Below, piece after piece: positions 1-64,000 of a DNA stretch of 64,000 nucleotides. The notes under the pieces are model-generated. The model had not been told where the DNA came from and searched no databases. It saw only the letters and a program-made list of their open reading frames with translations. Both the position numbers and the translations under genes were made by a program. The stretch covers positions 1 to 64,000 of the forward strand of contig CAIRYQ010000111.1 in assembly GCA_903882875.1 (NCBI GenBank), given 5' to 3'. The DNA is from an uncultured Spartobacteria bacterium. GTDB lineage: Bacteria > Verrucomicrobiota > Verrucomicrobiia > Chthoniobacterales > Chthoniobacteraceae. Each line of letters begins with the position of its first letter. The stretch's first letter is position 1.

Positions 1-1
1 C

Positions 2-2977
2 CCGGAGGAACTCGCGCGCGTGGTGATGAAGATGATGCTCAAACAGCCCGCCGCGCGGCAGCAGAGCTACGGGGAAGTCATCACGGACCTGCGCCGCGCC
101 TATGATGCGCTCACCAGTGCGACCATGCCAGCCGTGGTGGCCGTCACGCAGCAGCCCGTGGCGCAGAAACAGGCGGAGCGGCAATCACCCGCTGCAAAGC
201 CCGCTGCAAAGAAACCCGTCGTCACGAAGAAAAGCCCGCCCGTCGCCGCCCTCGTGGGCGGCGGTCTCGCCCTGCTCGCCGCCATCGCCGCGCTGTTCTG
301 GTTCGCCCTGTGGAAAAAGGGCGGGCAACTCACCGAAGCCGAGCGCGCCGGGAAAGAGCGCACGGCCTCCGGTTCTGCTTCCGCTGGATCGGAATCCGGT
401 TTCGTTCCCGTGTTCGGTGCGGATGGTTTGCAAGACTGGGGTCAAAATGGAGGCGCGTGGACATACAGCGACGGCGTGCTCGCCGGCCGCCTCGACACGA
501 AGGGCTACGCGCGTCTGCTTTCCAAGAATCCGTCGTTCGCGGATTTTGAAATCCAGTTTTCCTTTCGCAGCAATGGGAAGCCCCATTTCGAGTTTCGCGA
601 TCCGGTGCCCATGCCAGGCAATGCGGGTGCCAGCTATTTCATGCTCGACCCGATGAACGTGCGATGGGGAGGCGATGTCATCTGGGCGGGGACCGCGGTC
701 AAAAGCATTTCCACATTGAAACCCGGCCGGCCCGACCTCTGCAAGCAGGGCGAATGGAACAAAGTGCATCTCCTCGCGCAGGGCGGGCATCTTGTGTTTT
801 CACTCAACGAAACGCAAATCTCCGACGTTATCGTTGACCCTGCGTATGCGGGTATTCGCTCCGGCGGAATCGGCTTCTGCCTGCAAAACGACAACAACGG
901 CCCCGTCACCGTCGAATTCAGATCCATCCATATCCGGCGAATCACCGCTCCCGGCGCCGTTCCCGTTGCGCCGGAGTCCGGCTTTGCCCCGCTCTTCGGA
1001 GCGGATGGAACGAAAGATTGGAAACAAATCGGCACCGGCGCGACGTGGAAATTTGCCGATGGCGTCCTGAGCTGCAGGTCCGACGCTGGCGCGCACACCA
1101 CCCGGCTTCGCCCGTCGGCTCCCATGCCTGCGGACTTCGAGATCCGGTTTGCCCTGCGCAGCGGGAGCGGCGGTCCGGGGTTTGAGTTTCGGGCGAACCA
1201 GACGCCCGGCGCACCGCTGGGAGATTGCAACATACTCTACCCAGTTTCCGTGAGGACGAGAGGTCACATCATCTATGCCGATGGCGACAAACGTCTGGCC
1301 AAGGCGGGGGAGCGTGTCCGAGTCACGCGCGGCGGCGAGAATCTCGTCGAGAAAACGAACCTGCATTCCGATTGGAAAGAGGGCGGCTGGAACGACGTGA
1401 GCCTCGTCGTGCAGGGCAATCATTACGTTTTCACCTGCAACGGCGTCGTGGAGGCGGAGGTGTTCGATGATCCCGCCGCGCATCGCGAATCGTTCCGCCA
1501 GTTTGGATTCCGGCTGACGAACAACGGAGACACCGAGGTCTCCGCCGAATTCAAGGATATCCGCATCAAATCGCTCGCACCCGGTGTGGCGCAGGCTGCG
1601 ACGCCTGCCGCTTCCGCCAGCGGCTGGATTTCGCTGATGGACAAGATCGATCCAGATGCGGATGCGGTGAAGGGCCAGTGGACGCGCGTAGCGGACGGGA
1701 TGCTCGGCGACGCTGCAAGCGGACAACCGGGGATACTCCAACTTCCTTACGAACCGCCCGAAGAGTACGACTTTCGCATTGCCTACACTGTGACCACTGG
1801 AAATCCTGAAGCCATCCAGCTTCTCACGGCACGCGGACACGGCTTTCGCTGGACGACCGCCTCCTTTCCGGGTGCATGGGCCGGATTTGACAATGTCAAT
1901 GGTCGCCCAGTCAATTTTTCGCCCTCCGGTGTGCAACTGTCCGCACCGCCGAAGATCCGTCAGCGGTATGAATCCCTGGTGGAAGTTCGTCGTGACCGGA
2001 TCACCGGCTATATTGACGGAAAGAAGATCGTCGAGTGGAAAACGGACTACTCCGACATGAGCAGCCAACTTCTGTGGGCTCTGCGCGCCGCGAACCGAAT
2101 TGGACTGGGAATTCATTCCAGCAAGACCACCTTCCACGACATCTCCGTGCGCGAGGTGACGGGCACGGGGAAACTCCTGCGCGGCGCATCCCCCGCGCCC
2201 GCCGCAGCCGTCACACCCGCCACCGCCACGAAGGACGCGCCGTTCGTGAATGCGCTCGGCATGAACTTCGTCCCGGTGCCGGGGACGCAGGTGCTCTTCA
2301 GCATCTGGGACACGCGGGTGAAGGACTACGCGGAGTATGCGAAGGCGAATGTGGTGGATGATGCGTGGAAGACGCAGGAAAAGGACGGCGTGCCGGTCGG
2401 GCGCGATCCGCATCATCCGGTGGTGGGTGTGTATTGGGAGGACGCGAATGCGTTCTGCCGATGGCTGACGAAAAAGGAGAGCGCGGAAGGAAAGCTGCCG
2501 CAGGGGATGAAGTATCGGCTGCCGACGGATGAGGAATGGAGCCGCGCGGTGGGATTGGCAAAGGAGGACGGTGCGACGCCGGGCGAGCGGGGTCAGAAAA
2601 ACCGGACGGATTATCCGTGGGGAACCGGTTTTCCTCCATCAAGGCCGCACGTGGGGAACTACGCGGACAAATCGTTTCACGAGAAGTTTCCGCAGGAAAA
2701 ATGGATGGAGGGCTACTCGGATGGCTTCGCCACGACCTCGCCCGTGGGGAGCTTTGAGCCCAATCAGTATGGCCTCTACGACATGGGCGGCAATGTGTGG
2801 CAGTGGGTCGAGGATTTGATTTCACTCTCAGGCACCACCGAGCGCACCACGCGGGGCGCTTCGTTCAACAATTTCGACGGCAACAACACCCGGTCATCAT
2901 ACCGTCTTTCCCACAGCCCCAGGTATCGTCACTTCGACCTCGGCTTCCGCTGTGTGCTGGGTGAGTCTGCGCGGTAG
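2..2977 (+). CDS. C-terminal part of Ser/Thr protein kinase fused to DUF1080-like repeats and a SUMF1-like domain (5' end outside window)
   Basis: The frame is open to the window edge, so the gene is 5'-truncated. The first ~30 residues (motif KQPAARQQSYGEVITDLRRA) look like the last helix of a Ser/Thr kinase domain. Counting from nt 20, a Pro/Ala/Lys-rich linker leads to one membrane helix (about 75-98). Two homologous DUF1080/LamG-like modules follow (from about 126 and 318, each opening SGF-P-FGADG and containing ADFEI-F), then a third, more divergent one (about 533-720), and a SUMF1/FGE-like domain (about 741-985; GGNVWQWVEDL, LGFRCV). The usual layout is a cytoplasmic kinase with the remaining domains outside the membrane. 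The RGASF segment near the end has no cysteines where formylglycine-generating enzymes carry their catalytic pair, so sulfatase-activating activity is unlikely. The kinase assignment rests only on the visible tail. Confidence 0.85.
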   Translation, partial: PEELARVVMKMMLKQPAARQQSYGEVITDLRRAYDALTSATMPAVVAVTQQPVAQKQAERQSPAAKPAAKKPVVTKKSPPVAALVGGGLALLAAIAALFWFALWKKGGQLTEAERAGKERTASGSASAGSESGFVPVFGADGLQDWGQNGGAWTYSDGVLAGRLDTKGYARLLSKNPSFADFEIQFSFRSNGKPHFEFRDPVPMPGNAGASYFMLDPMNVRWGGDVIWAGTAVKSISTLKPGRPDLCKQGEWNKVHLLAQGGHLVFSLNETQISDVIVDPAYAGIRSGGIGFCLQNDNNGPVTVEFRSIHIRRITAPGAVPVAPESGFAPLFGADGTKDWKQIGTGATWKFADGVLSCRSDAGAHTTRLRPSAPMPADFEIRFALRSGSGGPGFEFRANQTPGAPLGDCNILYPVSVRTRGHIIYADGDKRLAKAGERVRVTRGGENLVEKTNLHSDWKEGGWNDVSLVVQGNHYVFTCNGVVEAEVFDDPAAHRESFRQFGFRLTNNGDTEVSAEFKDIRIKSLAPGVAQAATPAASASGWISLMDKIDPDADAVKGQWTRVADGMLGDAASGQPGILQLPYEPPEEYDFRIAYTVTTGNPEAIQLLTARGHGFRWTTASFPGAWAGFDNVNGRPVNFSPSGVQLSAPPKIRQRYESLVEVRRDRITGYIDGKKIVEWKTDYSDMSSQLLWALRAANRIGLGIHSSKTTFHDISVREVTGTGKLLRGASPAPAAAVTPATATKDAPFVNALGMNFVPVPGTQVLFSIWDTRVKDYAEYAKANVVDDAWKTQEKDGVPVGRDPHHPVVGVYWEDANAFCRWLTKKESAEGKLPQGMKYRLPTDEEWSRAVGLAKEDGATPGERGQKNRTDYPWGTGFPPSRPHVGNYADKSFHEKFPQEKWMEGYSDGFATTSPVGSFEPNQYGLYDMGGNVWQWVEDLISLSGTTERTTRGASFNNFDGNNTRSSYRLSHSPRYRHFDLGFRCVLGESAR

Positions 2978-3078
2978 GTCGCGCGCGTCGGCATGAAGCC
3001 GTGGCCTGCGATGGCCGACGGGCGTGGCTTGCGGATGGTTCGTTTGAATTCGGCCTTGCCGAACACCGGCCTCCTCCG

Positions 3079-3567
3079 GTGAATGCGAGCGTGAAACCTC
3101 TCCTGCTTCTCCGTTGGCTGTGTTCCGCCTGTGTCGCCCTGATGCCTGCCACGATGCTGGCCGCGCCGAAGAAGCAGCCGGCCGAAGCTGCGGACAAGTT
3201 GCACACGCCGGCCGCGGGGAGCGCCGAGCGCACGGGCATCATGGACGGGCTTCGCGAATACTACAAAGCCCACCCGTATCCGAACGCCGCGCCGTGGAAG
3301 GGCAGGATTACCTTTCGCGTGAACTACCTGAAGGTCCACAATGGCTGGGCGTGGATCCAACCGGAGCCGCAATCGTCCGACTCAAAGGATTCCTTCGGCG
3401 AAAATGACGGCTATCTGCTGCACCTGACTGACGGACGCTGGGCGGTGATGGCGATGCCCAAGATGGACGACAACCTCGACGGAAGCCGCGCGCCGACGGC
3501 AACGGACATCGCACGCCTTCAGAAGAAGTATCCTTCGCTGCCAGCGGACATCATTCCGAAGGACTAG
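3079..3567 (+). CDS. Secreted protein of unknown function
   Basis: An ORF of about 160 residues. It starts at GTG 3079 or GTG 3091; both place a hydrophobic stretch (KPLLLLRWLCSACVALMPA) ending in AA at the N-terminus, which reads as a signal peptide. A longer in-frame extension to 3001 exists but would put a charged non-coding-looking tract before the signal, so it was rejected. The mature part has a conserved-looking core (KGRITFRVNYLKVHNGWAWI, then DGYLLHLTDGRWAV) that suggests a small beta-rich periplasmic domain. I do not recognise the family. It lies 100 nt after the kinase-SUMF1 gene on the same strand and could be cotranscribed with it. Confidence 0.6.
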   Translation: MNASVKPLLLLRWLCSACVALMPATMLAAPKKQPAEAADKLHTPAAGSAERTGIMDGLREYYKAHPYPNAAPWKGRITFRVNYLKVHNGWAWIQPEPQSSDSKDSFGENDGYLLHLTDGRWAVMAMPKMDDNLDGSRAPTATDIARLQKKYPSLPADIIPKD

Positions 3568-3933
3568 CGGCGGGCGGACTGACGCCACCGGGACGCGGCG
3601 TAACGCGGACACGATCGTCAATCGTTACTTCGCGGCGCATCGGTTTTTCAACGGTCTGCTAATTCCCGTGTGCGGGTGCGGGATCCAGGTGGGCGGTCAT
3701 TCCAGATCGCAAGATTCCCCGCACGGCGGATACCGGCGCGCAAACAAGGAATACGGCGATGGCGGCTAGATACCGGAGTTGCCTTAGTCTTGTCTTCATA
3801 AGCACCAACGAGCGTCGGGGACGCCGCACAATGCACGTTATGAGCCCGCGAAAGTTTCATGGCGATTCCGTTGAGGACGCTGCCGGATGCTCTCGTTATT
3901 TTTCCCGCAACGGGATAGGCATGGGACGGCCTC
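3568..3933 (+). other. 366-bp intergenic region, no gene recognised
   Basis: Short ORFs in this stretch have no recognisable domain and unlike composition. The last 180 bp (from about 3750) are less GC-rich than the flanks and probably hold the promoter of the glycosidase-like gene, but I cannot point to convincing -35/-10 boxes. No tRNA, repeat or clear terminator hairpin was found. Confidence 0.4.
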
Positions 3934-6648
3934 ATGACCTCTCCCCGCAATCCCCTGCCATTCATTACCCGTCTCGTCGCGCTGCTCCCGTGCGCATTTC
4001 TCGCCGCGGCTCCGCTGCATTCACAGGATCAGGTGGACCTCGGCGACAAGGTCGCGCGCGGCTCGGGCGCGGTGAGCAGGCTCACGTTCCGCATCCGCGT
4101 GGTGAAGACGGTGCCGGAGCAGTCCGTCGTGCGCGTGTCGTGGCGGCACGGCGGCGAGGGGCTCGGCGGGATGGTGGTGAAGGGCGTGTTCACATCGGAG
4201 GCCCAAGTGCCCGATCTCGCTCTGAATGCGTGGAGCGCATGGGTGCCGGTCGCGGGCGTGGTGGGAAATGTGCGCGGGTTCGGCTTTGCGACGCTCGTGG
4301 TGGCGTCGCAGCCGACGGACAGCGCTAAGGCGCCGAAAGCGGGTCAGGCGATCTCGGAGACTGCGGTGGAGTTTGAATTCGCGGAATCGGGCAAGGTCTT
4401 CAAAAGTTTCACGGAGACGGCACCGAAAGGCGCGACGGTCGGCTTTGCATTTCCCGGCGCGGCGCTCGGGGAAAAAGTGAATGCGGATTTCATCGCGCAG
4501 CTCAACGGGCTCAGCGGACACGCACATGCGCGTCGCGAGGGTCTGGAGAAACTTTTTCCCGAACCCTCGCCGATGCCGAAGCTCTTCGGCGTGATCGGCC
4601 ATCTCGGCGGCTACGGCGAGTACCCGGTGACCGGGCTCGGAGGTGCGGCGGGTTACGGCGTGCGCCACTGCAATCCCGCTATCCTCGCGGACGAATGCCG
4701 CACGCTTCGGCTGCTCGGCATCAACGGCATGACGGACTCCATGCACCTCGTGGACGCTGCGGGCGTGGGGCAGGATTTCCGCCGCATTTTCTGGGGATCG
4801 CCCGGCTCGGGATCGCCGATGGCGTTGCTGACGAAGGGCGCGCGACGAGACGACACGCCGGACGCGTGCCCTTTTGATCCGAAGCTCAAGCCGCTGATGA
4901 AGGAGAACGTGCAGGCGGCAATCGCGAAGCACCGCGAGACGGGCGCGCGCGAATCGTGGGCGCTGTGGACGGACGAGATCGGCGTGTTTGCAAAGGAACA
5001 TATCGCGCACTGCGATCGCTGCGCGGAGCAGTTCCGCGAATACCTGCGCACGAACAAAGTGCCGCTCACCGAAGTCGGCGCGAAGGAACGGGCGGAGGTG
5101 AAACCATTCAACATATGGGTCGGTGCCGACAAGAAAGTGAAGGGCGCATCGAGCATGTCCGCCGCGCCCACGAGCGCCGCGGAGTGCATGAGGTACTACT
5201 GGACGTTCCGCTTCATGACGCACGCGACGGCGCAGGTTTTTCCGGAAGCTGCGAAGGAATTTTCCGCCGCAAAAATCGCGCTCTACGCGATGCAGGGGCC
5301 GACGCCGAGCTGGGATGGATCGAGCCTCGACTGGCACGAATTTTACGACCACGACGCGAACACCGCGATGGTCTTCGAGACGTCGAACCGCGACGCACAG
5401 GTGTGGCAGTTCGAGTCGTATCTTGGCGACATCGCGCGCGGCATCGCGGCGCGGCACGGGATGAAAATGGGCTGTCTCGTGAAACCGCACCGCGGCGCCG
5501 CTGCGCAGCGCATGCTCTCGGTCGTCGCGCGCGGCGTGAGTTCGCTCGAATGGTACACGTATGGCCCCGACTACTCGAAGGGCGACAGTTTTTCGCAGCG
5601 GCCCGACCTCCTCGAAAAAGTCGCGCGCGCCACGCGGCTGCTCGGCGCGGGCGAGGATCGTCTCTACGGCGCGAAGTGGGCGGTGCAGCCGGAAGTCGCC
5701 TTCGTGTCTCCGCGTTCGTCGGAAATCTGGGGCAAGGCTTCAGAGCTGAATGTCACCGCATTTGAAAACGCGAAGTGGGTGTGGCTTGCGCTCACGCACG
5801 CGCACATCCCGATGGACATCCTCAGCGAGCAGCAGCTCGCCGAGGGCGGCCTGGATCGTTACAAGGCCATCTACATCATCGGCCCGAATCTGCGCCGCGA
5901 TGCCGCTGCAAAAGTCGAGCGGTGGGTGCGGAATGGAGGCACTCTTTTCACCGACGCACTCGGCCTCTCGCGCGATGAGGCAAACCAGCCCGCCACAGCA
6001 ATCGCGCCGATGCTCGGCCTCGCGAATCGCTCGCTTGAAACGTGGGGCAGCGTCGCCGGCTATCGTGCCGCGGGACTCAAGCCGCTCACGGAGACGGACG
6101 CGCCCGCACACGCCGAATTCACCACTGGCGGAGTCACGCTGCACGCGGGTATCGCGCGCGAACCGCTCGATGCGAAGACTGCCGAAGTGCTCGCGAAGTT
6201 TGCCGACGGCAAACCGGCGCTCACGCGTAACGCGCACGGCAAAGGCGAAGTGTTCGTCGCCGGCTTCTGGAGCGGACTCACCTACTCGGCCAAAGTGCGC
6301 CGCGCGGACTTCGACATGCGCGCGGACTTTGATCCGAACGTGCGCAAGCTCATCGCCGCACCTGCGCTGAACAAACACGTCGCGCAACCCGTGCAGCCCG
6401 AAGACCCGCTCGTCGAAGCCGTGCTGCTCAACAAGGACGGCAATCGCTCTGTGGCGCTGATGAACTGGGCCTACCACCGCACCGAAGCCACCAGCGAACT
6501 TGCGCCCGTGAAATCGCTCCGCATCAGCCTCGCCGGAGCTGGCAATGTGAAGTCCGTCCGCTCCCTCACGCACGGCGCGCTGCCCGTCACGGGCAACACG
6601 GTGGTCCTCCCGCAACTCGACGCGATCGATCTGCTTTTCATCGAGTGA
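3934..6648 (+). CDS. Large secreted glycosidase-like protein (beta-galactosidase trimerisation-type architecture)
   Basis: 904 residues, ATG start, with a signal peptide (LVALLPCAFLAAAPLHS) at about 10-30. The N-terminal ~190 residues are a beta-rich region. The central part (about 195-580) resembles the TIM-barrel of GH42-like enzymes; acidic residues at WALWTDEIG (about 340) and in MVFETSNRD (about 480) are candidate catalytic positions. It contains an HCDRC motif near 352 that could bind a metal. From about 580 to 720 there is a beta-galactosidase-trimerisation-like fold (FVSPRS, YIIGPNLRRDAAAKVERWV, NGGTLF), followed by a C-terminal beta domain. A role in polysaccharide breakdown is inferred from this architecture. 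The exact GH family and substrate cannot be fixed by eye. The next ORF also looks glycosidase-derived. Confidence 0.75.
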   Translation: MTSPRNPLPFITRLVALLPCAFLAAAPLHSQDQVDLGDKVARGSGAVSRLTFRIRVVKTVPEQSVVRVSWRHGGEGLGGMVVKGVFTSEAQVPDLALNAWSAWVPVAGVVGNVRGFGFATLVVASQPTDSAKAPKAGQAISETAVEFEFAESGKVFKSFTETAPKGATVGFAFPGAALGEKVNADFIAQLNGLSGHAHARREGLEKLFPEPSPMPKLFGVIGHLGGYGEYPVTGLGGAAGYGVRHCNPAILADECRTLRLLGINGMTDSMHLVDAAGVGQDFRRIFWGSPGSGSPMALLTKGARRDDTPDACPFDPKLKPLMKENVQAAIAKHRETGARESWALWTDEIGVFAKEHIAHCDRCAEQFREYLRTNKVPLTEVGAKERAEVKPFNIWVGADKKVKGASSMSAAPTSAAECMRYYWTFRFMTHATAQVFPEAAKEFSAAKIALYAMQGPTPSWDGSSLDWHEFYDHDANTAMVFETSNRDAQVWQFESYLGDIARGIAARHGMKMGCLVKPHRGAAAQRMLSVVARGVSSLEWYTYGPDYSKGDSFSQRPDLLEKVARATRLLGAGEDRLYGAKWAVQPEVAFVSPRSSEIWGKASELNVTAFENAKWVWLALTHAHIPMDILSEQQLAEGGLDRYKAIYIIGPNLRRDAAAKVERWVRNGGTLFTDALGLSRDEANQPATAIAPMLGLANRSLETWGSVAGYRAAGLKPLTETDAPAHAEFTTGGVTLHAGIAREPLDAKTAEVLAKFADGKPALTRNAHGKGEVFVAGFWSGLTYSAKVRRADFDMRADFDPNVRKLIAAPALNKHVAQPVQPEDPLVEAVLLNKDGNRSVALMNWAYHRTEATSELAPVKSLRISLAGAGNVKSVRSLTHGALPVTGNTVVLPQLDAIDLLFIE

Positions 6649-6817
6649 AACATGGTGCGCCCGGCGTGCGTCCGACGAAGAAAGCAGTCGTGATTCCGGT
6701 AAATCTTCGCCACTCCGCACATCTCTCTGCAATCAATCACTCCCGCCAAATCGCAATCGTCGCCTGCGCAATTTTTTCCTCCTCGCTTTCCTCACCCACG
6801 CGCACAATGCGCGCGGC

Positions 6818-7114
6818 ATGGAATTGGACAATCTATGGGCCGAACCCGGCGACAAGGTCATGCACAACGAATGGATGCTGAACCCCTACTGGCAGGCCAG
6901 CGCGCTCACCGAAATCGGCCGCGCGGACTTCACCGCTCATGGCAGTAGCGCGACCTCGATGGCATATTCAAATGCCGCGACAGGCACGCGCACCTTCATC
7001 GCATGGAACCTGACTGCGAAGCCGCAGACCGTGCAATTTTCCGAAGGCGTCAAGCCCCTCGCCATCCTCGAAGTCGCCCTGCACGGCATGGCGAAAACGG
7101 TAAAAGCAAAATAG
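6818..7114 (+). pseudogene. C-terminal fragment of a secreted glycosyl-hydrolase-like protein
   Basis: A 98-residue ORF with ATG at 6818. It reads like the tail end of a larger glycosidase (LDNLWAEPGDKV, NEWMLNPYWQ, then TFIAWN and VQFSEG, a pattern seen at the ends of secreted glucanase-like proteins). No catalytic region precedes it. Just upstream in the same frame the conceptual translation gives a hydrophobic stretch (LRLRNFFLLLAFLTHAHNA) resembling a signal peptide, but no ATG, GTG or TTG sits sensibly before it. The simplest reading is a remnant left by an internal deletion. It might alternatively be a short functional protein. Confidence 0.45.
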
Positions 7115-7400
7115 TATGCGGAACGCTGCGTTCCACTGGCATCGAGAGCCGACCGCAGCGCGTGAACGAAATCGCCCGCAGCCCGAACCTCGTTTTGATG
7201 ACGAGGTTCGACGGGATTTCGCTTGGGGCTGTCCTTTGCAAAGAGCCCCCTGCGGGGTTCCTAATTTTGGCAGCGCAAAAAAATCCCATATGGACAGAGA
7301 TTTGGCTTGTCGAAAATGAAAGACTCGTTTGAATCCGCGTCCGTCCAAGCCAATCACGGCTCGGAAATCCCAAAACACTCAACTCAACTCATATCATAAC
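7115..7400 (+). other. Intergenic region with a strong hairpin
   Basis: No gene was recognised here. The segment holds a perfect 10-bp stem-loop (7184-7210, listed separately) and, 20 bp later, weaker G/C stems around 7225-7260 (GGGGCT...AGCCCC and CCCC-TGC-GGGG) followed by TTCCTAATTTT. These may end transcription of the glycosidase region before the membrane-protein gene. Confidence 0.4.
7184..7210. repeat. Perfect 10-bp inverted repeat (hairpin)
   Basis: CGAACCTCGT (7184-7193) and ACGAGGTTCG (7201-7210) are exact reverse complements separated by 7 nt. Outer bases CGAAATC (about 7167) and GATTTCG (about 7214) can pair as well, which would extend the stem. There is no T-run directly after it, so it could be part of an attenuator, terminator or protein site. 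Confidence 0.5.
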
Positions 7401-7866
7401 ATGTCATGATGTAAAACGTCCCGGTGGTTTGACTGCTCTCGCAGTCTTGAATTTTGTCTTTGGCGGCTTTGGCGTCCTTGGCCTTTGGGCGATCTATGCG
7501 GCGGTGAATGCAGTGGCAAAAGGGGCGGCTGTGGCCGCTCAGGGCACAGCTCAGGCACAGGATGCGGCGAATGCAGCCAATGCGATCGCGCAGGTAGGAG
7601 GCACCACTATCCTCATCTCCCTGATCCTCTTGGTGGTTTCTGTGACTCTGCTCATCGTCTCCGGCATCGGATACCTCGGGCAGAAGAAATTTCTCGGCCA
7701 GCGTCTTGGCTCCATCTATGGAATCGTTTCCATTGCCCAAACAGTCCTTAGCATTGTCTTTCTCAAATCAGGCTTTGGAATCGGCACCATCATCGGTCTC
7801 ACCTATCCGGTGCTCACGCTGTATCTTCTGAACACCACGTTCAAAGAAGACTTCGTCAATCCGTAA
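7401..7866 (+). CDS. Small polytopic membrane protein, apparent frameshift near its start
   Basis: The open frame encodes 145 residues from TTG 7429: three or four membrane helices (GGFGVLGLWAIYAAV, TTILISLILLVVSVTLLIV, IAQTVLSIVFL, LTYPVLTLYLL) separated by an Ala/Gln-rich loop. The frame upstream reads DVKRPGGLTALAVLN, a natural N-terminus with no start codon in frame. An ATG lies at 7401, and removing one T at 7407 would give MSDVKRPGG joined in frame. I therefore annotate from 7401 with a single-base frameshift; if the base is real, TTG 7429 is the only usable start. Function is unknown. It precedes the ABC exporter genes on the same strand by 72 nt. Confidence 0.6.
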
Positions 7867-7938
7867 GTCCAATCCCACAGGGGGCACCGAGAATTTCGGT
7901 TGCCTCCTGATTGTAGCACGAGCGGATCTCGGCTCCAC

Positions 7939-8838
7939 ATGAATTCGCACATCGGGCTCATTGCTCTGTATTCGATGCGGTTTGCCATGCGAACCGGCGG
8001 GGGGATCATTTTCATCATGGTCCTGCTGACCGTCGGATTCAGCATCGCGTCGCTCTTCATCAGCCCTGTCGAATCGCTGCTGACAAAGTCGGGCGTCTCC
8101 TCTGCCGAAACCGTCGCCGAGACTTATCGGATGATTTCAACCTCGGACACCATCAAGGGTGCGGTGGCATGGATTACCGGCGCAGATCAAGCACAGAGTA
8201 CCTATCTCATCACGGAAAAGCCGGCGCTGCTCAGTGCCATCCTCCTTTTTCTGCTGATGTTCATCCCTTACACGACCTGTCTGGGAGCGTTCAATCAGAC
8301 GGCAGGAGACATCGGGAACCGTGGATTCCGCTATCTTCTGCTCCGCACCGAACGGCGGAATATCTTCTTCGGGAGGTTCCTCGGCGCGGTGTCGTTCACA
8401 GTGATATCGAGCATCTTCACGATGGCCGTGGTCGCATTGTACTTGCAATTCAAGGTCGGCATCTACCCCGGCCTTGCAATATGGCTCTGGTCCTCGCAAG
8501 GGCTGCTGGCTATCCTCGCCCTCAGCCTCCCTTATGCCGCGCTCTGCGCGTGGTTTTCGGCGGCACTGGATTCCGCGTTTGGCTCCCTGGCGATCTGCCT
8601 GCTGGTCACAGGTTTCACCGTGTTGCTGATCACGTTGTTTCAATCCGTCGGCACTGTCTCGCTGAATATGAAGCCGGGCGACCTGAACTGGCTTCAACGG
8701 CTGACCCCGTGGGGATGGAAATATGAATTGCTCTCCGGCAAGATCGAGACGCGTTCGCTGGCCTATCTCGCCATGGCGGGCTTCACCGGGCTCTTTCTCT
8801 GGCTCGGCCTGAGAACCTTCGAGAAACGCGATCTCTAA
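7939..8838 (+). CDS. ABC transporter permease (ABC-2 type)
   Basis: 299 residues from ATG 7939; a longer TTG-started version from 7900 adds an unlikely polar N-terminus. About six hydrophobic segments are visible: near 15-40, an AILLFLLMFIPYTTCLGAF helix near 100-120, then FTVISSIFTMAVVALYL, GLLAILALSLPYAALCAWF, LAICLLVTGFTVLLITLF and AMAGFTGLFLWLGL. This is the layout of ABC-2 exporter membrane subunits. It ends 19 nt before the ATPase gene, so the two form an exporter operon. The substrate cannot be inferred. Confidence 0.8.
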   Translation: MNSHIGLIALYSMRFAMRTGGGIIFIMVLLTVGFSIASLFISPVESLLTKSGVSSAETVAETYRMISTSDTIKGAVAWITGADQAQSTYLITEKPALLSAILLFLLMFIPYTTCLGAFNQTAGDIGNRGFRYLLLRTERRNIFFGRFLGAVSFTVISSIFTMAVVALYLQFKVGIYPGLAIWLWSSQGLLAILALSLPYAALCAWFSAALDSAFGSLAICLLVTGFTVLLITLFQSVGTVSLNMKPGDLNWLQRLTPWGWKYELLSGKIETRSLAYLAMAGFTGLFLWLGLRTFEKRDL

Positions 8839-8857
8839 CTATCACCCGAACGCCATC

Positions 8858-9814
8858 GTGTCTGAAATCGCCGTTCGCATCACAAACCTGTCCAAGAAAT
8901 TCAGCCGGACCGTCGCGTTGGATAATGTGAGCCTGAACATCCCGGCCCGCACCCTCTATGGAATGCTCGGCCCGAATGGAGCCGGGAAAACAACGCTATT
9001 CGGAGTGGCGGCAGGATTCCTCAAGGCCACCGCGGGGGAAATCGAAGTTCAGGGCATCAACGTGAAAAACATCAGCGCGCTGCGGGGCCGCATGTCCATG
9101 CTGCCGCAGGACGCCTCGTTCCAGAGCGGGATTCCCGTCATTGACCAGCTCACGCTGTTCGCCCGGCTCAATGGCTTCGATGCACCTGCCGCCGCCAAGG
9201 CCGCGGCAGACGCCTTGGAACTTGTCGGGCTCCCGGATGTCGCAAAAAAGAACGCCCGCGCCCTGAGCCACGGAATGCTGAAGCGCGTCGCGCTCTGCCA
9301 GGCATTCATCGGTCACGCCGAAGTGATCTTTCTCGATGAGCCGACCGCCGGATTGGATCCCGACAACGCACGCCGCATCCGTGAACTGGTCAAAGCATAT
9401 AAAAAGGATCGCACCATCATTTTCTCCAGCCACAACCTCCAGGAAGTGCAGCAGATTTGCGACCATGTCTGCATCCTGCACAAGGGCCGCGTGATGGAAT
9501 GCGGCACGATGGATCATCTCACCAGTTCGTCCTTTCTCCTGCGTGTGACGCTCGACCGCCCTCTCGCATCGGCCGCGGAAGGTGAACTCAGCGCCCATCC
9601 GCTTGTGGCGGGCATCGTCCGAGAAGATGACCTTTCCTTCCAGTTGAAACTGAACTTGGAGAATCCCGGCCAAAAGACCGACGCCATGAAAATGCTCTAC
9701 GAGGTGCTGGGACGCCACGGGCTTTTTCCACGCAGCGTGAACGAAGGCGCCAGCTTGGAAGCCCGCTTCCTAGAAATCACCGGCGGCAAATTCGACGGTG
9801 GCTCTTCATCGTAA
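8858..9814 (+). CDS. ABC transporter ATP-binding protein
   Basis: 318 residues from GTG 8858. It has the full nucleotide-binding signature: Walker A GPNGAGKTT at about 38-46, Q-loop MLPQDAS, signature LSHGMLKR near 136, Walker B VIFLDEPTAGLD near 157 and the switch histidine in IIFSSHNLQEV. The C-terminal ~90 residues are an accessory domain common in ATPases that partner ABC-2 permeases. It follows the permease by 19 nt and should power that exporter. The family energises export of lipids, polysaccharides, drugs or heme-like molecules; nothing here selects among these. Confidence 0.92.
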   Translation: MSEIAVRITNLSKKFSRTVALDNVSLNIPARTLYGMLGPNGAGKTTLFGVAAGFLKATAGEIEVQGINVKNISALRGRMSMLPQDASFQSGIPVIDQLTLFARLNGFDAPAAAKAAADALELVGLPDVAKKNARALSHGMLKRVALCQAFIGHAEVIFLDEPTAGLDPDNARRIRELVKAYKKDRTIIFSSHNLQEVQQICDHVCILHKGRVMECGTMDHLTSSSFLLRVTLDRPLASAAEGELSAHPLVAGIVREDDLSFQLKLNLENPGQKTDAMKMLYEVLGRHGLFPRSVNEGASLEARFLEITGGKFDGGSSS

Positions 9815-9894
9815 GGCGTTCTTCGAGGATAAGAAATTTTTAGTTTCGGGTTCGTATTGTGGAACGACTCCCCCTGCTTCCGCCCGCTCTGTCC

Positions 9895-11298
9895 ATGCCC
9901 CGCCCTCATTCTTCGCCTGCACAATGTTCCGGCCCGTTGTCGAGGCGCGGCTTTCTCGAAGTCGGCGGGATGAGCCTGCTGGGGCTCGGGCTGGGCGGGT
10001 TGCTGGAGGCGCGTGGCGCGACGCTCGCGAAGGGCGGTGGCACATTTGGCAGGGCAAAATCTTGCATCATTCTTTTCCTCGGCGGCGGGCCTCCGCAGCA
10101 CGATACGTTCGACCCAAAGCCGGATGCACCCCTCGAAGTGCGGGGTACTTTTCGCCCGATCGCGACGAAGGTGCCGGGCATCCATCTTTGCGAGACGTTA
10201 CCGCACACGGCGCGCGTGACGGACAAACTCGCGATCATCCGTTCGATGACGACGGACATCAACGCGCACTCGACGAGCGGTGCGTTCATGCTCACGGGCT
10301 ACGAGCCGTCGAGCAAGGTGGAGAATGTGCCTGCGGGGCCGCAGGACTGGCCGAGCATCGCTTCGGTCGTCGGCGCGCTGAAGCCGAGCGAGCGTTCGCC
10401 GCTGTCATCGGTCGTGCTGCCGGAGAGCATTCACAATGACGGGAACATCGTGTGGCCGGGGCAGAACGGGGGATTCATGGGAGCGCCGTGGCACCCGATG
10501 GTGATGAACTGCGATCCGACGAAGGTGCCGATCCGCATCGAGGGCATGAGCATGGAGGAGGGGATGACGCACGCGCGGCTTTCGGAGCGGTTTGATTTGC
10601 TCACGCAAATGGAGGCGCAATTCCAGGCCGCCGTGCGCAGCGGTGCGGCTGCGGAACTCGGCCACATGCGGCAGAAGGCATTTGATCTTCTGCATTCGGA
10701 TGCGAGCCGTGCGGCGTTCGCGATCGAGCGGGAGACGCCCGCGCTGCGTGCGGCGTACGGCGATCATAAATTCGGCCAGAGCGTGCTGCTCGCGCGAAGG
10801 CTTGTGGAGGCGGGCACGCGGCTCGTGCAGGTGAACTGGCCGCGCGAGGGCACGAAGGAAGTCGGCGGCAGCCCGCTGTGGGACACGCACCGGAACAACG
10901 CGGCCCGCGTGCGCGACGTGCTGTGCCCTCAATTCGATCTCACTTTCTCCACGCTCATCGCCGATCTCGCCGCGCGCGGGCTGCTCGATGAGACGCTCGT
11001 GGTGGTGATGGGCGAGTTCGGACGTTCGCCAAAAATCAACGCCGGGGGCGGACGCGATCACTGGGGTTCGGTCTTCTCGGTCGTGCTCGCGGGCGCAGGC
11101 ATCGGCGGCGGGCAGATCATCGGTGAGAGCGATCGCATCGGCGCATATCCGAAGTCGCGTCCCGTGCGCCCGCCGGATCTCGCGGCGACGATTTTCCATC
11201 TGCTCGGGCTGAATCCCGCGCATGAGTTCCTCGATCCCGCCGGACGTCCGCGCCGGATCACGGACAAGGGCACGGCGCTGCGCGAACTGATCGGCTGA
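9895..11298 (+). CDS. DUF1501 domain-containing secreted protein
   Basis: 467 residues from ATG 9895; GTG 9859 would add 12 residues. A twin-arginine-type signal is visible (SRRGFLEVGGMSLLGLGLGGLL). The body matches DUF1501, an alkaline-phosphatase/sulfatase-superfamily relative abundant in Planctomycetes and Verrucomicrobia: CIILFLGGGPPQHDTFDPKP near the start, the MTTDINAHSTSGAFMLTG segment, WDTHRNN, VVVMGEFGRSP and GGGRDHWG near the end. The conserved Asp/His residues are consistent with metal binding. In these phyla DUF1501 genes often accompany DUF1553/PSCyt1 genes, but here the neighbour is an ABC exporter. The biochemical role of the family is not established. Confidence 0.88.
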   Translation: MPRPHSSPAQCSGPLSRRGFLEVGGMSLLGLGLGGLLEARGATLAKGGGTFGRAKSCIILFLGGGPPQHDTFDPKPDAPLEVRGTFRPIATKVPGIHLCETLPHTARVTDKLAIIRSMTTDINAHSTSGAFMLTGYEPSSKVENVPAGPQDWPSIASVVGALKPSERSPLSSVVLPESIHNDGNIVWPGQNGGFMGAPWHPMVMNCDPTKVPIRIEGMSMEEGMTHARLSERFDLLTQMEAQFQAAVRSGAAAELGHMRQKAFDLLHSDASRAAFAIERETPALRAAYGDHKFGQSVLLARRLVEAGTRLVQVNWPREGTKEVGGSPLWDTHRNNAARVRDVLCPQFDLTFSTLIADLAARGLLDETLVVVMGEFGRSPKINAGGGRDHWGSVFSVVLAGAGIGGGQIIGESDRIGAYPKSRPVRPPDLAATIFHLLGLNPAHEFLDPAGRPRRITDKGTALRELIG

Positions 11299-11418
11299 AC
11301 GGGCACGATTGATAATGCCGCCAGCAGGCGGTGATGCTTGGACAAGGCCGGGTTTCCAGTCTTGACGTTCGCGTGGCGTCCCGGCTACGACCCGGAAACC
11401 CCAACGCATCAGGAAATC

Positions 11419-11889
11419 ATGGCTGACAATCCTTACGAGGCACCATCCGCGAACCTCAGCGGAAACGAGACATTCGCCGCGCACACCGGAGGCGTCACGC
11501 AGGGCGTCGTCGAGCAACTGCGCCGGACGAAAGGCTGGACGCGGTTCATCAGCGTGCTGTGTTTCATCTTTGGCGGCCTGCTGCTGGTTGTGGCGATTTT
11601 TGGCGGCAGCCAGCTTTCCACGATGAGCCGTTCCGTGCGCGGGATGGGAGGAATCCTCGGGCTTTTGATGCTGATCTACGGTGTCATTGGAGTGCTGCAG
11701 CTCGTTTTCGGTGTGAAGCTCGGCGGCTTTTCTTCCGCCGTGCAGCGCCTGATGTATTCCGCGCAGGAGCGCGACCTCGAGGATGCGCTGGACCGGCAGC
11801 GGAGCTTCTGGGTGTTCGCCGGTGTGACCATGCTCATCTTTCTGATTCTTGGCATCGTCGGCATGGTCGCCGCGTTTTCATTACGCTAA
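11419..11889 (+). CDS. Small integral membrane protein, tandem paralogue 1
   Basis: 156 residues from ATG 11419, with GGA six nt before it; the ORF is open to 11338 but that extension looks non-coding. A polar N-terminus (MADNPYEAPSANLSG) is followed by RRTKGWTRFISVL and three membrane helices (FIFGGLLLVVAIFGG, ILGLLMLIYGVIGVLQLVF, FWVFAGVTMLIFLILGIVGMVAAF). An amphipathic segment (RDLEDALDRQRSFW) precedes the last helix. It shares this plan with the next gene, only 3 nt downstream, so the pair is a tandem duplication in one transcript. The NPYEAP start resembles DUF-type membrane proteins of PVC bacteria. Function unknown. Confidence 0.75.
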   Translation: MADNPYEAPSANLSGNETFAAHTGGVTQGVVEQLRRTKGWTRFISVLCFIFGGLLLVVAIFGGSQLSTMSRSVRGMGGILGLLMLIYGVIGVLQLVFGVKLGGFSSAVQRLMYSAQERDLEDALDRQRSFWVFAGVTMLIFLILGIVGMVAAFSLR

Positions 11890-11892
11890 AAA

Positions 11893-12351
11893 ATGGACGG
11901 CCCTTACAGACCTCCGACATCGGGTTACGGATCCGAAGGCATGTCCGGTAGGGTATCGCCGCGCGTTCTGGACATCATGTCGCGCACGAAAGGCTGGGTG
12001 CGCTTCATCGCAGTGCTGATGTTCGTCAATTTCGGCCTTACCGTCATCAACAACATCGTCATCCTGAATTCGTCGAGCCGGTCTTTCGGCGACTCCGATC
12101 GCGTCGGACAGTTCATCGGCCTTGCGGTAATGCTCCTGCTCTACCTTTACCCGGCGGTAAAGCTGAACAGCTACGCAAGCCGCATCGGTGCGCTGCTCCA
12201 GAGCGGCCGCGCAGCGGATCTCGATGCTGCATTAAATGAACACCGCGCCTTCTGGCGCTACGTGGGCATCGTCGTGATCGTCCTGATCAGTATTTTCATC
12301 GTCTTCATCTTTTTCACCATCGCAGTCACCGCATCGCGAGCACGCTTTTGA
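11893..12351 (+). CDS. Small integral membrane protein, tandem paralogue 2
   Basis: 152 residues, ATG 3 nt after the preceding stop. It repeats the plan of its neighbour: polar N-terminus (MDGPYRPPTSGYG), the shared motif RTKGWVRFIAVL, helices at about 40-58, 80-96 and 125-147, and an amphipathic ADLDAALNEHRAFWRYVGI segment matching the neighbour's DLEDALDRQRSFW. No enzymatic motif is visible. Confidence 0.75.
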   Translation: MDGPYRPPTSGYGSEGMSGRVSPRVLDIMSRTKGWVRFIAVLMFVNFGLTVINNIVILNSSSRSFGDSDRVGQFIGLAVMLLLYLYPAVKLNSYASRIGALLQSGRAADLDAALNEHRAFWRYVGIVVIVLISIFIVFIFFTIAVTASRARF

Positions 12352-12378
12352 GTGTGGAAGGCGGAGGCTATCCCAATC

Positions 12379-12876
12379 ATGAGCGATGAGTTGAGCGAGC
12401 GTTACGCGCGAGTCTCCGGCGCGCTTGAACGCGCGATTTTTCCGGAGACGGATTTTTCAAAGAGCATGCAGATCATCGTGGATGCGATCTGGGATGAATT
12501 CGGCCCGCACCGTCCGGTGTCGTGGGTGGGGTTTTACCTGCTGCGCCAGACTGAGATGATCCTCGGCCCGCACCGCGACAAACCCGCGTGTTCGCCGATC
12601 GGGCTTCACGGGGCGTGCGGCACTGCGGCGCTTTCGGGGACGACGCTCGTGGTGCGCGACGTGCGCGAACTCGGCGCAGCGTACATCGCGTGCGACCCGC
12701 GCGACCTTTCTGAAATCGTCGTGCCGGTGCGTGCGCGCGGCGGGCGCGTGGTCGGCGTGCTCGATGTGGACAGCTTCGACGCGGGAGCATTTGGCGAAGC
12801 GGATCGCATCGCGCTTGAAGGAATTGTTGGCGAGCATCTCGCCGGGGGTGACTTTTTTGAAAATCCGCAGGCGTGA
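12379..12876 (+). CDS. GAF-domain protein, probable free methionine-(R)-sulfoxide reductase
   Basis: 165 residues from ATG 12379 (an in-frame GTG at 12352 is less likely). It is a single GAF domain matching the fRMsr (YebR/MsrC) family: VSWVGFYLL near the start, GPHRDKPAC, GLHGACGTAAL, AYIACDPRDLSEIVVPV and VVGVLDVDSF. Three cysteines sit where fRMsr enzymes carry theirs (KPAC, GACG, ACD), which supports catalysis rather than a plain ligand-binding GAF. The enzyme reduces free Met-R-sulfoxide with thioredoxin in the cytoplasm, an oxidative-stress function. Length agrees with the family (about 160). It lies 27 nt after the two membrane-protein genes, same strand. Confidence 0.8.
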   Translation: MSDELSERYARVSGALERAIFPETDFSKSMQIIVDAIWDEFGPHRPVSWVGFYLLRQTEMILGPHRDKPACSPIGLHGACGTAALSGTTLVVRDVRELGAAYIACDPRDLSEIVVPVRARGGRVVGVLDVDSFDAGAFGEADRIALEGIVGEHLAGGDFFENPQA

Positions 12877-12939
12877 TTTTTCCGGTCGCGGATCTCATTC
12901 TTATCCGAACGAACGAGCCGTGAACGAACCTCGAAAACC

Positions 12940-13542
12940 TCAGCCGCCGAGTTCCACGTTCCAATACGCGAAGTCCACGAAGTGCTTCCAACTGTCGTGG
13001 TGCTCCGCTCCAAATGTGAGGTGTGCGAAGGGCCGCCACTTGGGCCGCTCCGGCTTGCGGATGAGCTTCATGCGCGCCTGATCGGGAGTGCGGTTGCCCT
13101 TGCGCGTGTTGCACGGGATGCACGAGCAGACGATGTTTTCCCAAGTCATCTGGCCGCCGCGGTCGCGGGGGAAGACGTGATCGAGATTCAGGTCGCGCCG
13201 ATCCAGCGTCTTGCCGCAGTACTGGCAGGTGTTGCGGTCGCGCTCGAAGATGTTGTGGCGCGTGAATTTCACCTCCTTGCGCGGCATGCGGTCGAAGAGG
13301 TGGAGGACGATGACGGACGGCAGGCGGATTTTATACGCGACGGTCTGCACCATCTGCGCGCCGGGATCGCGCTGCGAAAGGCTGCGCCAACTGTCGAAGT
13401 CGTGCGTGGAAAAACTGCCGTCGTCGGTGTGGACGACCTGTGCGTGGCCCTGGCACAGGAGGGAGAAGGCGCGTCGCGCTGAGCAGACGTGAATCGCCTG
13501 CCAGAGCCTGTTCAAGACGAGAACTGGACGGTTGAGGAGCAT
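12940..13542 (-). CDS. HNH endonuclease
   Basis: 200 residues on the minus strand. An N-terminal region (LLNRPVLVLNRLWQAIHV) typical of a widely conserved bacterial HNH family is followed by the HNH core: RDRNTCQYCGK, LNLDHVFPRDRGG, then WENIVCSC, CNTRKGNRTP. The CxxC and CxxCN pairs are expected to bind a structural zinc, and the DH histidine is the probable general base. This family is usually a stand-alone housekeeping-context gene with no restriction partner, and no methyltransferase is nearby. It is convergent with the GAF gene and divergent from the isomerase gene. Confidence 0.87.
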   Translation of the reverse strand: MLLNRPVLVLNRLWQAIHVCSARRAFSLLCQGHAQVVHTDDGSFSTHDFDSWRSLSQRDPGAQMVQTVAYKIRLPSVIVLHLFDRMPRKEVKFTRHNIFERDRNTCQYCGKTLDRRDLNLDHVFPRDRGGQMTWENIVCSCIPCNTRKGNRTPDQARMKLIRKPERPKWRPFAHLTFGAEHHDSWKHFVDFAYWNVELGG

Positions 13543-13730
13543 GGCACCCCGGAGAGTGCGCGGAAGCTAGAGGGCGGTGCGGTTTGTGTCAACCGGCGCG
13601 GCGGAGTTATTCACATCAATTCACACCATTGTCCCAAAGCGGCGCGCGGCGAGGTTTCCGTTTGCAAAGAAACACCGGTCGCGATAATGCCGCGGCTCCC
13701 CGATTTTTCACATCCCCAACACTCCACACC

Positions 13731-14786
13731 ATGTCCCACAACGCATATCATCCATCCATCGAAGGCGCACAGCACGGCGCGAAATCGCTCGAAGCTTTCC
13801 TCGACTACGCAAAGACCGCGGGCGCGGAGGGCGCGCAGCCGAGCAACTACATGCTGCAAGGGCCGGATGGCGCGCTGCGCAAGGCGAAGGACATCGCGGG
13901 TGTATTCGAGTCGCGCGGGATGCGGCTCGACGGCATCAGTTCGCATTGCCCGTTCTGGGTCCACACTTCGATCTGGAGCGGGACGAAGAGCGGCAATGTC
14001 TTCATCCCCGCGGACGTGGTGAAGCTCTCGCCGGAGAAAATCGAAAAATGGCACGAGACGTATCTGCTCAAGCTCATGGATCTCGCCGCATCGCTCGGGG
14101 TGAAATCCCTGCCGATGTTCTGGGGCGTCGCATTCGGCTGGGAACTCGCGACGGGCTATCCGTGGGGATTCTGGGCCGGGCCCGATCCGACATCGAAAAA
14201 AGGATCGTTCGATCTGCTCGCCGAGGGCAAGGAGCGGTTCGTGAAAAAGACGCAGAAGCTCCGCGACCACGCGCGCAAGCTCGGCATTTACCTCTGCCAC
14301 GAAATCCATCCCGGCACGGGTGCGAGCACGGCGGATGATTTCAACCTGCTCGTGAACATCTGCGACGGCGACAAGGTGCTCGGCGTGAACGCCGACCCGT
14401 CGCACTGCTGGGAAGGCGAGGACTGGGAGACGCGTTTCCTGAAAGTCGGCCCGCGCATTTACGCTGCGCACATCAAGAATTTCGTCGTGCGCCGCGGGCT
14501 GCCGCTGCGCGCAATGGAGTGGACCTGGCCGAAGCGCGCGATGCAGTTCACCGACCTCGGCAGCGGCGAGATCAACATGCAGCGCTACGCGGAACTGCTC
14601 CTGCACGTCGGCTACCAGGATCGCTACTGCAAGCTGCACGGCACGAAGTCCGCGCCGCTCGTTGTCGAGGCCGAGAGCGCGCACAAGGATCTCGAATACT
14701 GCTCCGCGGACGGCATCCGCTACGTGAAGGAAAATCTCTGCTGGCCGCAGGCCGCGGGGAGTTTCGAGGCGGGGATGGGCGCGTAG
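13731..14786 (+). CDS. Sugar phosphate isomerase/epimerase-like TIM-barrel protein
   Basis: 351 residues from ATG 13731, the first ATG after a non-coding-looking leader. It belongs to the xylose-isomerase-like/AP-endonuclease-2 TIM-barrel group: SHCPFWVHTS, LPMFWGVAFG, IYLCHEIHPGTG, LGVNADPSHCWWEGED-like segment and YAAHIKNF carry the Glu/His/Asp residues that bind a divalent metal in this fold. Proteins of this kind isomerise sugars or sugar phosphates; in Verrucomicrobia and Planctomycetes they often sit with oxidoreductases for sugar catabolism, but none is adjacent here. Cytoplasmic, no signal peptide. Substrate unknown. Confidence 0.85.
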   Translation: MSHNAYHPSIEGAQHGAKSLEAFLDYAKTAGAEGAQPSNYMLQGPDGALRKAKDIAGVFESRGMRLDGISSHCPFWVHTSIWSGTKSGNVFIPADVVKLSPEKIEKWHETYLLKLMDLAASLGVKSLPMFWGVAFGWELATGYPWGFWAGPDPTSKKGSFDLLAEGKERFVKKTQKLRDHARKLGIYLCHEIHPGTGASTADDFNLLVNICDGDKVLGVNADPSHCWEGEDWETRFLKVGPRIYAAHIKNFVVRRGLPLRAMEWTWPKRAMQFTDLGSGEINMQRYAELLLHVGYQDRYCKLHGTKSAPLVVEAESAHKDLEYCSADGIRYVKENLCWPQAAGSFEAGMGA

Positions 14787-14798
14787 GCGCGGCGCTGA

Positions 14799-15086
14799 TC
14801 AGTTCGGCTGTTTCGCCGGCGCGCTTTTTGGCGGAGGCGTGGTGACCTTGTGCCACAGCTTCACGATGGACGGCCATGCGAACCAGATTGCACCGGCGAC
14901 GGCGGCGATGCCGATGAGATTTGCAATCTGGTAAAATGCGTCGCTGCGCGGGCGCGGCGCGGCGATGAGCGCGGTGCCGCACTCGGGGCACACGCGGGCC
15001 GCCTCGCCGGTGATCTCGATGTCGTCGCTGTGGTAGCCGAGCAGGCAGCCGGTGTGGTTGGGGCATTTGCAAATGACTGGGCGCAT
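14799..15086 (-). CDS. Small zinc-ribbon membrane protein
   Basis: 95 residues. The N-terminus has paired cysteines (CKCPNHTGC and CPECG), most likely one zinc ribbon, followed by one membrane helix (IANLIGIAAVAGAIWFAW) and a Pro/Lys-rich tail. It is convergent with the isomerase-like gene, 12 nt apart. Function unknown. Confidence 0.65.
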   Translation of the reverse strand: MRPVICKCPNHTGCLLGYHSDDIEITGEAARVCPECGTALIAAPRPRSDAFYQIANLIGIAAVAGAIWFAWPSIVKLWHKVTTPPPKSAPAKQPN

Positions 15087-15215
15087 CGGGCCGCGAATTA
15101 AGCGGGCGCTGCAAATTCGTGCAAGTGCGGGCGATGTCGGACCGTGTGGCGGTTTGAAATCTTCCCTCTGTGTCCTGATTCTGCCTTTGTTCTATCTGCC
15201 CGACCAAACTGAAAC

Positions 15216-16667
15216 ATGACCCCCGCCATGAGACTGATTCACATGATGAAGACCGGCTTGCTGTTGCTGTTGACTTCCCTGATTGCACTGACCGCGCTCA
15301 ATGCGGCGGACGCCGGAATCGCCAATCCTCCGACATCAGGCGACATCGAATCCGTCGAGCACGTCGGTCAGCTCGTCCGCGAATGCACGCTGCCCGGTCA
15401 CACGCGCGCCGATGACGTGGTGCCGCGTTCGGCGAACTGCATCCAGATCAGCGCCACGCGCTGGCTGATCGTCTATGCGACGCACGGCTATCGCGGCGTG
15501 GATGATGAGCGCAGCATCATTTACCAGGTGCGGAGCGATGCGCCGGATGGGTCGGTGCTGAAGGAGGGGTTCCTTGCGCGCAGCGAGATGGATTGGAAGG
15601 AGCAAGGCTTGCCGACTCCCGCGGAGGGGAGCGTCTATTACAAGCAGCTCGGGCACGGGGTTGTCTTCGGCGTGCCGAAGGGCGCGCTCATCGGCGGCAA
15701 GCCCGCGCCGCACGCGAATCTCTTCGTCGCGAAATGGCGCGTGTCCGGGCGGGCGATTGATGTGAAGACCGGCTTCATGCCGTTTGAGGGAGTGGATCGC
15801 AGCATCGGCCAGCGAGTCGAATGGATGCAGTTTCGCCTGAACGACCGTGAGGACGACATCGAGATCGTGCAGCCCGTCGCGCAACTGCGGCAGAAGGGTT
15901 TTGAAAAGGGCGAGGCTTTTTGCAGTGCGGATGTGAAGCGGATGAACCAGAGCTTCTGCCAGCCGGTTGTCGCGAACGATGACTTCACGGAATGGGCCGA
16001 TGCGAACGCCTTCAATGAAAGCCGGGTGGCTGCGCTCAGATACCGCTTTCATCCGGAAAGCCACCGCTACGAGTGGGTGGAGACCGGGCCGATGTTGGGC
16101 GGTGATCCGAAGCGCGGCTTTGGCGAACCGAGTCTCGTGTGTTTGGCGGACGGGTGGATCGCCGCCGGTCGTGGCGCCACCGAGATCGGCTGGGCGCGGG
16201 CGAAGGATCCGTTCACCGCGTGGTCGCCGCCGGAGTTCACGCAGGATCCGCCCGGACGTGTGCCGCTGACAGTCTATCGCTGTGCCGACGGCGTGACGCG
16301 GCTGTTTTGCAACGACATCCGGGTGAACTCCACGCGCCAAATCCGCAACCCGCTTTTTTGCTGGGACGTGGACGTGGAGCACGGCTTTGCGACATCGAAT
16401 CGGCGCGAGATTTTTTCGGTCGCGCGCGGCAATCTGCCCATCCGTCCCGAGTCCCATGCGAAGATTGATTTCCCGCATCTTTTCCCACTGCACGGGCGCA
16501 CGCAGCTCGTGGCGCATGGCGTGAGCATGAGGGCGATGAATTTCCCGACCGAGCGCAGTCCCGACATCCCGATCCAGAATGCCGCGGAAAAAGCCGCAGC
16601 GGGGCTCTATTACTCGCGCATCACTTATCGCAAAGCGCCGCCGCCCGTGTGGCAGTTTGCAAAGTAG
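15216..16667 (+). CDS. Secreted beta-propeller-like protein (sialidase-like)
   Basis: 483 residues from ATG 15216; ATGs at 15228, 15243 and 15246 are also possible. A hydrophobic signal (LLLLLTSLIALTALNAADA) indicates export. The body has repeated beta-strand patterns of a sialidase/glycosidase-type propeller: RSANCIQISATRWLIVYATHG, VVFGVPKG, a GFGEPSLVCLADGWIAAGRG segment and WARAKDPFTAWSPPEF. Asp-box motifs are not clear, so a catalytic sialidase role is not proven. It may be a carbohydrate-active or binding protein. Transcription appears independent of its neighbours. Confidence 0.6.
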   Translation: MTPAMRLIHMMKTGLLLLLTSLIALTALNAADAGIANPPTSGDIESVEHVGQLVRECTLPGHTRADDVVPRSANCIQISATRWLIVYATHGYRGVDDERSIIYQVRSDAPDGSVLKEGFLARSEMDWKEQGLPTPAEGSVYYKQLGHGVVFGVPKGALIGGKPAPHANLFVAKWRVSGRAIDVKTGFMPFEGVDRSIGQRVEWMQFRLNDREDDIEIVQPVAQLRQKGFEKGEAFCSADVKRMNQSFCQPVVANDDFTEWADANAFNESRVAALRYRFHPESHRYEWVETGPMLGGDPKRGFGEPSLVCLADGWIAAGRGATEIGWARAKDPFTAWSPPEFTQDPPGRVPLTVYRCADGVTRLFCNDIRVNSTRQIRNPLFCWDVDVEHGFATSNRREIFSVARGNLPIRPESHAKIDFPHLFPLHGRTQLVAHGVSMRAMNFPTERSPDIPIQNAAEKAAAGLYYSRITYRKAPPPVWQFAK

Positions 16668-16773
16668 CCCGCCGGGATTTTTGGCCGGGAAACAGACTCA
16701 GTTCTTCGCGCCGTATTGCGGCTTCCACGGCCACGCGAGGATGACCGCACACTTCCCCCGTCGCGTTTTGGAA

Positions 16774-19077
16774 TCACTGATTCAAGGCGGCCGAAGCAGC
16801 ATCAAGCCGGCTGCTGTAAGCATCAAGCACACCGGCGACGATCTTCATGTTCCGATCCACTTCATCCCATTGCCGTTCCTCGATGGCTTCGCGGATTCCG
16901 GGCAGCGTCTTCACTCCGTAGCCTGTGAAGAGGCCGGGTGCGTAGATCATGTGCCGGTACCACTCTCGGCCCGGGAGTCCTTGCGGATGAATGAGCGCCT
17001 GCTCAAGTCCTTGCAACATCGCATTCAGGCGATCGAACTTCCGTGCGTCCGTCGCGACATCCGAGCGGATGGCACGGGCGAGGGCGGCATCAAAATCGGC
17101 GGCACTTTTTGCGAGCCGCACGAGCGCATTGTCGAGCGGGGCGAAATTCAGGAACGGCACGCTGGATTCCCTTTTCGGCGGCTCGTTCCTCTCAGTCGGA
17201 TCCGCGGCGAGCACGAAGGCATTCTCGTCGAGCAGACGGTGCTGCTGTGCGGTGCGCTCGCGCATGTCGTCCGCCAGCTTGTGAAGTTCGTCCGCGTATC
17301 GGCCCACGCTGTCTGCAAAGTCGCCGGCCCGCTGCGGCAGCACGTCGGCCTGTGCAGCCCTCAGCACGACATGTCCGGCGGTCTGCGCCAGCGCGATTCC
17401 GTATGCGAAATCAGGATCGCCAAACCGCACGTAGTGGTCGAACGAATCATAGATGGAGTGATAAATGCCCGAGCCTTTGTCTTCGCCTCCGAAACCAAGA
17501 TACAGCGAGGCGATGCCGAGGTGCTGGAGAAATGGCGTGTAGTCCGAACCGGTGCCGAGCGCGCCGAGCGGAAGCGCCGGGCCGGACGTGACGCGCTTCG
17601 CAAGTTTCTTCGCCTCGTCCTCCGCGCCCTTCTCGCTGCCGTCCACCAGAATCTTCGCACGCTGGCGCTCCAGCACGGTGACGCCCGTTTGCGGATCGCG
17701 CACGCCGGCGGCGACCTGATTCACGAACGTCTGCAACGACTGGCTGCCGCCGGCCTTGAGAAAGCCGCGCCCGTTGCCATCTGAGTTGACGTAAAGCGCC
17801 GCCTTTTTCCGAAGTTCATCCGCGTGGGTTTCGGCCCATTCGGTCGAGCCGATCAAGCCGGGTTCCTCCGCGTCCCAACTCGCATAGACGAGCGTGCGCC
17901 TCGGCTTCCATCCGTCCTTGGCAAGCGCGCCGATCGCCTTCGCTTCCGCCATCAGCACCACGTTCGCGGAGAGCGGATCCCACGCGCCGAAGACCCAGCC
18001 GTCGTGGTGATTTCCGCGGATGATCCATTCGTCCGGGCGTTCACTGCCCTGCATCACCGCGATGACGTCATAGATCGGCTTCAGGCTCCACTCGGAGGAA
18101 ATCGTGAGATGCACTTTCGCCGGGCCCGGCCCGAGGTGGTACGTGATCGGCAGAGCGCCCCGCCAGCCGGACGGCGCGAGTGGGCCGCCCAGCGCGGCGA
18201 GCAGCGGCTCGGCGTCGGCGTACGAAATGGGCAGCACCGGAATTTTCAGCAAGGTCTTCGCTTCTGCGATCGGCAGGCGCTTTGCGTCCTTCGTCGCGCC
18301 GACGCCCGGCGTGAGTGGATCGCCGGAATAGACGGTGAGGTCGGCGACCGATCCCCGTTGCACGCCATCGGGCGGACGATGGCTGCCTTTCGGATACACA
18401 TCGGCGGATCCGTAGCCGTCGTCGCGCGGATCCGAATAAATGATGCAGCCAATCGCCCCGTGCTCGTGCGCGAGCTTCGGCTTGAGCCCGCGCCAGCCGC
18501 CGCCGTAACGCGTGATCACGATTTTCCCCGCCACACTGATGCCGTGCCGATCGAGCACCTTGTAATCGTCGGGCAGGCCCTGGTTCACATAGACGAGTTC
18601 GCCGGTCACGTCGCCATCCGCGCCGTAGATCGTGTACGGAGGCAGCGCATCCTTCGTGCGTTCCGAAGTCTCGTCGCCCTTCACCTCGGGCTCATGCAGA
18701 CGCGCCTTGAACGTGTTCGGCGCCACCATCTCCAGCGCGACCTTCGTCGGCGTCGGATAGAGCACTTCAAAAGCCTCAATGTGCGCATCCCATCCCCATT
18801 CGCGGAATTTCGAGCGCATGAATTCGGCATTCTCCTTGTCGTGCGGCGAGCCGACGTGATTGGGCTCGGACGCCATTTGTTTGAGCCAAGTGCGCTGGTC
18901 GGCCGGATCGAGTCGGCCGTCGAATTTCTTTTCCAGTTCGATCTGCCTCACCGCGTTTCCGCTGGTGAATCCGAGCATGGGTGCGGGAGCGTCGGCCGCA
19001 GCGGCTGAGGGGATCGCGACGTGAAGAAAGGACGCGCCGGCAATGAATGACAGAATTCGAGTTACAGGAGACAGCAT
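16774..19077 (-). CDS. M28-family zinc peptidase (glutamate carboxypeptidase II-like)
   Basis: 767 residues from ATG 19077; a TTG four codons upstream is also in frame. A signal peptide (ILSFIAGASFLHVAIPSAAAA) directs export. The architecture is that of GCPII/PSMA: a protease-associated domain (about 120-330, with GKIVITRYGG), the M28 catalytic domain (RGNHHDGWVFGAWDP near 355-368 for His and Asp ligands, WDAEEPGL near 402 for the catalytic Glu pair, LYVNSDGNG, and YHSIYDSFDHY for the last His), and a C-terminal transferrin-receptor-like dimerisation domain. The full metal set is present. Such enzymes trim peptides in the periplasm or outside the cell, for example removing acidic C-terminal residues. 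Its stop lies about 100 nt from the convergent propeller gene. Confidence 0.93.
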   Translation of the reverse strand: MLSPVTRILSFIAGASFLHVAIPSAAAADAPAPMLGFTSGNAVRQIELEKKFDGRLDPADQRTWLKQMASEPNHVGSPHDKENAEFMRSKFREWGWDAHIEAFEVLYPTPTKVALEMVAPNTFKARLHEPEVKGDETSERTKDALPPYTIYGADGDVTGELVYVNQGLPDDYKVLDRHGISVAGKIVITRYGGGWRGLKPKLAHEHGAIGCIIYSDPRDDGYGSADVYPKGSHRPPDGVQRGSVADLTVYSGDPLTPGVGATKDAKRLPIAEAKTLLKIPVLPISYADAEPLLAALGGPLAPSGWRGALPITYHLGPGPAKVHLTISSEWSLKPIYDVIAVMQGSERPDEWIIRGNHHDGWVFGAWDPLSANVVLMAEAKAIGALAKDGWKPRRTLVYASWDAEEPGLIGSTEWAETHADELRKKAALYVNSDGNGRGFLKAGGSQSLQTFVNQVAAGVRDPQTGVTVLERQRAKILVDGSEKGAEDEAKKLAKRVTSGPALPLGALGTGSDYTPFLQHLGIASLYLGFGGEDKGSGIYHSIYDSFDHYVRFGDPDFAYGIALAQTAGHVVLRAAQADVLPQRAGDFADSVGRYADELHKLADDMRERTAQQHRLLDENAFVLAADPTERNEPPKRESSVPFLNFAPLDNALVRLAKSAADFDAALARAIRSDVATDARKFDRLNAMLQGLEQALIHPQGLPGREWYRHMIYAPGLFTGYGVKTLPGIREAIEERQWDEVDRNMKIVAGVLDAYSSRLDAASAALNQ

Positions 19078-19290
19078 GGGGAAAACCAATGCTGGGCTAA
19101 TCGCAGGCTCCGGCGAAGGAATTTTTCCACTTCGCGAATCCGATCCGTTCAGCGGATCGAAGAGCCAACCGGGAGACTGTGTGCAATTTCCGGAACCGCG
19201 GGGATGCCCTCCTCCGCTTTTATTTCGGTGGCGGGATGCGCGGGTGCAAGGGATCCGGAGGACTGGCGGAAGCGAAAGGAGTTGCCGCTT

Positions 19291-20791
19291 CTAAAGTGCG
19301 GGGATCGCATAGGAAAACGCGACTTCATGATTTTTCCGCACGCCATTTTCCTGCTCGGGGAGGACGGAGCGCACGAGGTCGGCGGTCACTTTTTCCGGCG
19401 AGACGGTGATGCGCATGTAGCCGGGGCTGCCGAGGAGCTTGCCGCTGAGGTAGCCGTATTCGGCGGCGGTGCGCGGCGCGGAGTTCATGTCGCCGCGCGG
19501 CGGGTTTCCCGACTGCGGGACTTCCTGATAGACGATGCCGTCGAGGTCCTGCTTCGCGAAAATGTGATCATGCCCGTGGAAGACGATGCTGACGTGATTT
19601 TGCACGAGGAGCTGGTGGATGGGCGCGGGCCAGCCGGGGCGGTGCGCCGCGAAGCCGTCGGTGCCGTCCGCATTTTTCCCCGCTCCATTCGTAAAACGGC
19701 GCGGCCTCGGAGCCGCCGCGGCCCTCGATGCTGGAGCCGCCGATGAGGTGGTGCAGGAAGATGAATTTGAACTTCGACCTGCTGTCTTTGAGCGTGCGCT
19801 TGAGCCACTGGTATTGCGCATCGCCGAGCGAGCGCGTCCAGTTGTCGTCGCGCGCCTCGCCGCTGAACCAGAACGGATCGAGCACGACGAAGAGCGCGTC
19901 GCCCCAAGTCCACGCGTAGTAGTCCTGGAGCAGGCCGAGCTTCGGGTGTTTGAATTCGTCGCCGGTGTAGAAGCCGTCCGGAACCGGATTCGCGAAATAT
20001 TTTTCCCGCATCGTGTTCGACCACACGGCCTCGTTCTCGTCGTGGCGGCGTCCGCCCATTTCGCCGTCGTGATTGCCGAGCGCGAGGAAGACGGGCGCAC
20101 TGTGGCCGATGAGGCCGAAGTAGTACCGCTGTGCGACGTATTGCTTCGCGGCGAGTTCGTAGCGGCGGCGATACTTGTCGGTCATGAACGTGTCGCCGAG
20201 GTCCACGAGAAAATCGGGCGCGTCGGAGAGGCAGTTCAGCAGCGAGCGTTCGAGCAGCTTTGGCTCGACCTTGTCATCGAGATGCGGATCGGCCTGCACG
20301 GTGAAGGTGAACGTGCGTCCCGGCGCGCGCTGCGTGCGGAACGAATGCTCTGGCTCCGCCGTCCACGCTCCATTCGCCGCGCGCGTGCTGAGCTTGTAGA
20401 AATATTGTGCATCGGCTTGCAGCCCGGTGATCGGAATCTCGGCAGGCACACCGGTTTTCAGTGCAAACGTGGCGGTCTTCGCAACGGGCGCACCGGCCTT
20501 CGGGCCGAACTGAATCACGCCCTCGCGATCCGCATACGCGAGCACGCTGGCGGTGATGGAGTTTTTCGTCGGGCGCACGAGCACGATGTCGAGCGCGTGC
20601 GCGGGAACCTCCGTGCGGAAGAGGCTCGCGAGAGCCTCGATGGGAACGTCGCGGCCATTGCCGCCTTTGCCACCATTTCGTTGACCGTCTTTGCCACCAC
20701 CTTGGCCGGACGGCTTGTCGTCGTCGGAAAATGCGAGCAGTGACACGCCCGAGATCAGCGCGGCGGATGCTATGAAGTGCGAGGCTTTCAC
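19291..20791 (-). CDS. Secreted metallophosphoesterase (purple acid phosphatase-like), split by a frameshift
   Basis: Starts at GTG 20791, preceded by GGAGG (20796-20800) and followed by a signal peptide (SHFIASAALISGVSLLAF). After a Gly/Lys/Asp-rich linker there is an Fn3-like N-terminal domain typical of purple acid phosphatases, then the metallophosphatase motifs QADPHLD, LVDLGDTF, LALGNHDGE, FIFLHHLIGG and, after the break, VFHGHDHIFA. The reading frame changes at a G4A5 run (19673-19681): upstream reads FYEWSGEKC, downstream the family sequence continues as KNADGTDGF, so one extra base in the run restores a ~499-residue protein. With all five metal motifs intact, an assembly error or very recent mutation is more likely than an old pseudogene. 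It follows the sulfatase-like gene by 13 nt. Confidence 0.8.
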
Positions 20792-20804
20792 TGCGCCTCC
20801 GGTT

Positions 20805-22271
20805 TCATTTTGCCTTTTCCGCCTCCGGGCCGTTACCGCCGCCGCCTTTGCCACCCCTGTCTCCTCTGCGGGGCTCAAATGGCCTCGCCTTCGCAGGATC
20901 GTATTTCGGATTCGGCACGGGCATCCCGGCGTTCACGAGCTTCAGGTATTCGTTCAGCCGACGCTCAAGCTCGGCGGTCTCCTTCGCGCGCTCCTTCACG
21001 AGGTCGTGCTGCTCCGCGATGTCCTTCGAGAGATCGAACAGCATCGGCGCATTTGTCTCGTAGGGATGGATCAGCTTTTCGCTGCCGAGCAGGATTGCGG
21101 ACGCGGGTCCGAGCTCATCCTTGTCGTAGTGCGGAAAGTGAACCACGAACTCCTCGCGCGCACGCTTCACGGTCGCGTTCGTCGTGCCGCCGAGCACTGG
21201 CGTGAGGATGCCGCCCTCGATGCCTTTTGGCAGCGGCTCCTTTACGCGCGCGATGGCCGCGATGGTCGGGAAAATGTCCACCGTCGTCGCCATCACATGC
21301 GAGCACACGCCCGGCTTGATGCCCGGTCCGCGCACGATGAATGGCACGCGAAGTCCGCCTTCCCACACGGTGCCCTTGCCATTCGTCAGCGGGCCGTTGG
21401 CGTTGCGGCCCTGCGCGCCGTGGTCGGCGGTGTAGATGAAGTAGGTGTTCTTCGCGATGCCGAGTTCGTCGAGCTTCGCCATGAGCATGCCGATGGTCGT
21501 GTCCATGTCCTGCGTCACCGCCGCGTTGGCGACCATGCGCTGGTCGCGCTCCGTCGTCGCGCGCCTGCGCACATCCGCGTAAGTCTCCGGCTTCGCATCG
21601 GTGCCGCCGCGCCCCGCGTAGTGCGAGATTTGCAGATAGAACGGCTTCCCCGCCTTCGCCTGCCGCGCGATGAAATCCATGCCGCGCTCAGTGTTCAGGA
21701 ATGCCTGCTTCGGGTTCGGATTCTCCACGTTCTCCGGCCCGCCGTTGTTGTTCGGCCCGTCGTTTTCCTCAAAGCCGTGCCGCGTCGGGCTGATGCGACC
21801 GACGTGCCATTTTCCAAAGTGCGCCGTCGCGTAGCCCTCGTGCTTCAGCATCGAGGCGACGGTCACCTCGCTCTCGGGCAACTGCGAAATCTGCTGCGGC
21901 GGGATCACCTTGCTGCCTTCCTCCGAATACGTACCCTCCTTTCCGCCCTTGGCCTCGCCAACGAACGTCATGTGCAGCGCCGTCGGACTTTTCCCCGTGA
22001 ACAGCGCCACGCGCGTCGGCGTGCAGCGCGGCGATGCGGCGTAAAAATTCGCAAAGCGCATTCCGTCCGCCGCGAGTTTTTCGAGCGAAGGCGTGTGCGC
22101 GAGCGTGCTCTTCGAGCCGGGCACCGTGTCGTCCATCTGCACCGAGCACGAGGCCCAGCCCTGCGCCTCGCCCATGATGACGACAAAATTCGGCCGCGTG
22201 TCTGCCGCGCGGACATGCGATGCGAGCACTGCGCACATTGCGCCGAGAAAAATAGCGCGTGTGATTTTCAT
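20805..22271 (-). CDS. Secreted sulfatase-family protein with altered metal site
   Basis: 488 residues, ATG 22271, signal peptide ending near VRAAD. The formylglycine motif is present as CTPTRVALFTGK with Cys83, so it is of the Cys type and would need an FGE made elsewhere. Other sulfatase marks are GYATAHFGKWHVG, KPFYLQISHYAG, YIYTADHG-like, and GKGTVWEGGLRVPFIVRGPG. In the first strand, where most sulfatases have an Asp-Asp metal pair (ADDLGWGD), this protein has MGEAQGWAS, so two usual calcium ligands are replaced. The C-terminus ends in a Gly/Lys/Arg-rich tail. It is the middle gene of a three-gene operon (9 nt after the YHYH-PEBP gene, 13 nt before the phosphatase gene). Active sulfatase is possible but not assured. 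Confidence 0.85.
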   Translation of the reverse strand: MKITRAIFLGAMCAVLASHVRAADTRPNFVVIMGEAQGWASCSVQMDDTVPGSKSTLAHTPSLEKLAADGMRFANFYAASPRCTPTRVALFTGKSPTALHMTFVGEAKGGKEGTYSEEGSKVIPPQQISQLPESEVTVASMLKHEGYATAHFGKWHVGRISPTRHGFEENDGPNNNGGPENVENPNPKQAFLNTERGMDFIARQAKAGKPFYLQISHYAGRGGTDAKPETYADVRRRATTERDQRMVANAAVTQDMDTTIGMLMAKLDELGIAKNTYFIYTADHGAQGRNANGPLTNGKGTVWEGGLRVPFIVRGPGIKPGVCSHVMATTVDIFPTIAAIARVKEPLPKGIEGGILTPVLGGTTNATVKRAREEFVVHFPHYDKDELGPASAILLGSEKLIHPYETNAPMLFDLSKDIAEQHDLVKERAKETAELERRLNEYLKLVNAGMPVPNPKYDPAKARPFEPRRGDRGGKGGGGNGPEAEKAK

Positions 22272-22280
22272 GGGGAGATT

Positions 22281-24074
22281 TCAGTTCGGAACGCCGGGCT
22301 GCGGCGGACGTGGAGGATTGTTTGCACCCGGTCCGCCTTCACGGCGCGGCACACGCTGGCCTTCGGGCTGTGCATCACCGCCGCGTGCGTAGGTGACGTT
22401 CAGCGACGCGCTCGCGAGCACCTTGTCCTTCATCGCGGCGAGCAGCACGTCGCGGTTCACCTCGCGCGGCGGCTGCGTGATTTGCAGCGGCGACGAGAGC
22501 GCATAGACCGTGAGCACATAAGTCTTCGCGCCCGGCCCCTGCGAATGCGGTGGCTCGTAGCCGATCTGCCCCTTGAAGCTCGTGCCGAGTTTGCCGACGT
22601 CCTTCACGTTTTTCGGCAGGCTCGTCGTGCCCGCGGGGATGTCCCACAGCGTCCAGTAATGCTTCATCACATTGCCCGGCGCGAAGTGGTCCATGATGAG
22701 CGCGTAGCTCTTCGTGCCCGCGGGCGCGCCCTTCCAAGCGAGCGGCAAAGTCGCGCCGCTGCCGTCGCCCGTGTAGTCCATCGGCAGCTTGCCGTCGGCG
22801 GAAATCTCGGGGCTGGTGAGGATGAAAATCGCGCTCGGCTTTTTCATCGCATCGGGGGCGAACTTTGAAACGGCTTCCTGCTGACCGTCGCGACGTTTTC
22901 CGCCACCGCCTTCGCGCGGAGGCGGTCCAGCGGTGCCATCCTCGGGTCGCGGCGGTCGATCCCCGCCTGCGCCGGGGCCTTCACCCGGACGACGCTGTGG
23001 ACGTTCGCCATCGGGACGCGGCCCGCCGCCGCCACGCTCGCGCTTCGTGTAAGTCTGCTTCGTCGTGCCCGCGCTGCCATTCTGGAATTCAAACGGATAA
23101 GTGCCGTCCGCATTGATCGAGTAAAGCACTGCGCGTTTGTCCCCATTCACGGTGTAGCTGAGCTTGTAGCTGTTCGCGCCCGTGCTCTCGAAGCCGGTGA
23201 TTTTCGCCCCGCGCAATGGCGGCTGGTCCTGTCGCACGGGCTGCGCGCGCGGCTGCGGATCCACCTGCTGCTCGCGCTCGGTGACTTCGCCGTGGAAGCC
23301 GCCATTCACGTAGGGATACTTGGTCGAGCCGTGATAGTGATAGCCGAGCGCCTGCGTCGTGTGGCCATTGAAAGCATCCAGCCCCGTCGGCTGCGAACCA
23401 TCCGGCTCGGTGAGCCCGTAGATCGCATAGCCATCGAGCGCAAACGCGATCGGCTGCCCCTTGCCCACGATCTTCTGCAAATGCAGCGGCGCGGCGTGAT
23501 AGTGATAGTCATCCGCGCGCCCGCAATGCCCGCTCCACTCGTCGAGTTCGCCGATTTCCTGCGACACCTCGCCGCGGTTGTTCTGCGGATTGAAAATCGG
23601 GATGCCATTCACCGCCAGCGCGATTGCCCCGCGCAGGAACTGTCCCTTGATCGAGCGCGGCTCCTTCGCCGGCACCGGCGTGAGCGGGATCTGCCACGCA
23701 TTCGCGCCTGTGTAATTCTGCGGCAGAGGCACCTGCTGCTGCCACGCGGTGATGCCCACCATCATGTTGTGCGCCGGGATGCCGTTGCTCTCGACAAAAA
23801 GAAACCGCTCATCCCACCGCACACTCACCTTCGGCGCGAACGCCTCGAACGGCGCGGCCTGCGCGGGCCGGTTCGATCGCACTGTGCGTGCGCCGACCTG
23901 CGTGCGATTTTGCGGTGCGCCCGCCTGCGCGAGCAGAATCGCCGGCGGCCCCGCCGATGTTTCGTAAGCCGTGTGCGGCTCGCCGTTCACGTCGTGCGCC
24001 GACACAGCGGCGGCGAAAAATACCGGCGACGCAAGAAGCGCGTGGCCTGTGAGATGGAGGAGACTTGGTTTCAT
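22281..24074 (-). CDS. YHYH-domain protein fused to a PEBP (YbhB/YbcL-type) domain
   Basis: 597 residues, ATG 24074, signal peptide LLASPVFFAAAVSA. Residues about 80-290 are a YHYH domain: GIPAHNMMVGITAWQQQVPLP, DDYHYHAAPLHLQ (YHYH at 190-193), FALDGYAIYG and a second GYHYHGSTKYPY at 245-248. A Gly/Pro/Arg-rich linker (about 345-410) connects to a phosphatidylethanolamine-binding/Raf-kinase-inhibitor-like domain (about 420-565; GSGATLPLAWKGAP, DHFAPGNVMKHYWTLWDIP, LTVYALSS). YHYH proteins are exported and of unknown activity; bacterial PEBP domains bind phospholipid head groups or anions. It heads the operon with the sulfatase-like and phosphatase genes and is divergent from the response-regulator gene. 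Confidence 0.85.
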   Translation of the reverse strand: MKPSLLHLTGHALLASPVFFAAAVSAHDVNGEPHTAYETSAGPPAILLAQAGAPQNRTQVGARTVRSNRPAQAAPFEAFAPKVSVRWDERFLFVESNGIPAHNMMVGITAWQQQVPLPQNYTGANAWQIPLTPVPAKEPRSIKGQFLRGAIALAVNGIPIFNPQNNRGEVSQEIGELDEWSGHCGRADDYHYHAAPLHLQKIVGKGQPIAFALDGYAIYGLTEPDGSQPTGLDAFNGHTTQALGYHYHGSTKYPYVNGGFHGEVTEREQQVDPQPRAQPVRQDQPPLRGAKITGFESTGANSYKLSYTVNGDKRAVLYSINADGTYPFEFQNGSAGTTKQTYTKRERGGGGPRPDGERPQRRPGEGPGAGGDRPPRPEDGTAGPPPREGGGGKRRDGQQEAVSKFAPDAMKKPSAIFILTSPEISADGKLPMDYTGDGSGATLPLAWKGAPAGTKSYALIMDHFAPGNVMKHYWTLWDIPAGTTSLPKNVKDVGKLGTSFKGQIGYEPPHSQGPGAKTYVLTVYALSSPLQITQPPREVNRDVLLAAMKDKVLASASLNVTYARGGDAQPEGQRVPRREGGPGANNPPRPPQPGVPN

Positions 24075-24097
24075 GTGCGCAGGTTGCGGGGGCTCAC

Positions 24098-24114
24098 CTT
24101 AAGGCAACGTGAAG
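24098..24114 (-). promoter_or_regulatory. Candidate response-regulator site facing the YHYH operon
   Basis: Read on the minus strand: CTTCAC-GTTGC-CTTAAG. It ends 23 nt before the YHYH-PEBP start codon. It matches the site at 24160-24176 on the opposite strand at the half-sites (CTTCAy-N5-sTTAAG). The 6-N5-6 half-site spacing is what OmpR/PhoB-type regulators such as PmrA use. Candidate only. Confidence 0.5.
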
Positions 24115-24159
24115 CCCGCGCACTTGCGGAAATTTTTTCACGCTCAGCTTTCTCCCGCG

Positions 24160-24176
24160 CTTCATCTCCCGTTAAG
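24160..24176 (+). promoter_or_regulatory. Candidate response-regulator site facing the regulator gene
   Basis: Plus strand CTTCAT-CTCCC-GTTAAG, ending 22 nt before the ATG of the response regulator. It is the counterpart of 24098-24114 and would allow autoregulation of the two-component operon. Confidence 0.5.
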
Positions 24177-24198
24177 GTGCGGCTCCGACAATCCCGCC

Positions 24199-24852
24199 AT
24201 GCGCATCCTCATCGTCGAAGACGAGCCCGACCTCCTCCGCGGCCTCGCGCGTTCGCTGCGCGAGGAGGGCTACGCCGTGGACACGGCGGCGGACGGCGAG
24301 GATGGCCTGTTCAAGGCCGTGGAGGTGAATTACGACGCCGTCGTGCTCGACGTGATGTTGCCGCGCCTCGACGGATGGGAGGTGCTGCGGCGGCTGCGGG
24401 AGAAAAGGAAAACGCCCGTGCTGCTGCTCACCGCGCGTGACCGCAGCGCCGACCGCGTGCGCGGCCTCGACACCGGCGCGGACGATTACCTTGTGAAGCC
24501 GTTCGATCTCCCCGAACTGCTCGCGCGGCTGCGCGCACTCATCCGGCGCAGCGCGAGCGAGGTACGCTCGGTGATCGAGATTGGCGACGTGGCGGTGGAC
24601 ATCGCCGCGCGCGCCGTCTCGCAAAAGAGGAAGCCCGTGGTGCTCACCGCGCGCGAGTATTCGCTCGTCGAATTCCTCACGCTGCACCGCGGCGAGGTCG
24701 TCACGCGCACGCAGCTCTACGAACATCTCTTCGACGAGAACGACGACTCGCTCTCGAATCTCCTCGACGTGCATGTCTCAAACGTCCGCAAGAAACTCGG
24801 CCACGACTTCATCGCCACGCGGCGCGGCCACGGCTACTGCATCGAGGGGTGA
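24199..24852 (+). CDS. OmpR-family response regulator
   Basis: 217 residues from ATG 24199. Receiver domain 1-118 with VEDEPD acidic pair, phosphoacceptor Asp51 (AVVLDVMLPRLDGWE), Thr in LLLTARD and Lys in DYLVKPFDL. The C-terminal winged-helix domain (about 128-217) has the family pattern LTAREYSLVEFL, LHRGEVVTRTQLYEHLF, LDVHVSNVRKKL and IATRRGHGYCI. Its stop overlaps the kinase start (TGATG). It likely controls itself and the divergent YHYH-PEBP/sulfatase/phosphatase operon through the paired sites in the 124-bp intergenic region. Stimulus unknown. Confidence 0.95.
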   Translation: MRILIVEDEPDLLRGLARSLREEGYAVDTAADGEDGLFKAVEVNYDAVVLDVMLPRLDGWEVLRRLREKRKTPVLLLTARDRSADRVRGLDTGADDYLVKPFDLPELLARLRALIRRSASEVRSVIEIGDVAVDIAARAVSQKRKPVVLTAREYSLVEFLTLHRGEVVTRTQLYEHLFDENDDSLSNLLDVHVSNVRKKLGHDFIATRRGHGYCIEG

Positions 24853-26264
24853 TGCGTTTCCCAAAGTCCATCCGCTGGCGGTTGCAGCTCTGGTATGGCG
24901 CGCTGCTCGTCGCAGTGCTGTGCGGATTCGGTTTCACCGCATTTCATTTTGAAAAGGCTCGGCGCTTTCGCCGGATTGACGAGGAGTTGCAGGTGCGCGT
25001 CGCCGCGCTTGTCGTCGCGCTGCGTTCGACGAACCGCCCTGTGCCGTCCAACGAACCGGACAGCGGCACGCCGTCGCAGCCAGGCAGGCAGCGCGCGCCG
25101 GGGACGCCGCCGCTCGGCGAACTGCGGCTCACCCCGCAGCAGTCCGCACTCTTCGGTGATGGTGCGGAACATTACTTCGCCGTCTGGCTGCGCGAGAAGG
25201 AGCCGGTGCTGCGTTCGCCGAATGCGCCGGAGAACATTCCGCAGCCGCAGAGCCGCGACGCCGCCGTGCGGACCCGCGGGAAATTTCGCGAGTCGTTCAT
25301 CTTCTCCGCACCGGTGGACTGTGTGCTCGTGGGGCGCTCGATCGCTGTCGAGGAGTCGGAACTGCAAAAATTCGCCGCGGTGCTCGCGGCCATCGGCGGT
25401 GCGGTGCTCGCCGCGGGGATGATCGGCGGCTGGTGGCTCGCGACGCGCGCAATCAAACCGGTGGACGACATCACCGCCACGGCTGAAAAAATCGCGGCGG
25501 GCGATCTTTCCCAGCGCATCAGCACGGCGGAGACGGACAGCGAACTCGGGCGCCTCGCCGCCGTGCTCAACGCAACGTTCAAGCGGCTCGACGCGGCTTT
25601 CGCACAGCAGGGACGCTTCACCGCCGACGCCGCGCACGAGCTGCGAACGCCCGTGTCCGTGCTGCTCACACAGACCCAGTCCTGCCTCGCGCGCGAGCGG
25701 CCCGCCGCTGAATATCGCGAGACAATCGAAGCGTGCCAGCGTGCCGCACAGCGGATGCGCGGACTCATCGAGTCGCTGCTCGAACTCGCGAGAATTGACG
25801 CCGGGCAGGAGCCGCTGCGCCGCGAGGGGTGCGATCTTTCCAAAATCGCTGCCGACTGCGTCGAATTGATCCGCCCGCTCGCGGCGAAGCGCGGCATCAC
25901 GATCGATGCGGATCTTTCCGCCACGCCGTGCCGCTGCGACGTGGGCCGCATCGCGCAGGTCGTCACAAACATCCTCGCCAACGCCATCGAATACAACCGT
26001 GACGGCGGCTGCGTGCGCATCGCCACCGCGCGCACGAACGGCACGGTCGTGCTCACCGTCCACAACACCGGCCCCGGAATTTCCGTCGCGGATCTGCGGC
26101 ACATCTTCGAGCGATTCCACCGGGCAGACAAGGCGCGCACCGCAGGTCACGCGGGGCTCGGCCTCGCCATCGCACAGGCCATCGTCCAAGCGCATGGCGG
26201 CAGCATCAGCGCCGCAAGCGAACCGGGTGCGGACGCAACTTTCACCGTCTGTCTGCCCGCATGA
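24852..26264 (+). CDS. Sensor histidine kinase, partner of the OmpR-type regulator
   Basis: 470 residues from ATG 24852, overlapping the regulator's stop. First membrane helix at about 13-33 (LWYGALLVAVLCGFGFTAF), a periplasmic sensor region of about 140 residues, second helix at about 178-198 (VLAAIGGAVLAAGMIGGWWLA), HAMP linker, HisKA with H-box FTADAAHELRTPVS (His near 262), N-box NILANAIEYNRDGG, G1/F/G2 boxes (VHNTGPGIS, IFERFHR, GHAGLGLAIAQAIV). Complete catalytic set. It resembles QseC/PmrB/CusS-type kinases. The sensor region shows no named domain. Confidence 0.95.
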   Translation: MRFPKSIRWRLQLWYGALLVAVLCGFGFTAFHFEKARRFRRIDEELQVRVAALVVALRSTNRPVPSNEPDSGTPSQPGRQRAPGTPPLGELRLTPQQSALFGDGAEHYFAVWLREKEPVLRSPNAPENIPQPQSRDAAVRTRGKFRESFIFSAPVDCVLVGRSIAVEESELQKFAAVLAAIGGAVLAAGMIGGWWLATRAIKPVDDITATAEKIAAGDLSQRISTAETDSELGRLAAVLNATFKRLDAAFAQQGRFTADAAHELRTPVSVLLTQTQSCLARERPAAEYRETIEACQRAAQRMRGLIESLLELARIDAGQEPLRREGCDLSKIAADCVELIRPLAAKRGITIDADLSATPCRCDVGRIAQVVTNILANAIEYNRDGGCVRIATARTNGTVVLTVHNTGPGISVADLRHIFERFHRADKARTAGHAGLGLAIAQAIVQAHGGSISAASEPGADATFTVCLPA

Positions 26265-26288
26265 GACGCTTGGGCGGGGCGTTGCCGG

Positions 26289-28010
26289 TCACTTCGTCAG
26301 CTTCGTCACCGTCACGCTCTGGAGGTAGTATTTGTTAAATTTGTTGCCGTCGGACTCGAGGGCGAAGTTGTAGCCCCAGTAGTTCACGAACTGTGCGTCG
26401 CTGATTTTCCAGCGCACCGTGTGCCACTGCTTGTTGTCCGGCACGGTGAACCAGGTGCCCGCGGTCTTGAAGCCGCTGGCCGACTCATACACGAGCTTGA
26501 AGCCCGCGTTGTCATTCGCAGGGTTACGGCGGACGACTGCGGTGATCTCGATGGGCTCCGATGTGTAGGAGAGGAAATTCGGATTCACCACGAAGAGGTT
26601 GCCGCCGGGCACGCCTCCCGCGCGCGCCGAGCCGCCGTACGCGATCACATCCGCTGCGACCGACTCGCCTGCGAGCGTGTGCAGTCCCTTCTCGATGTTC
26701 TTTTCACCCATCGTCACGGAGATGCTCGTCGCCGACGGTTCGTCCTCTCCCCACGGCAGCGGCTGCGCCTTGTTCGCGCGCGCCTGCTCCACGATTTTCT
26801 CGGGCACGCCGAGCACGAGCACTGGCGCGCTGGATAGCTCGTAGCTGCTCGCCTTCGCGATATTGCCTGTGAGCGGATTTGCGATCGGCACCGTCGTGCC
26901 GAAGTCCACGACATCCGGCACACCGCGCGAAGCCCAAGTCACGAGCGCCGTGGTCTTCGGCCCTTCAAACACGAAGCCATAGTGCCGTTTGTTCAGCAGC
27001 ACCCAGCCGAGATATTTTGGCTGCGCGCCGAGGTGTTCGATTAAAGTGGCCATCGCCTTGTAGGCCGGGCGCGCGTGGCCGCTGCGTTCGAGCAGGCCCA
27101 TCGGCCCGCTGTCGCCGTCCATGCCCTCGAACCAATTGATGCACACCACGCCCTGCGCGATGCCCATCGTGTAAGCCTTCACGAGCGCGTGACCCTGGAT
27201 GTCCACGCCCTTTTTTGTGTCCGTGCCGATCTCGGTGAAAAAGATCGGCACATCGGCCTTCGCGGGATTTTGCACGGCGAGCATCTTCCGGATCAACGGG
27301 ACGATGTTCATGAAGACGGGCTCCGTCCCAGCGTTGTTGATCACCGTGCCGAGCACCTCGTAGGGATGCAGCGTGATGTAGTCGAAGTGATCCTTCGCGC
27401 CCGCCTTCAGCACCTGTTCGAGGTAATTCACATGGACCGATTTCGCCGCGAGCCCGACGAGGCACGAAGAGTCAGCCGCCTTCGCCGCATCATACGCACT
27501 CACCACGATCTTCGCGTAGTCCTCGGGAGTCTGATCGCGGCCCGTGAAATTCGGCGGCTCATTCCACACCTCCCAAAATCGGATGCGCCCCTTCGCGTGC
27601 TCGACGATTTTCGAGACATACTCGGACCACGCGGGAAGATTGTTCACCGGCAGCCGGCCCGGCGCATCCTTCGTGTTCCAGCGCGGGCTGCCGAGCAGCA
27701 GGCCGAAAAACTCCATGTGCTGCGCTTCGCCGTACGCCAGTTGTTCGTCGAGGCGCGTCCAAGTCCACTTGCCTTCCTCCGGCTCCACGTCGCCGAAACT
27801 CGTCCGGCACGCGCGCAGGTTCCCGATGCCGATCGCCGACATCTGAGGAATCCACTTTGAGAGTTCCTGCGAAGTCTGGTTGCACGCGCCGATGCCGAAT
27901 GGACTGAGCGCCTTCCCCGATTTTCCAGCAGGCGCATCCGCCGCGCGGGCAGGCGAGGGGACAATGGCGGCGAGCGACGCGAGGAGGAGAAATGTGAAGC
28001 CAGTTTTCAA
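26289..28010 (-). CDS. Secreted clan GH-A glycoside hydrolase-like protein
   Basis: 573 residues from TTG 28010, which places the signal peptide (LKTGFTFLLLASLAAIVPSPARA) exactly at the N-terminus. The frame is open further upstream, but that part runs through the inverted-repeat element and is not credible coding sequence. A TIM-barrel (about 35-370) shows FWEVWNEPPNF near 147-157, with the Asn-Glu pair of clan GH-A acid/base residues, and IFFTEIGTD near 258 as the probable nucleophile. This pattern fits GH39/GH5-like enzymes. A beta-sandwich (about 400-573) of carbohydrate-binding type closes the protein. The substrate is unknown. The gene is convergent with the histidine kinase gene. Confidence 0.8.
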   Translation of the reverse strand: MKTGFTFLLLASLAAIVPSPARAADAPAGKSGKALSPFGIGACNQTSQELSKWIPQMSAIGIGNLRACRTSFGDVEPEEGKWTWTRLDEQLAYGEAQHMEFFGLLLGSPRWNTKDAPGRLPVNNLPAWSEYVSKIVEHAKGRIRFWEVWNEPPNFTGRDQTPEDYAKIVVSAYDAAKAADSSCLVGLAAKSVHVNYLEQVLKAGAKDHFDYITLHPYEVLGTVINNAGTEPVFMNIVPLIRKMLAVQNPAKADVPIFFTEIGTDTKKGVDIQGHALVKAYTMGIAQGVVCINWFEGMDGDSGPMGLLERSGHARPAYKAMATLIEHLGAQPKYLGWVLLNKRHYGFVFEGPKTTALVTWASRGVPDVVDFGTTVPIANPLTGNIAKASSYELSSAPVLVLGVPEKIVEQARANKAQPLPWGEDEPSATSISVTMGEKNIEKGLHTLAGESVAADVIAYGGSARAGGVPGGNLFVVNPNFLSYTSEPIEITAVVRRNPANDNAGFKLVYESASGFKTAGTWFTVPDNKQWHTVRWKISDAQFVNYWGYNFALESDGNKFNKYYLQSVTVTKLTK

Positions 28011-28310
28011 AATGACGAGGGCAGACAGAGGCACGCCCGGCGCTTTGGAGTGCGTCGGGAAGCGCAGCGCCACGCCGCTTTCGGAGGGGATTTCGGGTTG
28101 GAGCGTAACAGGCGTTCGCACCTGCATCGTTTCCCGTTTGCCCGTCGCCAAAGCGGTGTCGCGCCCCGCTTGCCGCCGCACTCCAAAGTGTCCCGCGTTC
28201 CGCTCACTCGGGCTCATAAGAGCTCCACTGATTCGGAACGCTGCCATGTTCGGTTTCATCATGGCGCGTACTGTGCGCAGGCTGTTGCCGTTTGTCACTG
28301 CGGCGGACGC
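28011..28310. other. 300-bp intergenic region holding an inverted-repeat element
   Basis: No gene is supported here. Most of it is the element at 28042-28189. ORFs that cross it are an effect of the GC-rich repeat. Confidence 0.5.
28042..28189. repeat. 148-bp element with ~42-bp imperfect inverted terminal arms
   Basis: The left arm begins CTTTGGAGTGCGTCGGG and ends CCGCTTTCGG (28043-28084). The right arm, read on the minus strand from about 28187, begins CTTTGGAGTGCGGCGGC and ends CCGCTTTGG. The arms differ at about seven of 42 positions. No ORF for a transposase is inside, so it looks like a non-autonomous REP/MITE-type dispersed repeat. Similar CTTTGGAGTGCGGCGGC-type sequences recur, as I recall, in Verrucomicrobia, where they produce spurious ORFs. 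Confidence 0.6.
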
Positions 28311-29296
28311 TCATTCCCCCGAAGCCGGGGCACGTACTATTTTGTTGATTCCATTCGGCGTGAGTGGCGGAGAGGACTCCCATTTCACACCGTCCGGCGA
28401 GAATGCCATCTTGCCAGGCCAGCTTGACGTGATGAAGCGCGTGCCGTCCGTCCACATCGGCCGGCCCTGCGGTTTGAGCGCACTCGGCTTCCATGATTTG
28501 CCGTCGGCAGATGCGAGCACGGTCTTGCCGCCGCCGCAGAGGAATTCCTTTCCGGTCCACACGAGCCAGTCGAGCTTCTCATCCGCAGCGCGCTCCTGGC
28601 TTGCCCACTCCTTGCCGTCTGCCGATGTCGCGATCACGCCTGCTCCGACGGCGACAAATGTGCCCGCACCAAATGCGAGCGCACGCAGTTGCGGCAGGTC
28701 TTTGCGGAAGCTCGCGGCCGCCCCGTCCGGCGATGTGATGCACCAGTAGAATTCCTTCTTCGCGCCGCCCTCGCCCATAAAGACGAACGTGCCGTTGCCG
28801 TACGCGCCGTTGCGAAACCACATCGCCCAGCCGGGGAATCCATCCGCCGCGACTTGCGCGCCTTTCGTCCACTTTTCCCCGTCGTCGGAAAAAAGCAGCG
28901 TGCGGTCCGGCCCGCCGGCGACGAAACGCCTGCCGCTGAACACAACTGGATTCACGCGGAACGGCTCACTGTGGACTTCCTTCCACTCGCGTCCATCCTT
29001 CGAGACGAGGATGTGCCCGCCCTGTTTGTCCTTCGACCATCCGCCCCCGCCGACCGCGACGAATTTGCCGAAACCGTACGCGAGGCCCATGAGGTTGTTC
29101 GAGTCATCGCCTCCATTCTCCGCCCACTCGGCTGTGATTTCCCATTTCACTCCGTCATTGGAAATCATCCGTCGGCCGCCGTAGCCGACGGCGACCGGGT
29201 TTCCGCCGCACCGCAGATCGAGCGGCCGCAAAAAATGCCGAACAGTGCAATGCGAAGAAGCTGCGAGAGGACGGGATGGCGGAGTGATGGAGTCAT
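28311..29296 (-). CDS. Secreted BNR/WD-like propeller protein, frameshift after the signal peptide
   Basis: The main frame (up to 29231) encodes five or so repeats of a sialidase/photosystem-like propeller: VAVGYGGRRMISNDGVKWE, FVAVGGGG, ILVSKDGREWKEV, LLFSDDGEKWTKG, CITSPDGAAASF, VIATSADGKEWAS, VLASADGKSWK and MAFSPDGVKWES (SxDGxxW Asp-box-like motif). It lacks its own N-terminus. In another frame, ATG 29296 starts a clear signal peptide (LSQLLRIALFGIFCGRSICGAAE) that runs off at the AAA run corresponding to 29200-29202. One additional A there would join them as AAENPVAVGYGG. I therefore annotate one ~328-residue exported protein with a single-base deletion. Function is unknown; it may bind carbohydrate or protein. 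Confidence 0.65.
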
Positions 29297-29469
29297 GGTA
29301 AGAGCAGAAGCAGGCGTGGCAGAGCGCGTGGGTAGCGGATGAGCTTCCATCGCTCGTCGCGGAGGGCGCGTTTCATGAGGAAGTTTGGACGCAAATCACG
29401 CGCAATCCAAAAAATCGCGCGGCAAAGTCTCATGTTGCCCGGCCAAATCGTTCCGTCCGACGATCGCCA

Positions 29470-30756
29470 TCATGCGACGATTTCCTTGAGCACTCCCGTG
29501 CTGTCACCATGACGCTCGGCTTCGATTCCTATGCCGTGGAGCAATGCGAGCCACGCATTGCACAACGGCGTGTCCTTTGGCGCGACAATGTTGTGGCCGA
29601 GTTTGAGGCCCGCGCCGCCGCCGCTGAGGATCGTGGGGCAGTTCGAGAGTTCGTGGCCTGTGCGGATGTTGCTGCCGTAGGCGAGCGCGACGTTGTCGAA
29701 GAGGCGTGTGCCGTCGGGCTCCTTCGTGGCTTTGAGTTTGTCGAGGAACCCGGCGAGCAGTTCGCTTTGAGCAATGTCCCGGCGCTGCGAGGCGTCGAGC
29801 TTCTCGCCGAGCGTGGTGTGGTAATGGCTCATGTCGTGCGGATGCACCTTGATGCCGAGCGCGGTGAGCAGCGTGTTCACCGGCTGGCGGAAAGTCATCA
29901 CGCGCGTGCTGTCGGTCTGCATCGCGGCGATCATGATGTCGTAGATCAATTTGATCTCCTCACGGCCGTCCACGTCCGGCTTCGGCTCGGGAAGCGGTGC
30001 CTTCGGTTGCGGCACGCCCATCCACTGCTCCTCCTTCGCGAGGCGCGTCTCGATGTCGCGGATGCCCTGGAAATATTCTTCGAGCTTGGCGTTGTCGTTT
30101 TTCGCAAGGCCGCGTTGCATGGACTTCGCGTTGTCGAGCACGGCGTCGAGCACGCTGCGTTTCTGTGCGAGCATGGCCTTCTGCTGCTCGATGGGTGTCG
30201 TGTCTTTTGCAAAGAGCCGATGGAACGCAGCCACGGGGCCGTTCTGTCCGCCGACGGGTTTGCCGCTCACATCCCACGCCATCGAGAGGCCGGGACCGTG
30301 GCCGCTGAGGTCGCCCGATTGGCTTCCGTTGAACTGCAACGACGCGAATCGCGTCTCCAGTCCCAGCTTCGCCGCCGCGACCTGATCCGCGCTGATGCTG
30401 TTGTGAAAATTCTGCCCCGGCTGCGCGTAACGGTTCGCGCCGGTGAGCCACATCGTGCTGCCCCAGTGGCCTTCGTTCGAGTATTTGTTCCAGAGGCCCT
30501 GCACGACGCTGAAGTCCTTTTTGTGCCGCTCCAGCGGCTTCAGTCCCACCGACAGTTCATAGTCCGGGCCTGGCGCTTTAATGTCGGGATACCAGGTGCT
30601 CTCCGTGATGCCCCAGCCGAAGCCGAGAAAGATGAGCCGCTTCGGCGGAGTCGCAGACGCAGCCGCCGAGGCGAAGCGGCAAAAGCCGAGCGATTCGAGA
30701 ACGGGCAGCGCGATGACGGCGGTGCTTGACTGGAGAAAATGGCGGCGGGTTCTCAT
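29470..30756 (-). CDS. DUF1552 domain-containing secreted protein
   Basis: 428 residues, ATG 30756. A twin-arginine-like leader (RTRRHFLQSSTAVIALPVL) precedes the DUF1552 body: RLIFLGFGWGITESTWYP, MWLTGANRY, DQVAAAKLGLETRF, NGPVAAFHRLF, DIETRLAKEE, MTFRQPVNTLL, HPHDMSHY and a C-terminal GGGAGLKLGHNI segment. This family is nearly confined to Planctomycetes, Verrucomicrobia and relatives and is generally paired with a DUF1592/1588/1585 cytochrome-like gene, as here (42 nt downstream of that gene on the same strand). The role is unknown, though a periplasmic oxidative process is suspected. Confidence 0.9.
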   Translation of the reverse strand: MRTRRHFLQSSTAVIALPVLESLGFCRFASAAASATPPKRLIFLGFGWGITESTWYPDIKAPGPDYELSVGLKPLERHKKDFSVVQGLWNKYSNEGHWGSTMWLTGANRYAQPGQNFHNSISADQVAAAKLGLETRFASLQFNGSQSGDLSGHGPGLSMAWDVSGKPVGGQNGPVAAFHRLFAKDTTPIEQQKAMLAQKRSVLDAVLDNAKSMQRGLAKNDNAKLEEYFQGIRDIETRLAKEEQWMGVPQPKAPLPEPKPDVDGREEIKLIYDIMIAAMQTDSTRVMTFRQPVNTLLTALGIKVHPHDMSHYHTTLGEKLDASQRRDIAQSELLAGFLDKLKATKEPDGTRLFDNVALAYGSNIRTGHELSNCPTILSGGGAGLKLGHNIVAPKDTPLCNAWLALLHGIGIEAERHGDSTGVLKEIVA

Positions 30757-30798
30757 ATTCGTGTGATTGCTCTAAGTGTTAAGCGATTCTCGGTGCGG

Positions 30799-33700
30799 CT
30801 ATTTGGTGTGAAACTCTTTGCTGGCGACGAGCGCGTGGACGAATTCGCGCAGGCCGAGGTTCCTTTTCTTCGCTGCGACAAGCATGTCGGCGATGAGCGG
30901 TTCGTCGCGAAAACCGATCGGCCTGCCGAGCGCGTATTCGATGAGAGCCTGGCTGAATCCGCGCGCAAACGCGTCGGACTTTGAGGCGATGATGTCGCGC
31001 AGCTCGAAGTAGTTTTTGAACGCGGGGCCTTTGTAGAGCGCGGCGGTGGCCTCAATGTTCCATGTCTTCTTCGCATTCGGCACGGGCTTCCCCTTTTCAT
31101 CCATGACTTGGTAACTGTCCTCGGTGCGCCACTGGCCGACGGCGTCGAAATTTTCCAAGCCGAAGCCGAGCGGATCGATCTTGCGATGGCAGCTCGCGCA
31201 TTGCGCATCCTCCTGATGTGCGGCGAGGCGTTCGCGCGTGGTGAGCACTTTGCCGGCGAGTCGCGTGATCTGCGGCACGTTCGCGGGCGCGGGCGGCGGC
31301 GGATCATTGAGCAGCTTGCGCAGCACCCACGCGCCGCGCTCGACGGGCGACGTGCGATCGCCATTGCCGCCCATCACAGCGATGGCGGCCATGCCGAGCA
31401 ATCCGCCACGCGGCGAATCCTTCGGCAGCGACACTTTTTGAAACGCATCGCCCTTCGCGCCGGGGATGCCGTAGAAGTCGGCGAGCAGCCGGTTGATGAC
31501 GACATAGTCGGCCCTGAGCAGATCGCTGAACGGTGCGTTGTGCCGCAGGATGTGTGCGAAAGTCTCGTACACTTCGTTCTTCGCGGCGAGTCGCGTGCTG
31601 TCGTCGAAGCGCGGAAATTTCGGGCGGTTCACCTCGAAGAAATCGAGCCGGTCCATGCCGAGCCATTGAAACAGGAAGCCATGCACGAACTCGTGCGAGC
31701 GCGAATCGTCGAGCAGTCGCGCCGTCTGCGCGGCGAGCACGTCGGGCTTCAGCAGTTCGCCGCGCTTGCCGAGATCGAGCAGCGCCTCGTCCGGCGGCGC
31801 ACTCCAGAGAAAATACGAGAGCCGCGTCGCGAGTTCGGGGCCGGTGAGCGGGCGGCGCTTCTCGTCCGGGGCGGGTTCGGCGAGATACAAAAACATCGGC
31901 GACGCGAGCACGACGGAGAGCGTTTCCTTCAGCCCCGCGCCGGGCTTGCTGCCGGATTTGATGAGCGTGTCGTAGATGCCCGCGAGGCGCTGCACGTAGC
32001 TCGTCGGCGGCTCCGCACCACGAAATGCGACGGTCGCAAATCGCGTGATGGCCGCATGAACATCCTCCGCCGGCGGCGGCTTCGCTTTGTCGTCAATCGT
32101 GAGGCCCAGCGCGGCGAGGCCCGGTGCCTGCGGCTTGGCGGCGACGTTCACGCGCTCGATCTCCATCCAGTCAATCCACAGCACGGCCTCGGGACCGATG
32201 CCATTGCGCTTCACCGCCTCGGCGCGTTTGCGGCCGCCCTCCTCGTTGTTGTCCCACGCGCCCTTCTCGCGGATGAAAAGCGTGCGGTCGCCGGAATCCG
32301 TCTGCGAACGCGTGAGCGTGAACGGCATCTCGACGATCTGCGGATGCTCCATCGTGCCGGTGATTTCAAACGTCGCGCGCACCATGCCGTTGCGCGGGTG
32401 CATTCCCGCTTCGAGGAACTTCTGTTCCGGTCGCGCATCTTTTGCCGCGGCCACGCGCACGCGGAAAATGTAGTCGCCGCTGCCCCATTCGCCCGGCACG
32501 GGCAGTTGCAAAAAGCCGAGCGCCATCACGGCAGGATGCATCGTCGGCGTGCCGAGATACGCGCCGCGATCGAGCGCCGGACGGCTGAGGTAATACTCGT
32601 GATACTTCTGCCAGCCTTCGCCGAGCGAATCGTTCGCGAGGTCCGCATCGTTCTCGCCTTTCTTGTCAAAGCCGAACGCCCGCGGATTCGGCGCGCCGGG
32701 AATCTTGTCCCACGAGCGGCGGAAGATTGCATCGTTCTTCGAGTTCTTTTTCAACTCCGCGACCACCGCCGCATTCTCCGGCTTCGCAGCCGCTTCCTCG
32801 ACGGCCTTCACCCATTTTTTTGCACGCTCGCGCGCATCAATTTGATACGCGACATACTTCGCCACCTTCTCGTTCGCCATCTCGCATTCGTAGCGGATTT
32901 TGTTCAGCCCGCGCGCCGACACGGAGCCGACCTGGCGATTGTCGCCAATGCCAAACTTCACCTCACCCGCCACCGCAGCCTGTGCGCCCGCCGTCCTGCG
33001 CTCCACCTCGATCCAATCCACCCAGATCGCAAGTTCAGGCCCGATGCCATTCTTCGCCTTGCCCTCGCCAAAGACACGTCGCGTCTGCGTGTAGTGATCG
33101 GCAGTGCCGCGCTCGCGGATGAAAATCGTGCGGTTGCCCGTATCCGAATGCTCCTTCGTCAGCGTGAGCGGCATCTCGATGATCTGCGGCTGCGCGATCG
33201 TGCCGGTGACCTCGTGCGTGCTCAGCACCTTGCCGCTGCGAGGATGCGTGCCGAACTCGATGAAGCGCCGCTCCGCCGGCGTGCCCTCGATCGCGCCCAC
33301 GCGCACGCGCACCGTGTAGTCCCCCACCGGCCACGCGGGCGGCACGACGAGGCTGATCACGTCGTTGCCCATGTCGGACGCCATGATGGTCAGATACGCG
33401 CCCGTATCGAGATGCGGCATCTTCAAGTATCGCTCGTGGTAGGGTCGCATGTAGCCCGCACCGACCTTCGTGTCGTAAGCCAGCGCACCGTTCGCCTTGT
33501 CCGCGTTGTTTTCGACCGTGCGAAAACCGAACTCCTCCGGCGCGGGCGCACCTTTGATCCTCGCCCATTCACGACGGAAAAAATCATCGTTCTTCGCGTC
33601 CTTTCGGATTGCCGCGACGACCTGCGCATTCTCCGGTCGCGCCGCCGCCTCGTCCACAGCCTTCGCCCACTTCTTCGCGCGTTCGAGCGCGTCGAGCTTT

Positions 33701-34347
33701 TCATTGTAGTTCTTCGTGATGACCTTCAGCGAATCCTCCGCCTCATAGCGCAGCTTGCGCTCCTCGCCCGCCGCCACCTGCCACGCGAACGCCTCCTCCA
33801 GCGCCTCGCGACCCAGCGACTGATACTGCTCAAACTGATTGGCCGACATGAAAAGGTTCTGCCCCGCCGTGTCGAAGCCGCCCGTCCCCGTGTCGCTCGG
33901 CAACTCGCTCACATTGATCTCCACGCCGAGCAAATCGTGCAGCGTGTTTTTATATTCGCGCCGGTTCAGCCGTCGCATCGTGATCACGCCGTTTTGATCA
34001 TTCAGCGAGCGCCGCGCCGCAACCATCGCATTCGCCAGATCGTCGAGAAAGTCTGCCTTCGCCGCATTCTCCGGCTGCTTATCATCCTCCGGCGGCATCT
34101 CGCCGGAATTCATTTGATTCAGCACCTTCTGCCAGCGCTCCGCCGTCTCGATGTCCGAGATCGTGAACGGCAAATCGTCCACGCGGAACTTGCCCTTCTG
34201 CTTTTCCTCACCGTGGCACTTGACGCAGTGCTCCTTGAAAAGAGCGCGATGCTTCTCCGGCATGCTCACCCCCGCCCCACTCTCGGCGGCATCGCTCGAT
34301 GCCTGAATCAAAAACACGGTAGCGAGGAAAGGGAGTGCGCGATTCAT
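30799..34347 (-). CDS. DUF1587/1595/1592/1588/1585 protein with c-type cytochrome motifs and a tandem ~265-residue duplication
   Basis: 1182 residues, ATG 34347, signal peptide ([18 protein letters not shown]). A first heme-binding motif CVKCH (about 42-46) marks the Planctomycete cytochrome-c domain. DUF1587 follows ([18 protein letters not shown], about 126-143), then two homologous modules (about 200-470 and 485-750) each containing RAKKW-KAV-EAA, a F-R-W-KI-GAP segment, [34 protein letters not shown] and NGIGPE---W-DWIE-ER. DUF1595, DUF1592 ([14 protein letters not shown]), DUF1588 ([18 protein letters not shown]) and DUF1585 with a second CASCH motif complete it. The family is usually 700-900 residues; the duplication explains the size. 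Forms an operon with the DUF1552 gene. Confidence 0.92.
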
Positions 34348-34556
34348 GGAGTTGTTCTGACAAAGAATCGTAATAGCCGGGCCACATTATGCCATTTTGC
34401 CAAAATAACACGCCGCTCTGAATCGGACGGCTCGGAATTCACGCAACATCCCAATCACCCCGCGCTTCAGCGCACTTGTCTTTTTGATGGCCATGATCCG
34501 GTGGTGTCTGCACGCAATAAACCCTCCGGGCGCAATGCCCGATCATGGTTTGCGAT

Positions 34557-36545
34557 TTACAGCGCCTTCACCGCATCCACCACCGCCTGCGCGGTGATGC
34601 CGAGGACTTCCATCACTTTTCCGCCGGGCGCGCTGAGGCCGAAGCGATCGATGCCGATCACTTTGCCGTCGAGGCCGACGTATTTCCACCACAGGCCGGA
34701 GACACCCGCCTCGATCGCGACGCGCTTGCGGCACGCGGGCGGGAGGACTTCGTCGCGGTAGCTCTGCGGCTGCTGATCGAAACGAAAGAAACTCGGGATG
34801 CTCACGACGCGCACGCCCGCGCCGAGCGTCTTCGCTGCGGCGACTGCGTGCTGCACTTCGCTGCCTGCGCTGATGAGGATGGCTTCGAGTTTGCCGGTTT
34901 CCTTCACGGCGATGTAGCCGCCCTTGAGCACCCCTTCGCGACGCGTCTGCACGGGGATGTCATTCAGCATCGGGACGGCCTGGCGCGTGAGCGAGAGGAG
35001 CGTGGGGCCGTTGGTCCGCTGCATCGCGGCGGCGAAAGCACCGGCGGTCTCCTCAGGATCGGCGGGGCGGATCACGTCGAGATTTGGAATCAAGCGCAAG
35101 CCGCTCACCGTCTCGACGGGCTGATGCGTCGGGCCATCCTCGCCCACGCCCACGCTGTCGTGCGTGAAAATGTAGAGCGTCGGCAGACCGCTCAGCGCGG
35201 CGATGCGGATCGAGCCGCGGCAGTAGTCGGCGAAGACAAGGAACGTCGCGCCGCTCGCGCGGAAGATGCCGTCGTACGCGATGCCGTTCATGATGCCGCA
35301 CATGCCGTGTTCGCGGATGCCGAAGCGGATGTTGCGACCGCCCCAATTCGTCGGGCCGAAGTCCTTGCTCGACGCGATGTAGTTCAGCGTGGAGCCGTGG
35401 AGGTCCGCGCTGCCGGAGATAAGATTCGGCACCGCGTCGGCGACGGGCTGGAGCACGTCCTTGCCCGCGGCGCGCGTCGCGAGCTTCGCGTCGGCGGGAA
35501 AGGCGGGGATCTTCGCAAGCAGGTCGGCGGCGATTTTTCCGGAGACATACGAGTCGAGTTCCGTCGCGAGCGCAGGGTTCTCGGCTTTCCATGCGTTGAA
35601 AGTGGCCGTCCACTCCGCGTGCTTTGCTGCGAGTGCCTTTGCGCGCTCGGCGAAAAATGCGCGCGTCTCAGCGCTCACGAAGAAATGTTCGGCAGGCAGG
35701 CCGAGGCCCTTGCGCGCAGCATCAATGAATTTCGCACCGCCTTCGCCGTGTGCCTTTGCGGTGCCCGCGACTTCCGGGATTCCTTTTCCGATCAGCGTCT
35801 TCGCGATGATGATCTGCGGCTTGCCGGTTGCGGCCTTCGCTTTCTCGAACTCGGCGAGGAACGCCTGCATGTCATTGCCATCAATCGTCTTCACGCCCCA
35901 CTCGATCGCCTCGAAACGCTTCGCCGCATTTTCGCTCTGCGTGGCAATGGCCATCGCGTCGAGCGTCACGTCGTTCGAGTCGTAAATGAGGATCAGGTTG
36001 TCGAGCTTGAAGTGCCCGGCGAACGCGATCGCCTCCATCGCCACGCCCTCCTGCATGCAGCCGTCGCCCGCGAGCGCCACGATGTGGTTGTCGAAAATCG
36101 CGTGCTTGCTCGTGTTGAATTTCGCCGCCGCCATTTTCTGCGACACCGCGTATCCGACCGCATTCGCCACGCCCTGACCGAGCGGCCCGGTCGTCGCCTC
36201 GACGCCCGCCGTCTCGTGAAACTCAGGATGCCCCGGCGTGTGCGAGCCGAGCACGCGGAACTTCTTCACCTGATCGAGATCCACGCTCGCATAGCCGCTG
36301 AGGTGCAGCCACGAGTAGAGGAACATCGAGCCGTGTCCCGCACTGAGGACGAAGCGATCGCGGTTCAGCCATTTCGGCTCGGCGGGATTGTGCGAGAGCG
36401 CGTGGCCGTAGAGCACCGCGCCGATTTCCGCGCAGCCGAGCGGCAGGCCGAGATGCCCGCTTGAGCAGGCGTGGACGGCATCCATTGCGAGTCCGCGGGC
36501 TTCGTTTGCGGCGCGGGAAAGGGCTTCGGTATTCAGTGCGGGCAT
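34557..36545 (-). CDS. tkt: Transketolase
   Basis: 662 residues from ATG 36545 (the open frame to 36599 is a non-coding extension); the family length is about 660. Thiamine-diphosphate and sugar-binding motifs are in place: [59 protein letters not shown] and, in the second half, [13 protein letters not shown] and [16 protein letters not shown], then the C-terminal region with LISAGSEVQ. It transfers two-carbon units between ketoses and aldoses in the pentose-phosphate or Calvin-type pathways, in the cytoplasm. A ribulose-phosphate 3-epimerase gene lies about 9 kb away. Transcribed alone, minus strand. Confidence 0.97.
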
Positions 36546-36596
36546 GGTCGTTGAGTCGGTGAGCGTTCGGTTGCGTCGTTTGAAAAAGAGCGCGCA

Positions 36597-36624
36597 CACT
36601 TATGGCACGCAGGCTGCCAGTCAA
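36597..36624 (-). promoter_or_regulatory. Candidate promoter of tkt
   Basis: On the minus strand, TTGACT (36624-36619) is followed after 16 nt by a weak -10 TAAGTG (36602-36597), about 52 nt before the tkt start codon. The -35 is close to consensus, the -10 is poor. Confidence 0.3.
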
Positions 36625-36778
36625 GAGTGCAGGACGAGTTCAAGCTGACTCACCACGGAGTAGGCATGGCCGCGAGGTGCAGAGGCACATGATCGCCACC
36701 TGTGCGGTCTGTCGGCAATTCTTGCCGCCGTTTCTTTCCGCGAATCAGACACAGCGGAATCGGAGTTCCGTTGGACGC

Positions 36779-38863
36779 TCAGTCCGCAATCACGGCCTCG
36801 ATTGCCGTGTCCGGCTTCGAGCCAGGCTCGCCTTTTTTCCACAGCGCGCCCTTGCCGAGTTTCAGCAGACCGGCGACGTCGCCGAATTTCGCAGCCGCCG
36901 GCTGGAACCACGGGCTGTAAATGCTCGGCGCGTCGAGCAGGCGCACGGCCTGCGTGTCGAGCACGGCCTTGTTCACGTAGCCGTCGGCGAGTGCGCGTGC
37001 GGCGGCGGCGATGGCGGCGGTCTTGTCGGTCGCGAGCAGCGTGACGTGCGTCGAGTGATGTTCGTGGTCGCGGATGAATGCGAGCAGCGTGAGCACGTCG
37101 TGCGTGCGCTGGACGAACAGCGAATCGTTGTAGCCGAACGTGAACGACGCGGACTCGCGCAAGTTCTTCACCTTGCGCACCGGATCGTCCGACTGACCCG
37201 CGAAGACAAACTCGCCCTGCATGAGCAGATCCGGCGCGACGACGCTCACGCCCGAAGCGAGCATGCGCGCGACATCGGCATTCGGCTGGTCGCCGTCGAG
37301 CAGCGCGGATTTTCCCTTTTCATTCAGCCAGATCACGGTGCGGCCGCTCCATTTTTTCGGATGGAAAAAGAGGCACGGCACGGCTTCGTGGCGGGCCTCG
37401 TTGTCCACGGCGCCGCGCAGCAGCCACCAGTCGCCACGATCCTCCTTCTTGAATGTCGAGCGATCCATCGTCGCCTTCTCGCCGGCGAGCGTGCGGGTGA
37501 AAATCGAGTCGAGCGCGGTGCGGGCGATCTTGTCGAAGTCCGCGGCGAGCGCCTTGTCGCTGTCGTCCTTCCACCACTTGAGCAGCTTTTTTTCAAAATC
37601 CTCGCCGCCCACGGGCGCGGGATGCTGCGCGTCCCACACGGTGAGCTGCGCCTGCGTGAGCGGCTCGAAATCGCGCTCCTTCAGCCGGTCGGCAGCGAGG
37701 CCGAGTTTGAAGTGCGTGTTGAAGAAGTCGTAGATGTGCTCGCGGGTGACGAGGTTGTAGTTGTGCGGAAACGTCGGGTGATCGAAGAGCTTTACGGCGT
37801 CCGGCGCGCCGAGATTTTTCCAGTGCTGCGCGAGATCGGGGAAGCCCTTCTTCGACAGCTCGACGGTCCAGTCGTGCGCGCTCGTGAGGCCCATCGGCTT
37901 CGGCGCGAAGAGCGCGGCGAATTCGATGTTGCCCGTGCCGACGCGGAGCAGGCTCGCATTTTCGCAGGTGCAGCCGCCCTGCATCGCGGTGCTCACCATC
38001 ACGCACGGCACGGCGACAGTGATGCGCGGATCGATCGCCGCGAGCAGCATGGACTGCGTGCCGCCGCCGCTCGCGCCCGTCACGGCGAGACGCGCGGGAT
38101 CCACGTCGTCGAGCGCCGTGAGGAAGTCGAGCGAGCGGATGTTGTTCCAAGTCTGGAGGCCCATGATGCCCTGGCTGTAGGTCTCGGCCTGCGGCGAAAA
38201 GAGGCCCCACTTTCCGGGCTCCGGGGAGATCATCTCGGGGCGCTGCTTCGCAAACTTGTGCGCAAGCTCATGAGAGATCTGCTGCGAGTCGCTGTTGCCG
38301 AGCATGTCGGTGACGAATGCGACGCAGCCCATGCGCGCGAGCTGCACGCCGATGGATTGGAAAATCACTCGCCCGCTGATCATGGAACGCTCGTGGCCGT
38401 CCGCGATTTCCTTTTTAAGCACCGCGTCCGTCTTCTCCCAAAAGCGCGCGTCCTTCCAGTGCCCGTGCGTGACGATGACGGCGGGATGTTTTCCAGGCTG
38501 CCCCGTCGGTCGGTAAAGATTTCCCGTGTGGAAAAGTCCCGGCATCGTCTCGATCGCGACCTTCTCGACGGTGTAGCCATCGCGCTGGATTTTTCCGTGG
38601 ATGACGGCGTTCAGCGGATTGCGAGTCGGCTCCGGCCAGATACCGAGCGCGACGCGCATCTGAGTGCGCAAGGCCGCGGCGCGATTGTCCCAGACGATTT
38701 TCGAATCCGGCGGCGACCATGGGAAATAGCCGTCGAGATCCTTGAGCGGCTGGAGGCGGACATCGTCCGGCAGCGACGCAGAGGGAAGGACGCGGGGCGG
38801 CTCGGCTGCGAATGTGAGAAACGGCGAGAGCGCGACGATCGCGCAGAGGGGAAATGCTTTCAT
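36779..38863 (-). CDS. Secreted alpha/beta hydrolase, acetylxylan-esterase-like, two-lobed
   Basis: 694 residues from ATG 38863, which begins the signal peptide (MKAFPLCAIVALSPFLTFAA); the frame is open upstream to 39058 but overlaps the permease gene. The first lobe (about 70-430) is a hydrolase with PAVIVTHGHWKDARFW, LARMGCVAFVTDMLGNSDS and the nucleophile elbow VTGASGGGTQS (Ser near 265), then CENASLL and DHPTFPHNYN that may supply Asp and His. The second lobe (about 470-694) has hydrolase-like strands (RTVIWLNEKGKSALL, VSVVAPDLLMQGEF, FGYNDSLFVQRTHDVL) but no GxSxG. It follows the ABC permease gene by 89 nt on the same strand. Deacylation of polysaccharides is a guess from fold and export. 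Confidence 0.75.
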   Translation of the reverse strand: MKAFPLCAIVALSPFLTFAAEPPRVLPSASLPDDVRLQPLKDLDGYFPWSPPDSKIVWDNRAAALRTQMRVALGIWPEPTRNPLNAVIHGKIQRDGYTVEKVAIETMPGLFHTGNLYRPTGQPGKHPAVIVTHGHWKDARFWEKTDAVLKKEIADGHERSMISGRVIFQSIGVQLARMGCVAFVTDMLGNSDSQQISHELAHKFAKQRPEMISPEPGKWGLFSPQAETYSQGIMGLQTWNNIRSLDFLTALDDVDPARLAVTGASGGGTQSMLLAAIDPRITVAVPCVMVSTAMQGGCTCENASLLRVGTGNIEFAALFAPKPMGLTSAHDWTVELSKKGFPDLAQHWKNLGAPDAVKLFDHPTFPHNYNLVTREHIYDFFNTHFKLGLAADRLKERDFEPLTQAQLTVWDAQHPAPVGGEDFEKKLLKWWKDDSDKALAADFDKIARTALDSIFTRTLAGEKATMDRSTFKKEDRGDWWLLRGAVDNEARHEAVPCLFFHPKKWSGRTVIWLNEKGKSALLDGDQPNADVARMLASGVSVVAPDLLMQGEFVFAGQSDDPVRKVKNLRESASFTFGYNDSLFVQRTHDVLTLLAFIRDHEHHSTHVTLLATDKTAAIAAAARALADGYVNKAVLDTQAVRLLDAPSIYSPWFQPAAAKFGDVAGLLKLGKGALWKKGEPGSKPDTAIEAVIAD

Positions 38864-38952
38864 CGGCGGCGATACTGGCAGGATCGCGGATGGAGGGCAA
38901 CGATTTGAAAGCGGCGCGGATCGAATCTGCCGCGGGGGGATTTCGCGGACGA

Positions 38953-40029
38953 TCAGGACCGCTTCGGATCGAATGCGCGGCGCAGCGCGTCGCCGAGGAT
39001 GTTGAGCGCGAGCACAAGACCAAAGAGCGCGACTGCAGCGGCGGTGAGATTCCACCACACCACGGGGTCGCGGCTGAGTTCGCCGCGGCCGCTGTCAATC
39101 ATCATGCCCCAGCTCGCGGTGCCCACGGGACAGCCCACGCCGAGGTAGCTGAGCACCGCCTCGGTGAGCACGATGCCGGAGAAGCCGAGGACGAAATTGA
39201 TGAGCACGAGGTGCATGACATTCGGCAGGAGGTGCCGGGTGATGATGTTCCAGTGGCTCTGCCCGAGCGCGCGTGCGGCGGCGACATACTGGCGCTCGCT
39301 CTGCCGCATCGTCTCGCCGCGGATGAGGCGGCAGAGGCCGACCCAGCCGGTGACTCCGAGCGCGATGCTGATGCTGCCGAGGCCGGGACCGAGGACGAAG
39401 AGGATCGAAATGAGCAGCAGTATCTCGGGGATGCTGGCGAGGGTGCTGTAGACATACTGGATGATGTCATCCACCCATCGGCGGAAATAACCCGCAAGGA
39501 TTCCGAAGAGCGCGCCGAGGGGGATGTAGATGGCGCTGGTGAAGCCGCCGATGATGAGCGCGGTGCGGCAGCCTTTCAGCGTCTGGACGAACACGTCCTT
39601 GCCCAGCGCCTCGGTGCCTAAAATGTGGTGGTGGCTGTTGAGCGGATCGGGCTTGGGCTTGGTGTCGGTGACGACCTGGTTGGAGAAAGGCGCGCTGTAG
39701 CTGCGCTCATCAGGGATGCCGGAAGTGGCGAAATCGAGAATGCTCCTAGTGCTACCGCCACCGACGGGGACACGGAAGGTGTCGAGCGCGCCGATGAAGA
39801 TGTAGAGGCACACGACGCAGAGTGCGACGATGCCGGTGCGGTCCCTGCGGAAACGCGTCGCCGCACGCTGCCAGCGTTCGCTGCGCGCGGCGCGGATGAG
39901 CATGGTGGCGATGCCGCCTAAGGCGACGAGAAGGATGAGATCCTGCGTGAGCCAGTGGGAGAGGAAGGCAACGGCCTTCGTGCTCAACGAACCCGGAGCG
40001 ACCTCGGCGATGGGAAGGAGGTGCATCAT
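38953..40029 (-). CDS. ABC transporter permease, OppC/YejE-type
   Basis: 358 residues from ATG 40029, one base after the stop of the upstream permease. It has the binding-protein-dependent permease fold with the EAA-type loop (GETMRQSERQYVAAARALGQSHWNIITRHLLPN). Helices are near 12-35, 60-80, 150-175, 190-215, 280-305 and 325-345. Between the second helix and the core is a periplasmic insert of about 60 residues (VGGGSTRSILDF through HHHILGTEALGKDVF), longer than in typical OppC and like the YejE group. It works as a heterodimer with the neighbouring OppB-type permease for peptide import, fed by the lipoprotein-type binding protein. No ATPase gene is found in the window. Confidence 0.88.
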   Translation of the reverse strand: MMHLLPIAEVAPGSLSTKAVAFLSHWLTQDLILLVALGGIATMLIRAARSERWQRAATRFRRDRTGIVALCVVCLYIFIGALDTFRVPVGGGSTRSILDFATSGIPDERSYSAPFSNQVVTDTKPKPDPLNSHHHILGTEALGKDVFVQTLKGCRTALIIGGFTSAIYIPLGALFGILAGYFRRWVDDIIQYVYSTLASIPEILLLISILFVLGPGLGSISIALGVTGWVGLCRLIRGETMRQSERQYVAAARALGQSHWNIITRHLLPNVMHLVLINFVLGFSGIVLTEAVLSYLGVGCPVGTASWGMMIDSGRGELSRDPVVWWNLTAAAVALFGLVLALNILGDALRRAFDPKRS

Positions 40030-40030
40030 T

Positions 40031-40972
40031 TCAACTGAGCCGGATGCGCGGGTCGGCGGTGGCGTAGAGGATGTCGGTGAGGATGAGCGCCGCAAGGTAA
40101 AGCAGCGCGCCGAGGTAGGCGGTGGCGAGGACGACGGGCTCGTCGGCAGTCTGGATGGCCTGGACCATGACGTTGCCGATGCCGGGGATGCCGAAGAAAC
40201 TCTCGATGAGCAGCGTGCCCATGATGAGCTTCGGGAGCTGGCCGACGGTGAGCGTGATGAGCGCGATGAGGCCGTTCTTCAGCACGTGCCTGCCGAGGAC
40301 AGTGGAGACAGGGAGGCCCTTCGCATGCGCGGTGCGGACGTAGTCCTGCGCGATTTCCTCGAGGAAGACCGCGCGGAACATGCGGCCATCGTAACCTAGA
40401 TTGATGATGACCATGATGCTCACGGGCAGGATGAGGAAGCGGAGCATGCCGAACCCGCCCCATTGGAATCCCGAGACGGGGAACCATCCCAGCCCGAGCG
40501 CGAGCACGGCCTGGCCGAAGATGATGTAGAGCACCGTGGGCACGCTCATCATGATCACGCAGAGGATGGTGAGGTTGCGGTCGGTGGCGGAGTTGCGGGC
40601 GAAGACCTGGTAGAGCGAGAGCGAGAGTGCGGCGATGAGTCCGGCGATGAAACCGGGGAGCGTGACGCAGAGCGACGGACCGACACCTTCGCGGAAGGTC
40701 TCGCCCATCGAGCGCTTGGTCTGATCGGAAGGCTCGAAGTCGAATGTGACCATGCGCTTCACATGCGTGGCGAACTGCACGTAGAGCGGGCGGTCGCGTC
40801 CGTGCTCCTTGATCCACTCCTGACGCACGGCCACCGAGGACTTCGGGCCTTTCGCGTGGATGGCGGCCTGCTCGGGTGTGTTCACGACGCGGAAGAGCAG
40901 GAATGTGAGGAGAATCACGCCGAGGAGAATCGGCACGGCGTAGAGCAGGCGGCGGACGATATAGCTGAACAT
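40031..40972 (-). CDS. ABC transporter permease, OppB/YejB-type
   Basis: 313 residues from ATG 40972, overlapping the stop of the binding-protein gene as TGATG. The N-terminal helix (MFSYIVRRLLYAVPILLGVILLTFLLFRVV) is the hallmark of OppB/DppB proteins. A periplasmic loop follows, with NTPEQAAIHAKGP and EWIKEHGRDRPLYVQF. The EAA loop is FLEEIAQDYVRTAHAKGLPVSTVLGRHVLKN, and the C-terminal ESFFGIPGIGNVMVQAI is standard. It forms the translocation pore with the OppC-type permease. Operon order: UVR-motif gene, binding protein, this gene, OppC-type permease. Confidence 0.9.
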   Translation of the reverse strand: MFSYIVRRLLYAVPILLGVILLTFLLFRVVNTPEQAAIHAKGPKSSVAVRQEWIKEHGRDRPLYVQFATHVKRMVTFDFEPSDQTKRSMGETFREGVGPSLCVTLPGFIAGLIAALSLSLYQVFARNSATDRNLTILCVIMMSVPTVLYIIFGQAVLALGLGWFPVSGFQWGGFGMLRFLILPVSIMVIINLGYDGRMFRAVFLEEIAQDYVRTAHAKGLPVSTVLGRHVLKNGLIALITLTVGQLPKLIMGTLLIESFFGIPGIGNVMVQAIQTADEPVVLATAYLGALLYLAALILTDILYATADPRIRLS

Positions 40973-42939
40973 CAGGCGGTCTGGTTTCTTGTCCGCCGCA
41001 CGGCGCTGATGAATGCAAGCAGCGCGCCGAGGCCGATGGCACCGAGCAGGAACGCGGGCCAGATTGCCGGGCGGTTCCATTCGCGCTGGAGGCGGTCGCG
41101 CATTGCGGCGTCTAGCACGAGATATTTGATGCCGCCCTCGACCTCATACATGAGGTTGTCGTGCGTGCGTCGCGACCACGGCTGCACGGCGGTGTAGAAG
41201 GCCTTGGTGAATGCGGGAAAAATCGGACACTCGTCGTCGAGGATTTTCTGCAGGCGGCGTACGAGGGCCATGCGCTCGGGGCCGTTGTCCATCGGGGCCA
41301 TCTCCTCGAAGACGCGGTCGTATTCGGCGTTGCGGAAGCGCGCGTAGTTCTTGCCCGCGGGCGGGATGTTCTTCGAGTAGAAGAGCATGAAGAAATTCTC
41401 CGGGTCGGGATAGTCCGCGCCCCATCCGGTGCCGCAGATCAACTGGAAGTCACCCTTGTCCTCGATGTCCTGCATCTTCGCAAAGGTGACGCCGTTGACC
41501 TTCACTTTGATGCCCAGCGCCTCGAGCGAGCGCTGATCAAATTCCGCGCGCTGCCGCTCTTCACTGCCGGAGATCTGATCGGTGACGGTCAGTTCGAGCT
41601 GGTTCCCGCTGGCGTCGCGACCGCCGGGATAGCCGGCCTCGGCGAGGAGTTGCCTCCCCTTTTCCACATCGTAAGGAAACGGCGCGGGGCGATCCTTCTC
41701 GTAGCCGAAGATGCCCACAGGCACGAGTTGCGTGGGCACCGGCGGCACACCGCTGTAAAATATTTCGCTGTATCGCGCGCCGTCAAAGGCGTGCGCGATG
41801 GCCTTGCGGAGCTTCGGGTTTTTCCCGACGACCGGATCGTCCATGTTGAACGACGTCCAAAACGTGCAGATCTCGAAATCCTTCTCCAGCGTCATGCCGC
41901 GCGAAGAGAACTCCGGCGAGAGAGCGCGCACAGGCGAGACCATTGAATTGAACGAATCCTTGTCCACCGACATGCCGTCGAGGTAGCCCTGCCGCAGCAG
42001 GACGAATCGCGGGATGTTCTCGGGCTGGATGATCATCTGCACCTCGTCAATGAACGGCACCGGCTTGCCGGCGAACGTCTTCAGCCACTCGGCCTTTTCC
42101 GGCGGGAAGCCATCGCTGGGGAAAACAGTCGTCTTGTAGCCTGGCACGCGCTCCATCACCACGCGCGAGCGCTGCGTGTAACTCACGATGCGATACGGTC
42201 CGGTGCCGACGGCGGTGAACTTGTGAAAGTCCCCGCGGCGCACGCCGTCGTGGATCTGGCCGTCGTAATATTCCACCGCCTCGCGCGCCACGGGTGCGGT
42301 CGCCTGGAAGGCGAGCCAGTAAAGAATCTGCGGATACTTCTTCTTCAACCGAAGCCGGAAGCTGTAACGGTCGAGCACCTCCACGCCGGACACGCGCTGC
42401 TTGTCGTAGTCGAGCCGCTTTGCCTTCTCCGCCGCCGCGTGCGTCTCTTCGAGGCCCTGCACGTATTCCTCGAAGATACTCTCGAACGGGCTCTCCACCG
42501 CCGGGTCGCAGATGCGCTGGAACACATACTGCATGTCCTCCGCCACGACCTCGCGCCCTTTCCCGCCGGGGAAGCATGGATCGTCGTGGTAACGGATGTC
42601 CGGCTTCAGTCGGAAGAGGTAACTCATCCCGCCGTCCTCGCGCACCGGCATCTCCGCGAGCATGCACGGCACGACCTCGTAGGGATCGATCTTCATCGGG
42701 TGGTATTCGAGCAGCGTCTCGTAAACGCCCTCGATCACCTTCCGGCTCATCTGGTCGTACGTATATTGCGGGTCGAAACTTCGGGGATCCGTGCGCATGG
42801 ACTCGTAGCGCACCAGCCACGGCGAACCGTCGGGGCGCGTCGCATGCAGCGGCGCAGGGTGCGGGTTATTGTCGCAGCCGCACATCAGCGCGGCGGCCAG
42901 AAGACTGAGGGTGATCGCTGGGAGGCGAAACATCGGCAT
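40972..42939 (-). CDS. Oligopeptide ABC transporter substrate-binding lipoprotein (SBP_bac_5)
   Basis: 655 residues from ATG 42939, chosen because it starts at a lipoprotein signal (MFRLPAITLSLLAAALMCGC, Cys near 20) that the longer ORF from 43083 would bury. The body matches family-5 solute-binding proteins: DPRSFDPQYTYDQMSRKVIEGVYETLL, YLFRLKPDIRYHDDPCFPGGKGREV, PYRIVSYTQRSRVV, MDDPVVGKNPKLRKAIAHAFD and FQLICGTGWGADYPDPENFFMLFY. A final hydrophobic segment (IWPAFLLGAIGLGALLAFISAV) near 625-648 may be a second membrane anchor, uncommon in soluble binding proteins. It overlaps the permease gene by three nt in TGATG. Confidence 0.92.
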   Translation of the reverse strand: MPMFRLPAITLSLLAAALMCGCDNNPHPAPLHATRPDGSPWLVRYESMRTDPRSFDPQYTYDQMSRKVIEGVYETLLEYHPMKIDPYEVVPCMLAEMPVREDGGMSYLFRLKPDIRYHDDPCFPGGKGREVVAEDMQYVFQRICDPAVESPFESIFEEYVQGLEETHAAAEKAKRLDYDKQRVSGVEVLDRYSFRLRLKKKYPQILYWLAFQATAPVAREAVEYYDGQIHDGVRRGDFHKFTAVGTGPYRIVSYTQRSRVVMERVPGYKTTVFPSDGFPPEKAEWLKTFAGKPVPFIDEVQMIIQPENIPRFVLLRQGYLDGMSVDKDSFNSMVSPVRALSPEFSSRGMTLEKDFEICTFWTSFNMDDPVVGKNPKLRKAIAHAFDGARYSEIFYSGVPPVPTQLVPVGIFGYEKDRPAPFPYDVEKGRQLLAEAGYPGGRDASGNQLELTVTDQISGSEERQRAEFDQRSLEALGIKVKVNGVTFAKMQDIEDKGDFQLICGTGWGADYPDPENFFMLFYSKNIPPAGKNYARFRNAEYDRVFEEMAPMDNGPERMALVRRLQKILDDECPIFPAFTKAFYTAVQPWSRRTHDNLMYEVEGGIKYLVLDAAMRDRLQREWNRPAIWPAFLLGAIGLGALLAFISAVRRTRNQTA

Positions 42940-42994
42940 TGGCTCTAGCGTGTCACCTTGACGAACAGCAACACCGAATCGAGCGCATCGTTCG

Positions 42995-43732
42995 TCAGGA
43001 TTTTTTTTGCATCGCCTTGAGCGCGTCGCGCAGCTCGGCGGCGCGCTCGTACTTTTCGTCCTCCACCGCGCGCTCCAGTTCACGGTTCAGCTTTTCCTCC
43101 GGTGTGAGCGGCTTGAGCTTGCGCAATTCCGCCAGCCATTCGCCGAGGCTCTTGATTTCCGATGCGTCCGTCTCGCCGTCGCGGTTGTGATCCTTCACGA
43201 ATTTCTCGATTGAGGCGATGCCCTTTTCCACGAGCTTGATCGCCGCGTCCACGTCCTCCTTCTCGATCGCGAGGTTCGCCTTGGCGCGCGTGTTCATCAT
43301 CATCACGTAGGGCCGGAACTGCTGCACCGACCACGCGGTCTCGTCGTCCGGCGCGTACTTTGCGACGAATGTGAACATGTCGAGGTTGCGCTTCGTGTCA
43401 CGGATCACGCTCTGCCAGTCGCCGAGCTGGAAGAGCGCGAGGTAGCGGTGGTAATATTGCACGCCCTCGGCCTGGAGTTCGCCCACCTCGTCCTCGGTCA
43501 GTTCAAAATCCGCGCCGATCTGCTCCGCGCGCTCCACCTGGTGTTCGAGTTCGCTCTCCGCTCCGTGCGGGTCGCGGCCGTCGGGCCGGCCGTTCATCTC
43601 CATCTGGAGCACGCCCATGTCCAGCCGCAGTTGCAGCTTCTCGCGGCCGTCGCTGCCGACGATCTTGCGCACCTGCAACTGGCCCGGCTCGTAAGGCCAG
43701 TCCCGCAAAAGATCACTCAAATCAAAACTCAT
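42995..43732 (-). CDS. UVR-motif (UvrB/UvrC-type) protein with unknown N-terminal domain
   Basis: 245 residues, ATG 43732. The N-terminal 180 residues are acidic and contain a Trp/Tyr-rich segment (DLLRDWPYEPG, LQLRLDMGVLQMEMNGRPDG) and TPR-like helices (YYHRYLALFQLGDWQSVIRDTKRNLDMFTFV). The C-terminus has a UVR motif (ELERAVEDEKYERAAELRDAL), the helical pair that mediates UvrB-UvrC contact and occurs in McsA and Clp regulators. It is probably a cytoplasmic protein-interaction factor. The gene precedes the binding-protein gene by 55 nt on the same strand, but the functional link is unclear. Similar proteins occur in Planctomycetes and Verrucomicrobia. Confidence 0.78.
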   Translation of the reverse strand: MSFDLSDLLRDWPYEPGQLQVRKIVGSDGREKLQLRLDMGVLQMEMNGRPDGRDPHGAESELEHQVERAEQIGADFELTEDEVGELQAEGVQYYHRYLALFQLGDWQSVIRDTKRNLDMFTFVAKYAPDDETAWSVQQFRPYVMMMNTRAKANLAIEKEDVDAAIKLVEKGIASIEKFVKDHNRDGETDASEIKSLGEWLAELRKLKPLTPEEKLNRELERAVEDEKYERAAELRDALKAMQKKS

Positions 43733-43808
43733 CGTCCGCGACTATCGGAAGCAACCGCCGCGTGTCAACGTGGGGCGGAAACTTCCGCACCGCCGGACTG
43801 CGCAGCGT

Positions 43809-44597
43809 TCATCCCTCGCCGGCGATCCGAATCACGCGCGGCCGCGGGGCGGACACGGGCTCGCTCCAGTTCCATAATTTCTCCGCGGCCTGGGCGCGCG
43901 TCGCGCTCGGGCGCGGCGCGATCACCGGCGCGCGCTCGCGCACTTCCTCCGCATCCGAATCCGCACCGCCCCACACCGGCGCGGCAATGGCCACGCTCGC
44001 CGGCGTTCCGAACCGGCGCGAAACATGCACCGCCTCGCCACGCGGCGGTGGCGCGGTGATGATCACCCAATACCGACGAAACGGGCTCGACGGATCGGAA
44101 TAGGAGCCGATCCCGAAATTTGTCTGGTCGCGGTAGAACGACGACGACGCAAGCAGATGCGTGCGGTGCGCCGGCGAGCGCATCCAGCCTTCCCACGCCT
44201 GCTCCGCCGTCGCGTAGCCCGCGCCGATGGACTCGATGAAATTCTGCGAACGGCTGCCGCTCCAAAATGATGGCAGCGCATAACCGGCGGAGCGCACCAG
44301 CGCATTCGGGCCGAGGCCGTCGGGATTCACATGCGCCATGTAACGCCGCCGCGCCATGTCCTCGGCGCGCGACCGCGCGACCGCCGTGAGAATCGGATCC
44401 GAGTGCATCCGCGAGCGGTCGCGCCGCTGCCCGGAATCGCTCGTGAGCCTCATAGCAAGCTCGCGCTCGTCCGCATTCATCTCCACCGCCGCCGCGCGGC
44501 GGACGCCGACGACTCCGAGCAGCACCGCGAGCGCGATGAGGAGGCTTTGGAGACGGAAAATGCGGAGGGGCGCGGTTGGGATGATAGAGTGCGACAT
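43809..44597 (-). CDS. Secreted CAP-domain (SCP-like) protein
   Basis: 262 residues from ATG 44597, with a signal/anchor segment (LLIALAVLLGVVGVRRAAA) at about 20-40. Residues about 45-180 are a CAP/SCP domain: PILTAVARSRAEDMARRRYMAHVNPDG, NALVRSAGYAL, ESIGAGYATAEQAWEGWMRSPAHRTHLLA, FGIGSYSD and YWVIITA. The usual ENIA signature is partly FIESIG here. The tail (185-262) is Ala/Pro/Arg-rich and probably unstructured. CAP proteins are extracellular and can bind sterols or lipids or associate with the cell wall. Divergent from the hydroxylase-like gene. Confidence 0.8.
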   Translation of the reverse strand: MSHSIIPTAPLRIFRLQSLLIALAVLLGVVGVRRAAAVEMNADERELAMRLTSDSGQRRDRSRMHSDPILTAVARSRAEDMARRRYMAHVNPDGLGPNALVRSAGYALPSFWSGSRSQNFIESIGAGYATAEQAWEGWMRSPAHRTHLLASSSFYRDQTNFGIGSYSDPSSPFRRYWVIITAPPPRGEAVHVSRRFGTPASVAIAAPVWGGADSDAEEVRERAPVIAPRPSATRAQAAEKLWNWSEPVSAPRPRVIRIAGEG

Positions 44598-44721
44598 TCG
44601 ATGTGTGTGCGCGAAGATCAATCACTTTTCATGCCACCGAAAACCGCCGGGCTTCGCACGCTCCAGTCGAAGGCATTGCGCGCGATGAACGCGCATTCCG
44701 CAGCCGCGGCCGGCTCAAATC

Positions 44722-44738
44722 GGATTTTTGAAAAATCC
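44722..44738. repeat. Perfect 8-bp dyad in a divergent intergenic region
   Basis: GGATTTTT-G-AAAAATCC is a palindrome with one central base, in the 226-bp region between the CAP gene and the hydroxylase-like gene. The absent loop makes it a better protein-binding dyad than a terminator. Confidence 0.4.
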
Positions 44739-44823
44739 TGTTATCGCGCGCACACATCTTGCAAATGTCCGCGCTTCGCGCGCCGAAACCCTTCCCCGGT
44801 TTCCTGCCGCAGCCCATCAATTC

Positions 44824-45411
44824 ATGATTCTTACCAGCATTCTCATCGGCATCGTCGCGGCAATCATCGTCGCGTCTCTCTTCGAGTGGACACTTCACCG
44901 CTTCGCCATGCACCGCCCCGTCGGCCGCTTCGACTACGCATTCCGCGCGCACGCCGTCGTGCATCACCAAGTTTTCAAAGCTGACGACACCTACCACCTC
45001 ATGCACGAGGAGGACAAGCACACCATCCCGATGGCCTGGTGGAACGGCCCCGTGCTCATTTTCTGCTGCATGATCCCCGTGCTCGTCGCCTCCACGATCC
45101 TCGGGAACTGGATCGTCTCCCTCGCCGCGCTTCCGACCTTCTGCGCGTACTATGGCTTCTACGAATACATGCACTGGTGCATGCACCTGCCAAAAAGCCG
45201 CCGCCTCGAACGCTCGTGGCTCTTCCGCCGGCTGAACGGGCATCACCTGCTGCACCACCGCTACATGCACAAAAATTTCAACGTCGTGCTGCCGCTCGCC
45301 GATCTGATCCTCGGCACGCTCATGCTCCGCTCGAAGGTGCAGTTCGCGCAGCCCACCGGCCCGTTCATCCACGATGTCCAGCCAAAGACCGGCACGCACG
45401 CAAACGCGTGA
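44824..45411 (+). CDS. Fatty acid hydroxylase/sterol desaturase superfamily membrane protein
   Basis: 195 residues from ATG 44824. It has a membrane N-terminus (ILTSILIGIVAAIIVASLFEW), another helical hairpin (GPVLIFCCMIPVLVASTILGNWIVSLAALPTF) and the histidine clusters of the di-iron hydroxylase family: HRFAMHR, HAVVHHQ, HWCMHL and HHLLHHRYMH. Di-iron enzymes of this kind hydroxylate or desaturate lipid chains, sterols or carotenoids. The size (about 195) is in the range of bacterial carotenoid-hydroxylase-like members, so CrtZ-type activity is one possibility. Substrate not determinable. It is convergent with rpe (23 nt apart). Confidence 0.85.
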   Translation: MILTSILIGIVAAIIVASLFEWTLHRFAMHRPVGRFDYAFRAHAVVHHQVFKADDTYHLMHEEDKHTIPMAWWNGPVLIFCCMIPVLVASTILGNWIVSLAALPTFCAYYGFYEYMHWCMHLPKSRRLERSWLFRRLNGHHLLHHRYMHKNFNVVLPLADLILGTLMLRSKVQFAQPTGPFIHDVQPKTGTHANA

Positions 45412-45434
45412 TCGTTTCGGAGCGTTGCGCCCCG

Positions 45435-46091
45435 CTATTTCTCTCCGCGCACCGCGCGGATCGCCGACGCCATGTCCGCCGCCGCGAAGACGCTCGTGCC
45501 CGCGACCAGCGTGTCCGCGCCCGCCTCGATACTCACCTTCCCGGTCGCCGCATTGATGCCGCCATCCACCTCGATGCGATAGCCCAGCCCGCGTGACTCG
45601 CGTGTGGCGCGTGCAGCGCGCACCTTCTCCATCATCTCCGGGATGAATGGCTGCCCGCCGAAACCCGGCTCCACCGTCATCACCAGCACGAGATCCACCT
45701 CGGCGAGGAACGGCTCGATGGCCGCGAACGGCGTGCCCGGCTTCAGCGTGATGCCGCAGCCGATCCCCGCCGCGCGGATCGCGCGCAGCGTCGCCGCCAC
45801 GTCGCACGCCGCCTCGACGTGGATTGTGATGTTCTTCGCCACCTTTGCAAAACGCGGCCAGAACGTGTCCGGCCGTGAGATCATGAGATGCACATCGAGC
45901 GGCACTGTCGCCACCTTCGCCACGCAGTCGCAGAATGCCGGGCCGAATGAAATGTTCTCCACGAGATGCCCGTCCATCACATCGAGGTGCAGCCAGTCCG
46001 CACCCGCGGACTCGACCGCGCGAATCTGCTCGTGCAGGCGTCCCCAGTCTGCGGCGAGAACGGAAGGCACGATGATGGTCGGATGCGTCAT
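45435..46091 (-). CDS. rpe: Ribulose-phosphate 3-epimerase
   Basis: 218 residues from ATG 46091, the typical size. Signature segments: IIVPSVLAADWGRL, GADWLHLDVMDGHLVENISFGP, PLDVHLMISRPD, HVEAACDV, ALKPGTPF-type GITLKPGTPFAAIEPFL, VLVMTVEPGFGGQPFI and IEVDGGINAAT, with the catalytic Asp and metal-binding His/Asp in place. It interconverts ribulose-5-phosphate and xylulose-5-phosphate in the pentose-phosphate pathway, so it works with the transketolase encoded about 9 kb away. Longer in-frame reading to 46490 overlaps the divergent lipoprotein gene and is not credible. Confidence 0.96.
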   Translation of the reverse strand: MTHPTIIVPSVLAADWGRLHEQIRAVESAGADWLHLDVMDGHLVENISFGPAFCDCVAKVATVPLDVHLMISRPDTFWPRFAKVAKNITIHVEAACDVAATLRAIRAAGIGCGITLKPGTPFAAIEPFLAEVDLVLVMTVEPGFGGQPFIPEMMEKVRAARATRESRGLGYRIEVDGGINAATGKVSIEAGADTLVAGTSVFAAADMASAIRAVRGEK

Positions 46092-46302
46092 GCGACGCAG
46101 CAAAGCGCGCAGCACCCGCGGTGGCAAGACGCGGCAGGGCCTTGGGCTGTGGCTCGATTTTTCTTCCGCTGAAAATGATCGCAGCCGCGCCGAGCAGTCG
46201 CAGGCCCACGAACTGCCGCACCCGCGGATGACGGTTCTTCCACGGCGAATTATTTGGAAACCGCGCACGGCTTTCCCAGATTGCCACGGCGACCACACCG
46301 CC

Positions 46303-46542
46303 ATGAAGCTGACCGTGCATCCGAAACGACTGCTCCCTTTTTTCTCGCTGGCGCTGGCGCTCGCGATGGGCGGCTGCGCATCGAAGGACGAAGTCGCCGC
46401 GCAGCGAAGATGGGAGACGTATGATGAACGCGCCGACCGCGAAGTCTTCCGTTCCAACTGGCTCAAGCCTTCCGTCTCGGAGGAAGACAAGAGCTTTTTT
46501 TACCGCCCGTTTTTCAAGAATTCGAACGGCACGACGGATTGA
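46303..46542 (+). CDS. Small lipoprotein
   Basis: 79 residues from ATG 46303. It has a lipoprotein signal (LLPFFSLALALAMGGC, Cys near 25) and a short charged mature region (ASKDEVAAQRRWETYDERADREVF). The aromatic C-terminus (SFFYRPFFKNSNG) has no known domain. Standing alone, it is divergent from rpe. Function unknown. Confidence 0.7.
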   Translation: MKLTVHPKRLLPFFSLALALAMGGCASKDEVAAQRRWETYDERADREVFRSNWLKPSVSEEDKSFFYRPFFKNSNGTTD

Positions 46543-46579
46543 AACCGGCACCGGCCGGCGCGGGGAATGCCACGGGTCA

Positions 46580-48398
46580 TCAGGCTGCGGCGGCGGTCCC
46601 GGAGTTGAGTTCCTTTTGCACGAGGGTGGCGAGGTCAGCGAACATCTGGATCATCGGCTCGGGGAATTGCCGCGGGCGCATGTCCACCATACAGAGCGTG
46701 CCGATGCAGCTTCCGTTTTCGTGGAAGAGCGGGAAGCCGGCGTAGAAGCGGATGCCGGGTTCGCCGGTGACGAGCGGATTGTCGGCGAAGCGGTCGTCCT
46801 GGAGCGTGTCCGGGATGATGAGCGGCGCGCGGAGAAAGACGACGTGGGCGCAGAATGCGGCGTCGCGCGAGGTCTCGGAGGTCGAAAAGCCGCGGCAGGA
46901 CTTGAACCACTGGCGGCTTTCATCCACGAGCGAGACGTACGCGATCGGGACGCCCGCGAGCGCGGCGGCGACGCGCGTGATGCGGTCGAAGCGTTCCTCG
47001 GGCGGCGTGTCGAGAAGGCCGAGCGCACGGAGCGTGGCGAGGCGGGCCTCCTCGTCCGGCGGCATCGCGGCGCGCGCCCAGCGGCAGGCGGTGCGCAGGA
47101 TCCACGACTGGATGTGCGCACGGGCGTACTGCGTGGTGAACGGACGGATGAGCCAGCCGGTGACTCCGGCTGCCCTGCCCTCGTCTGCACGCTCACGTTC
47201 GGCGACGATGATGACGGGCACATTCTTCAATCCCTCATCGCGTTCGGCACGGAGAGTCTTGCAAAGGCCCAGTCCCTCGGCATCCGAAAGATGATCCTCG
47301 ATGATGACGAGCGCGGGCGGCGTGGAGCGTGCAAGCTGGAGCAGCGAAGCGGCGTCCGACACGTGGCTCACGCGGACTCCTTCCGCACGCGCGGCATCCG
47401 CGAGCACCACGGCGAGCTTCGTGTCGGCGATGCCCATGACGACGGTGGAGTCCTTCATCGCGGGCGCGGCGGCGGGCGCGACGGACGCGCTGCCGGCGGC
47501 GGAGAGCGGCGCACCGGCGTGGGCGTGGATCTCGACGATCTGCCGGTCCTCGGCGGCGAATGCGTGGAGATCCGATTTTCTCACGAGGAGATCGGTACGG
47601 ACGGATTCGACAATGCGATCGAGCGCGTCGTCCTTTCGCAAAGGATCGTGGTGCGTCAAGGCGACCTGCTTCACACCGGCTGCACGGCAGATCGCGGAGA
47701 CGTAGCCGACCGGGCTGTGGCCCCAGCCTTTTTTCGCGGGATACTCGGCGTCGGTGTATTGCGAATCGTGAATGACGAGATCGGCGCCCGTCAAAAATCT
47801 CGCGTGTTCCGCATCACGGTCGCTGAGCGCATCCGGTGCGGCGGGATCGTATGAGAAAGGCTCGTGATCGCTCGCGTGGACGATGGAAATCCCCGGCATG
47901 TCGAATCGGTAGCCGAGCGTGAGCACCGGGTGGTTCAGGTAGCGCGTGGTGATGCGCATGTCGTCAATTTCCAGCGCGCCCTCGACGAGATCGTGGAAGC
48001 GGATGCTGGCCCCCATTTCATCGAGCGAGAGAGGAAAGTAGGAATACTGCATCTGCCCCGCGAGCGTCTCGCGGAGCGACTGGCCGAGCCCCGCGGGGCC
48101 GTAGATGTCCCACTGGCTGCCACGCACGAAGAGCGGCGAAAAAAAATGGGAAGCCCTGGATGTGATCCCAGTGCGTGTGGGTGATGAGGATGCTGCCGCG
48201 CAGCGGTCCCTTTGCCTCGCGGAGCAGGGCCTGGCCGAGGTCGTGTGCGCCGGTGCCGCAGTCCACGACCACGAGTGCGCCGCCCGGCGAGGTGAGCTGG
48301 ACGCAGGTCGTGTTCCCGCCGTAGCGAATCGTGTCACGCCCCGGTTTTGCAAGCGAGCCGCGGGTTCCCCAAAATTGTATGCGTGCGGCGGATGTCAT
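46580..48398 (-). CDS. MBL-fold / pseudoreceiver / GAF three-domain protein, split by a frameshift
   Basis: ATG 48398 starts an MBL-fold domain: IQFWGTRGSLAKPGRDTIRYGGNTTC, VVVDCGTGAHDLG, ITHTHWDHIQGFPFF (the HxHxDH zinc motif). The frame is lost at a run of eight Ts (48139-48146 on the plus strand) and continues in the second frame as SPLFVRGSQWDIYGP; seven Ts give GFPFFSPLFV and a ~605-residue protein. The MBL domain continues to about 300 (HASDHEPFSYDP, DLVIHDSQYTD, VALTHHDPLR). A receiver-like domain (about 315-430) has Glu where the phosphoaccepting Asp belongs (LVIIEDHLSD) and IRPF in place of KPF. A GAF domain (about 450-595) follows (VSLVDESRQWFKSCRGF, RDAAFCAHVVF, IGTLCMVD). Divergent from the moxR cluster. 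Confidence 0.8.
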
Positions 48399-48621
48399 GA
48401 AGGGCTGTTCGGGCGGAAACTACGCGTGCCGTTGGCGGCGATGCAATTCCGTTCAATGCGACGGCAGGCCGCCCAAACTTTGGATGATGAACGGCTGCCT
48501 CTTTCCCGACCGCTCACTCGACATCCAACGCCCGATACCAAAGCAAGAAGCCGCCGCGCGCTTTCTCTGCTTGCTGAACTTCCGCTTTCCGCTGTCCTAC
48601 CCCGGCCCCGATTTTTTACAC

Positions 48622-49614
<993 letters not shown>

Positions 49615-49642
49615 CGCCGCGGCTGAGAGCCGGGATCGCCCT

Positions 49643-50536
49643 ATGATAAGCTCATCCGACATCCTCACCCGCGTCCGCCGCATTGAGCTGCGCACGAGCA
49701 AGCTCGCGAATGACCTCATGGTCGGCGCGTACAATTCGCAGTTCAAAGGACGCGGGATGAACTTCGAGGAGCTGCGTGAGTATGCGCCGGGCGACGATGT
49801 GCGGACGATTGACTGGAACGTGACCGCGCGCATGAGGCGGCCATTCGTGAAGCTGCACCGCGAAGAGCGCGAACTCTCAGTGCTCCTCGTGCTCGACGTG
49901 TCGGCATCGGGCGACTTCGGCTCGACGCATCGGACGAAACGCGAGGTCGCCGCGGAGATCGCGGGCACGCTCGCGTTCTCGGCGATCCGCAATGGCGACA
50001 AGGTCGGGCTGCTGCTGTTCAGCGAGGAGGTGGAGCTTTTTCTGCCGCCGAAAAAAGGACGGCGTCACCTGTTGCGCTTGATCCGCGAGGCGCTGTTTTT
50101 CCGTCCGCGCGGACGCGGCACGCGCATCGAGTCGGCGCTGTCGTTCCTGAATCACGTCATGCACCGGCGCTCGATCGTGTTTTTGATCAGCGATTTTCTC
50201 CACGGCTCCGGCGACGGGAAGCGCGACATCTTCCAGGAAATCGGGCGTACGAATTCGCGGCATGATCTCGTGTGCATCCAGCTCCAGGACGACCGTGAGC
50301 GCGCGCTGCCGACGGCTGGGATGCTCGTCGTCGAGGACTTGGAGACGGGCGAGGTCATCGAGGTGGACTCGACGCGCGAGACCGTGCGCGATGCCTTCGC
50401 CGCGAGTGTGGCGCGCAGGCAGGAAACCCTCGACCGTGCGCTCATGCAGTCGGGCGTGGACATGCTGCGGCTCGGTGCGAAGGACGATCATGCCGCGGCG
50501 TTGCAGCATTTTTTCGAGCATCGCCGCCGCCGATGA
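49643..50536 (+). CDS. DUF58 domain-containing protein
   Basis: 297 residues from ATG 49643. DUF58 signature: VGAYNSQFKGRGMNFEELREYAPGDDVRTIDWNVTARM, RPFVKLHREERELSVLLVLDVSASGDFG, GDKVGLLLFSEEVELFLPPKKGRRHLLRLI. The LDVSAS segment resembles a VWA MIDAS motif, since DUF58 and VWA folds are related. DUF58 and MoxR genes are standard neighbours in Bat-type clusters. It shares ATGA with the next gene (4-nt overlap). Confidence 0.92.
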   Translation: MISSSDILTRVRRIELRTSKLANDLMVGAYNSQFKGRGMNFEELREYAPGDDVRTIDWNVTARMRRPFVKLHREERELSVLLVLDVSASGDFGSTHRTKREVAAEIAGTLAFSAIRNGDKVGLLLFSEEVELFLPPKKGRRHLLRLIREALFFRPRGRGTRIESALSFLNHVMHRRSIVFLISDFLHGSGDGKRDIFQEIGRTNSRHDLVCIQLQDDRERALPTAGMLVVEDLETGEVIEVDSTRETVRDAFAASVARRQETLDRALMQSGVDMLRLGAKDDHAAALQHFFEHRRRR

Positions 50537-51096
50537 AACGCCTCGCACTCGCAGCAGCACTCGCGCTTTTTCCGATCGTTGTGTCGGGCGCGATCAAGGC
50601 CGAGCCTGCGCCGGAACTGCGCCCGCCGCGTCCGGAAATTCCACCGGTGCCGATCGCGCGCAGCCACATCGCGTGGGTGCTTGGCGGACTCGGTGCCGCG
50701 ATCGTTTTTGCGGTGCTGTGCTGGCCGCGACGCAAGCAGTCGATCCCGCTGACGGATCCATTCACCGTCGCGCATGAGAAGCTCGCCGCCGTGCGCGCCG
50801 ATACGGGCGGAGCGACACCCGTGGAGGTGTCCGCGATCGTGCGCCGGTATGCGGCGGATGCATTTGTGATCGAGGGTGGTGGGCTCACGTCCGAAGAACT
50901 CGTGAGCGGGCTCGTCACGCTCCGCTCGTGCCCGGTGGAGCTGACAAACGCGGTGTGGCATTTCCTCTCGGACTGCGACCGCGCGAAATTTTCCCCGGCG
51001 GCGGAGCCCTCAGAAAAATCGGCGCTGCTCGCCGCGACTGCAAAGCTGATCGACAATCTGGAGGCCGCACGCGCGAAGGCGGCGCGCACGCTATGA
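50533..51096 (+). CDS. DUF4381-like membrane protein
   Basis: 187 residues. Signal-like N-terminus (ALAAALALFPIVVSGA), a Pro-rich spacer, one membrane helix (HIAWVLGGLGAAIVFAVLCW) at about 45-65, and a cytoplasmic C-terminal domain (AIVRRYAADAFVIEGGGLTSEELVSGL, FLSDCDRAKFSP) resembling the DUF4381 segment found between DUF58 and the VWA genes in Bat clusters. 4-nt overlaps on both sides indicate translational coupling. Confidence 0.8.
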   Translation: MKRLALAAALALFPIVVSGAIKAEPAPELRPPRPEIPPVPIARSHIAWVLGGLGAAIVFAVLCWPRRKQSIPLTDPFTVAHEKLAAVRADTGGATPVEVSAIVRRYAADAFVIEGGGLTSEELVSGLVTLRSCPVELTNAVWHFLSDCDRAKFSPAAEPSEKSALLAATAKLIDNLEAARAKAARTL

Positions 51097-52139
51097 GCGA
51101 GGGATTCGAGTTTCAGCATCCGTGGGTGCTTGTGTTTCTCGCGCTGCTGCCGCTGTACGCGTTCGTCCGCGGGCGTGCGGGGGCCGATGGCGCGCTCCGT
51201 TTTTCGAGCGTCGAGCTGGTGCTCGCAATCGGCGGCAAAGTGCGCTCGATGGCGGGACGGCTCTTCATTTTTCTCCGCACGCTCACGGTCGCGCTCGCGA
51301 TCGTCGCGATGGCCGGGCCGCGCTGGGTGAATGAGCAGACCGAGACGCAGGCGAGCGGCGTGGACATCATGCTCGTGTTCGATCTGTCGTGGAGCATGAT
51401 GGCGCTCGACATGGCGCCGCCAGGGAAGCTCACGACGCGCTTCGACATCGCGCAGAGCGTGCTGAAGGATTTCGTCGCGCGGCGTCCCTCCGATCGCATC
51501 GGGCTCATCGCGTTCAGCGGCGTGCCGTATCTCGTGAGCCCGCCAACGCTGAACCACGAGTGGCTCCAGAAAAATCTGGACCGGCTCTACATCGGCGTGA
51601 TCACCGAACTCGGCACGGCCATCGGCGACGCGACGGGCCTCGCGGTCAAGCGCCTCTCCGCGCAGAAGCAGAGCCGCGGCAAGCTCATCGTGCTCCTCAC
51701 CGACGGCGACAACAACAAGTGGGAGACACTCGAGCCGATCGCTTCCGCGAGCCTCGCGGCAGGCGAGGGCGTGCGTGTCTATTCGGTCGGCGTGGGGAAA
51801 AATGAGCAGTGCTGGCTGAACGACTTTGATCGCGAGACCGGCAAGCTGCGCCTCGGCCCCGACGGAAGGCCGAGCGGCGTGATCACGATGCTCCAGCCGG
51901 CGAACTACGTGGTGCTCGAAAAGATGTCGAAGATGACCGGCGGCAAGAGCTACACCGCGACGAACCGGCAGGAACTCGACACGGTGTATGCGGACATTGA
52001 CCGGCTCGAAAAAACCGAGGTGAAGCTGAAGCACCACCGCACTTACACGCCGCTGTTTTACATCCCGCTGCTCGGTGCGCTCGCCGTGCTGCTGCTCGAG
52101 CTGCTGCTCGCGAACACGCGCTTCCGGCGAATTCCATGA
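51093..52139 (+). CDS. batA: VWA-domain membrane protein (BatA)
   Basis: 348 residues from ATG 51093, which overlaps the previous stop. Two N-terminal membrane helices (WVLVFLALLPLYAFV and LFIFLRTLTVALAIVAMAGPRW), a VWA domain from about 90 with MIDAS motif VFDLSWSMMALDM (DxSxS), then IGLIAFSGVPYLVSPPT, LIVLLTDGDNN and YSVGVGKN, and a C-terminal helix (YIPLLGALAVLLLELLLA). BatA proteins pair with BatB in the aerotolerance cluster and are thought to be assembled by the MoxR ATPase. Domain faces the periplasm by inference from helix number. Confidence 0.93.
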   Translation: MSEGFEFQHPWVLVFLALLPLYAFVRGRAGADGALRFSSVELVLAIGGKVRSMAGRLFIFLRTLTVALAIVAMAGPRWVNEQTETQASGVDIMLVFDLSWSMMALDMAPPGKLTTRFDIAQSVLKDFVARRPSDRIGLIAFSGVPYLVSPPTLNHEWLQKNLDRLYIGVITELGTAIGDATGLAVKRLSAQKQSRGKLIVLLTDGDNNKWETLEPIASASLAAGEGVRVYSVGVGKNEQCWLNDFDRETGKLRLGPDGRPSGVITMLQPANYVVLEKMSKMTGGKSYTATNRQELDTVYADIDRLEKTEVKLKHHRTYTPLFYIPLLGALAVLLLELLLANTRFRRIP

Positions 52140-53164
52140 AGACCCACGCGCTCCAATTTGCGGCGCCTGCATGGCTGTGGTTCACGGCGCTTGCACTCGC
52201 GCTAGTCGGCGCGCTGTTCCGCATTTCGGCGAATGCGCGGCGGCGGCAGATCGCGCAGTTCGTCGATCCCGCGCGGCGCGACGAACTGCTCGCTTCGCAC
52301 AGCAAGACGATGCGCGTGGTGAAAAACACGTTGCTCTTCATTTCACTGCTGCTCATCGGCATCGCGCTCGCGCGGCCTCAGTGGGGCGAGACGGAGGAGC
52401 GCGTGGACCGCAAGGGCGACGACGTGGTCTTCCTCATGGACACCTCAAAGTCCATGCTCGCGACGGATGTCACGCCGAGCCGGCTCGAACGCGCGAAGAT
52501 GGCCGTGCTCGATTTTGTACACCGCCACGCGGGCGGGCGCGTGGGGCTCGTGGCGTTTGCGGGCGACGCATTTCTCCAGTGCCCGCTCACCCTCGATTAC
52601 GATGCGTTCGAGGAATCCATCCGCGATCTCGACACGGACTCGGTGCTCGTGCCGGGCACGGACATCGCGAGCGCGCTATTCTCGGGCAGCCGTGCCTTTG
52701 ACAAGGCCGAACGCAGGAAAATCCTCGTGCTCGTGACGGACGGCGAGGATCTCGAGCGCGTCGGGATTGAGGCTGCGAAGAAACTCGCGAAGGACGGCGT
52801 GGTGGTTTTCACGGTCGGCGTCGGCACGCCGGGCGGGGCGCAGATCCAGATGCAGGGCCGGAGCGGCGAGATGGAGCCGCTGCGCGATGAAAAGGGGCAG
52901 CCGGTGACGAGCCGTCTCGACGAAGCAACGCTGCGCATGATCGCGGAGACAACGGGCGGCACGTACCGGCGCATGGAGACCATCTCGGGCGGCCTCGCGG
53001 ACGTGGCGAGCGCGCTGAAGGATCCGCAGTCGCGGCCCGCCGCGGTGTTCCGCAAGCGGCTCGGGATTGACCGCTATCGCTGGCCGCTTGCAGTTGCCAT
53101 TTTCCTTCTCGTCGCCGAATCTCTCCTCCGCACGCGACGCCGGAAGACGGCGCAAACCGCATGA
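52136..53164 (+). CDS. batB: VWA-domain membrane protein (BatB)
   Basis: 342 residues with ATGA overlap at each end. Membrane helices (WLWFTALALALVGALFRI, NTLLFISLLLIGIALARPQWGE), VWA domain with MIDAS FLMDTSKSMLATDV, VGLVAFAGDAFLQCPLTLDYDAFEE, ILVLVTDGEDLE, FTVGVGTPGGAQI, and a C-terminal helix (WPLAVAIFLLVAESLL). Same fold as the preceding gene but diverged. BatB is the conventional partner in the cluster. Confidence 0.93.
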   Translation: MKTHALQFAAPAWLWFTALALALVGALFRISANARRRQIAQFVDPARRDELLASHSKTMRVVKNTLLFISLLLIGIALARPQWGETEERVDRKGDDVVFLMDTSKSMLATDVTPSRLERAKMAVLDFVHRHAGGRVGLVAFAGDAFLQCPLTLDYDAFEESIRDLDTDSVLVPGTDIASALFSGSRAFDKAERRKILVLVTDGEDLERVGIEAAKKLAKDGVVVFTVGVGTPGGAQIQMQGRSGEMEPLRDEKGQPVTSRLDEATLRMIAETTGGTYRRMETISGGLADVASALKDPQSRPAAVFRKRLGIDRYRWPLAVAIFLLVAESLLRTRRRKTAQTA

Positions 53165-54066
53165 AACTCCGCCCACTCGCCATCCTGATGCTCGCAGCCT
53201 CGCCGGCACTGGCCGTCACGCATGGAGCGCGCGAATTTTACAACGAGGGCGTGACCCGTCTCGGCAAAGGCGAGCTTCGCGACGCGGAGATGGCGCTGCG
53301 CAAGGCGGCGGGGGCGGATGTCGAGAGCGTGCAGCCGCTCGCGCTCTACAATCTCGGGCATGTGCGGTTCCGGCAGGGCGAGGAGATGCTGAAGGGCGAG
53401 GGCAACCGGCAGCAGCTTCTCGATTCGTCCGTGGCGGCGATGAATGTTGCGGAGGAGGCAATCCGGAGCGGCGGACACGCACTGGAGAGCGACGAGCTGA
53501 AGGCGATCATCGCAGCCTACATGGATGCGCGCGCCGCACAGAAAGACCTGCGCATTTCCCGCGACGAGACGAGCCGCACGCTCGGGCTGATCGGCTCCGC
53601 GCTCGAGCGGTGGCGCAGATCGGCGGGAGATTTTCACAGCGCGCTGGAACTCGACGCGACGAATACCGACGCGAAGACGAACGCCGAAGTCGTCGAACAG
53701 AAGATCGAAGAGTTGCTGAAATTCAAGAAGCAGATCGAGCAGCAGAGCGAGCAGGTCTCGGAGGAGCGCGAGAAGGTGAAGGACATGAAGAAGAAGCTGC
53801 GCGGAAAAATCCCGAAGGACATGCAGCGCGAGAGCGACGACGAGGAGGACGATGACGACGACGAGGAAAAGAAGGAACCGCAGATCGGCGAGAAGCAGAA
53901 GCAGCGCCTCGGCAGCGATCGCGAAGTGTCGCCGGACATGGCGCGCTGGCTGAAGGAGACGATGAAGCGCCGCACGATGTCGCTCGGCACACAGCAGGAA
54001 GGCGAGGGCTTCCGGCCCACTGAGGAGCAGCGCAGGCCGTCACAGAGAAAGGGCCGCGACTGGTGA
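53161..54066 (+). CDS. batC: TPR-type periplasmic protein (BatC-like)
   Basis: 301 residues with a signal peptide (LAILMLAASPALAVTH). TPR-like helices cover about 20-190 (YNEGVTRLGKGELRDAEMALRKAA, LYNLGHVRFRQGEEML), and a long Lys/Glu-rich coiled coil follows (about 185-220). The next ~30 residues are a strongly acidic tract (DDEEDDDDDEEKKE). Bat clusters typically include a TPR protein at this place, hence BatC-like. The position between batB and batD genes agrees. 4-nt overlaps both sides. Confidence 0.82.
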   Translation: MKLRPLAILMLAASPALAVTHGAREFYNEGVTRLGKGELRDAEMALRKAAGADVESVQPLALYNLGHVRFRQGEEMLKGEGNRQQLLDSSVAAMNVAEEAIRSGGHALESDELKAIIAAYMDARAAQKDLRISRDETSRTLGLIGSALERWRRSAGDFHSALELDATNTDAKTNAEVVEQKIEELLKFKKQIEQQSEQVSEEREKVKDMKKKLRGKIPKDMQRESDDEEDDDDDEEKKEPQIGEKQKQRLGSDREVSPDMARWLKETMKRRTMSLGTQQEGEGFRPTEEQRRPSQRKGRDW

Positions 54067-55850
54067 GGATGCGTCGCGCGGCCTTCATTATCGTGGCGCT
54101 GCTCTGCGCGTTCGGCGGCACGGTGCCCGTGACTTTTGCACAACTGAATCTCCAGCGTGCCGACGACATCGCGCCTGCGGCGAGCGCGAGCTTTTTGCCC
54201 GAGGAAACGCAGCTCGGACGCCCGGCGACTTACCGCGTGACGATCACGGCTTCGCAAAAGCCGCTGGAGCCGCCGGAACTCGCATCGCCCGCGGGACTCG
54301 AAGTTTCGTTCGCAGGCGGAAGCACGAGCACGGCAATCCTGAACGGCACGCCGATGTTGAACACGACTTTCAACTACAACGTCATGGCGCAGCGGACCGG
54401 AAAGTTCACAATGCCTGCGTTCGAGGTCGCGGTCGGCGGCGGCCGCGTGCGAGTGCCGGGCGCGGTGCTCACCGTGGTGCCGGCGGATCCAAATGCCGCG
54501 CCCTACCAGCCGGTGCGCGCCGAACTGGAGTTGCCGCAGCGCGATTTTTTTGCGGGCGAATCCATCGGCGGGCGGCTGCTCGTGATCGAGACACCGGACG
54601 AGTCGCCGCAATTCGTCTCGCATGTCGCGAAGACGACCGGCGCGGCGGTCGTGCGTCCGTCGCTCCGCACGACGCGCGAGCAGTTCACGATCGGCGGGCA
54701 GCGGCACGAGGGGCTCGTGATGCCCGTGCGCGTGACGCCGATTCTCGAGGGCGATCTCGATCTGGGAATTCAGATCCTCGTGAGCGTGCAGAAGAATGAC
54801 TCTCCGGGTCAGCGCGGCTTCGGCAGGGCGCAGAGCACCGTGGATGCGAAGCCCGCGCGCATCCGCGTGCTCGCGCTGCCGCGCACGGGACGGCTGCCGG
54901 GATTCACCGGGGCGATCGGGAAATTCACCGTCGCGCAACCGAAGCTCTCGGCGACGGAAATCGAGGCGGGCGAGCCGGTGACGCTCGTCATCGGCATGGT
55001 CGGAGACGGAAATCTCGAAGGCGTCGCCGCGCCGGAAATGAGCACCGCAGGCGGCTGGCAGATTTACAAGCCGACGAGCGAATTCCAGCCCGACCCCGAA
55101 GATCACAACAGCTCGCGCGGCGCGAAAGTTTTCACCTACACGCTCATTCCGAGTCGCGCGGGACTGAAGGCGACACCGGCGATGCCATTCTGCTATTTCG
55201 ATCCCGAGAAGCGCGCGTATGTGGACATCACCATCCCGCCGCTGCCGATCAATGTGAAACCATCTGCAAATGCGCCCGCACCCACCGAACCGGAGCCCGC
55301 GAAATCCGAGACTCCGCGCGCAGAGGAACAGCCGCGCAACGTCGAGCCTGCGATGACCGGTCTCGTGGAAAAACCGGGCCGCTGGGTCCGTTCCCCGGCT
55401 CCGCCGCTGCGCGAATGGTGGCTGCTCGCCGCAGAATGCGCGCCGCCCGTGTTGCTGCTCGCACTGTGGGCGTGGCGTCGTCGCCGCGACTGGCTTGCGG
55501 CAAATCCGCAGATCATCCGCCGCCGCCGCGCGCACGCCGCCGCGCGCCGCGCGCTTGCCCGCGCACGGGCCGCCGCGCACAAAAACGATCGCGGTGAATT
55601 TCTCCGCGCAAGTGCAGGCGCGCTGCGCGAGGCCGCATCGCCGCTCGACTCCGCACGCGCTGAGAGCCTCACGCGCGAGGACGTGCTCCGTCTCCTGAAT
55701 GGCGATGCAGGCGCGACCGCCGTCGCGCGAACGGTGCTCGACTCCGCGGATGCCTCGAACTACTCGCCGGCAAACGGGCCGACCTTCGAGCCGCGCACGC
55801 TGCTGCCGGAACTCGAGCGTGCAGTCCAGACCCTCGCCCGCCGCGCATGA
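54063..55850 (+). CDS. batD: BatD-family protein (oxygen tolerance)
   Basis: 595 residues from GTG 54063 (coupled by GTGA overlap); ATG 54069 is an alternative two codons on. A signal peptide (AFIIVALLCAFGGTVPVTFA) precedes repeated beta-sandwich domains: LGRPATYRVTITASQKPLEPPEL, FNYNVMAQRTGKFTMPAFEVAVGGGRVRVPG, ATEIEAGEPVTLVIGMVGDGNLEGVAAPEM and FTYTLIPSRAGLKATPAM. A membrane helix sits near 450-470 (LLAAECAPPVLLLALWAW), and a cytoplasmic tail ends the protein. The pattern is typical of BatD. Confidence 0.9.
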   Translation: MRMRRAAFIIVALLCAFGGTVPVTFAQLNLQRADDIAPAASASFLPEETQLGRPATYRVTITASQKPLEPPELASPAGLEVSFAGGSTSTAILNGTPMLNTTFNYNVMAQRTGKFTMPAFEVAVGGGRVRVPGAVLTVVPADPNAAPYQPVRAELELPQRDFFAGESIGGRLLVIETPDESPQFVSHVAKTTGAAVVRPSLRTTREQFTIGGQRHEGLVMPVRVTPILEGDLDLGIQILVSVQKNDSPGQRGFGRAQSTVDAKPARIRVLALPRTGRLPGFTGAIGKFTVAQPKLSATEIEAGEPVTLVIGMVGDGNLEGVAAPEMSTAGGWQIYKPTSEFQPDPEDHNSSRGAKVFTYTLIPSRAGLKATPAMPFCYFDPEKRAYVDITIPPLPINVKPSANAPAPTEPEPAKSETPRAEEQPRNVEPAMTGLVEKPGRWVRSPAPPLREWWLLAAECAPPVLLLALWAWRRRRDWLAANPQIIRRRRAHAAARRALARARAAAHKNDRGEFLRASAGALREAASPLDSARAESLTREDVLRLLNGDAGATAVARTVLDSADASNYSPANGPTFEPRTLLPELERAVQTLARRA

Positions 55851-56623
55851 AGATGACGCAGCAGACAATCGAGGGACGCGCACGGGAAGTCGCAGCCGTG
55901 CTGTCATTTTTCCTCGTTCTCCTCGCGCCGCAGAGCCGCGCTGCCTCAACGCCCGACGAACGTTTCAAGAAAGCATCCGAAGCTTACGCCGCCGGCGAAT
56001 TTGCCGACGCCGTCTATGAGCTGCGCGAGATGGTGAACGAGGGGAATTTCTCTGCAGCAGCGTTCCACAATCTCGGCGACGCGGAGTGGAAAGTCGGCCG
56101 TCACGGCCATGCGGTGCTCGCGTGGGAACGCGCGCTCTCGCTCGATCCGTTCAGCAAGAACACGACGGCGAATCTGCGCTTCGCACGGCACAACGCCCGC
56201 GTGGATGCGCCGCAGCTCGCGTGGCACGAGCGCTACTCGACCGCGCTTCCCGGCGGCTGGTGGATCGTGATCGCGTCCGCAGGGCTGTGGGGCGGTGTCG
56301 CGCTGCTCACGCTGCCGCGCCTGCTGGGATGGCGGCGTGCGGACTGGCACCAGGGCGTGGCCGCCGCGCTGTTCGCGATTTTCCTGCTGTGCGGCCCGGC
56401 GCTCTTCGGCACATGGAAACGCTCGCAGTTTGGCGTGGTGCTGGAGGACGACGTGCCGCTGCGCCTCACGCCGACGCGCGAGGCGGAGACGCTCGTGAAG
56501 GTCACCGCCGGCGAGATGGCGCGCGTCGAACGCGAGCGCGGCGAATACTTCTACGTGCGCGCCGATGGCGATCGCGCGGGCTGGGTGCGCAAGGCGGATT
56601 TTGCGCTCGTGTGGCCGCGGTGA
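55847..56623 (+). CDS. batE: TPR and SH3-like membrane protein (BatE-like)
   Basis: 258 residues, ATGA overlap with the BatD gene. Signal peptide (VAAVLSFFLVLLAPQSRAA), TPR repeats at about 35-115 (FKKASEAYAAGEFADAVYELREMV, AFHNLGDAEWKVGRHGHAVLAWERALSLDP), two membrane helices (GGWWIVIASAGLWGGVALLTL and VAAALFAIFLLCGPALF) and a C-terminal SH3-like domain (VVLEDDVPLRLTPTREAETLVKVTAGEMARV). This layout matches BatE proteins and closes the cluster. The stop is 4 nt from the convergent cyclase-repeat gene. Confidence 0.85.
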   Translation: MKMTQQTIEGRAREVAAVLSFFLVLLAPQSRAASTPDERFKKASEAYAAGEFADAVYELREMVNEGNFSAAAFHNLGDAEWKVGRHGHAVLAWERALSLDPFSKNTTANLRFARHNARVDAPQLAWHERYSTALPGGWWIVIASAGLWGGVALLTLPRLLGWRRADWHQGVAAALFAIFLLCGPALFGTWKRSQFGVVLEDDVPLRLTPTREAETLVKVTAGEMARVERERGEYFYVRADGDRAGWVRKADFALVWPR

Positions 56624-56627
56624 AATT

Positions 56628-57758
56628 TCACGCGCGGTCGTGGATGAATGCGAGCGCGAGGATGCAGTAGCAGGTGACGAGGACGGGATCCTTTTCCATC
56701 CAGCGCGCATTGTCGCTGGCCCAGGATCCGTCGGGCTTTTGCAGGGCGATGAGTTTTTGCGCGAGGTCGGCGCGCCAGTGGATGCGCTTGCCGTCGGCGG
56801 TGGTGAGTTCGTCGGAGCCGCCTGCGGAGAGCGCCTTGGCCATGGTGTGGTAGTAGTAAAAAAGCCCCTGCGCGCCCTGGCCGGGATTTTCATCGAGCGA
56901 CCAATGGCGCTGGATCCAGCCGATCGCGGCGGCGATGCGCGGGTCGTCCTTTTTTGCGTCGGCGTAAATGAGGCTGAGCACGCCCGCGTAGGTCATGGAG
57001 CCGTAGCTGCGGAGCGCCTTTTTGCCGTCGGCGGTGGTGACTTCACCGGCGGGGCTGTCGCCGGGGGAGTAGATGAAGCCGCCCTTGTTATCCGCATCGT
57101 CGCTGGCCCACGGCTCTTTGTTGGTCGCGGTGTTGTTCTGGCAACGGCTGACAAAATCCATCGCGGCTTCCCAGTCGAGTTCGGGCCCGCCGGGAATCTC
57201 GCGGGTGCGGCGCTGCGTCTCGGCGGCGCGCAGGGCTTCGAGTGCGAAGACGGTGTTGTCGAGGTCCGGGCGTCCGCGTTTGCCGCCGCTCTCGTAACCC
57301 CAGCCGCCGTTCTGCTCGGGCTTCACGCTGTTTTTGACCTGCCCGCCGATCAGGAATTTGCGCGCATCGGCGATGATCTTGTCGTCGCGGCGATCATCGG
57401 CGAGCACGAGCGTGACGAGGCAGATGCTCGTGTTGTAGTTGCCCATCGCCCTGGCGTAGATGCCGCCGTCTGGCTGCGCGTGTTTGCGGACGAAATCGAG
57501 GCCGTCGTTCGCGGGCTTGGTTTTGGCGAATTTTCCGCCCGGCGCGCGCAGATGGGCCATCACGCAGAGCGCAGTCATCGCGGGATAGTCGGGCGAACTC
57601 CACGAGCCGTCGGGCTTCTGCGACTTGTCGAGAAAGGCGAGGCCCTTCGCGATGGCGGAGCCAATCTTTGCGCGGAGCGCGGCATCGCCCTGCTCTGCGA
57701 ATGCGGGCGCACCGAGCAGGGCTGCGATGGACGTGGCGAGGAAACGACGGCGGTTCAT
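56628..57758 (-). CDS. Secreted prenyltransferase/squalene-cyclase-repeat protein
   Basis: 376 residues from ATG 57758. A twin-arginine-like signal (NRRRFLATSIAALLGAPAFA) is followed by alpha/alpha-toroid repeats of the squalene-cyclase/prenyltransferase type: GLAFLDKSQKPDGSWSSPDYPAMTALCV, GLDFVRKHAQPDGGIY, DLDNTVFALEAL, YGSMTYAGVLSLIYAD and ALQKPDGSWASD (QxxDGSW repeats). No DXDD cyclase acid motif is apparent, so it is more likely a binding or structural toroid than a terpene cyclase. Such exported toroids are common in Planctomycetes and Verrucomicrobia. Convergent with the Bat cluster. Confidence 0.82.
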   Translation of the reverse strand: MNRRRFLATSIAALLGAPAFAEQGDAALRAKIGSAIAKGLAFLDKSQKPDGSWSSPDYPAMTALCVMAHLRAPGGKFAKTKPANDGLDFVRKHAQPDGGIYARAMGNYNTSICLVTLVLADDRRDDKIIADARKFLIGGQVKNSVKPEQNGGWGYESGGKRGRPDLDNTVFALEALRAAETQRRTREIPGGPELDWEAAMDFVSRCQNNTATNKEPWASDDADNKGGFIYSPGDSPAGEVTTADGKKALRSYGSMTYAGVLSLIYADAKKDDPRIAAAIGWIQRHWSLDENPGQGAQGLFYYYHTMAKALSAGGSDELTTADGKRIHWRADLAQKLIALQKPDGSWASDNARWMEKDPVLVTCYCILALAFIHDRA

Positions 57759-57819
57759 GTGGGATGGGAGTTTGCGCGCCACGGCAAAGCAGCGGCGCAC
57801 GCCAATGCGGGATTCCAAA

Positions 57820-58737
57820 TCAGTTACGCCGCCCGCTGATTGGGTTGTAGGCGTTCTTCTTGGATTCGCCGGGGCCGAAGTCGTAACCGATGATGAGGAA
57901 CCCCATCTCCCGATCCGCGTCCCTGTTGGTGCCGAACATGCAGTTCAAATCCACATGGATGTTTTTCGTCACGCGCCACTGGATACTCGGCCCGACCGTA
58001 AATTTTTCAGCAGCATGGCCGCGCGCGCCTTTCACTGAATCATGATCGTAAAACGTCTCGATGCCGACGCCGAGCTTGCCGTCAATCACCGTGTAGCTGA
58101 GGCCCCCGGTGACTTGGAATTCCTGCTCACGATTCTGGCCGAGTTCCGCCTCCCATACGAAATTCAGGCCCCAGTGCCACCGCGGCGCAAGCTGATCTCC
58201 CAGGAGCAGTTTGAGTTCGTACACGTCCGGCCCCCAATGATGGTCGGCGAACTTGTATTCCGCGTAGAATGTGGGGTTGCCCCAGACCTTGCCCCAGTCC
58301 CACGGCGCCCAGCGCAGCTCGGCGTTGAAGCTCTGGTAGTGGAAACGGGCCTTCTCATTTCCCTCGATGTCATTGTACAGATCGAGCTGCATCCGGTAGG
58401 GCAGGCCGATTTCCACTTCCTCAAGCAATCGGTGGGAAATGGTATTGTCGCGGTGGTGCTCCAGCCGCCACCACGATTCGATGCCGAATTCCCACGGTGA
58501 TTGTTGGATATAGACGCGGGTGTTTCCAAAGCGACGCGCACTGGTCCATTCCGGGCGATTAGTATCGTCCGCGGGCTGCTCCTCAAGGAGTGCGCCGGCG
58601 GTCGAAGTGACGGTCGGCATGCGCTGCGCGGAGTTTTCGGTATCGCGCTTTTCTTCCGCGGCAAACACATGCGTGCAAAGCGCGATGGCCACGGGGAAAA
58701 TTGCGGTTCCGGTGAAAGGGCTGGTGGTTAGTTTCAT
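57820..58737 (-). CDS. Outer-membrane beta-barrel candidate
   Basis: 305 residues from ATG 58737. Signal peptide (TGTAIFPVAIALCTHVFA), a short polar region, then alternating strands (WEFGIESWWRLEHHRDN, IGLPYRMQLDLYNDI, FNAELRWAPWDWG, PTFYAEYKFA, YELKLLLGDQ, WHWGLNFVWEAELG, FQVTGGLSYTVIDGKLGVGIETFYD, FTVGPSIQWRVTKNIHVDLNCMFG, MGFLIIGYDFG). This looks like a small transmembrane barrel. The frame extends to ATG 58779, but that start would bury the signal. Function is unknown. Divergent from an NtrB/NtrC-like pair. Confidence 0.7.
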   Translation of the reverse strand: MKLTTSPFTGTAIFPVAIALCTHVFAAEEKRDTENSAQRMPTVTSTAGALLEEQPADDTNRPEWTSARRFGNTRVYIQQSPWEFGIESWWRLEHHRDNTISHRLLEEVEIGLPYRMQLDLYNDIEGNEKARFHYQSFNAELRWAPWDWGKVWGNPTFYAEYKFADHHWGPDVYELKLLLGDQLAPRWHWGLNFVWEAELGQNREQEFQVTGGLSYTVIDGKLGVGIETFYDHDSVKGARGHAAEKFTVGPSIQWRVTKNIHVDLNCMFGTNRDADREMGFLIIGYDFGPGESKKNAYNPISGRRN

Positions 58738-58753
58738 GCGAGGCTGCGCTCCT

Positions 58754-58770
58754 AGCGGACTGCGTGCCAG
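58754..58770 (-). promoter_or_regulatory. Sigma-54-like sequence upstream of the barrel gene
   Basis: Minus strand reads CTGGCACG-CAGT-CCGCT. The -24 element is a full match to TGGCACG; at -12 only GCT of TTGCT fits. The predicted transcription start would leave about six nt of leader and omit the AGGAG before the ATG, which argues against it. Interesting mainly because the divergent pair contains a sigma-54 activator. Confidence 0.25.
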
Positions 58771-58844
58771 ATGATGCAAGCCGTCGTGTTTTACCTCTGG
58801 AGAAAAATGATACGCCGCGAAATGCGGATGCTTGAGTGGATATT

Positions 58845-58869
58845 TGTTATTCCTCGCATCTGAATAACA
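58845..58869. promoter_or_regulatory. Perfect 8-bp inverted repeat in front of the NtrB-like gene
   Basis: TGTTATTC (58845-58852) and GAATAACA (58862-58869) are exact inverted copies with a 9-bp spacer, ending 22 nt before ATG 58892, in an AT-rich stretch. The geometry fits a dimeric regulator site or a promoter-overlapping operator. Confidence 0.5.
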
Positions 58870-58891
58870 TGATTATTATTTGTCCTCGCTC

Positions 58892-60325
58892 ATGCCTTTC
58901 CGCCACAGCCTCGTTTTCCGTCTTGCGGCGGTGTTCCTCGGCTTCGTCGTCACGGGCTCGCTAGGCGTGGTCGCGTGGCTCGCTTATGAGGAGACGCACG
59001 AATCGCACGCCGCGTTCGCCGCCGTCGCCCGCTCAAACGCGCACTTCGTCCGCTCGCAGCATCTGCCGCCCAGCGCACGGACTGCCGAAGCGCTCGGCGA
59101 AGTGCTCGGAGTGGAGGCGTACTTTTTGCACGGCAGCGATCCGCTGTCCGCGGTGCCCGATGCCATGACACGACTCGGCAGTTGGGAGGGGAAATCGCTT
59201 TCCGAAGCGATAATCTTCCCCGCCGGAGTCGTGCGCGCCCGGCACGGCGCGGAAAGCGTGAAGGTTCCGATAGATGAGGAGGTGAGCCTGCTGTTGTTCC
59301 GCATCGCGCCAAGCGCCGGCGGGCTGTGGCAGTCTCGCACATTCGCAGTGCTCGGCTCATTCTGGCTGCTCTCGCTCGCGCTCGCTTGGGCGCTCGCACG
59401 CGGCATCGTGCGCCCGCTGCGTTCGCTCGCGCAGCGGCTCCCGCGCATCGCGGATGAAAATGCCGCGCCGCCGCCCGAGGCCGCGCGCACCGACGAAATC
59501 GGCCAGCTCGCCCGCGCCTACCTCGACACGCGCACCGCGCTCGCGGACGAACGCCGCGCCCGCCAGCAAGCCGAGCGCCTCGCCACGCTCGGACGCATGG
59601 CCACAGGCCTCGCACACGAGATCAACAACCCCGTCACCGCGATCAAACTCCACGCGCAGCTCCTTGAGGCCGGGATCGCGGAAATTCCCGCGCCCGGCTC
59701 GCACGTTGGCGACGGCACGGATTCACTCGCGATCATCCTCGCGGAAAACGCAAAGATCGAGGCGCTCGTGAACCAGTGGATGTTTCTCGCGCGCCCGCAG
59801 CCGCCGCAGACTTCGCCCTGCGATCCCGCCGAACTCATCGCCAGCGCGATCCGCATCCACGCGCCCGCAGCCGCACACGCCGGTGTGAAAATCGTGAATG
59901 AAACACAGCCCGGCTGCCGCATCTCCGCCGACGCTCGCCGGCTCGGACAGGCCATCGGCAACGTGATCGTAAATGCAATCCAGGCGATGGCGGCGAATGG
60001 CGGCACACTGCGCATCACGGCAAAAGATGAAGCGGAAAACTCCGCAAACGGCACAAGCCCCTCTGCCATTCGTGATCCGTCATTCGTCATCAGCTTCGCC
60101 GACACCGGCCCCGGCTTCAGCACCGCCGCACTTGCGCACCACGCGGAACTTTTCTTCAGCGAAAAAGAAGGCGGCATGGGCATCGGCCTCAACGTCACCG
60201 CTGAAATCCTCCGCGCGCACGGCGGCGATTTACGCGTCGGAAATTTCGCCGGGGGCGCAGTCGTCACATTCGTCCTCCCTCTCGCGGCGGACACCAAATC
60301 AGAAACCAGAAATCAGAAATCCTAA
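58892..60325 (+). CDS. NtrB-like sensor histidine kinase
   Basis: 477 residues from ATG 58892 (TTG 58880 also in frame). N-terminal helix (LVFRLAAVFLGFVVTGSLGVVAWLAY), periplasmic region of about 115 residues, second helix (FAVLGSFWLLSLALAWALA), HAMP region, and H-box RMATGLAHEINNPVTAIK with His near 249. N-box GNVIVNAIQAMAANGG, G-box ISFADTGPGFS and MGIGLNVTAEILRAHGG complete the catalytic domain. The H-box is the type paired with NtrC regulators. The regulator gene begins directly after this stop. The signal sensed is unknown. Confidence 0.93.
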   Translation: MPFRHSLVFRLAAVFLGFVVTGSLGVVAWLAYEETHESHAAFAAVARSNAHFVRSQHLPPSARTAEALGEVLGVEAYFLHGSDPLSAVPDAMTRLGSWEGKSLSEAIIFPAGVVRARHGAESVKVPIDEEVSLLLFRIAPSAGGLWQSRTFAVLGSFWLLSLALAWALARGIVRPLRSLAQRLPRIADENAAPPPEAARTDEIGQLARAYLDTRTALADERRARQQAERLATLGRMATGLAHEINNPVTAIKLHAQLLEAGIAEIPAPGSHVGDGTDSLAIILAENAKIEALVNQWMFLARPQPPQTSPCDPAELIASAIRIHAPAAAHAGVKIVNETQPGCRISADARRLGQAIGNVIVNAIQAMAANGGTLRITAKDEAENSANGTSPSAIRDPSFVISFADTGPGFSTAALAHHAELFFSEKEGGMGIGLNVTAEILRAHGGDLRVGNFAGGAVVTFVLPLAADTKSETRNQKS

Positions 60326-61684
60326 ATGGCCTCCGTTCTCATCATCGAAGACGAAACAGCACTGGCCACCGCCCTTTCGCGCATCTGCCAGCGCCTCGGC
60401 TGGCGCGCGGAACTTCGCGCCAGCGGCAATGCCGGCCTGCGCGCACTTGCCTCGGGAAATTTTGATCTCGCGATCCTTGACATCGGGCTGCCCGACCTCA
60501 GCGGTCTCGAAGTCCTCGAAAAGGCTCGCGCGCGTGCGCCGCAGCTCCCTGTCGTCATCATCACCGCGCACGGGAAACTCGAAAACGCCGTGGCCGCCCG
60601 CAAGCTCGGTGCAGCCGCCTACCTCGTGAAGCCGCTCGATTTGCGGGAAATCGAACGCACGCTCACGCAGATCCTCGCGACGAAAATTGCGCCCGTGTCC
60701 GCCGCTGCGCCCACATCTTCCGGTGCACAGATCCTCGGCACATCGCCCGCGATGCAGCGCGTCTTCCTCGAAATCGCGCACGCCTGCACGACGGATGCGC
60801 CCGTTCTCCTCTCCGGTCCGACCGGATCGGGCAAGACCCTCGCTGCGCGCAGTATCCACATTCACAGCGCGAGAAAGGACGCGCCCTTCGTCGCGCTCCA
60901 CTGCGGCGCACTCCAGGAGCAGCTCCTCGAAAGCGAACTCTTCGGGCACGAGCGCGGCGCATTCACCGGTGCCGTCACCGCGCGCGCCGGCCACATCGAG
61001 CGCGTGCGCGGCGGCACGCTTTTCCTCGACGAGATAGGCGACATCTCGCCCACCGTGCAGGCGAAGCTGCTGCGCTTTGTCGAGGAGCGCGCATTCACGC
61101 GCGTCGGCGGGCGCGAGGACATCCGCGTCGAGCTGCGCCTCATCACCGCGACGAACAAAAACCTCCGCGACGAAGTGAAGGCAGGCCGCTTCCGCGAGGA
61201 TCTCTTCTACCGGTTGCACGTCCTCGAAATCGGGATGCCCCCGCTCCGCGAGCGCGCCGACGACATCACCGTGCTCGCCGAAAATTTCCTCCGCTCCGCC
61301 GCACGTCCGCTCGCGCTCGCACCCGCGACGCTCACGCTTCTCAAACGCCACGACTGGCCCGGCAATCTCCGCGAACTCCGCAACGTCCTTGAACACGCCG
61401 CTGCCGTGTGCACCGGCCCCGTCATCCTCCCCGCACACATTCCGCGCGACCTCCACGAGCGGACAGGTAGCGCATCAACACCCGACGCAGGTCTCGCGGC
61501 AGCCCTAGCCGAGTGGCTCGACGCGCGCCTCTCGGAAAAGTCCACATGGCGGGCCATGCATGACGCCATCGAGTCTCTCGCGCTGCGCCACCTCCTCACG
61601 CGATTCGACGGCAAGCCCACCATCCTTGCTCGCGAAACAAAAATGAACCGCGTCACGCTGCGGAAAAAATTCGCGCGCGACTGA
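60326..61684 (+). CDS. Sigma-54-dependent NtrC-family response regulator
   Basis: 452 residues. Receiver with IIEDET acidic site, phosphoacceptor in LAILDIGLPDLSG (about Asp52), Thr in VIITAHG and Lys in YLVKPLD. AAA+ domain with Walker A GPTGSGKT, the sigma-54 contact motif GHERGAFTGA, Walker B GGTLFLDEIGD and a sensor-2 region RHDWPGNLRELRNVLEH. A Fis-type helix-turn-helix ends it (ALRHLLTRFDGKPTILARETKMNRVTLRKKF). It starts immediately after the kinase stop. It should activate sigma-54 promoters, with the divergent outer-membrane barrel gene as the obvious candidate target. Confidence 0.95.
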   Translation: MASVLIIEDETALATALSRICQRLGWRAELRASGNAGLRALASGNFDLAILDIGLPDLSGLEVLEKARARAPQLPVVIITAHGKLENAVAARKLGAAAYLVKPLDLREIERTLTQILATKIAPVSAAAPTSSGAQILGTSPAMQRVFLEIAHACTTDAPVLLSGPTGSGKTLAARSIHIHSARKDAPFVALHCGALQEQLLESELFGHERGAFTGAVTARAGHIERVRGGTLFLDEIGDISPTVQAKLLRFVEERAFTRVGGREDIRVELRLITATNKNLRDEVKAGRFREDLFYRLHVLEIGMPPLRERADDITVLAENFLRSAARPLALAPATLTLLKRHDWPGNLRELRNVLEHAAAVCTGPVILPAHIPRDLHERTGSASTPDAGLAAALAEWLDARLSEKSTWRAMHDAIESLALRHLLTRFDGKPTILARETKMNRVTLRKKFARD

Positions 61685-61827
61685 GCATTTCTCCCAACCG
61701 TCACCGTGTCGGAAACTCCGGCCCGCCGCCCCAGACGAGTCTGCGCCATGCGAAACAATACTGCATCGCAACGAATATTCCCCTTGCCGTTCAACCCGCA
61801 CCGGCTAACATCTGCTCCTCACCAAAT

Positions 61828-61904
<77 letters not shown>

Positions 61905-61939
61905 CTTCCAATCGGAAGTAGGTTCCGCCCTCTCAATGA

Positions 61940-61963
61940 CTTGCAGCGCATGCAAGATTTTTT
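61940..61963 (+). terminator. Rho-independent terminator after tRNA-fMet
   Basis: Stem CTTGCA (61940-61945) and TGCAAG (61951-61956) with a 5-nt loop GCGCA, followed by ATTTTTT. Placed 35 nt after the tRNA, it should stop the tRNA transcript before the integrase. Confidence 0.6.
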
Positions 61964-61983
61964 GGTGAATGCCCCAAAAACAG

Positions 61984-62019
61984 GGTGTGCCTAAAAATCC
62001 CCGTGCCGGTGTGCCTAAA
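61984..62019 (+). repeat. 12-bp direct repeat GGTGTGCCTAAA (two copies)
   Basis: Exact copies at 61984-61995 and 62008-62019, 24 bp apart centre to centre, between the tRNA terminator and the integrase. Direct repeats in this place are often arm-type integrase binding sites. If the integrase instead starts at 61969, the repeat would be a coding repeat (VPK). Confidence 0.4.
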
Positions 62020-62076
62020 CCAGGCGGCATATCAACTTTCCCCGTGGAATTTGCGTCCGCCGTTTCACCGACACAG

Positions 62077-63375
62077 ATGGCCGCAATTTATCTTCGCAAA
62101 CAAACTTGGTGGCTTAGGTTCTATGATCCTCGCACGCGCGAACTGGTCCGCGAAAGCCTCGGCACCTCCGATGAGGCCCGGGCGGAACTGCTCCGCCAGA
62201 GGGTGGAACTGGAGGCCGCACTGCTCGAACCCCGTTTCCAAGCCGCATCGCTGCCGGACAATCTCCGCAGGGCGCTGGGATGCGCAGCGGGCGACACTGG
62301 CTCCGCGGATCCTGCAGAAACGAAAGCCGGTCTGCCGGCGGCCTCATCGCCGCCTGTGACGGCCAGCCACGCGTCTCCAGCCGCCCCTGCGCCACGGATC
62401 GAATTGGACGACGCTCTCCGGGGCTACTTTGATTTCATCACCACCGACAACGCTCCGCGCCACGTCGAAAACAAACTCTCGATGCTCAGGCGGTTTCTGG
62501 GAGGTCTGCGCGCCGAGCAGTTCGCCCAGAATGAGGATCGCGCTGCACGACAGCGCCGCCTGAAAAATCCAGCAGCCGCATTTTTCACCGGCATGTACCT
62601 TGATGAACTCACCCCTACGCTCCTGCAGGAGTTCTTTGCTGCGCTTGAGGTCTCGCGGAAGACCAAGCGTCATTACCGGGAGTTTTTCCATCACTTCATG
62701 GAACACTGCATCAAGTTCGGCCTCCACCGCCCCGAGAACTTTCATTGTCCCAACCCGGTCGCCGCGCTCCCGACCTATTTGAGCCGCAACCAGAGAATCG
62801 TGTTTTTGGATCAGGAGCAGATTGATGAGGAACTCCGGTTGCTGGAGCCGCATCCCGCCATCCGCATCGCGGTGGCAATCATGATTCACGCGGGGTTGCG
62901 CCGCGCCGAAGCGCTCTGGCTGACGCGGGACGCGCTCTCACCGGACCTGTCGGTCCTGTCCGTTGTCAACCGGGTCGATCACGATTCGGATCTGGAAAGC
63001 TCGCTCAAGACCGGTGAACGCGTGGTAAGCATCCTTCCCGCCCTCAAGGTCATCCTTCAGCCCTATCTCGCCAGCCTTCACGGACGCTGGCTCATCCCTT
63101 CATCGACCGGCAAGCGGTGGCACGGCGATGCCTTCGGCAAACGGCTGCGCGCCATCAACGACAAGGCCGGGAAGACATGGACCTGCCTGCATTACCGCCA
63201 CACGTATGCCACCCGGCGTGCCGCTGAAGGCTGGCCTCTCTTCCGCATCGCCAAGGAAATGGGCAATAGTACCGCCGTGGTCGAGCAGTACTACGCCGCG
63301 TATCTGCGGCCATCGGCCGTCGTTCCGCCGCAGGAGTCGGCGTCGTTCCCTGATGCCCCATCCCGGGCTGCGTGA
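62077..63375 (+). CDS. Tyrosine recombinase (phage/island integrase)
   Basis: 432 residues from ATG 62077. A longer frame starts at ATG 61969, but that segment has poor third-position GC, carries the direct repeat and begins six nt after the terminator's T-run. N-terminal arm-like region (IYLRKQTWWLRFYD), a SAM-like core-binding domain (about 150-250), and the catalytic domain: Arg in HAGLRRAEALWL, Lys in SSLKTGERV, HYRHTYATRRA for the His/Arg pair, a GNS in place of GHS for the second His/Trp, and the nucleophile Tyr in VEQYYAAYL. The set is consistent with an active enzyme. Location beside tRNA-fMet suggests integration at the tRNA. Probably a genomic island or prophage edge. Confidence 0.9.
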   Translation: MAAIYLRKQTWWLRFYDPRTRELVRESLGTSDEARAELLRQRVELEAALLEPRFQAASLPDNLRRALGCAAGDTGSADPAETKAGLPAASSPPVTASHASPAAPAPRIELDDALRGYFDFITTDNAPRHVENKLSMLRRFLGGLRAEQFAQNEDRAARQRRLKNPAAAFFTGMYLDELTPTLLQEFFAALEVSRKTKRHYREFFHHFMEHCIKFGLHRPENFHCPNPVAALPTYLSRNQRIVFLDQEQIDEELRLLEPHPAIRIAVAIMIHAGLRRAEALWLTRDALSPDLSVLSVVNRVDHDSDLESSLKTGERVVSILPALKVILQPYLASLHGRWLIPSSTGKRWHGDAFGKRLRAINDKAGKTWTCLHYRHTYATRRAAEGWPLFRIAKEMGNSTAVVEQYYAAYLRPSAVVPPQESASFPDAPSRAA

Positions 63376-63385
63376 TAGATCCTCA

Positions 63386-63964
63386 TTACTTCGAGAATAT
63401 CCGTTGCAATTCTTTTAACAATTGTTTCGAAGGCCCTCCGTCGTCAGGTTTCTCGTCGCGGCAGAGCTTCAGCGCTTGCAGAATCCGTTGAGTCGATTGG
63501 CTTCCCGGTTGCGCGTCGTTGAGTTCGTCCATTGCTGCGGACCACGCCGCGCGGCGAAGCGTATGAGAAAATTCGAAGATTTTCCGGCAGCCGGTTTCCG
63601 AAGCCACGTCCCGGGATCTAAGCAATTTGCAGATCATTTCAGGCTCCTCACCGGGAACCGCTTCAACATAGCCGTAGGCTAGGTTGGAAAGATCCTCTTC
63701 GGACTCAGCCGAATCATGTGCGCGCGCTTCGCCCATCCGATTCATAATTCGCTTCTCCGGTTTGGTCGAAGCCAGGTTCTCAGGATCGTCGGTGACGATT
63801 GTCCGAAGCTTCTCTGCGTTCAGTTCAGGCAGGGCCCTGCGCAACTTCTCACCCAGAAGTGAGCGCCACCGGGAGAGAATTGACTTTTCACTCTCCACCG
63901 CAAGCGGGGTGGGCGGCAGGCCGCGGAGGACGCCCCGCTGCATGTTCTCGACGACCCTGCGCAT
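63386..63964 (-). CDS. Hypothetical protein, possibly continuing beyond the window edge
   Basis: From ATG 63964 about 192 residues; the frame is open to the window end, so a longer protein starting outside is possible. Basic N-terminus (RRVVENMQRGVLRGL), acidic middle (DSAESEEDLSNLAYGYVEAVPGEEPEM), Arg-rich helices near 115-150 and an acidic/basic C-terminus. No membrane helix and no known motif. The base composition is less GC-rich than in the rest of the window, matching the possible island. It is convergent with the integrase and 10 nt from its stop. Confidence 0.5.
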   Translation of the reverse strand: MRRVVENMQRGVLRGLPPTPLAVESEKSILSRWRSLLGEKLRRALPELNAEKLRTIVTDDPENLASTKPEKRIMNRMGEARAHDSAESEEDLSNLAYGYVEAVPGEEPEMICKLLRSRDVASETGCRKIFEFSHTLRRAAWSAAMDELNDAQPGSQSTQRILQALKLCRDEKPDDGGPSKQLLKELQRIFSK

Positions 63965-64000
63965 CACGAACCTACATCCAAAGCTAAACCGAATCAGGAG

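Follow-up and report, generated by a model that had tools for sequence, protein, structure and literature searches.

Predicted tandem-repeat operators link an OmpR-family two-component system to a divergent operon for an exported YHYH protein in Verrucomicrobiota

What controls the genes that diverge from this short intergenic region, with a two-component system on one side and an operon for an exported YHYH protein on the other? The widespread YHYH proteins (PF14240) are uncharacterised. Here they occur in Verrucomicrobiota, whose members do not lend themselves easily to genetic work. In the window, which is the whole 64-kb stretch of DNA analysed, the following genes lie on either side:

24199..24852, plus strand, OmpR/PhoB-family response regulator of 217 aa (Pfam)
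24849..26264, plus strand, sensor histidine kinase (HAMP, HisKA, HATPase_c), with a GTG start overlapping the regulator stop codon
22281..24074, minus strand, exported YHYH + PEBP protein of 597 aa, first gene of the divergent operon (Pfam)
20805..22271, minus strand, sulfatase of 488 aa with a CTPTR motif, at most 10 nt behind the YHYH gene (Pfam)
19303..20791, minus strand, calcineurin-like phosphoesterase, third gene of the operon, with an apparent frameshift at about 19670-19695 (Pfam)

The first-pass annotation had named an OmpR-family regulator and YHYH plus PEBP, sulfatase-like and phosphatase genes. Pfam upheld these identities and also confirmed the kinase. The regulator contains a receiver domain (PF00072) and a Trans_reg_C winged helix (PF00486), both above cut-off, keeps the equivalents of phosphoacceptor D51 and of K101, and is classified as a member of the OmpR/PhoB family. 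Because of its CTPTR motif, the sulfatase may be a formylglycine-type enzyme rather than a degenerate homologue. Compared with the intact orthologue at L183, the phosphoesterase is split, following frame -3 to about residue 373 and then frame -1; either a mistake in the assembly or genuine gene disruption accounts for the break, and intact copies are present in relatives. The YHYH part of the first protein had no convincing match among solved structures, and clear PDB relatives were found for the PEBP part only.

The divergent region is 124 bp long, as previously proposed, and direct reading of the sequence bore out the claim that it holds two 17-bp copies of identical layout. The minus-strand copy, CTTCACGTTGCCTTAAG (24098-24114), and the plus-strand copy, CTTCATCTCCCGTTAAG (24160-24176), face outward and end 23 nt before the YHYH-PEBP ATG (24074, minus strand) and 22 nt before the regulator ATG (24199, plus strand), respectively, which agrees with the spacing given before. 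The likeness of the two copies runs past 17 bp, since both go on ...TTAAGGTG, and the shared element is therefore about 20 bp long with the GTG included:

24095..24114, minus strand, operator box of the YHYH promoter, CTTCAC-GTTGC-CTTAAG-GTG (26.7 bits, window-free matrix)
24160..24179, plus strand, operator box of the regulator's own promoter, CTTCAT-CTCCC-GTTAAG-GTG (20.5 bits, window-free matrix)

An earlier start for the regulator, GTG at 24109, was rejected: the plus-strand box would become coding, and orthologues begin at a conserved MR[IL]L.

A search of the genome for CTTCAY-N5-STTAAG, which the first-pass annotation had called for, returned only two exact matches in the 5.78-Mb genome, and these are the same two that lie in the divergent region and are the only ones in the window. 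For scoring, a 20-column matrix was derived from 20 sites in other genomes only, leaving out the window. Both were far above the runner-up position in the 64 kb (9.5 bits), and by simulation about 0.15 sites per Mb per strand are expected at 18 bits or more. The 20 matrix sites were themselves recognised by their resemblance to the window boxes, so it is their positions, together with the further tests, that count as independent evidence. Chance similarity draws on GC-rich DNA that holds several one-mismatch CTTC...AAG strings (18 matches in the genome at no more than one mismatch); it is contradicted by these matrix scores and by the conservation across families, the fixed -10 position and the co-occurrence with the regulator described below, and can practically be dismissed. 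The box pair is real and far above chance.

The value of the first-pass reading hung on whether the half-sites are conserved in orthologous intergenic regions, and on examination they were. For this comparison, orthologues of both the YHYH protein and the regulator were gathered. Apart from the window's own locus, 14 regulator loci were compared, drawn from the same order and from L053, a close named relative. The outward pair was present before the regulator in nine of them (L040, L041, L043, L044, L045, L048, L049, L051, and L052) and a single box was directly upstream in three (L046, L050, and L053). The remaining two (L042 and L047) had no box directly upstream of the regulator; boxes were found 1 to 3 kb off on the same contigs. 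Across the phylum, 29 further orthologues showed the pair in eight cases (L217, L218, L219, L223, L231, L235, L239, and L240), a single box in five, and none directly upstream in 16. Twelve of these 16 begin 7 to 39 nt behind a co-directional ORF (among them L222, L225, L226, L228, L230, L233, L234, L238, L241, L242, and L243), so a promoter at that spot is not needed. Several of the ORFs ahead of box-less regulators end in a ...ARRAAKLDPIEALRHE-like sequence, which we take to be reminiscent of MacB-type permeases, and at such loci this family of regulators may have been redirected to control an efflux operon. The divergent gene is a YHYH gene in L217, L218, L219, and L048 (Pfam) and in L012, L024, and L033 (tblastn), and in other loci it encodes, for example, an intradiol-dioxygenase-like or DUF4405 protein. 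At L235 and L239, where the regulator has His at the residue matching PmrA position 195, the divergent target is intradiol-dioxygenase-like (PF00775; assigned by sequence likeness at L239) and not YHYH.

The two copies are inverted relative to one another and might accordingly belong to a single long inverted repeat that works as an RNA hairpin, a terminator, or one looped operator, and not mark two promoters. Against this, the gap between paired boxes in relatives ranges from 15 to 66 bp with no significant helical phasing (Rayleigh p 0.21), single boxes stand before many genes, and a separate -10 follows each box, which should leave both boxes out of the RNA. We regard the inverted-repeat reading as very improbable and treat the boxes as two separate elements.

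In an alignment of 24 sites, with column 1 at the C of CTTCAY, an A at column 30 and a T at column 34 were conserved, the pattern that marks a sigma70-type -10 hexamer (nAnnnT) at columns 29-34. The corresponding features predicted in the window are as follows:

24081..24086, minus strand, predicted -10 hexamer CAACCT, matching the conserved A30 and T34
24187..24192, plus strand, predicted -10 hexamer GACAAT, 1 bp nearer the box than in most relatives
24074, minus strand, predicted transcription start on the first base (A) of the YHYH-PEBP start codon (-10 T plus 7; start codon at column 41)
24199, plus strand, predicted transcription start on the first base (A) of the regulator start codon (-10 T plus 7; start codon at column 40)

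Among 33 boxes outside the 24-site set, A30 was present in 30, T34 in 29, and both in 27, while A and T at any other offset occurred in at most three of the 33. Some of these test boxes had been found with a 36-column model; the 21 phylum-level ones were chosen on columns 1-20 alone, are thereby the cleaner test, and behaved alike (19 with A, 18 with T). A -35 hexamer was not enriched, with at least four matches to TTGACA in 7 of 52 promoters, which is about the random rate. Each box spans about -40 to -21, so that half-site 1 occupies the -35 region (about -40 to -35) and half-site 2 lies in the spacer (about -29 to -24); the -10 lies 11 bp past CTTAAG, and 10 bp past the equivalent half-site in the window's regulator promoter. 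Because the box to -10 distance is fixed, no -35 is recognisable, and PhoB and PmrA boxes overlap the -35 region, the predicted architecture is that of a PhoB/PmrA-type class II activator promoter.

The same overlap with the promoter core would also suit a repressor. The regulator might bind and cover the -35 region so that polymerase is blocked, with phosphorylation relieving or tuning the block, which would amount to negative autoregulation; PhoB and MtrA do repress or activate according to the position of their sites (PMC10294691; MtrA example in PMC7380067). Promoters without a recognisable -35 (7 of 52) should, however, be weak in the absence of an activator, and the near-invariant distance from box to -10 is a need of activators, not of repressors; activation by PhoB demands strict spacing to the core promoter (PMC10294691). 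Repression is thus unlikely, though it is the most credible of the alternatives considered, and we prefer activation.

Because the predicted starts coincide with the A of both ATGs, the two window mRNAs are probably leaderless. Many target genes in relatives likewise begin at columns 40-42. A literature search on leaderless Verrucomicrobia promoters found no paper. The first-pass annotation had missed three features: the fixed -10 without a -35, the predicted absence of leaders before the start codons, and the additional regulon members in relatives.

The distribution of boxes between genomes was used to ask which regulator reads them. A box preceded the YHYH gene at 6 of 8 regulator-positive loci and at 1 of 20 regulator-negative loci (Fisher 5e-4). 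The two regulator-positive misses were L011, where the gene is apparently operon-internal, and L034, where the box lies outside the scanned stretch. The regulator-negative set includes a close relative with 74% YHYH identity in which the box is absent. The box tracks the regulator and not the YHYH gene.

The contact residues of the regulator also changed together with the box. At PmrA positions 187/188/192/195/196/210, the window regulator has S-N-V-S-N-R versus T-N-V-H-N-R in PmrA. Orthologues with Phe, Tyr, or His at residue 195 had operators ending in CTTAAT in 8 of 8 cases, with TTCAT in L232. Where the residue is Ser or Ala, this last base was G, as in CTTAAG, in 16 of 18 cases, the exceptions being L043 and L221. 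The covariation (p 3e-5) reflects three changes on the regulator tree and has modest support from it, and the pattern was spotted post hoc. PmrA itself has His at 195 and XTTAAT as half-site 2 (PMC3973317). As a hypothesis, residue 195 would set a specificity rule for PmrA-like regulators, and the pattern offers a concrete candidate for such a rule.

Because the presence of the regulator predicts the box and its contact residues covary with the box, the neighbouring regulator is the likely reader of both boxes; the first-pass proposal to this effect gains support from co-occurrence across genomes and contact-residue covariation. Another OmpR-family regulator could read them instead, the neighbouring regulator gene being merely one target. 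The lone regulator-negative exception, G124, fits this idea: it has boxes before a YHYH gene and a phosphoesterase gene, and its incomplete assembly yielded no orthologue of the regulator at more than 45% identity; either an assembly gap or another reader would explain it. Both G124 boxes, G124:C63 (L148:8899) and G124:C174 (L189:4474), are good ones. The boxes nevertheless follow the neighbouring regulator between genomes, its helix covaries with them, and all eight further OmpR-family regulators identified in this genome lack both the SNVSNR contact set and its SNVSN recognition helix. A different reader is therefore quite unlikely.

Taken together, the boxes are very probably tandem-repeat operators, with half-sites 11 bp apart, of the adjacent OmpR/PhoB-type regulator, which would activate both divergent, probably leaderless promoters in class II fashion. 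The phosphorylated regulator would bind each box as a head-to-tail dimer, and each box would replace the -35 hexamer of its own sigma70-type promoter. Because each box would serve its own promoter, one signal would turn on both directions: on one side the regulator-kinase operon, as positive autoregulation, and on the other the YHYH-PEBP/sulfatase/phosphoesterase operon. The two transcripts would begin on the start-codon A and would be leaderless. The sites and their conservation, the fixed -10 without a -35, the co-occurrence with the regulator, and the match and covariation of its recognition helix come directly out of the sequence comparisons; that the regulator physically binds, that it activates and does not repress, where the transcripts start, and that translation is leaderless are inferences from them.

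The extent of the regulon differed between the window genome and its relatives. In its own genome, no further box was found up to E = 5 with the 36-column model, and because no further site passes this limit the circuit there seems to consist of these two promoters only. In relatives, extra boxes precede stand-alone phosphoesterase genes (L183, L184, and L189, identified by Pfam for L183 and by likeness of the first residues for L184 and L189), other YHYH genes, and an LTXXQ protein gene (L190), mostly on the same contig as the regulator. That stand-alone phosphoesterase genes have their own box argues that the phosphoesterase is a functional partner, not a bystander. There is about an even chance that these data describe a regulon of exported proteins (YHYH, phosphoesterase, and LTXXQ) that extends across Verrucomicrobiota and is mostly local, with class II promoters and transcripts starting at the start codon, in which residue 195 would set the last base of half-site 2 (Ser/Ala with CTTAAG; Phe/Tyr/His with CTTAAT), operator and regulator having changed together about three times. 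YHYH proteins thereby gain a candidate regulator, a predicted operator, and a target list across Verrucomicrobiota, and the locus offers a defined predicted activator-dependent, probably leaderless promoter. A literature search found no link between such a regulator, its operator, and YHYH genes, and likewise no paper on YHYH regulation.

Finally, we compared the locus with known systems. PmrA is among the closest solved structures to the window regulator (PmrA-DNA 4S04/4S05; 8JO2). The PmrA box consists of CTTAAG and XTTAAT placed head to tail with five bp between them (PMC3973317), is also described as a YTTAAK direct repeat (PMC10927774), and in pbgP holds the -35 inside half-site 1 (PMC4660055, which also lists the DNA contacts). 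The 6-N5-6 likeness to PmrA pointed out earlier is correct by the first two of these papers. The window boxes share with those of enterobacterial PmrA (BasR) the direct 6-N5-6 geometry and a near-identical half-site core, half-site 2 (CTTAAG/GTTAAG) being close to YTTAAK, and the regulator keeps Asn188, Val192, Asn196, and Arg210. In contrast to PmrA, half-site 1 is CTTCAY, one to two bases away from YTTAAK, Thr187 and His195 are both replaced by Ser, and the target genes are unrelated to lipid A modification.

Named subfamilies did not accommodate the proteins. The regulator scored 211 bits against the PmrA equivalog NF007928 (cut-off 330) and 223.9 bits against cztR_silR_copR TIGR01387 (cut-off 279.2), and the kinase scored 258 bits against the heavy-metal (CzcR/SilR/CopR) type (cut-off 292.6); CzcR/SilR/CopR was the top-scoring NCBIfam subfamily for regulator and kinase alike. 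An AgrR-like operator was rejected, since the AgrR inverted repeat ATKACA-N4-TGTMAT (PMC7380067) does not fit the direct repeat of the window. The tandem pho box overlaps the -35 site of its promoter (PMC3348028), and PhoB resembles the window system in this placement and in its strict core-promoter spacing; its half-site sequence is unlike that of the window, and the regulator is nearer PmrA, CopR, and QseB than PhoB (NCBIfam). In Salmonella, PreA/QseB activates both preAB and the neighbouring ygiW operon, with long leaders mapped (PMC2653508). As in the window, a regulator-kinase operon adjoins an operon for a small exported protein, whereas the partner genes are not YHYH and the long leaders contrast with none predicted here. 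The switch is of a known type, PmrA/PhoB-type class II activation in which the regulator turns on its own operon together with an adjacent one, as for preAB/ygiW; the regulator and the regulon are new.
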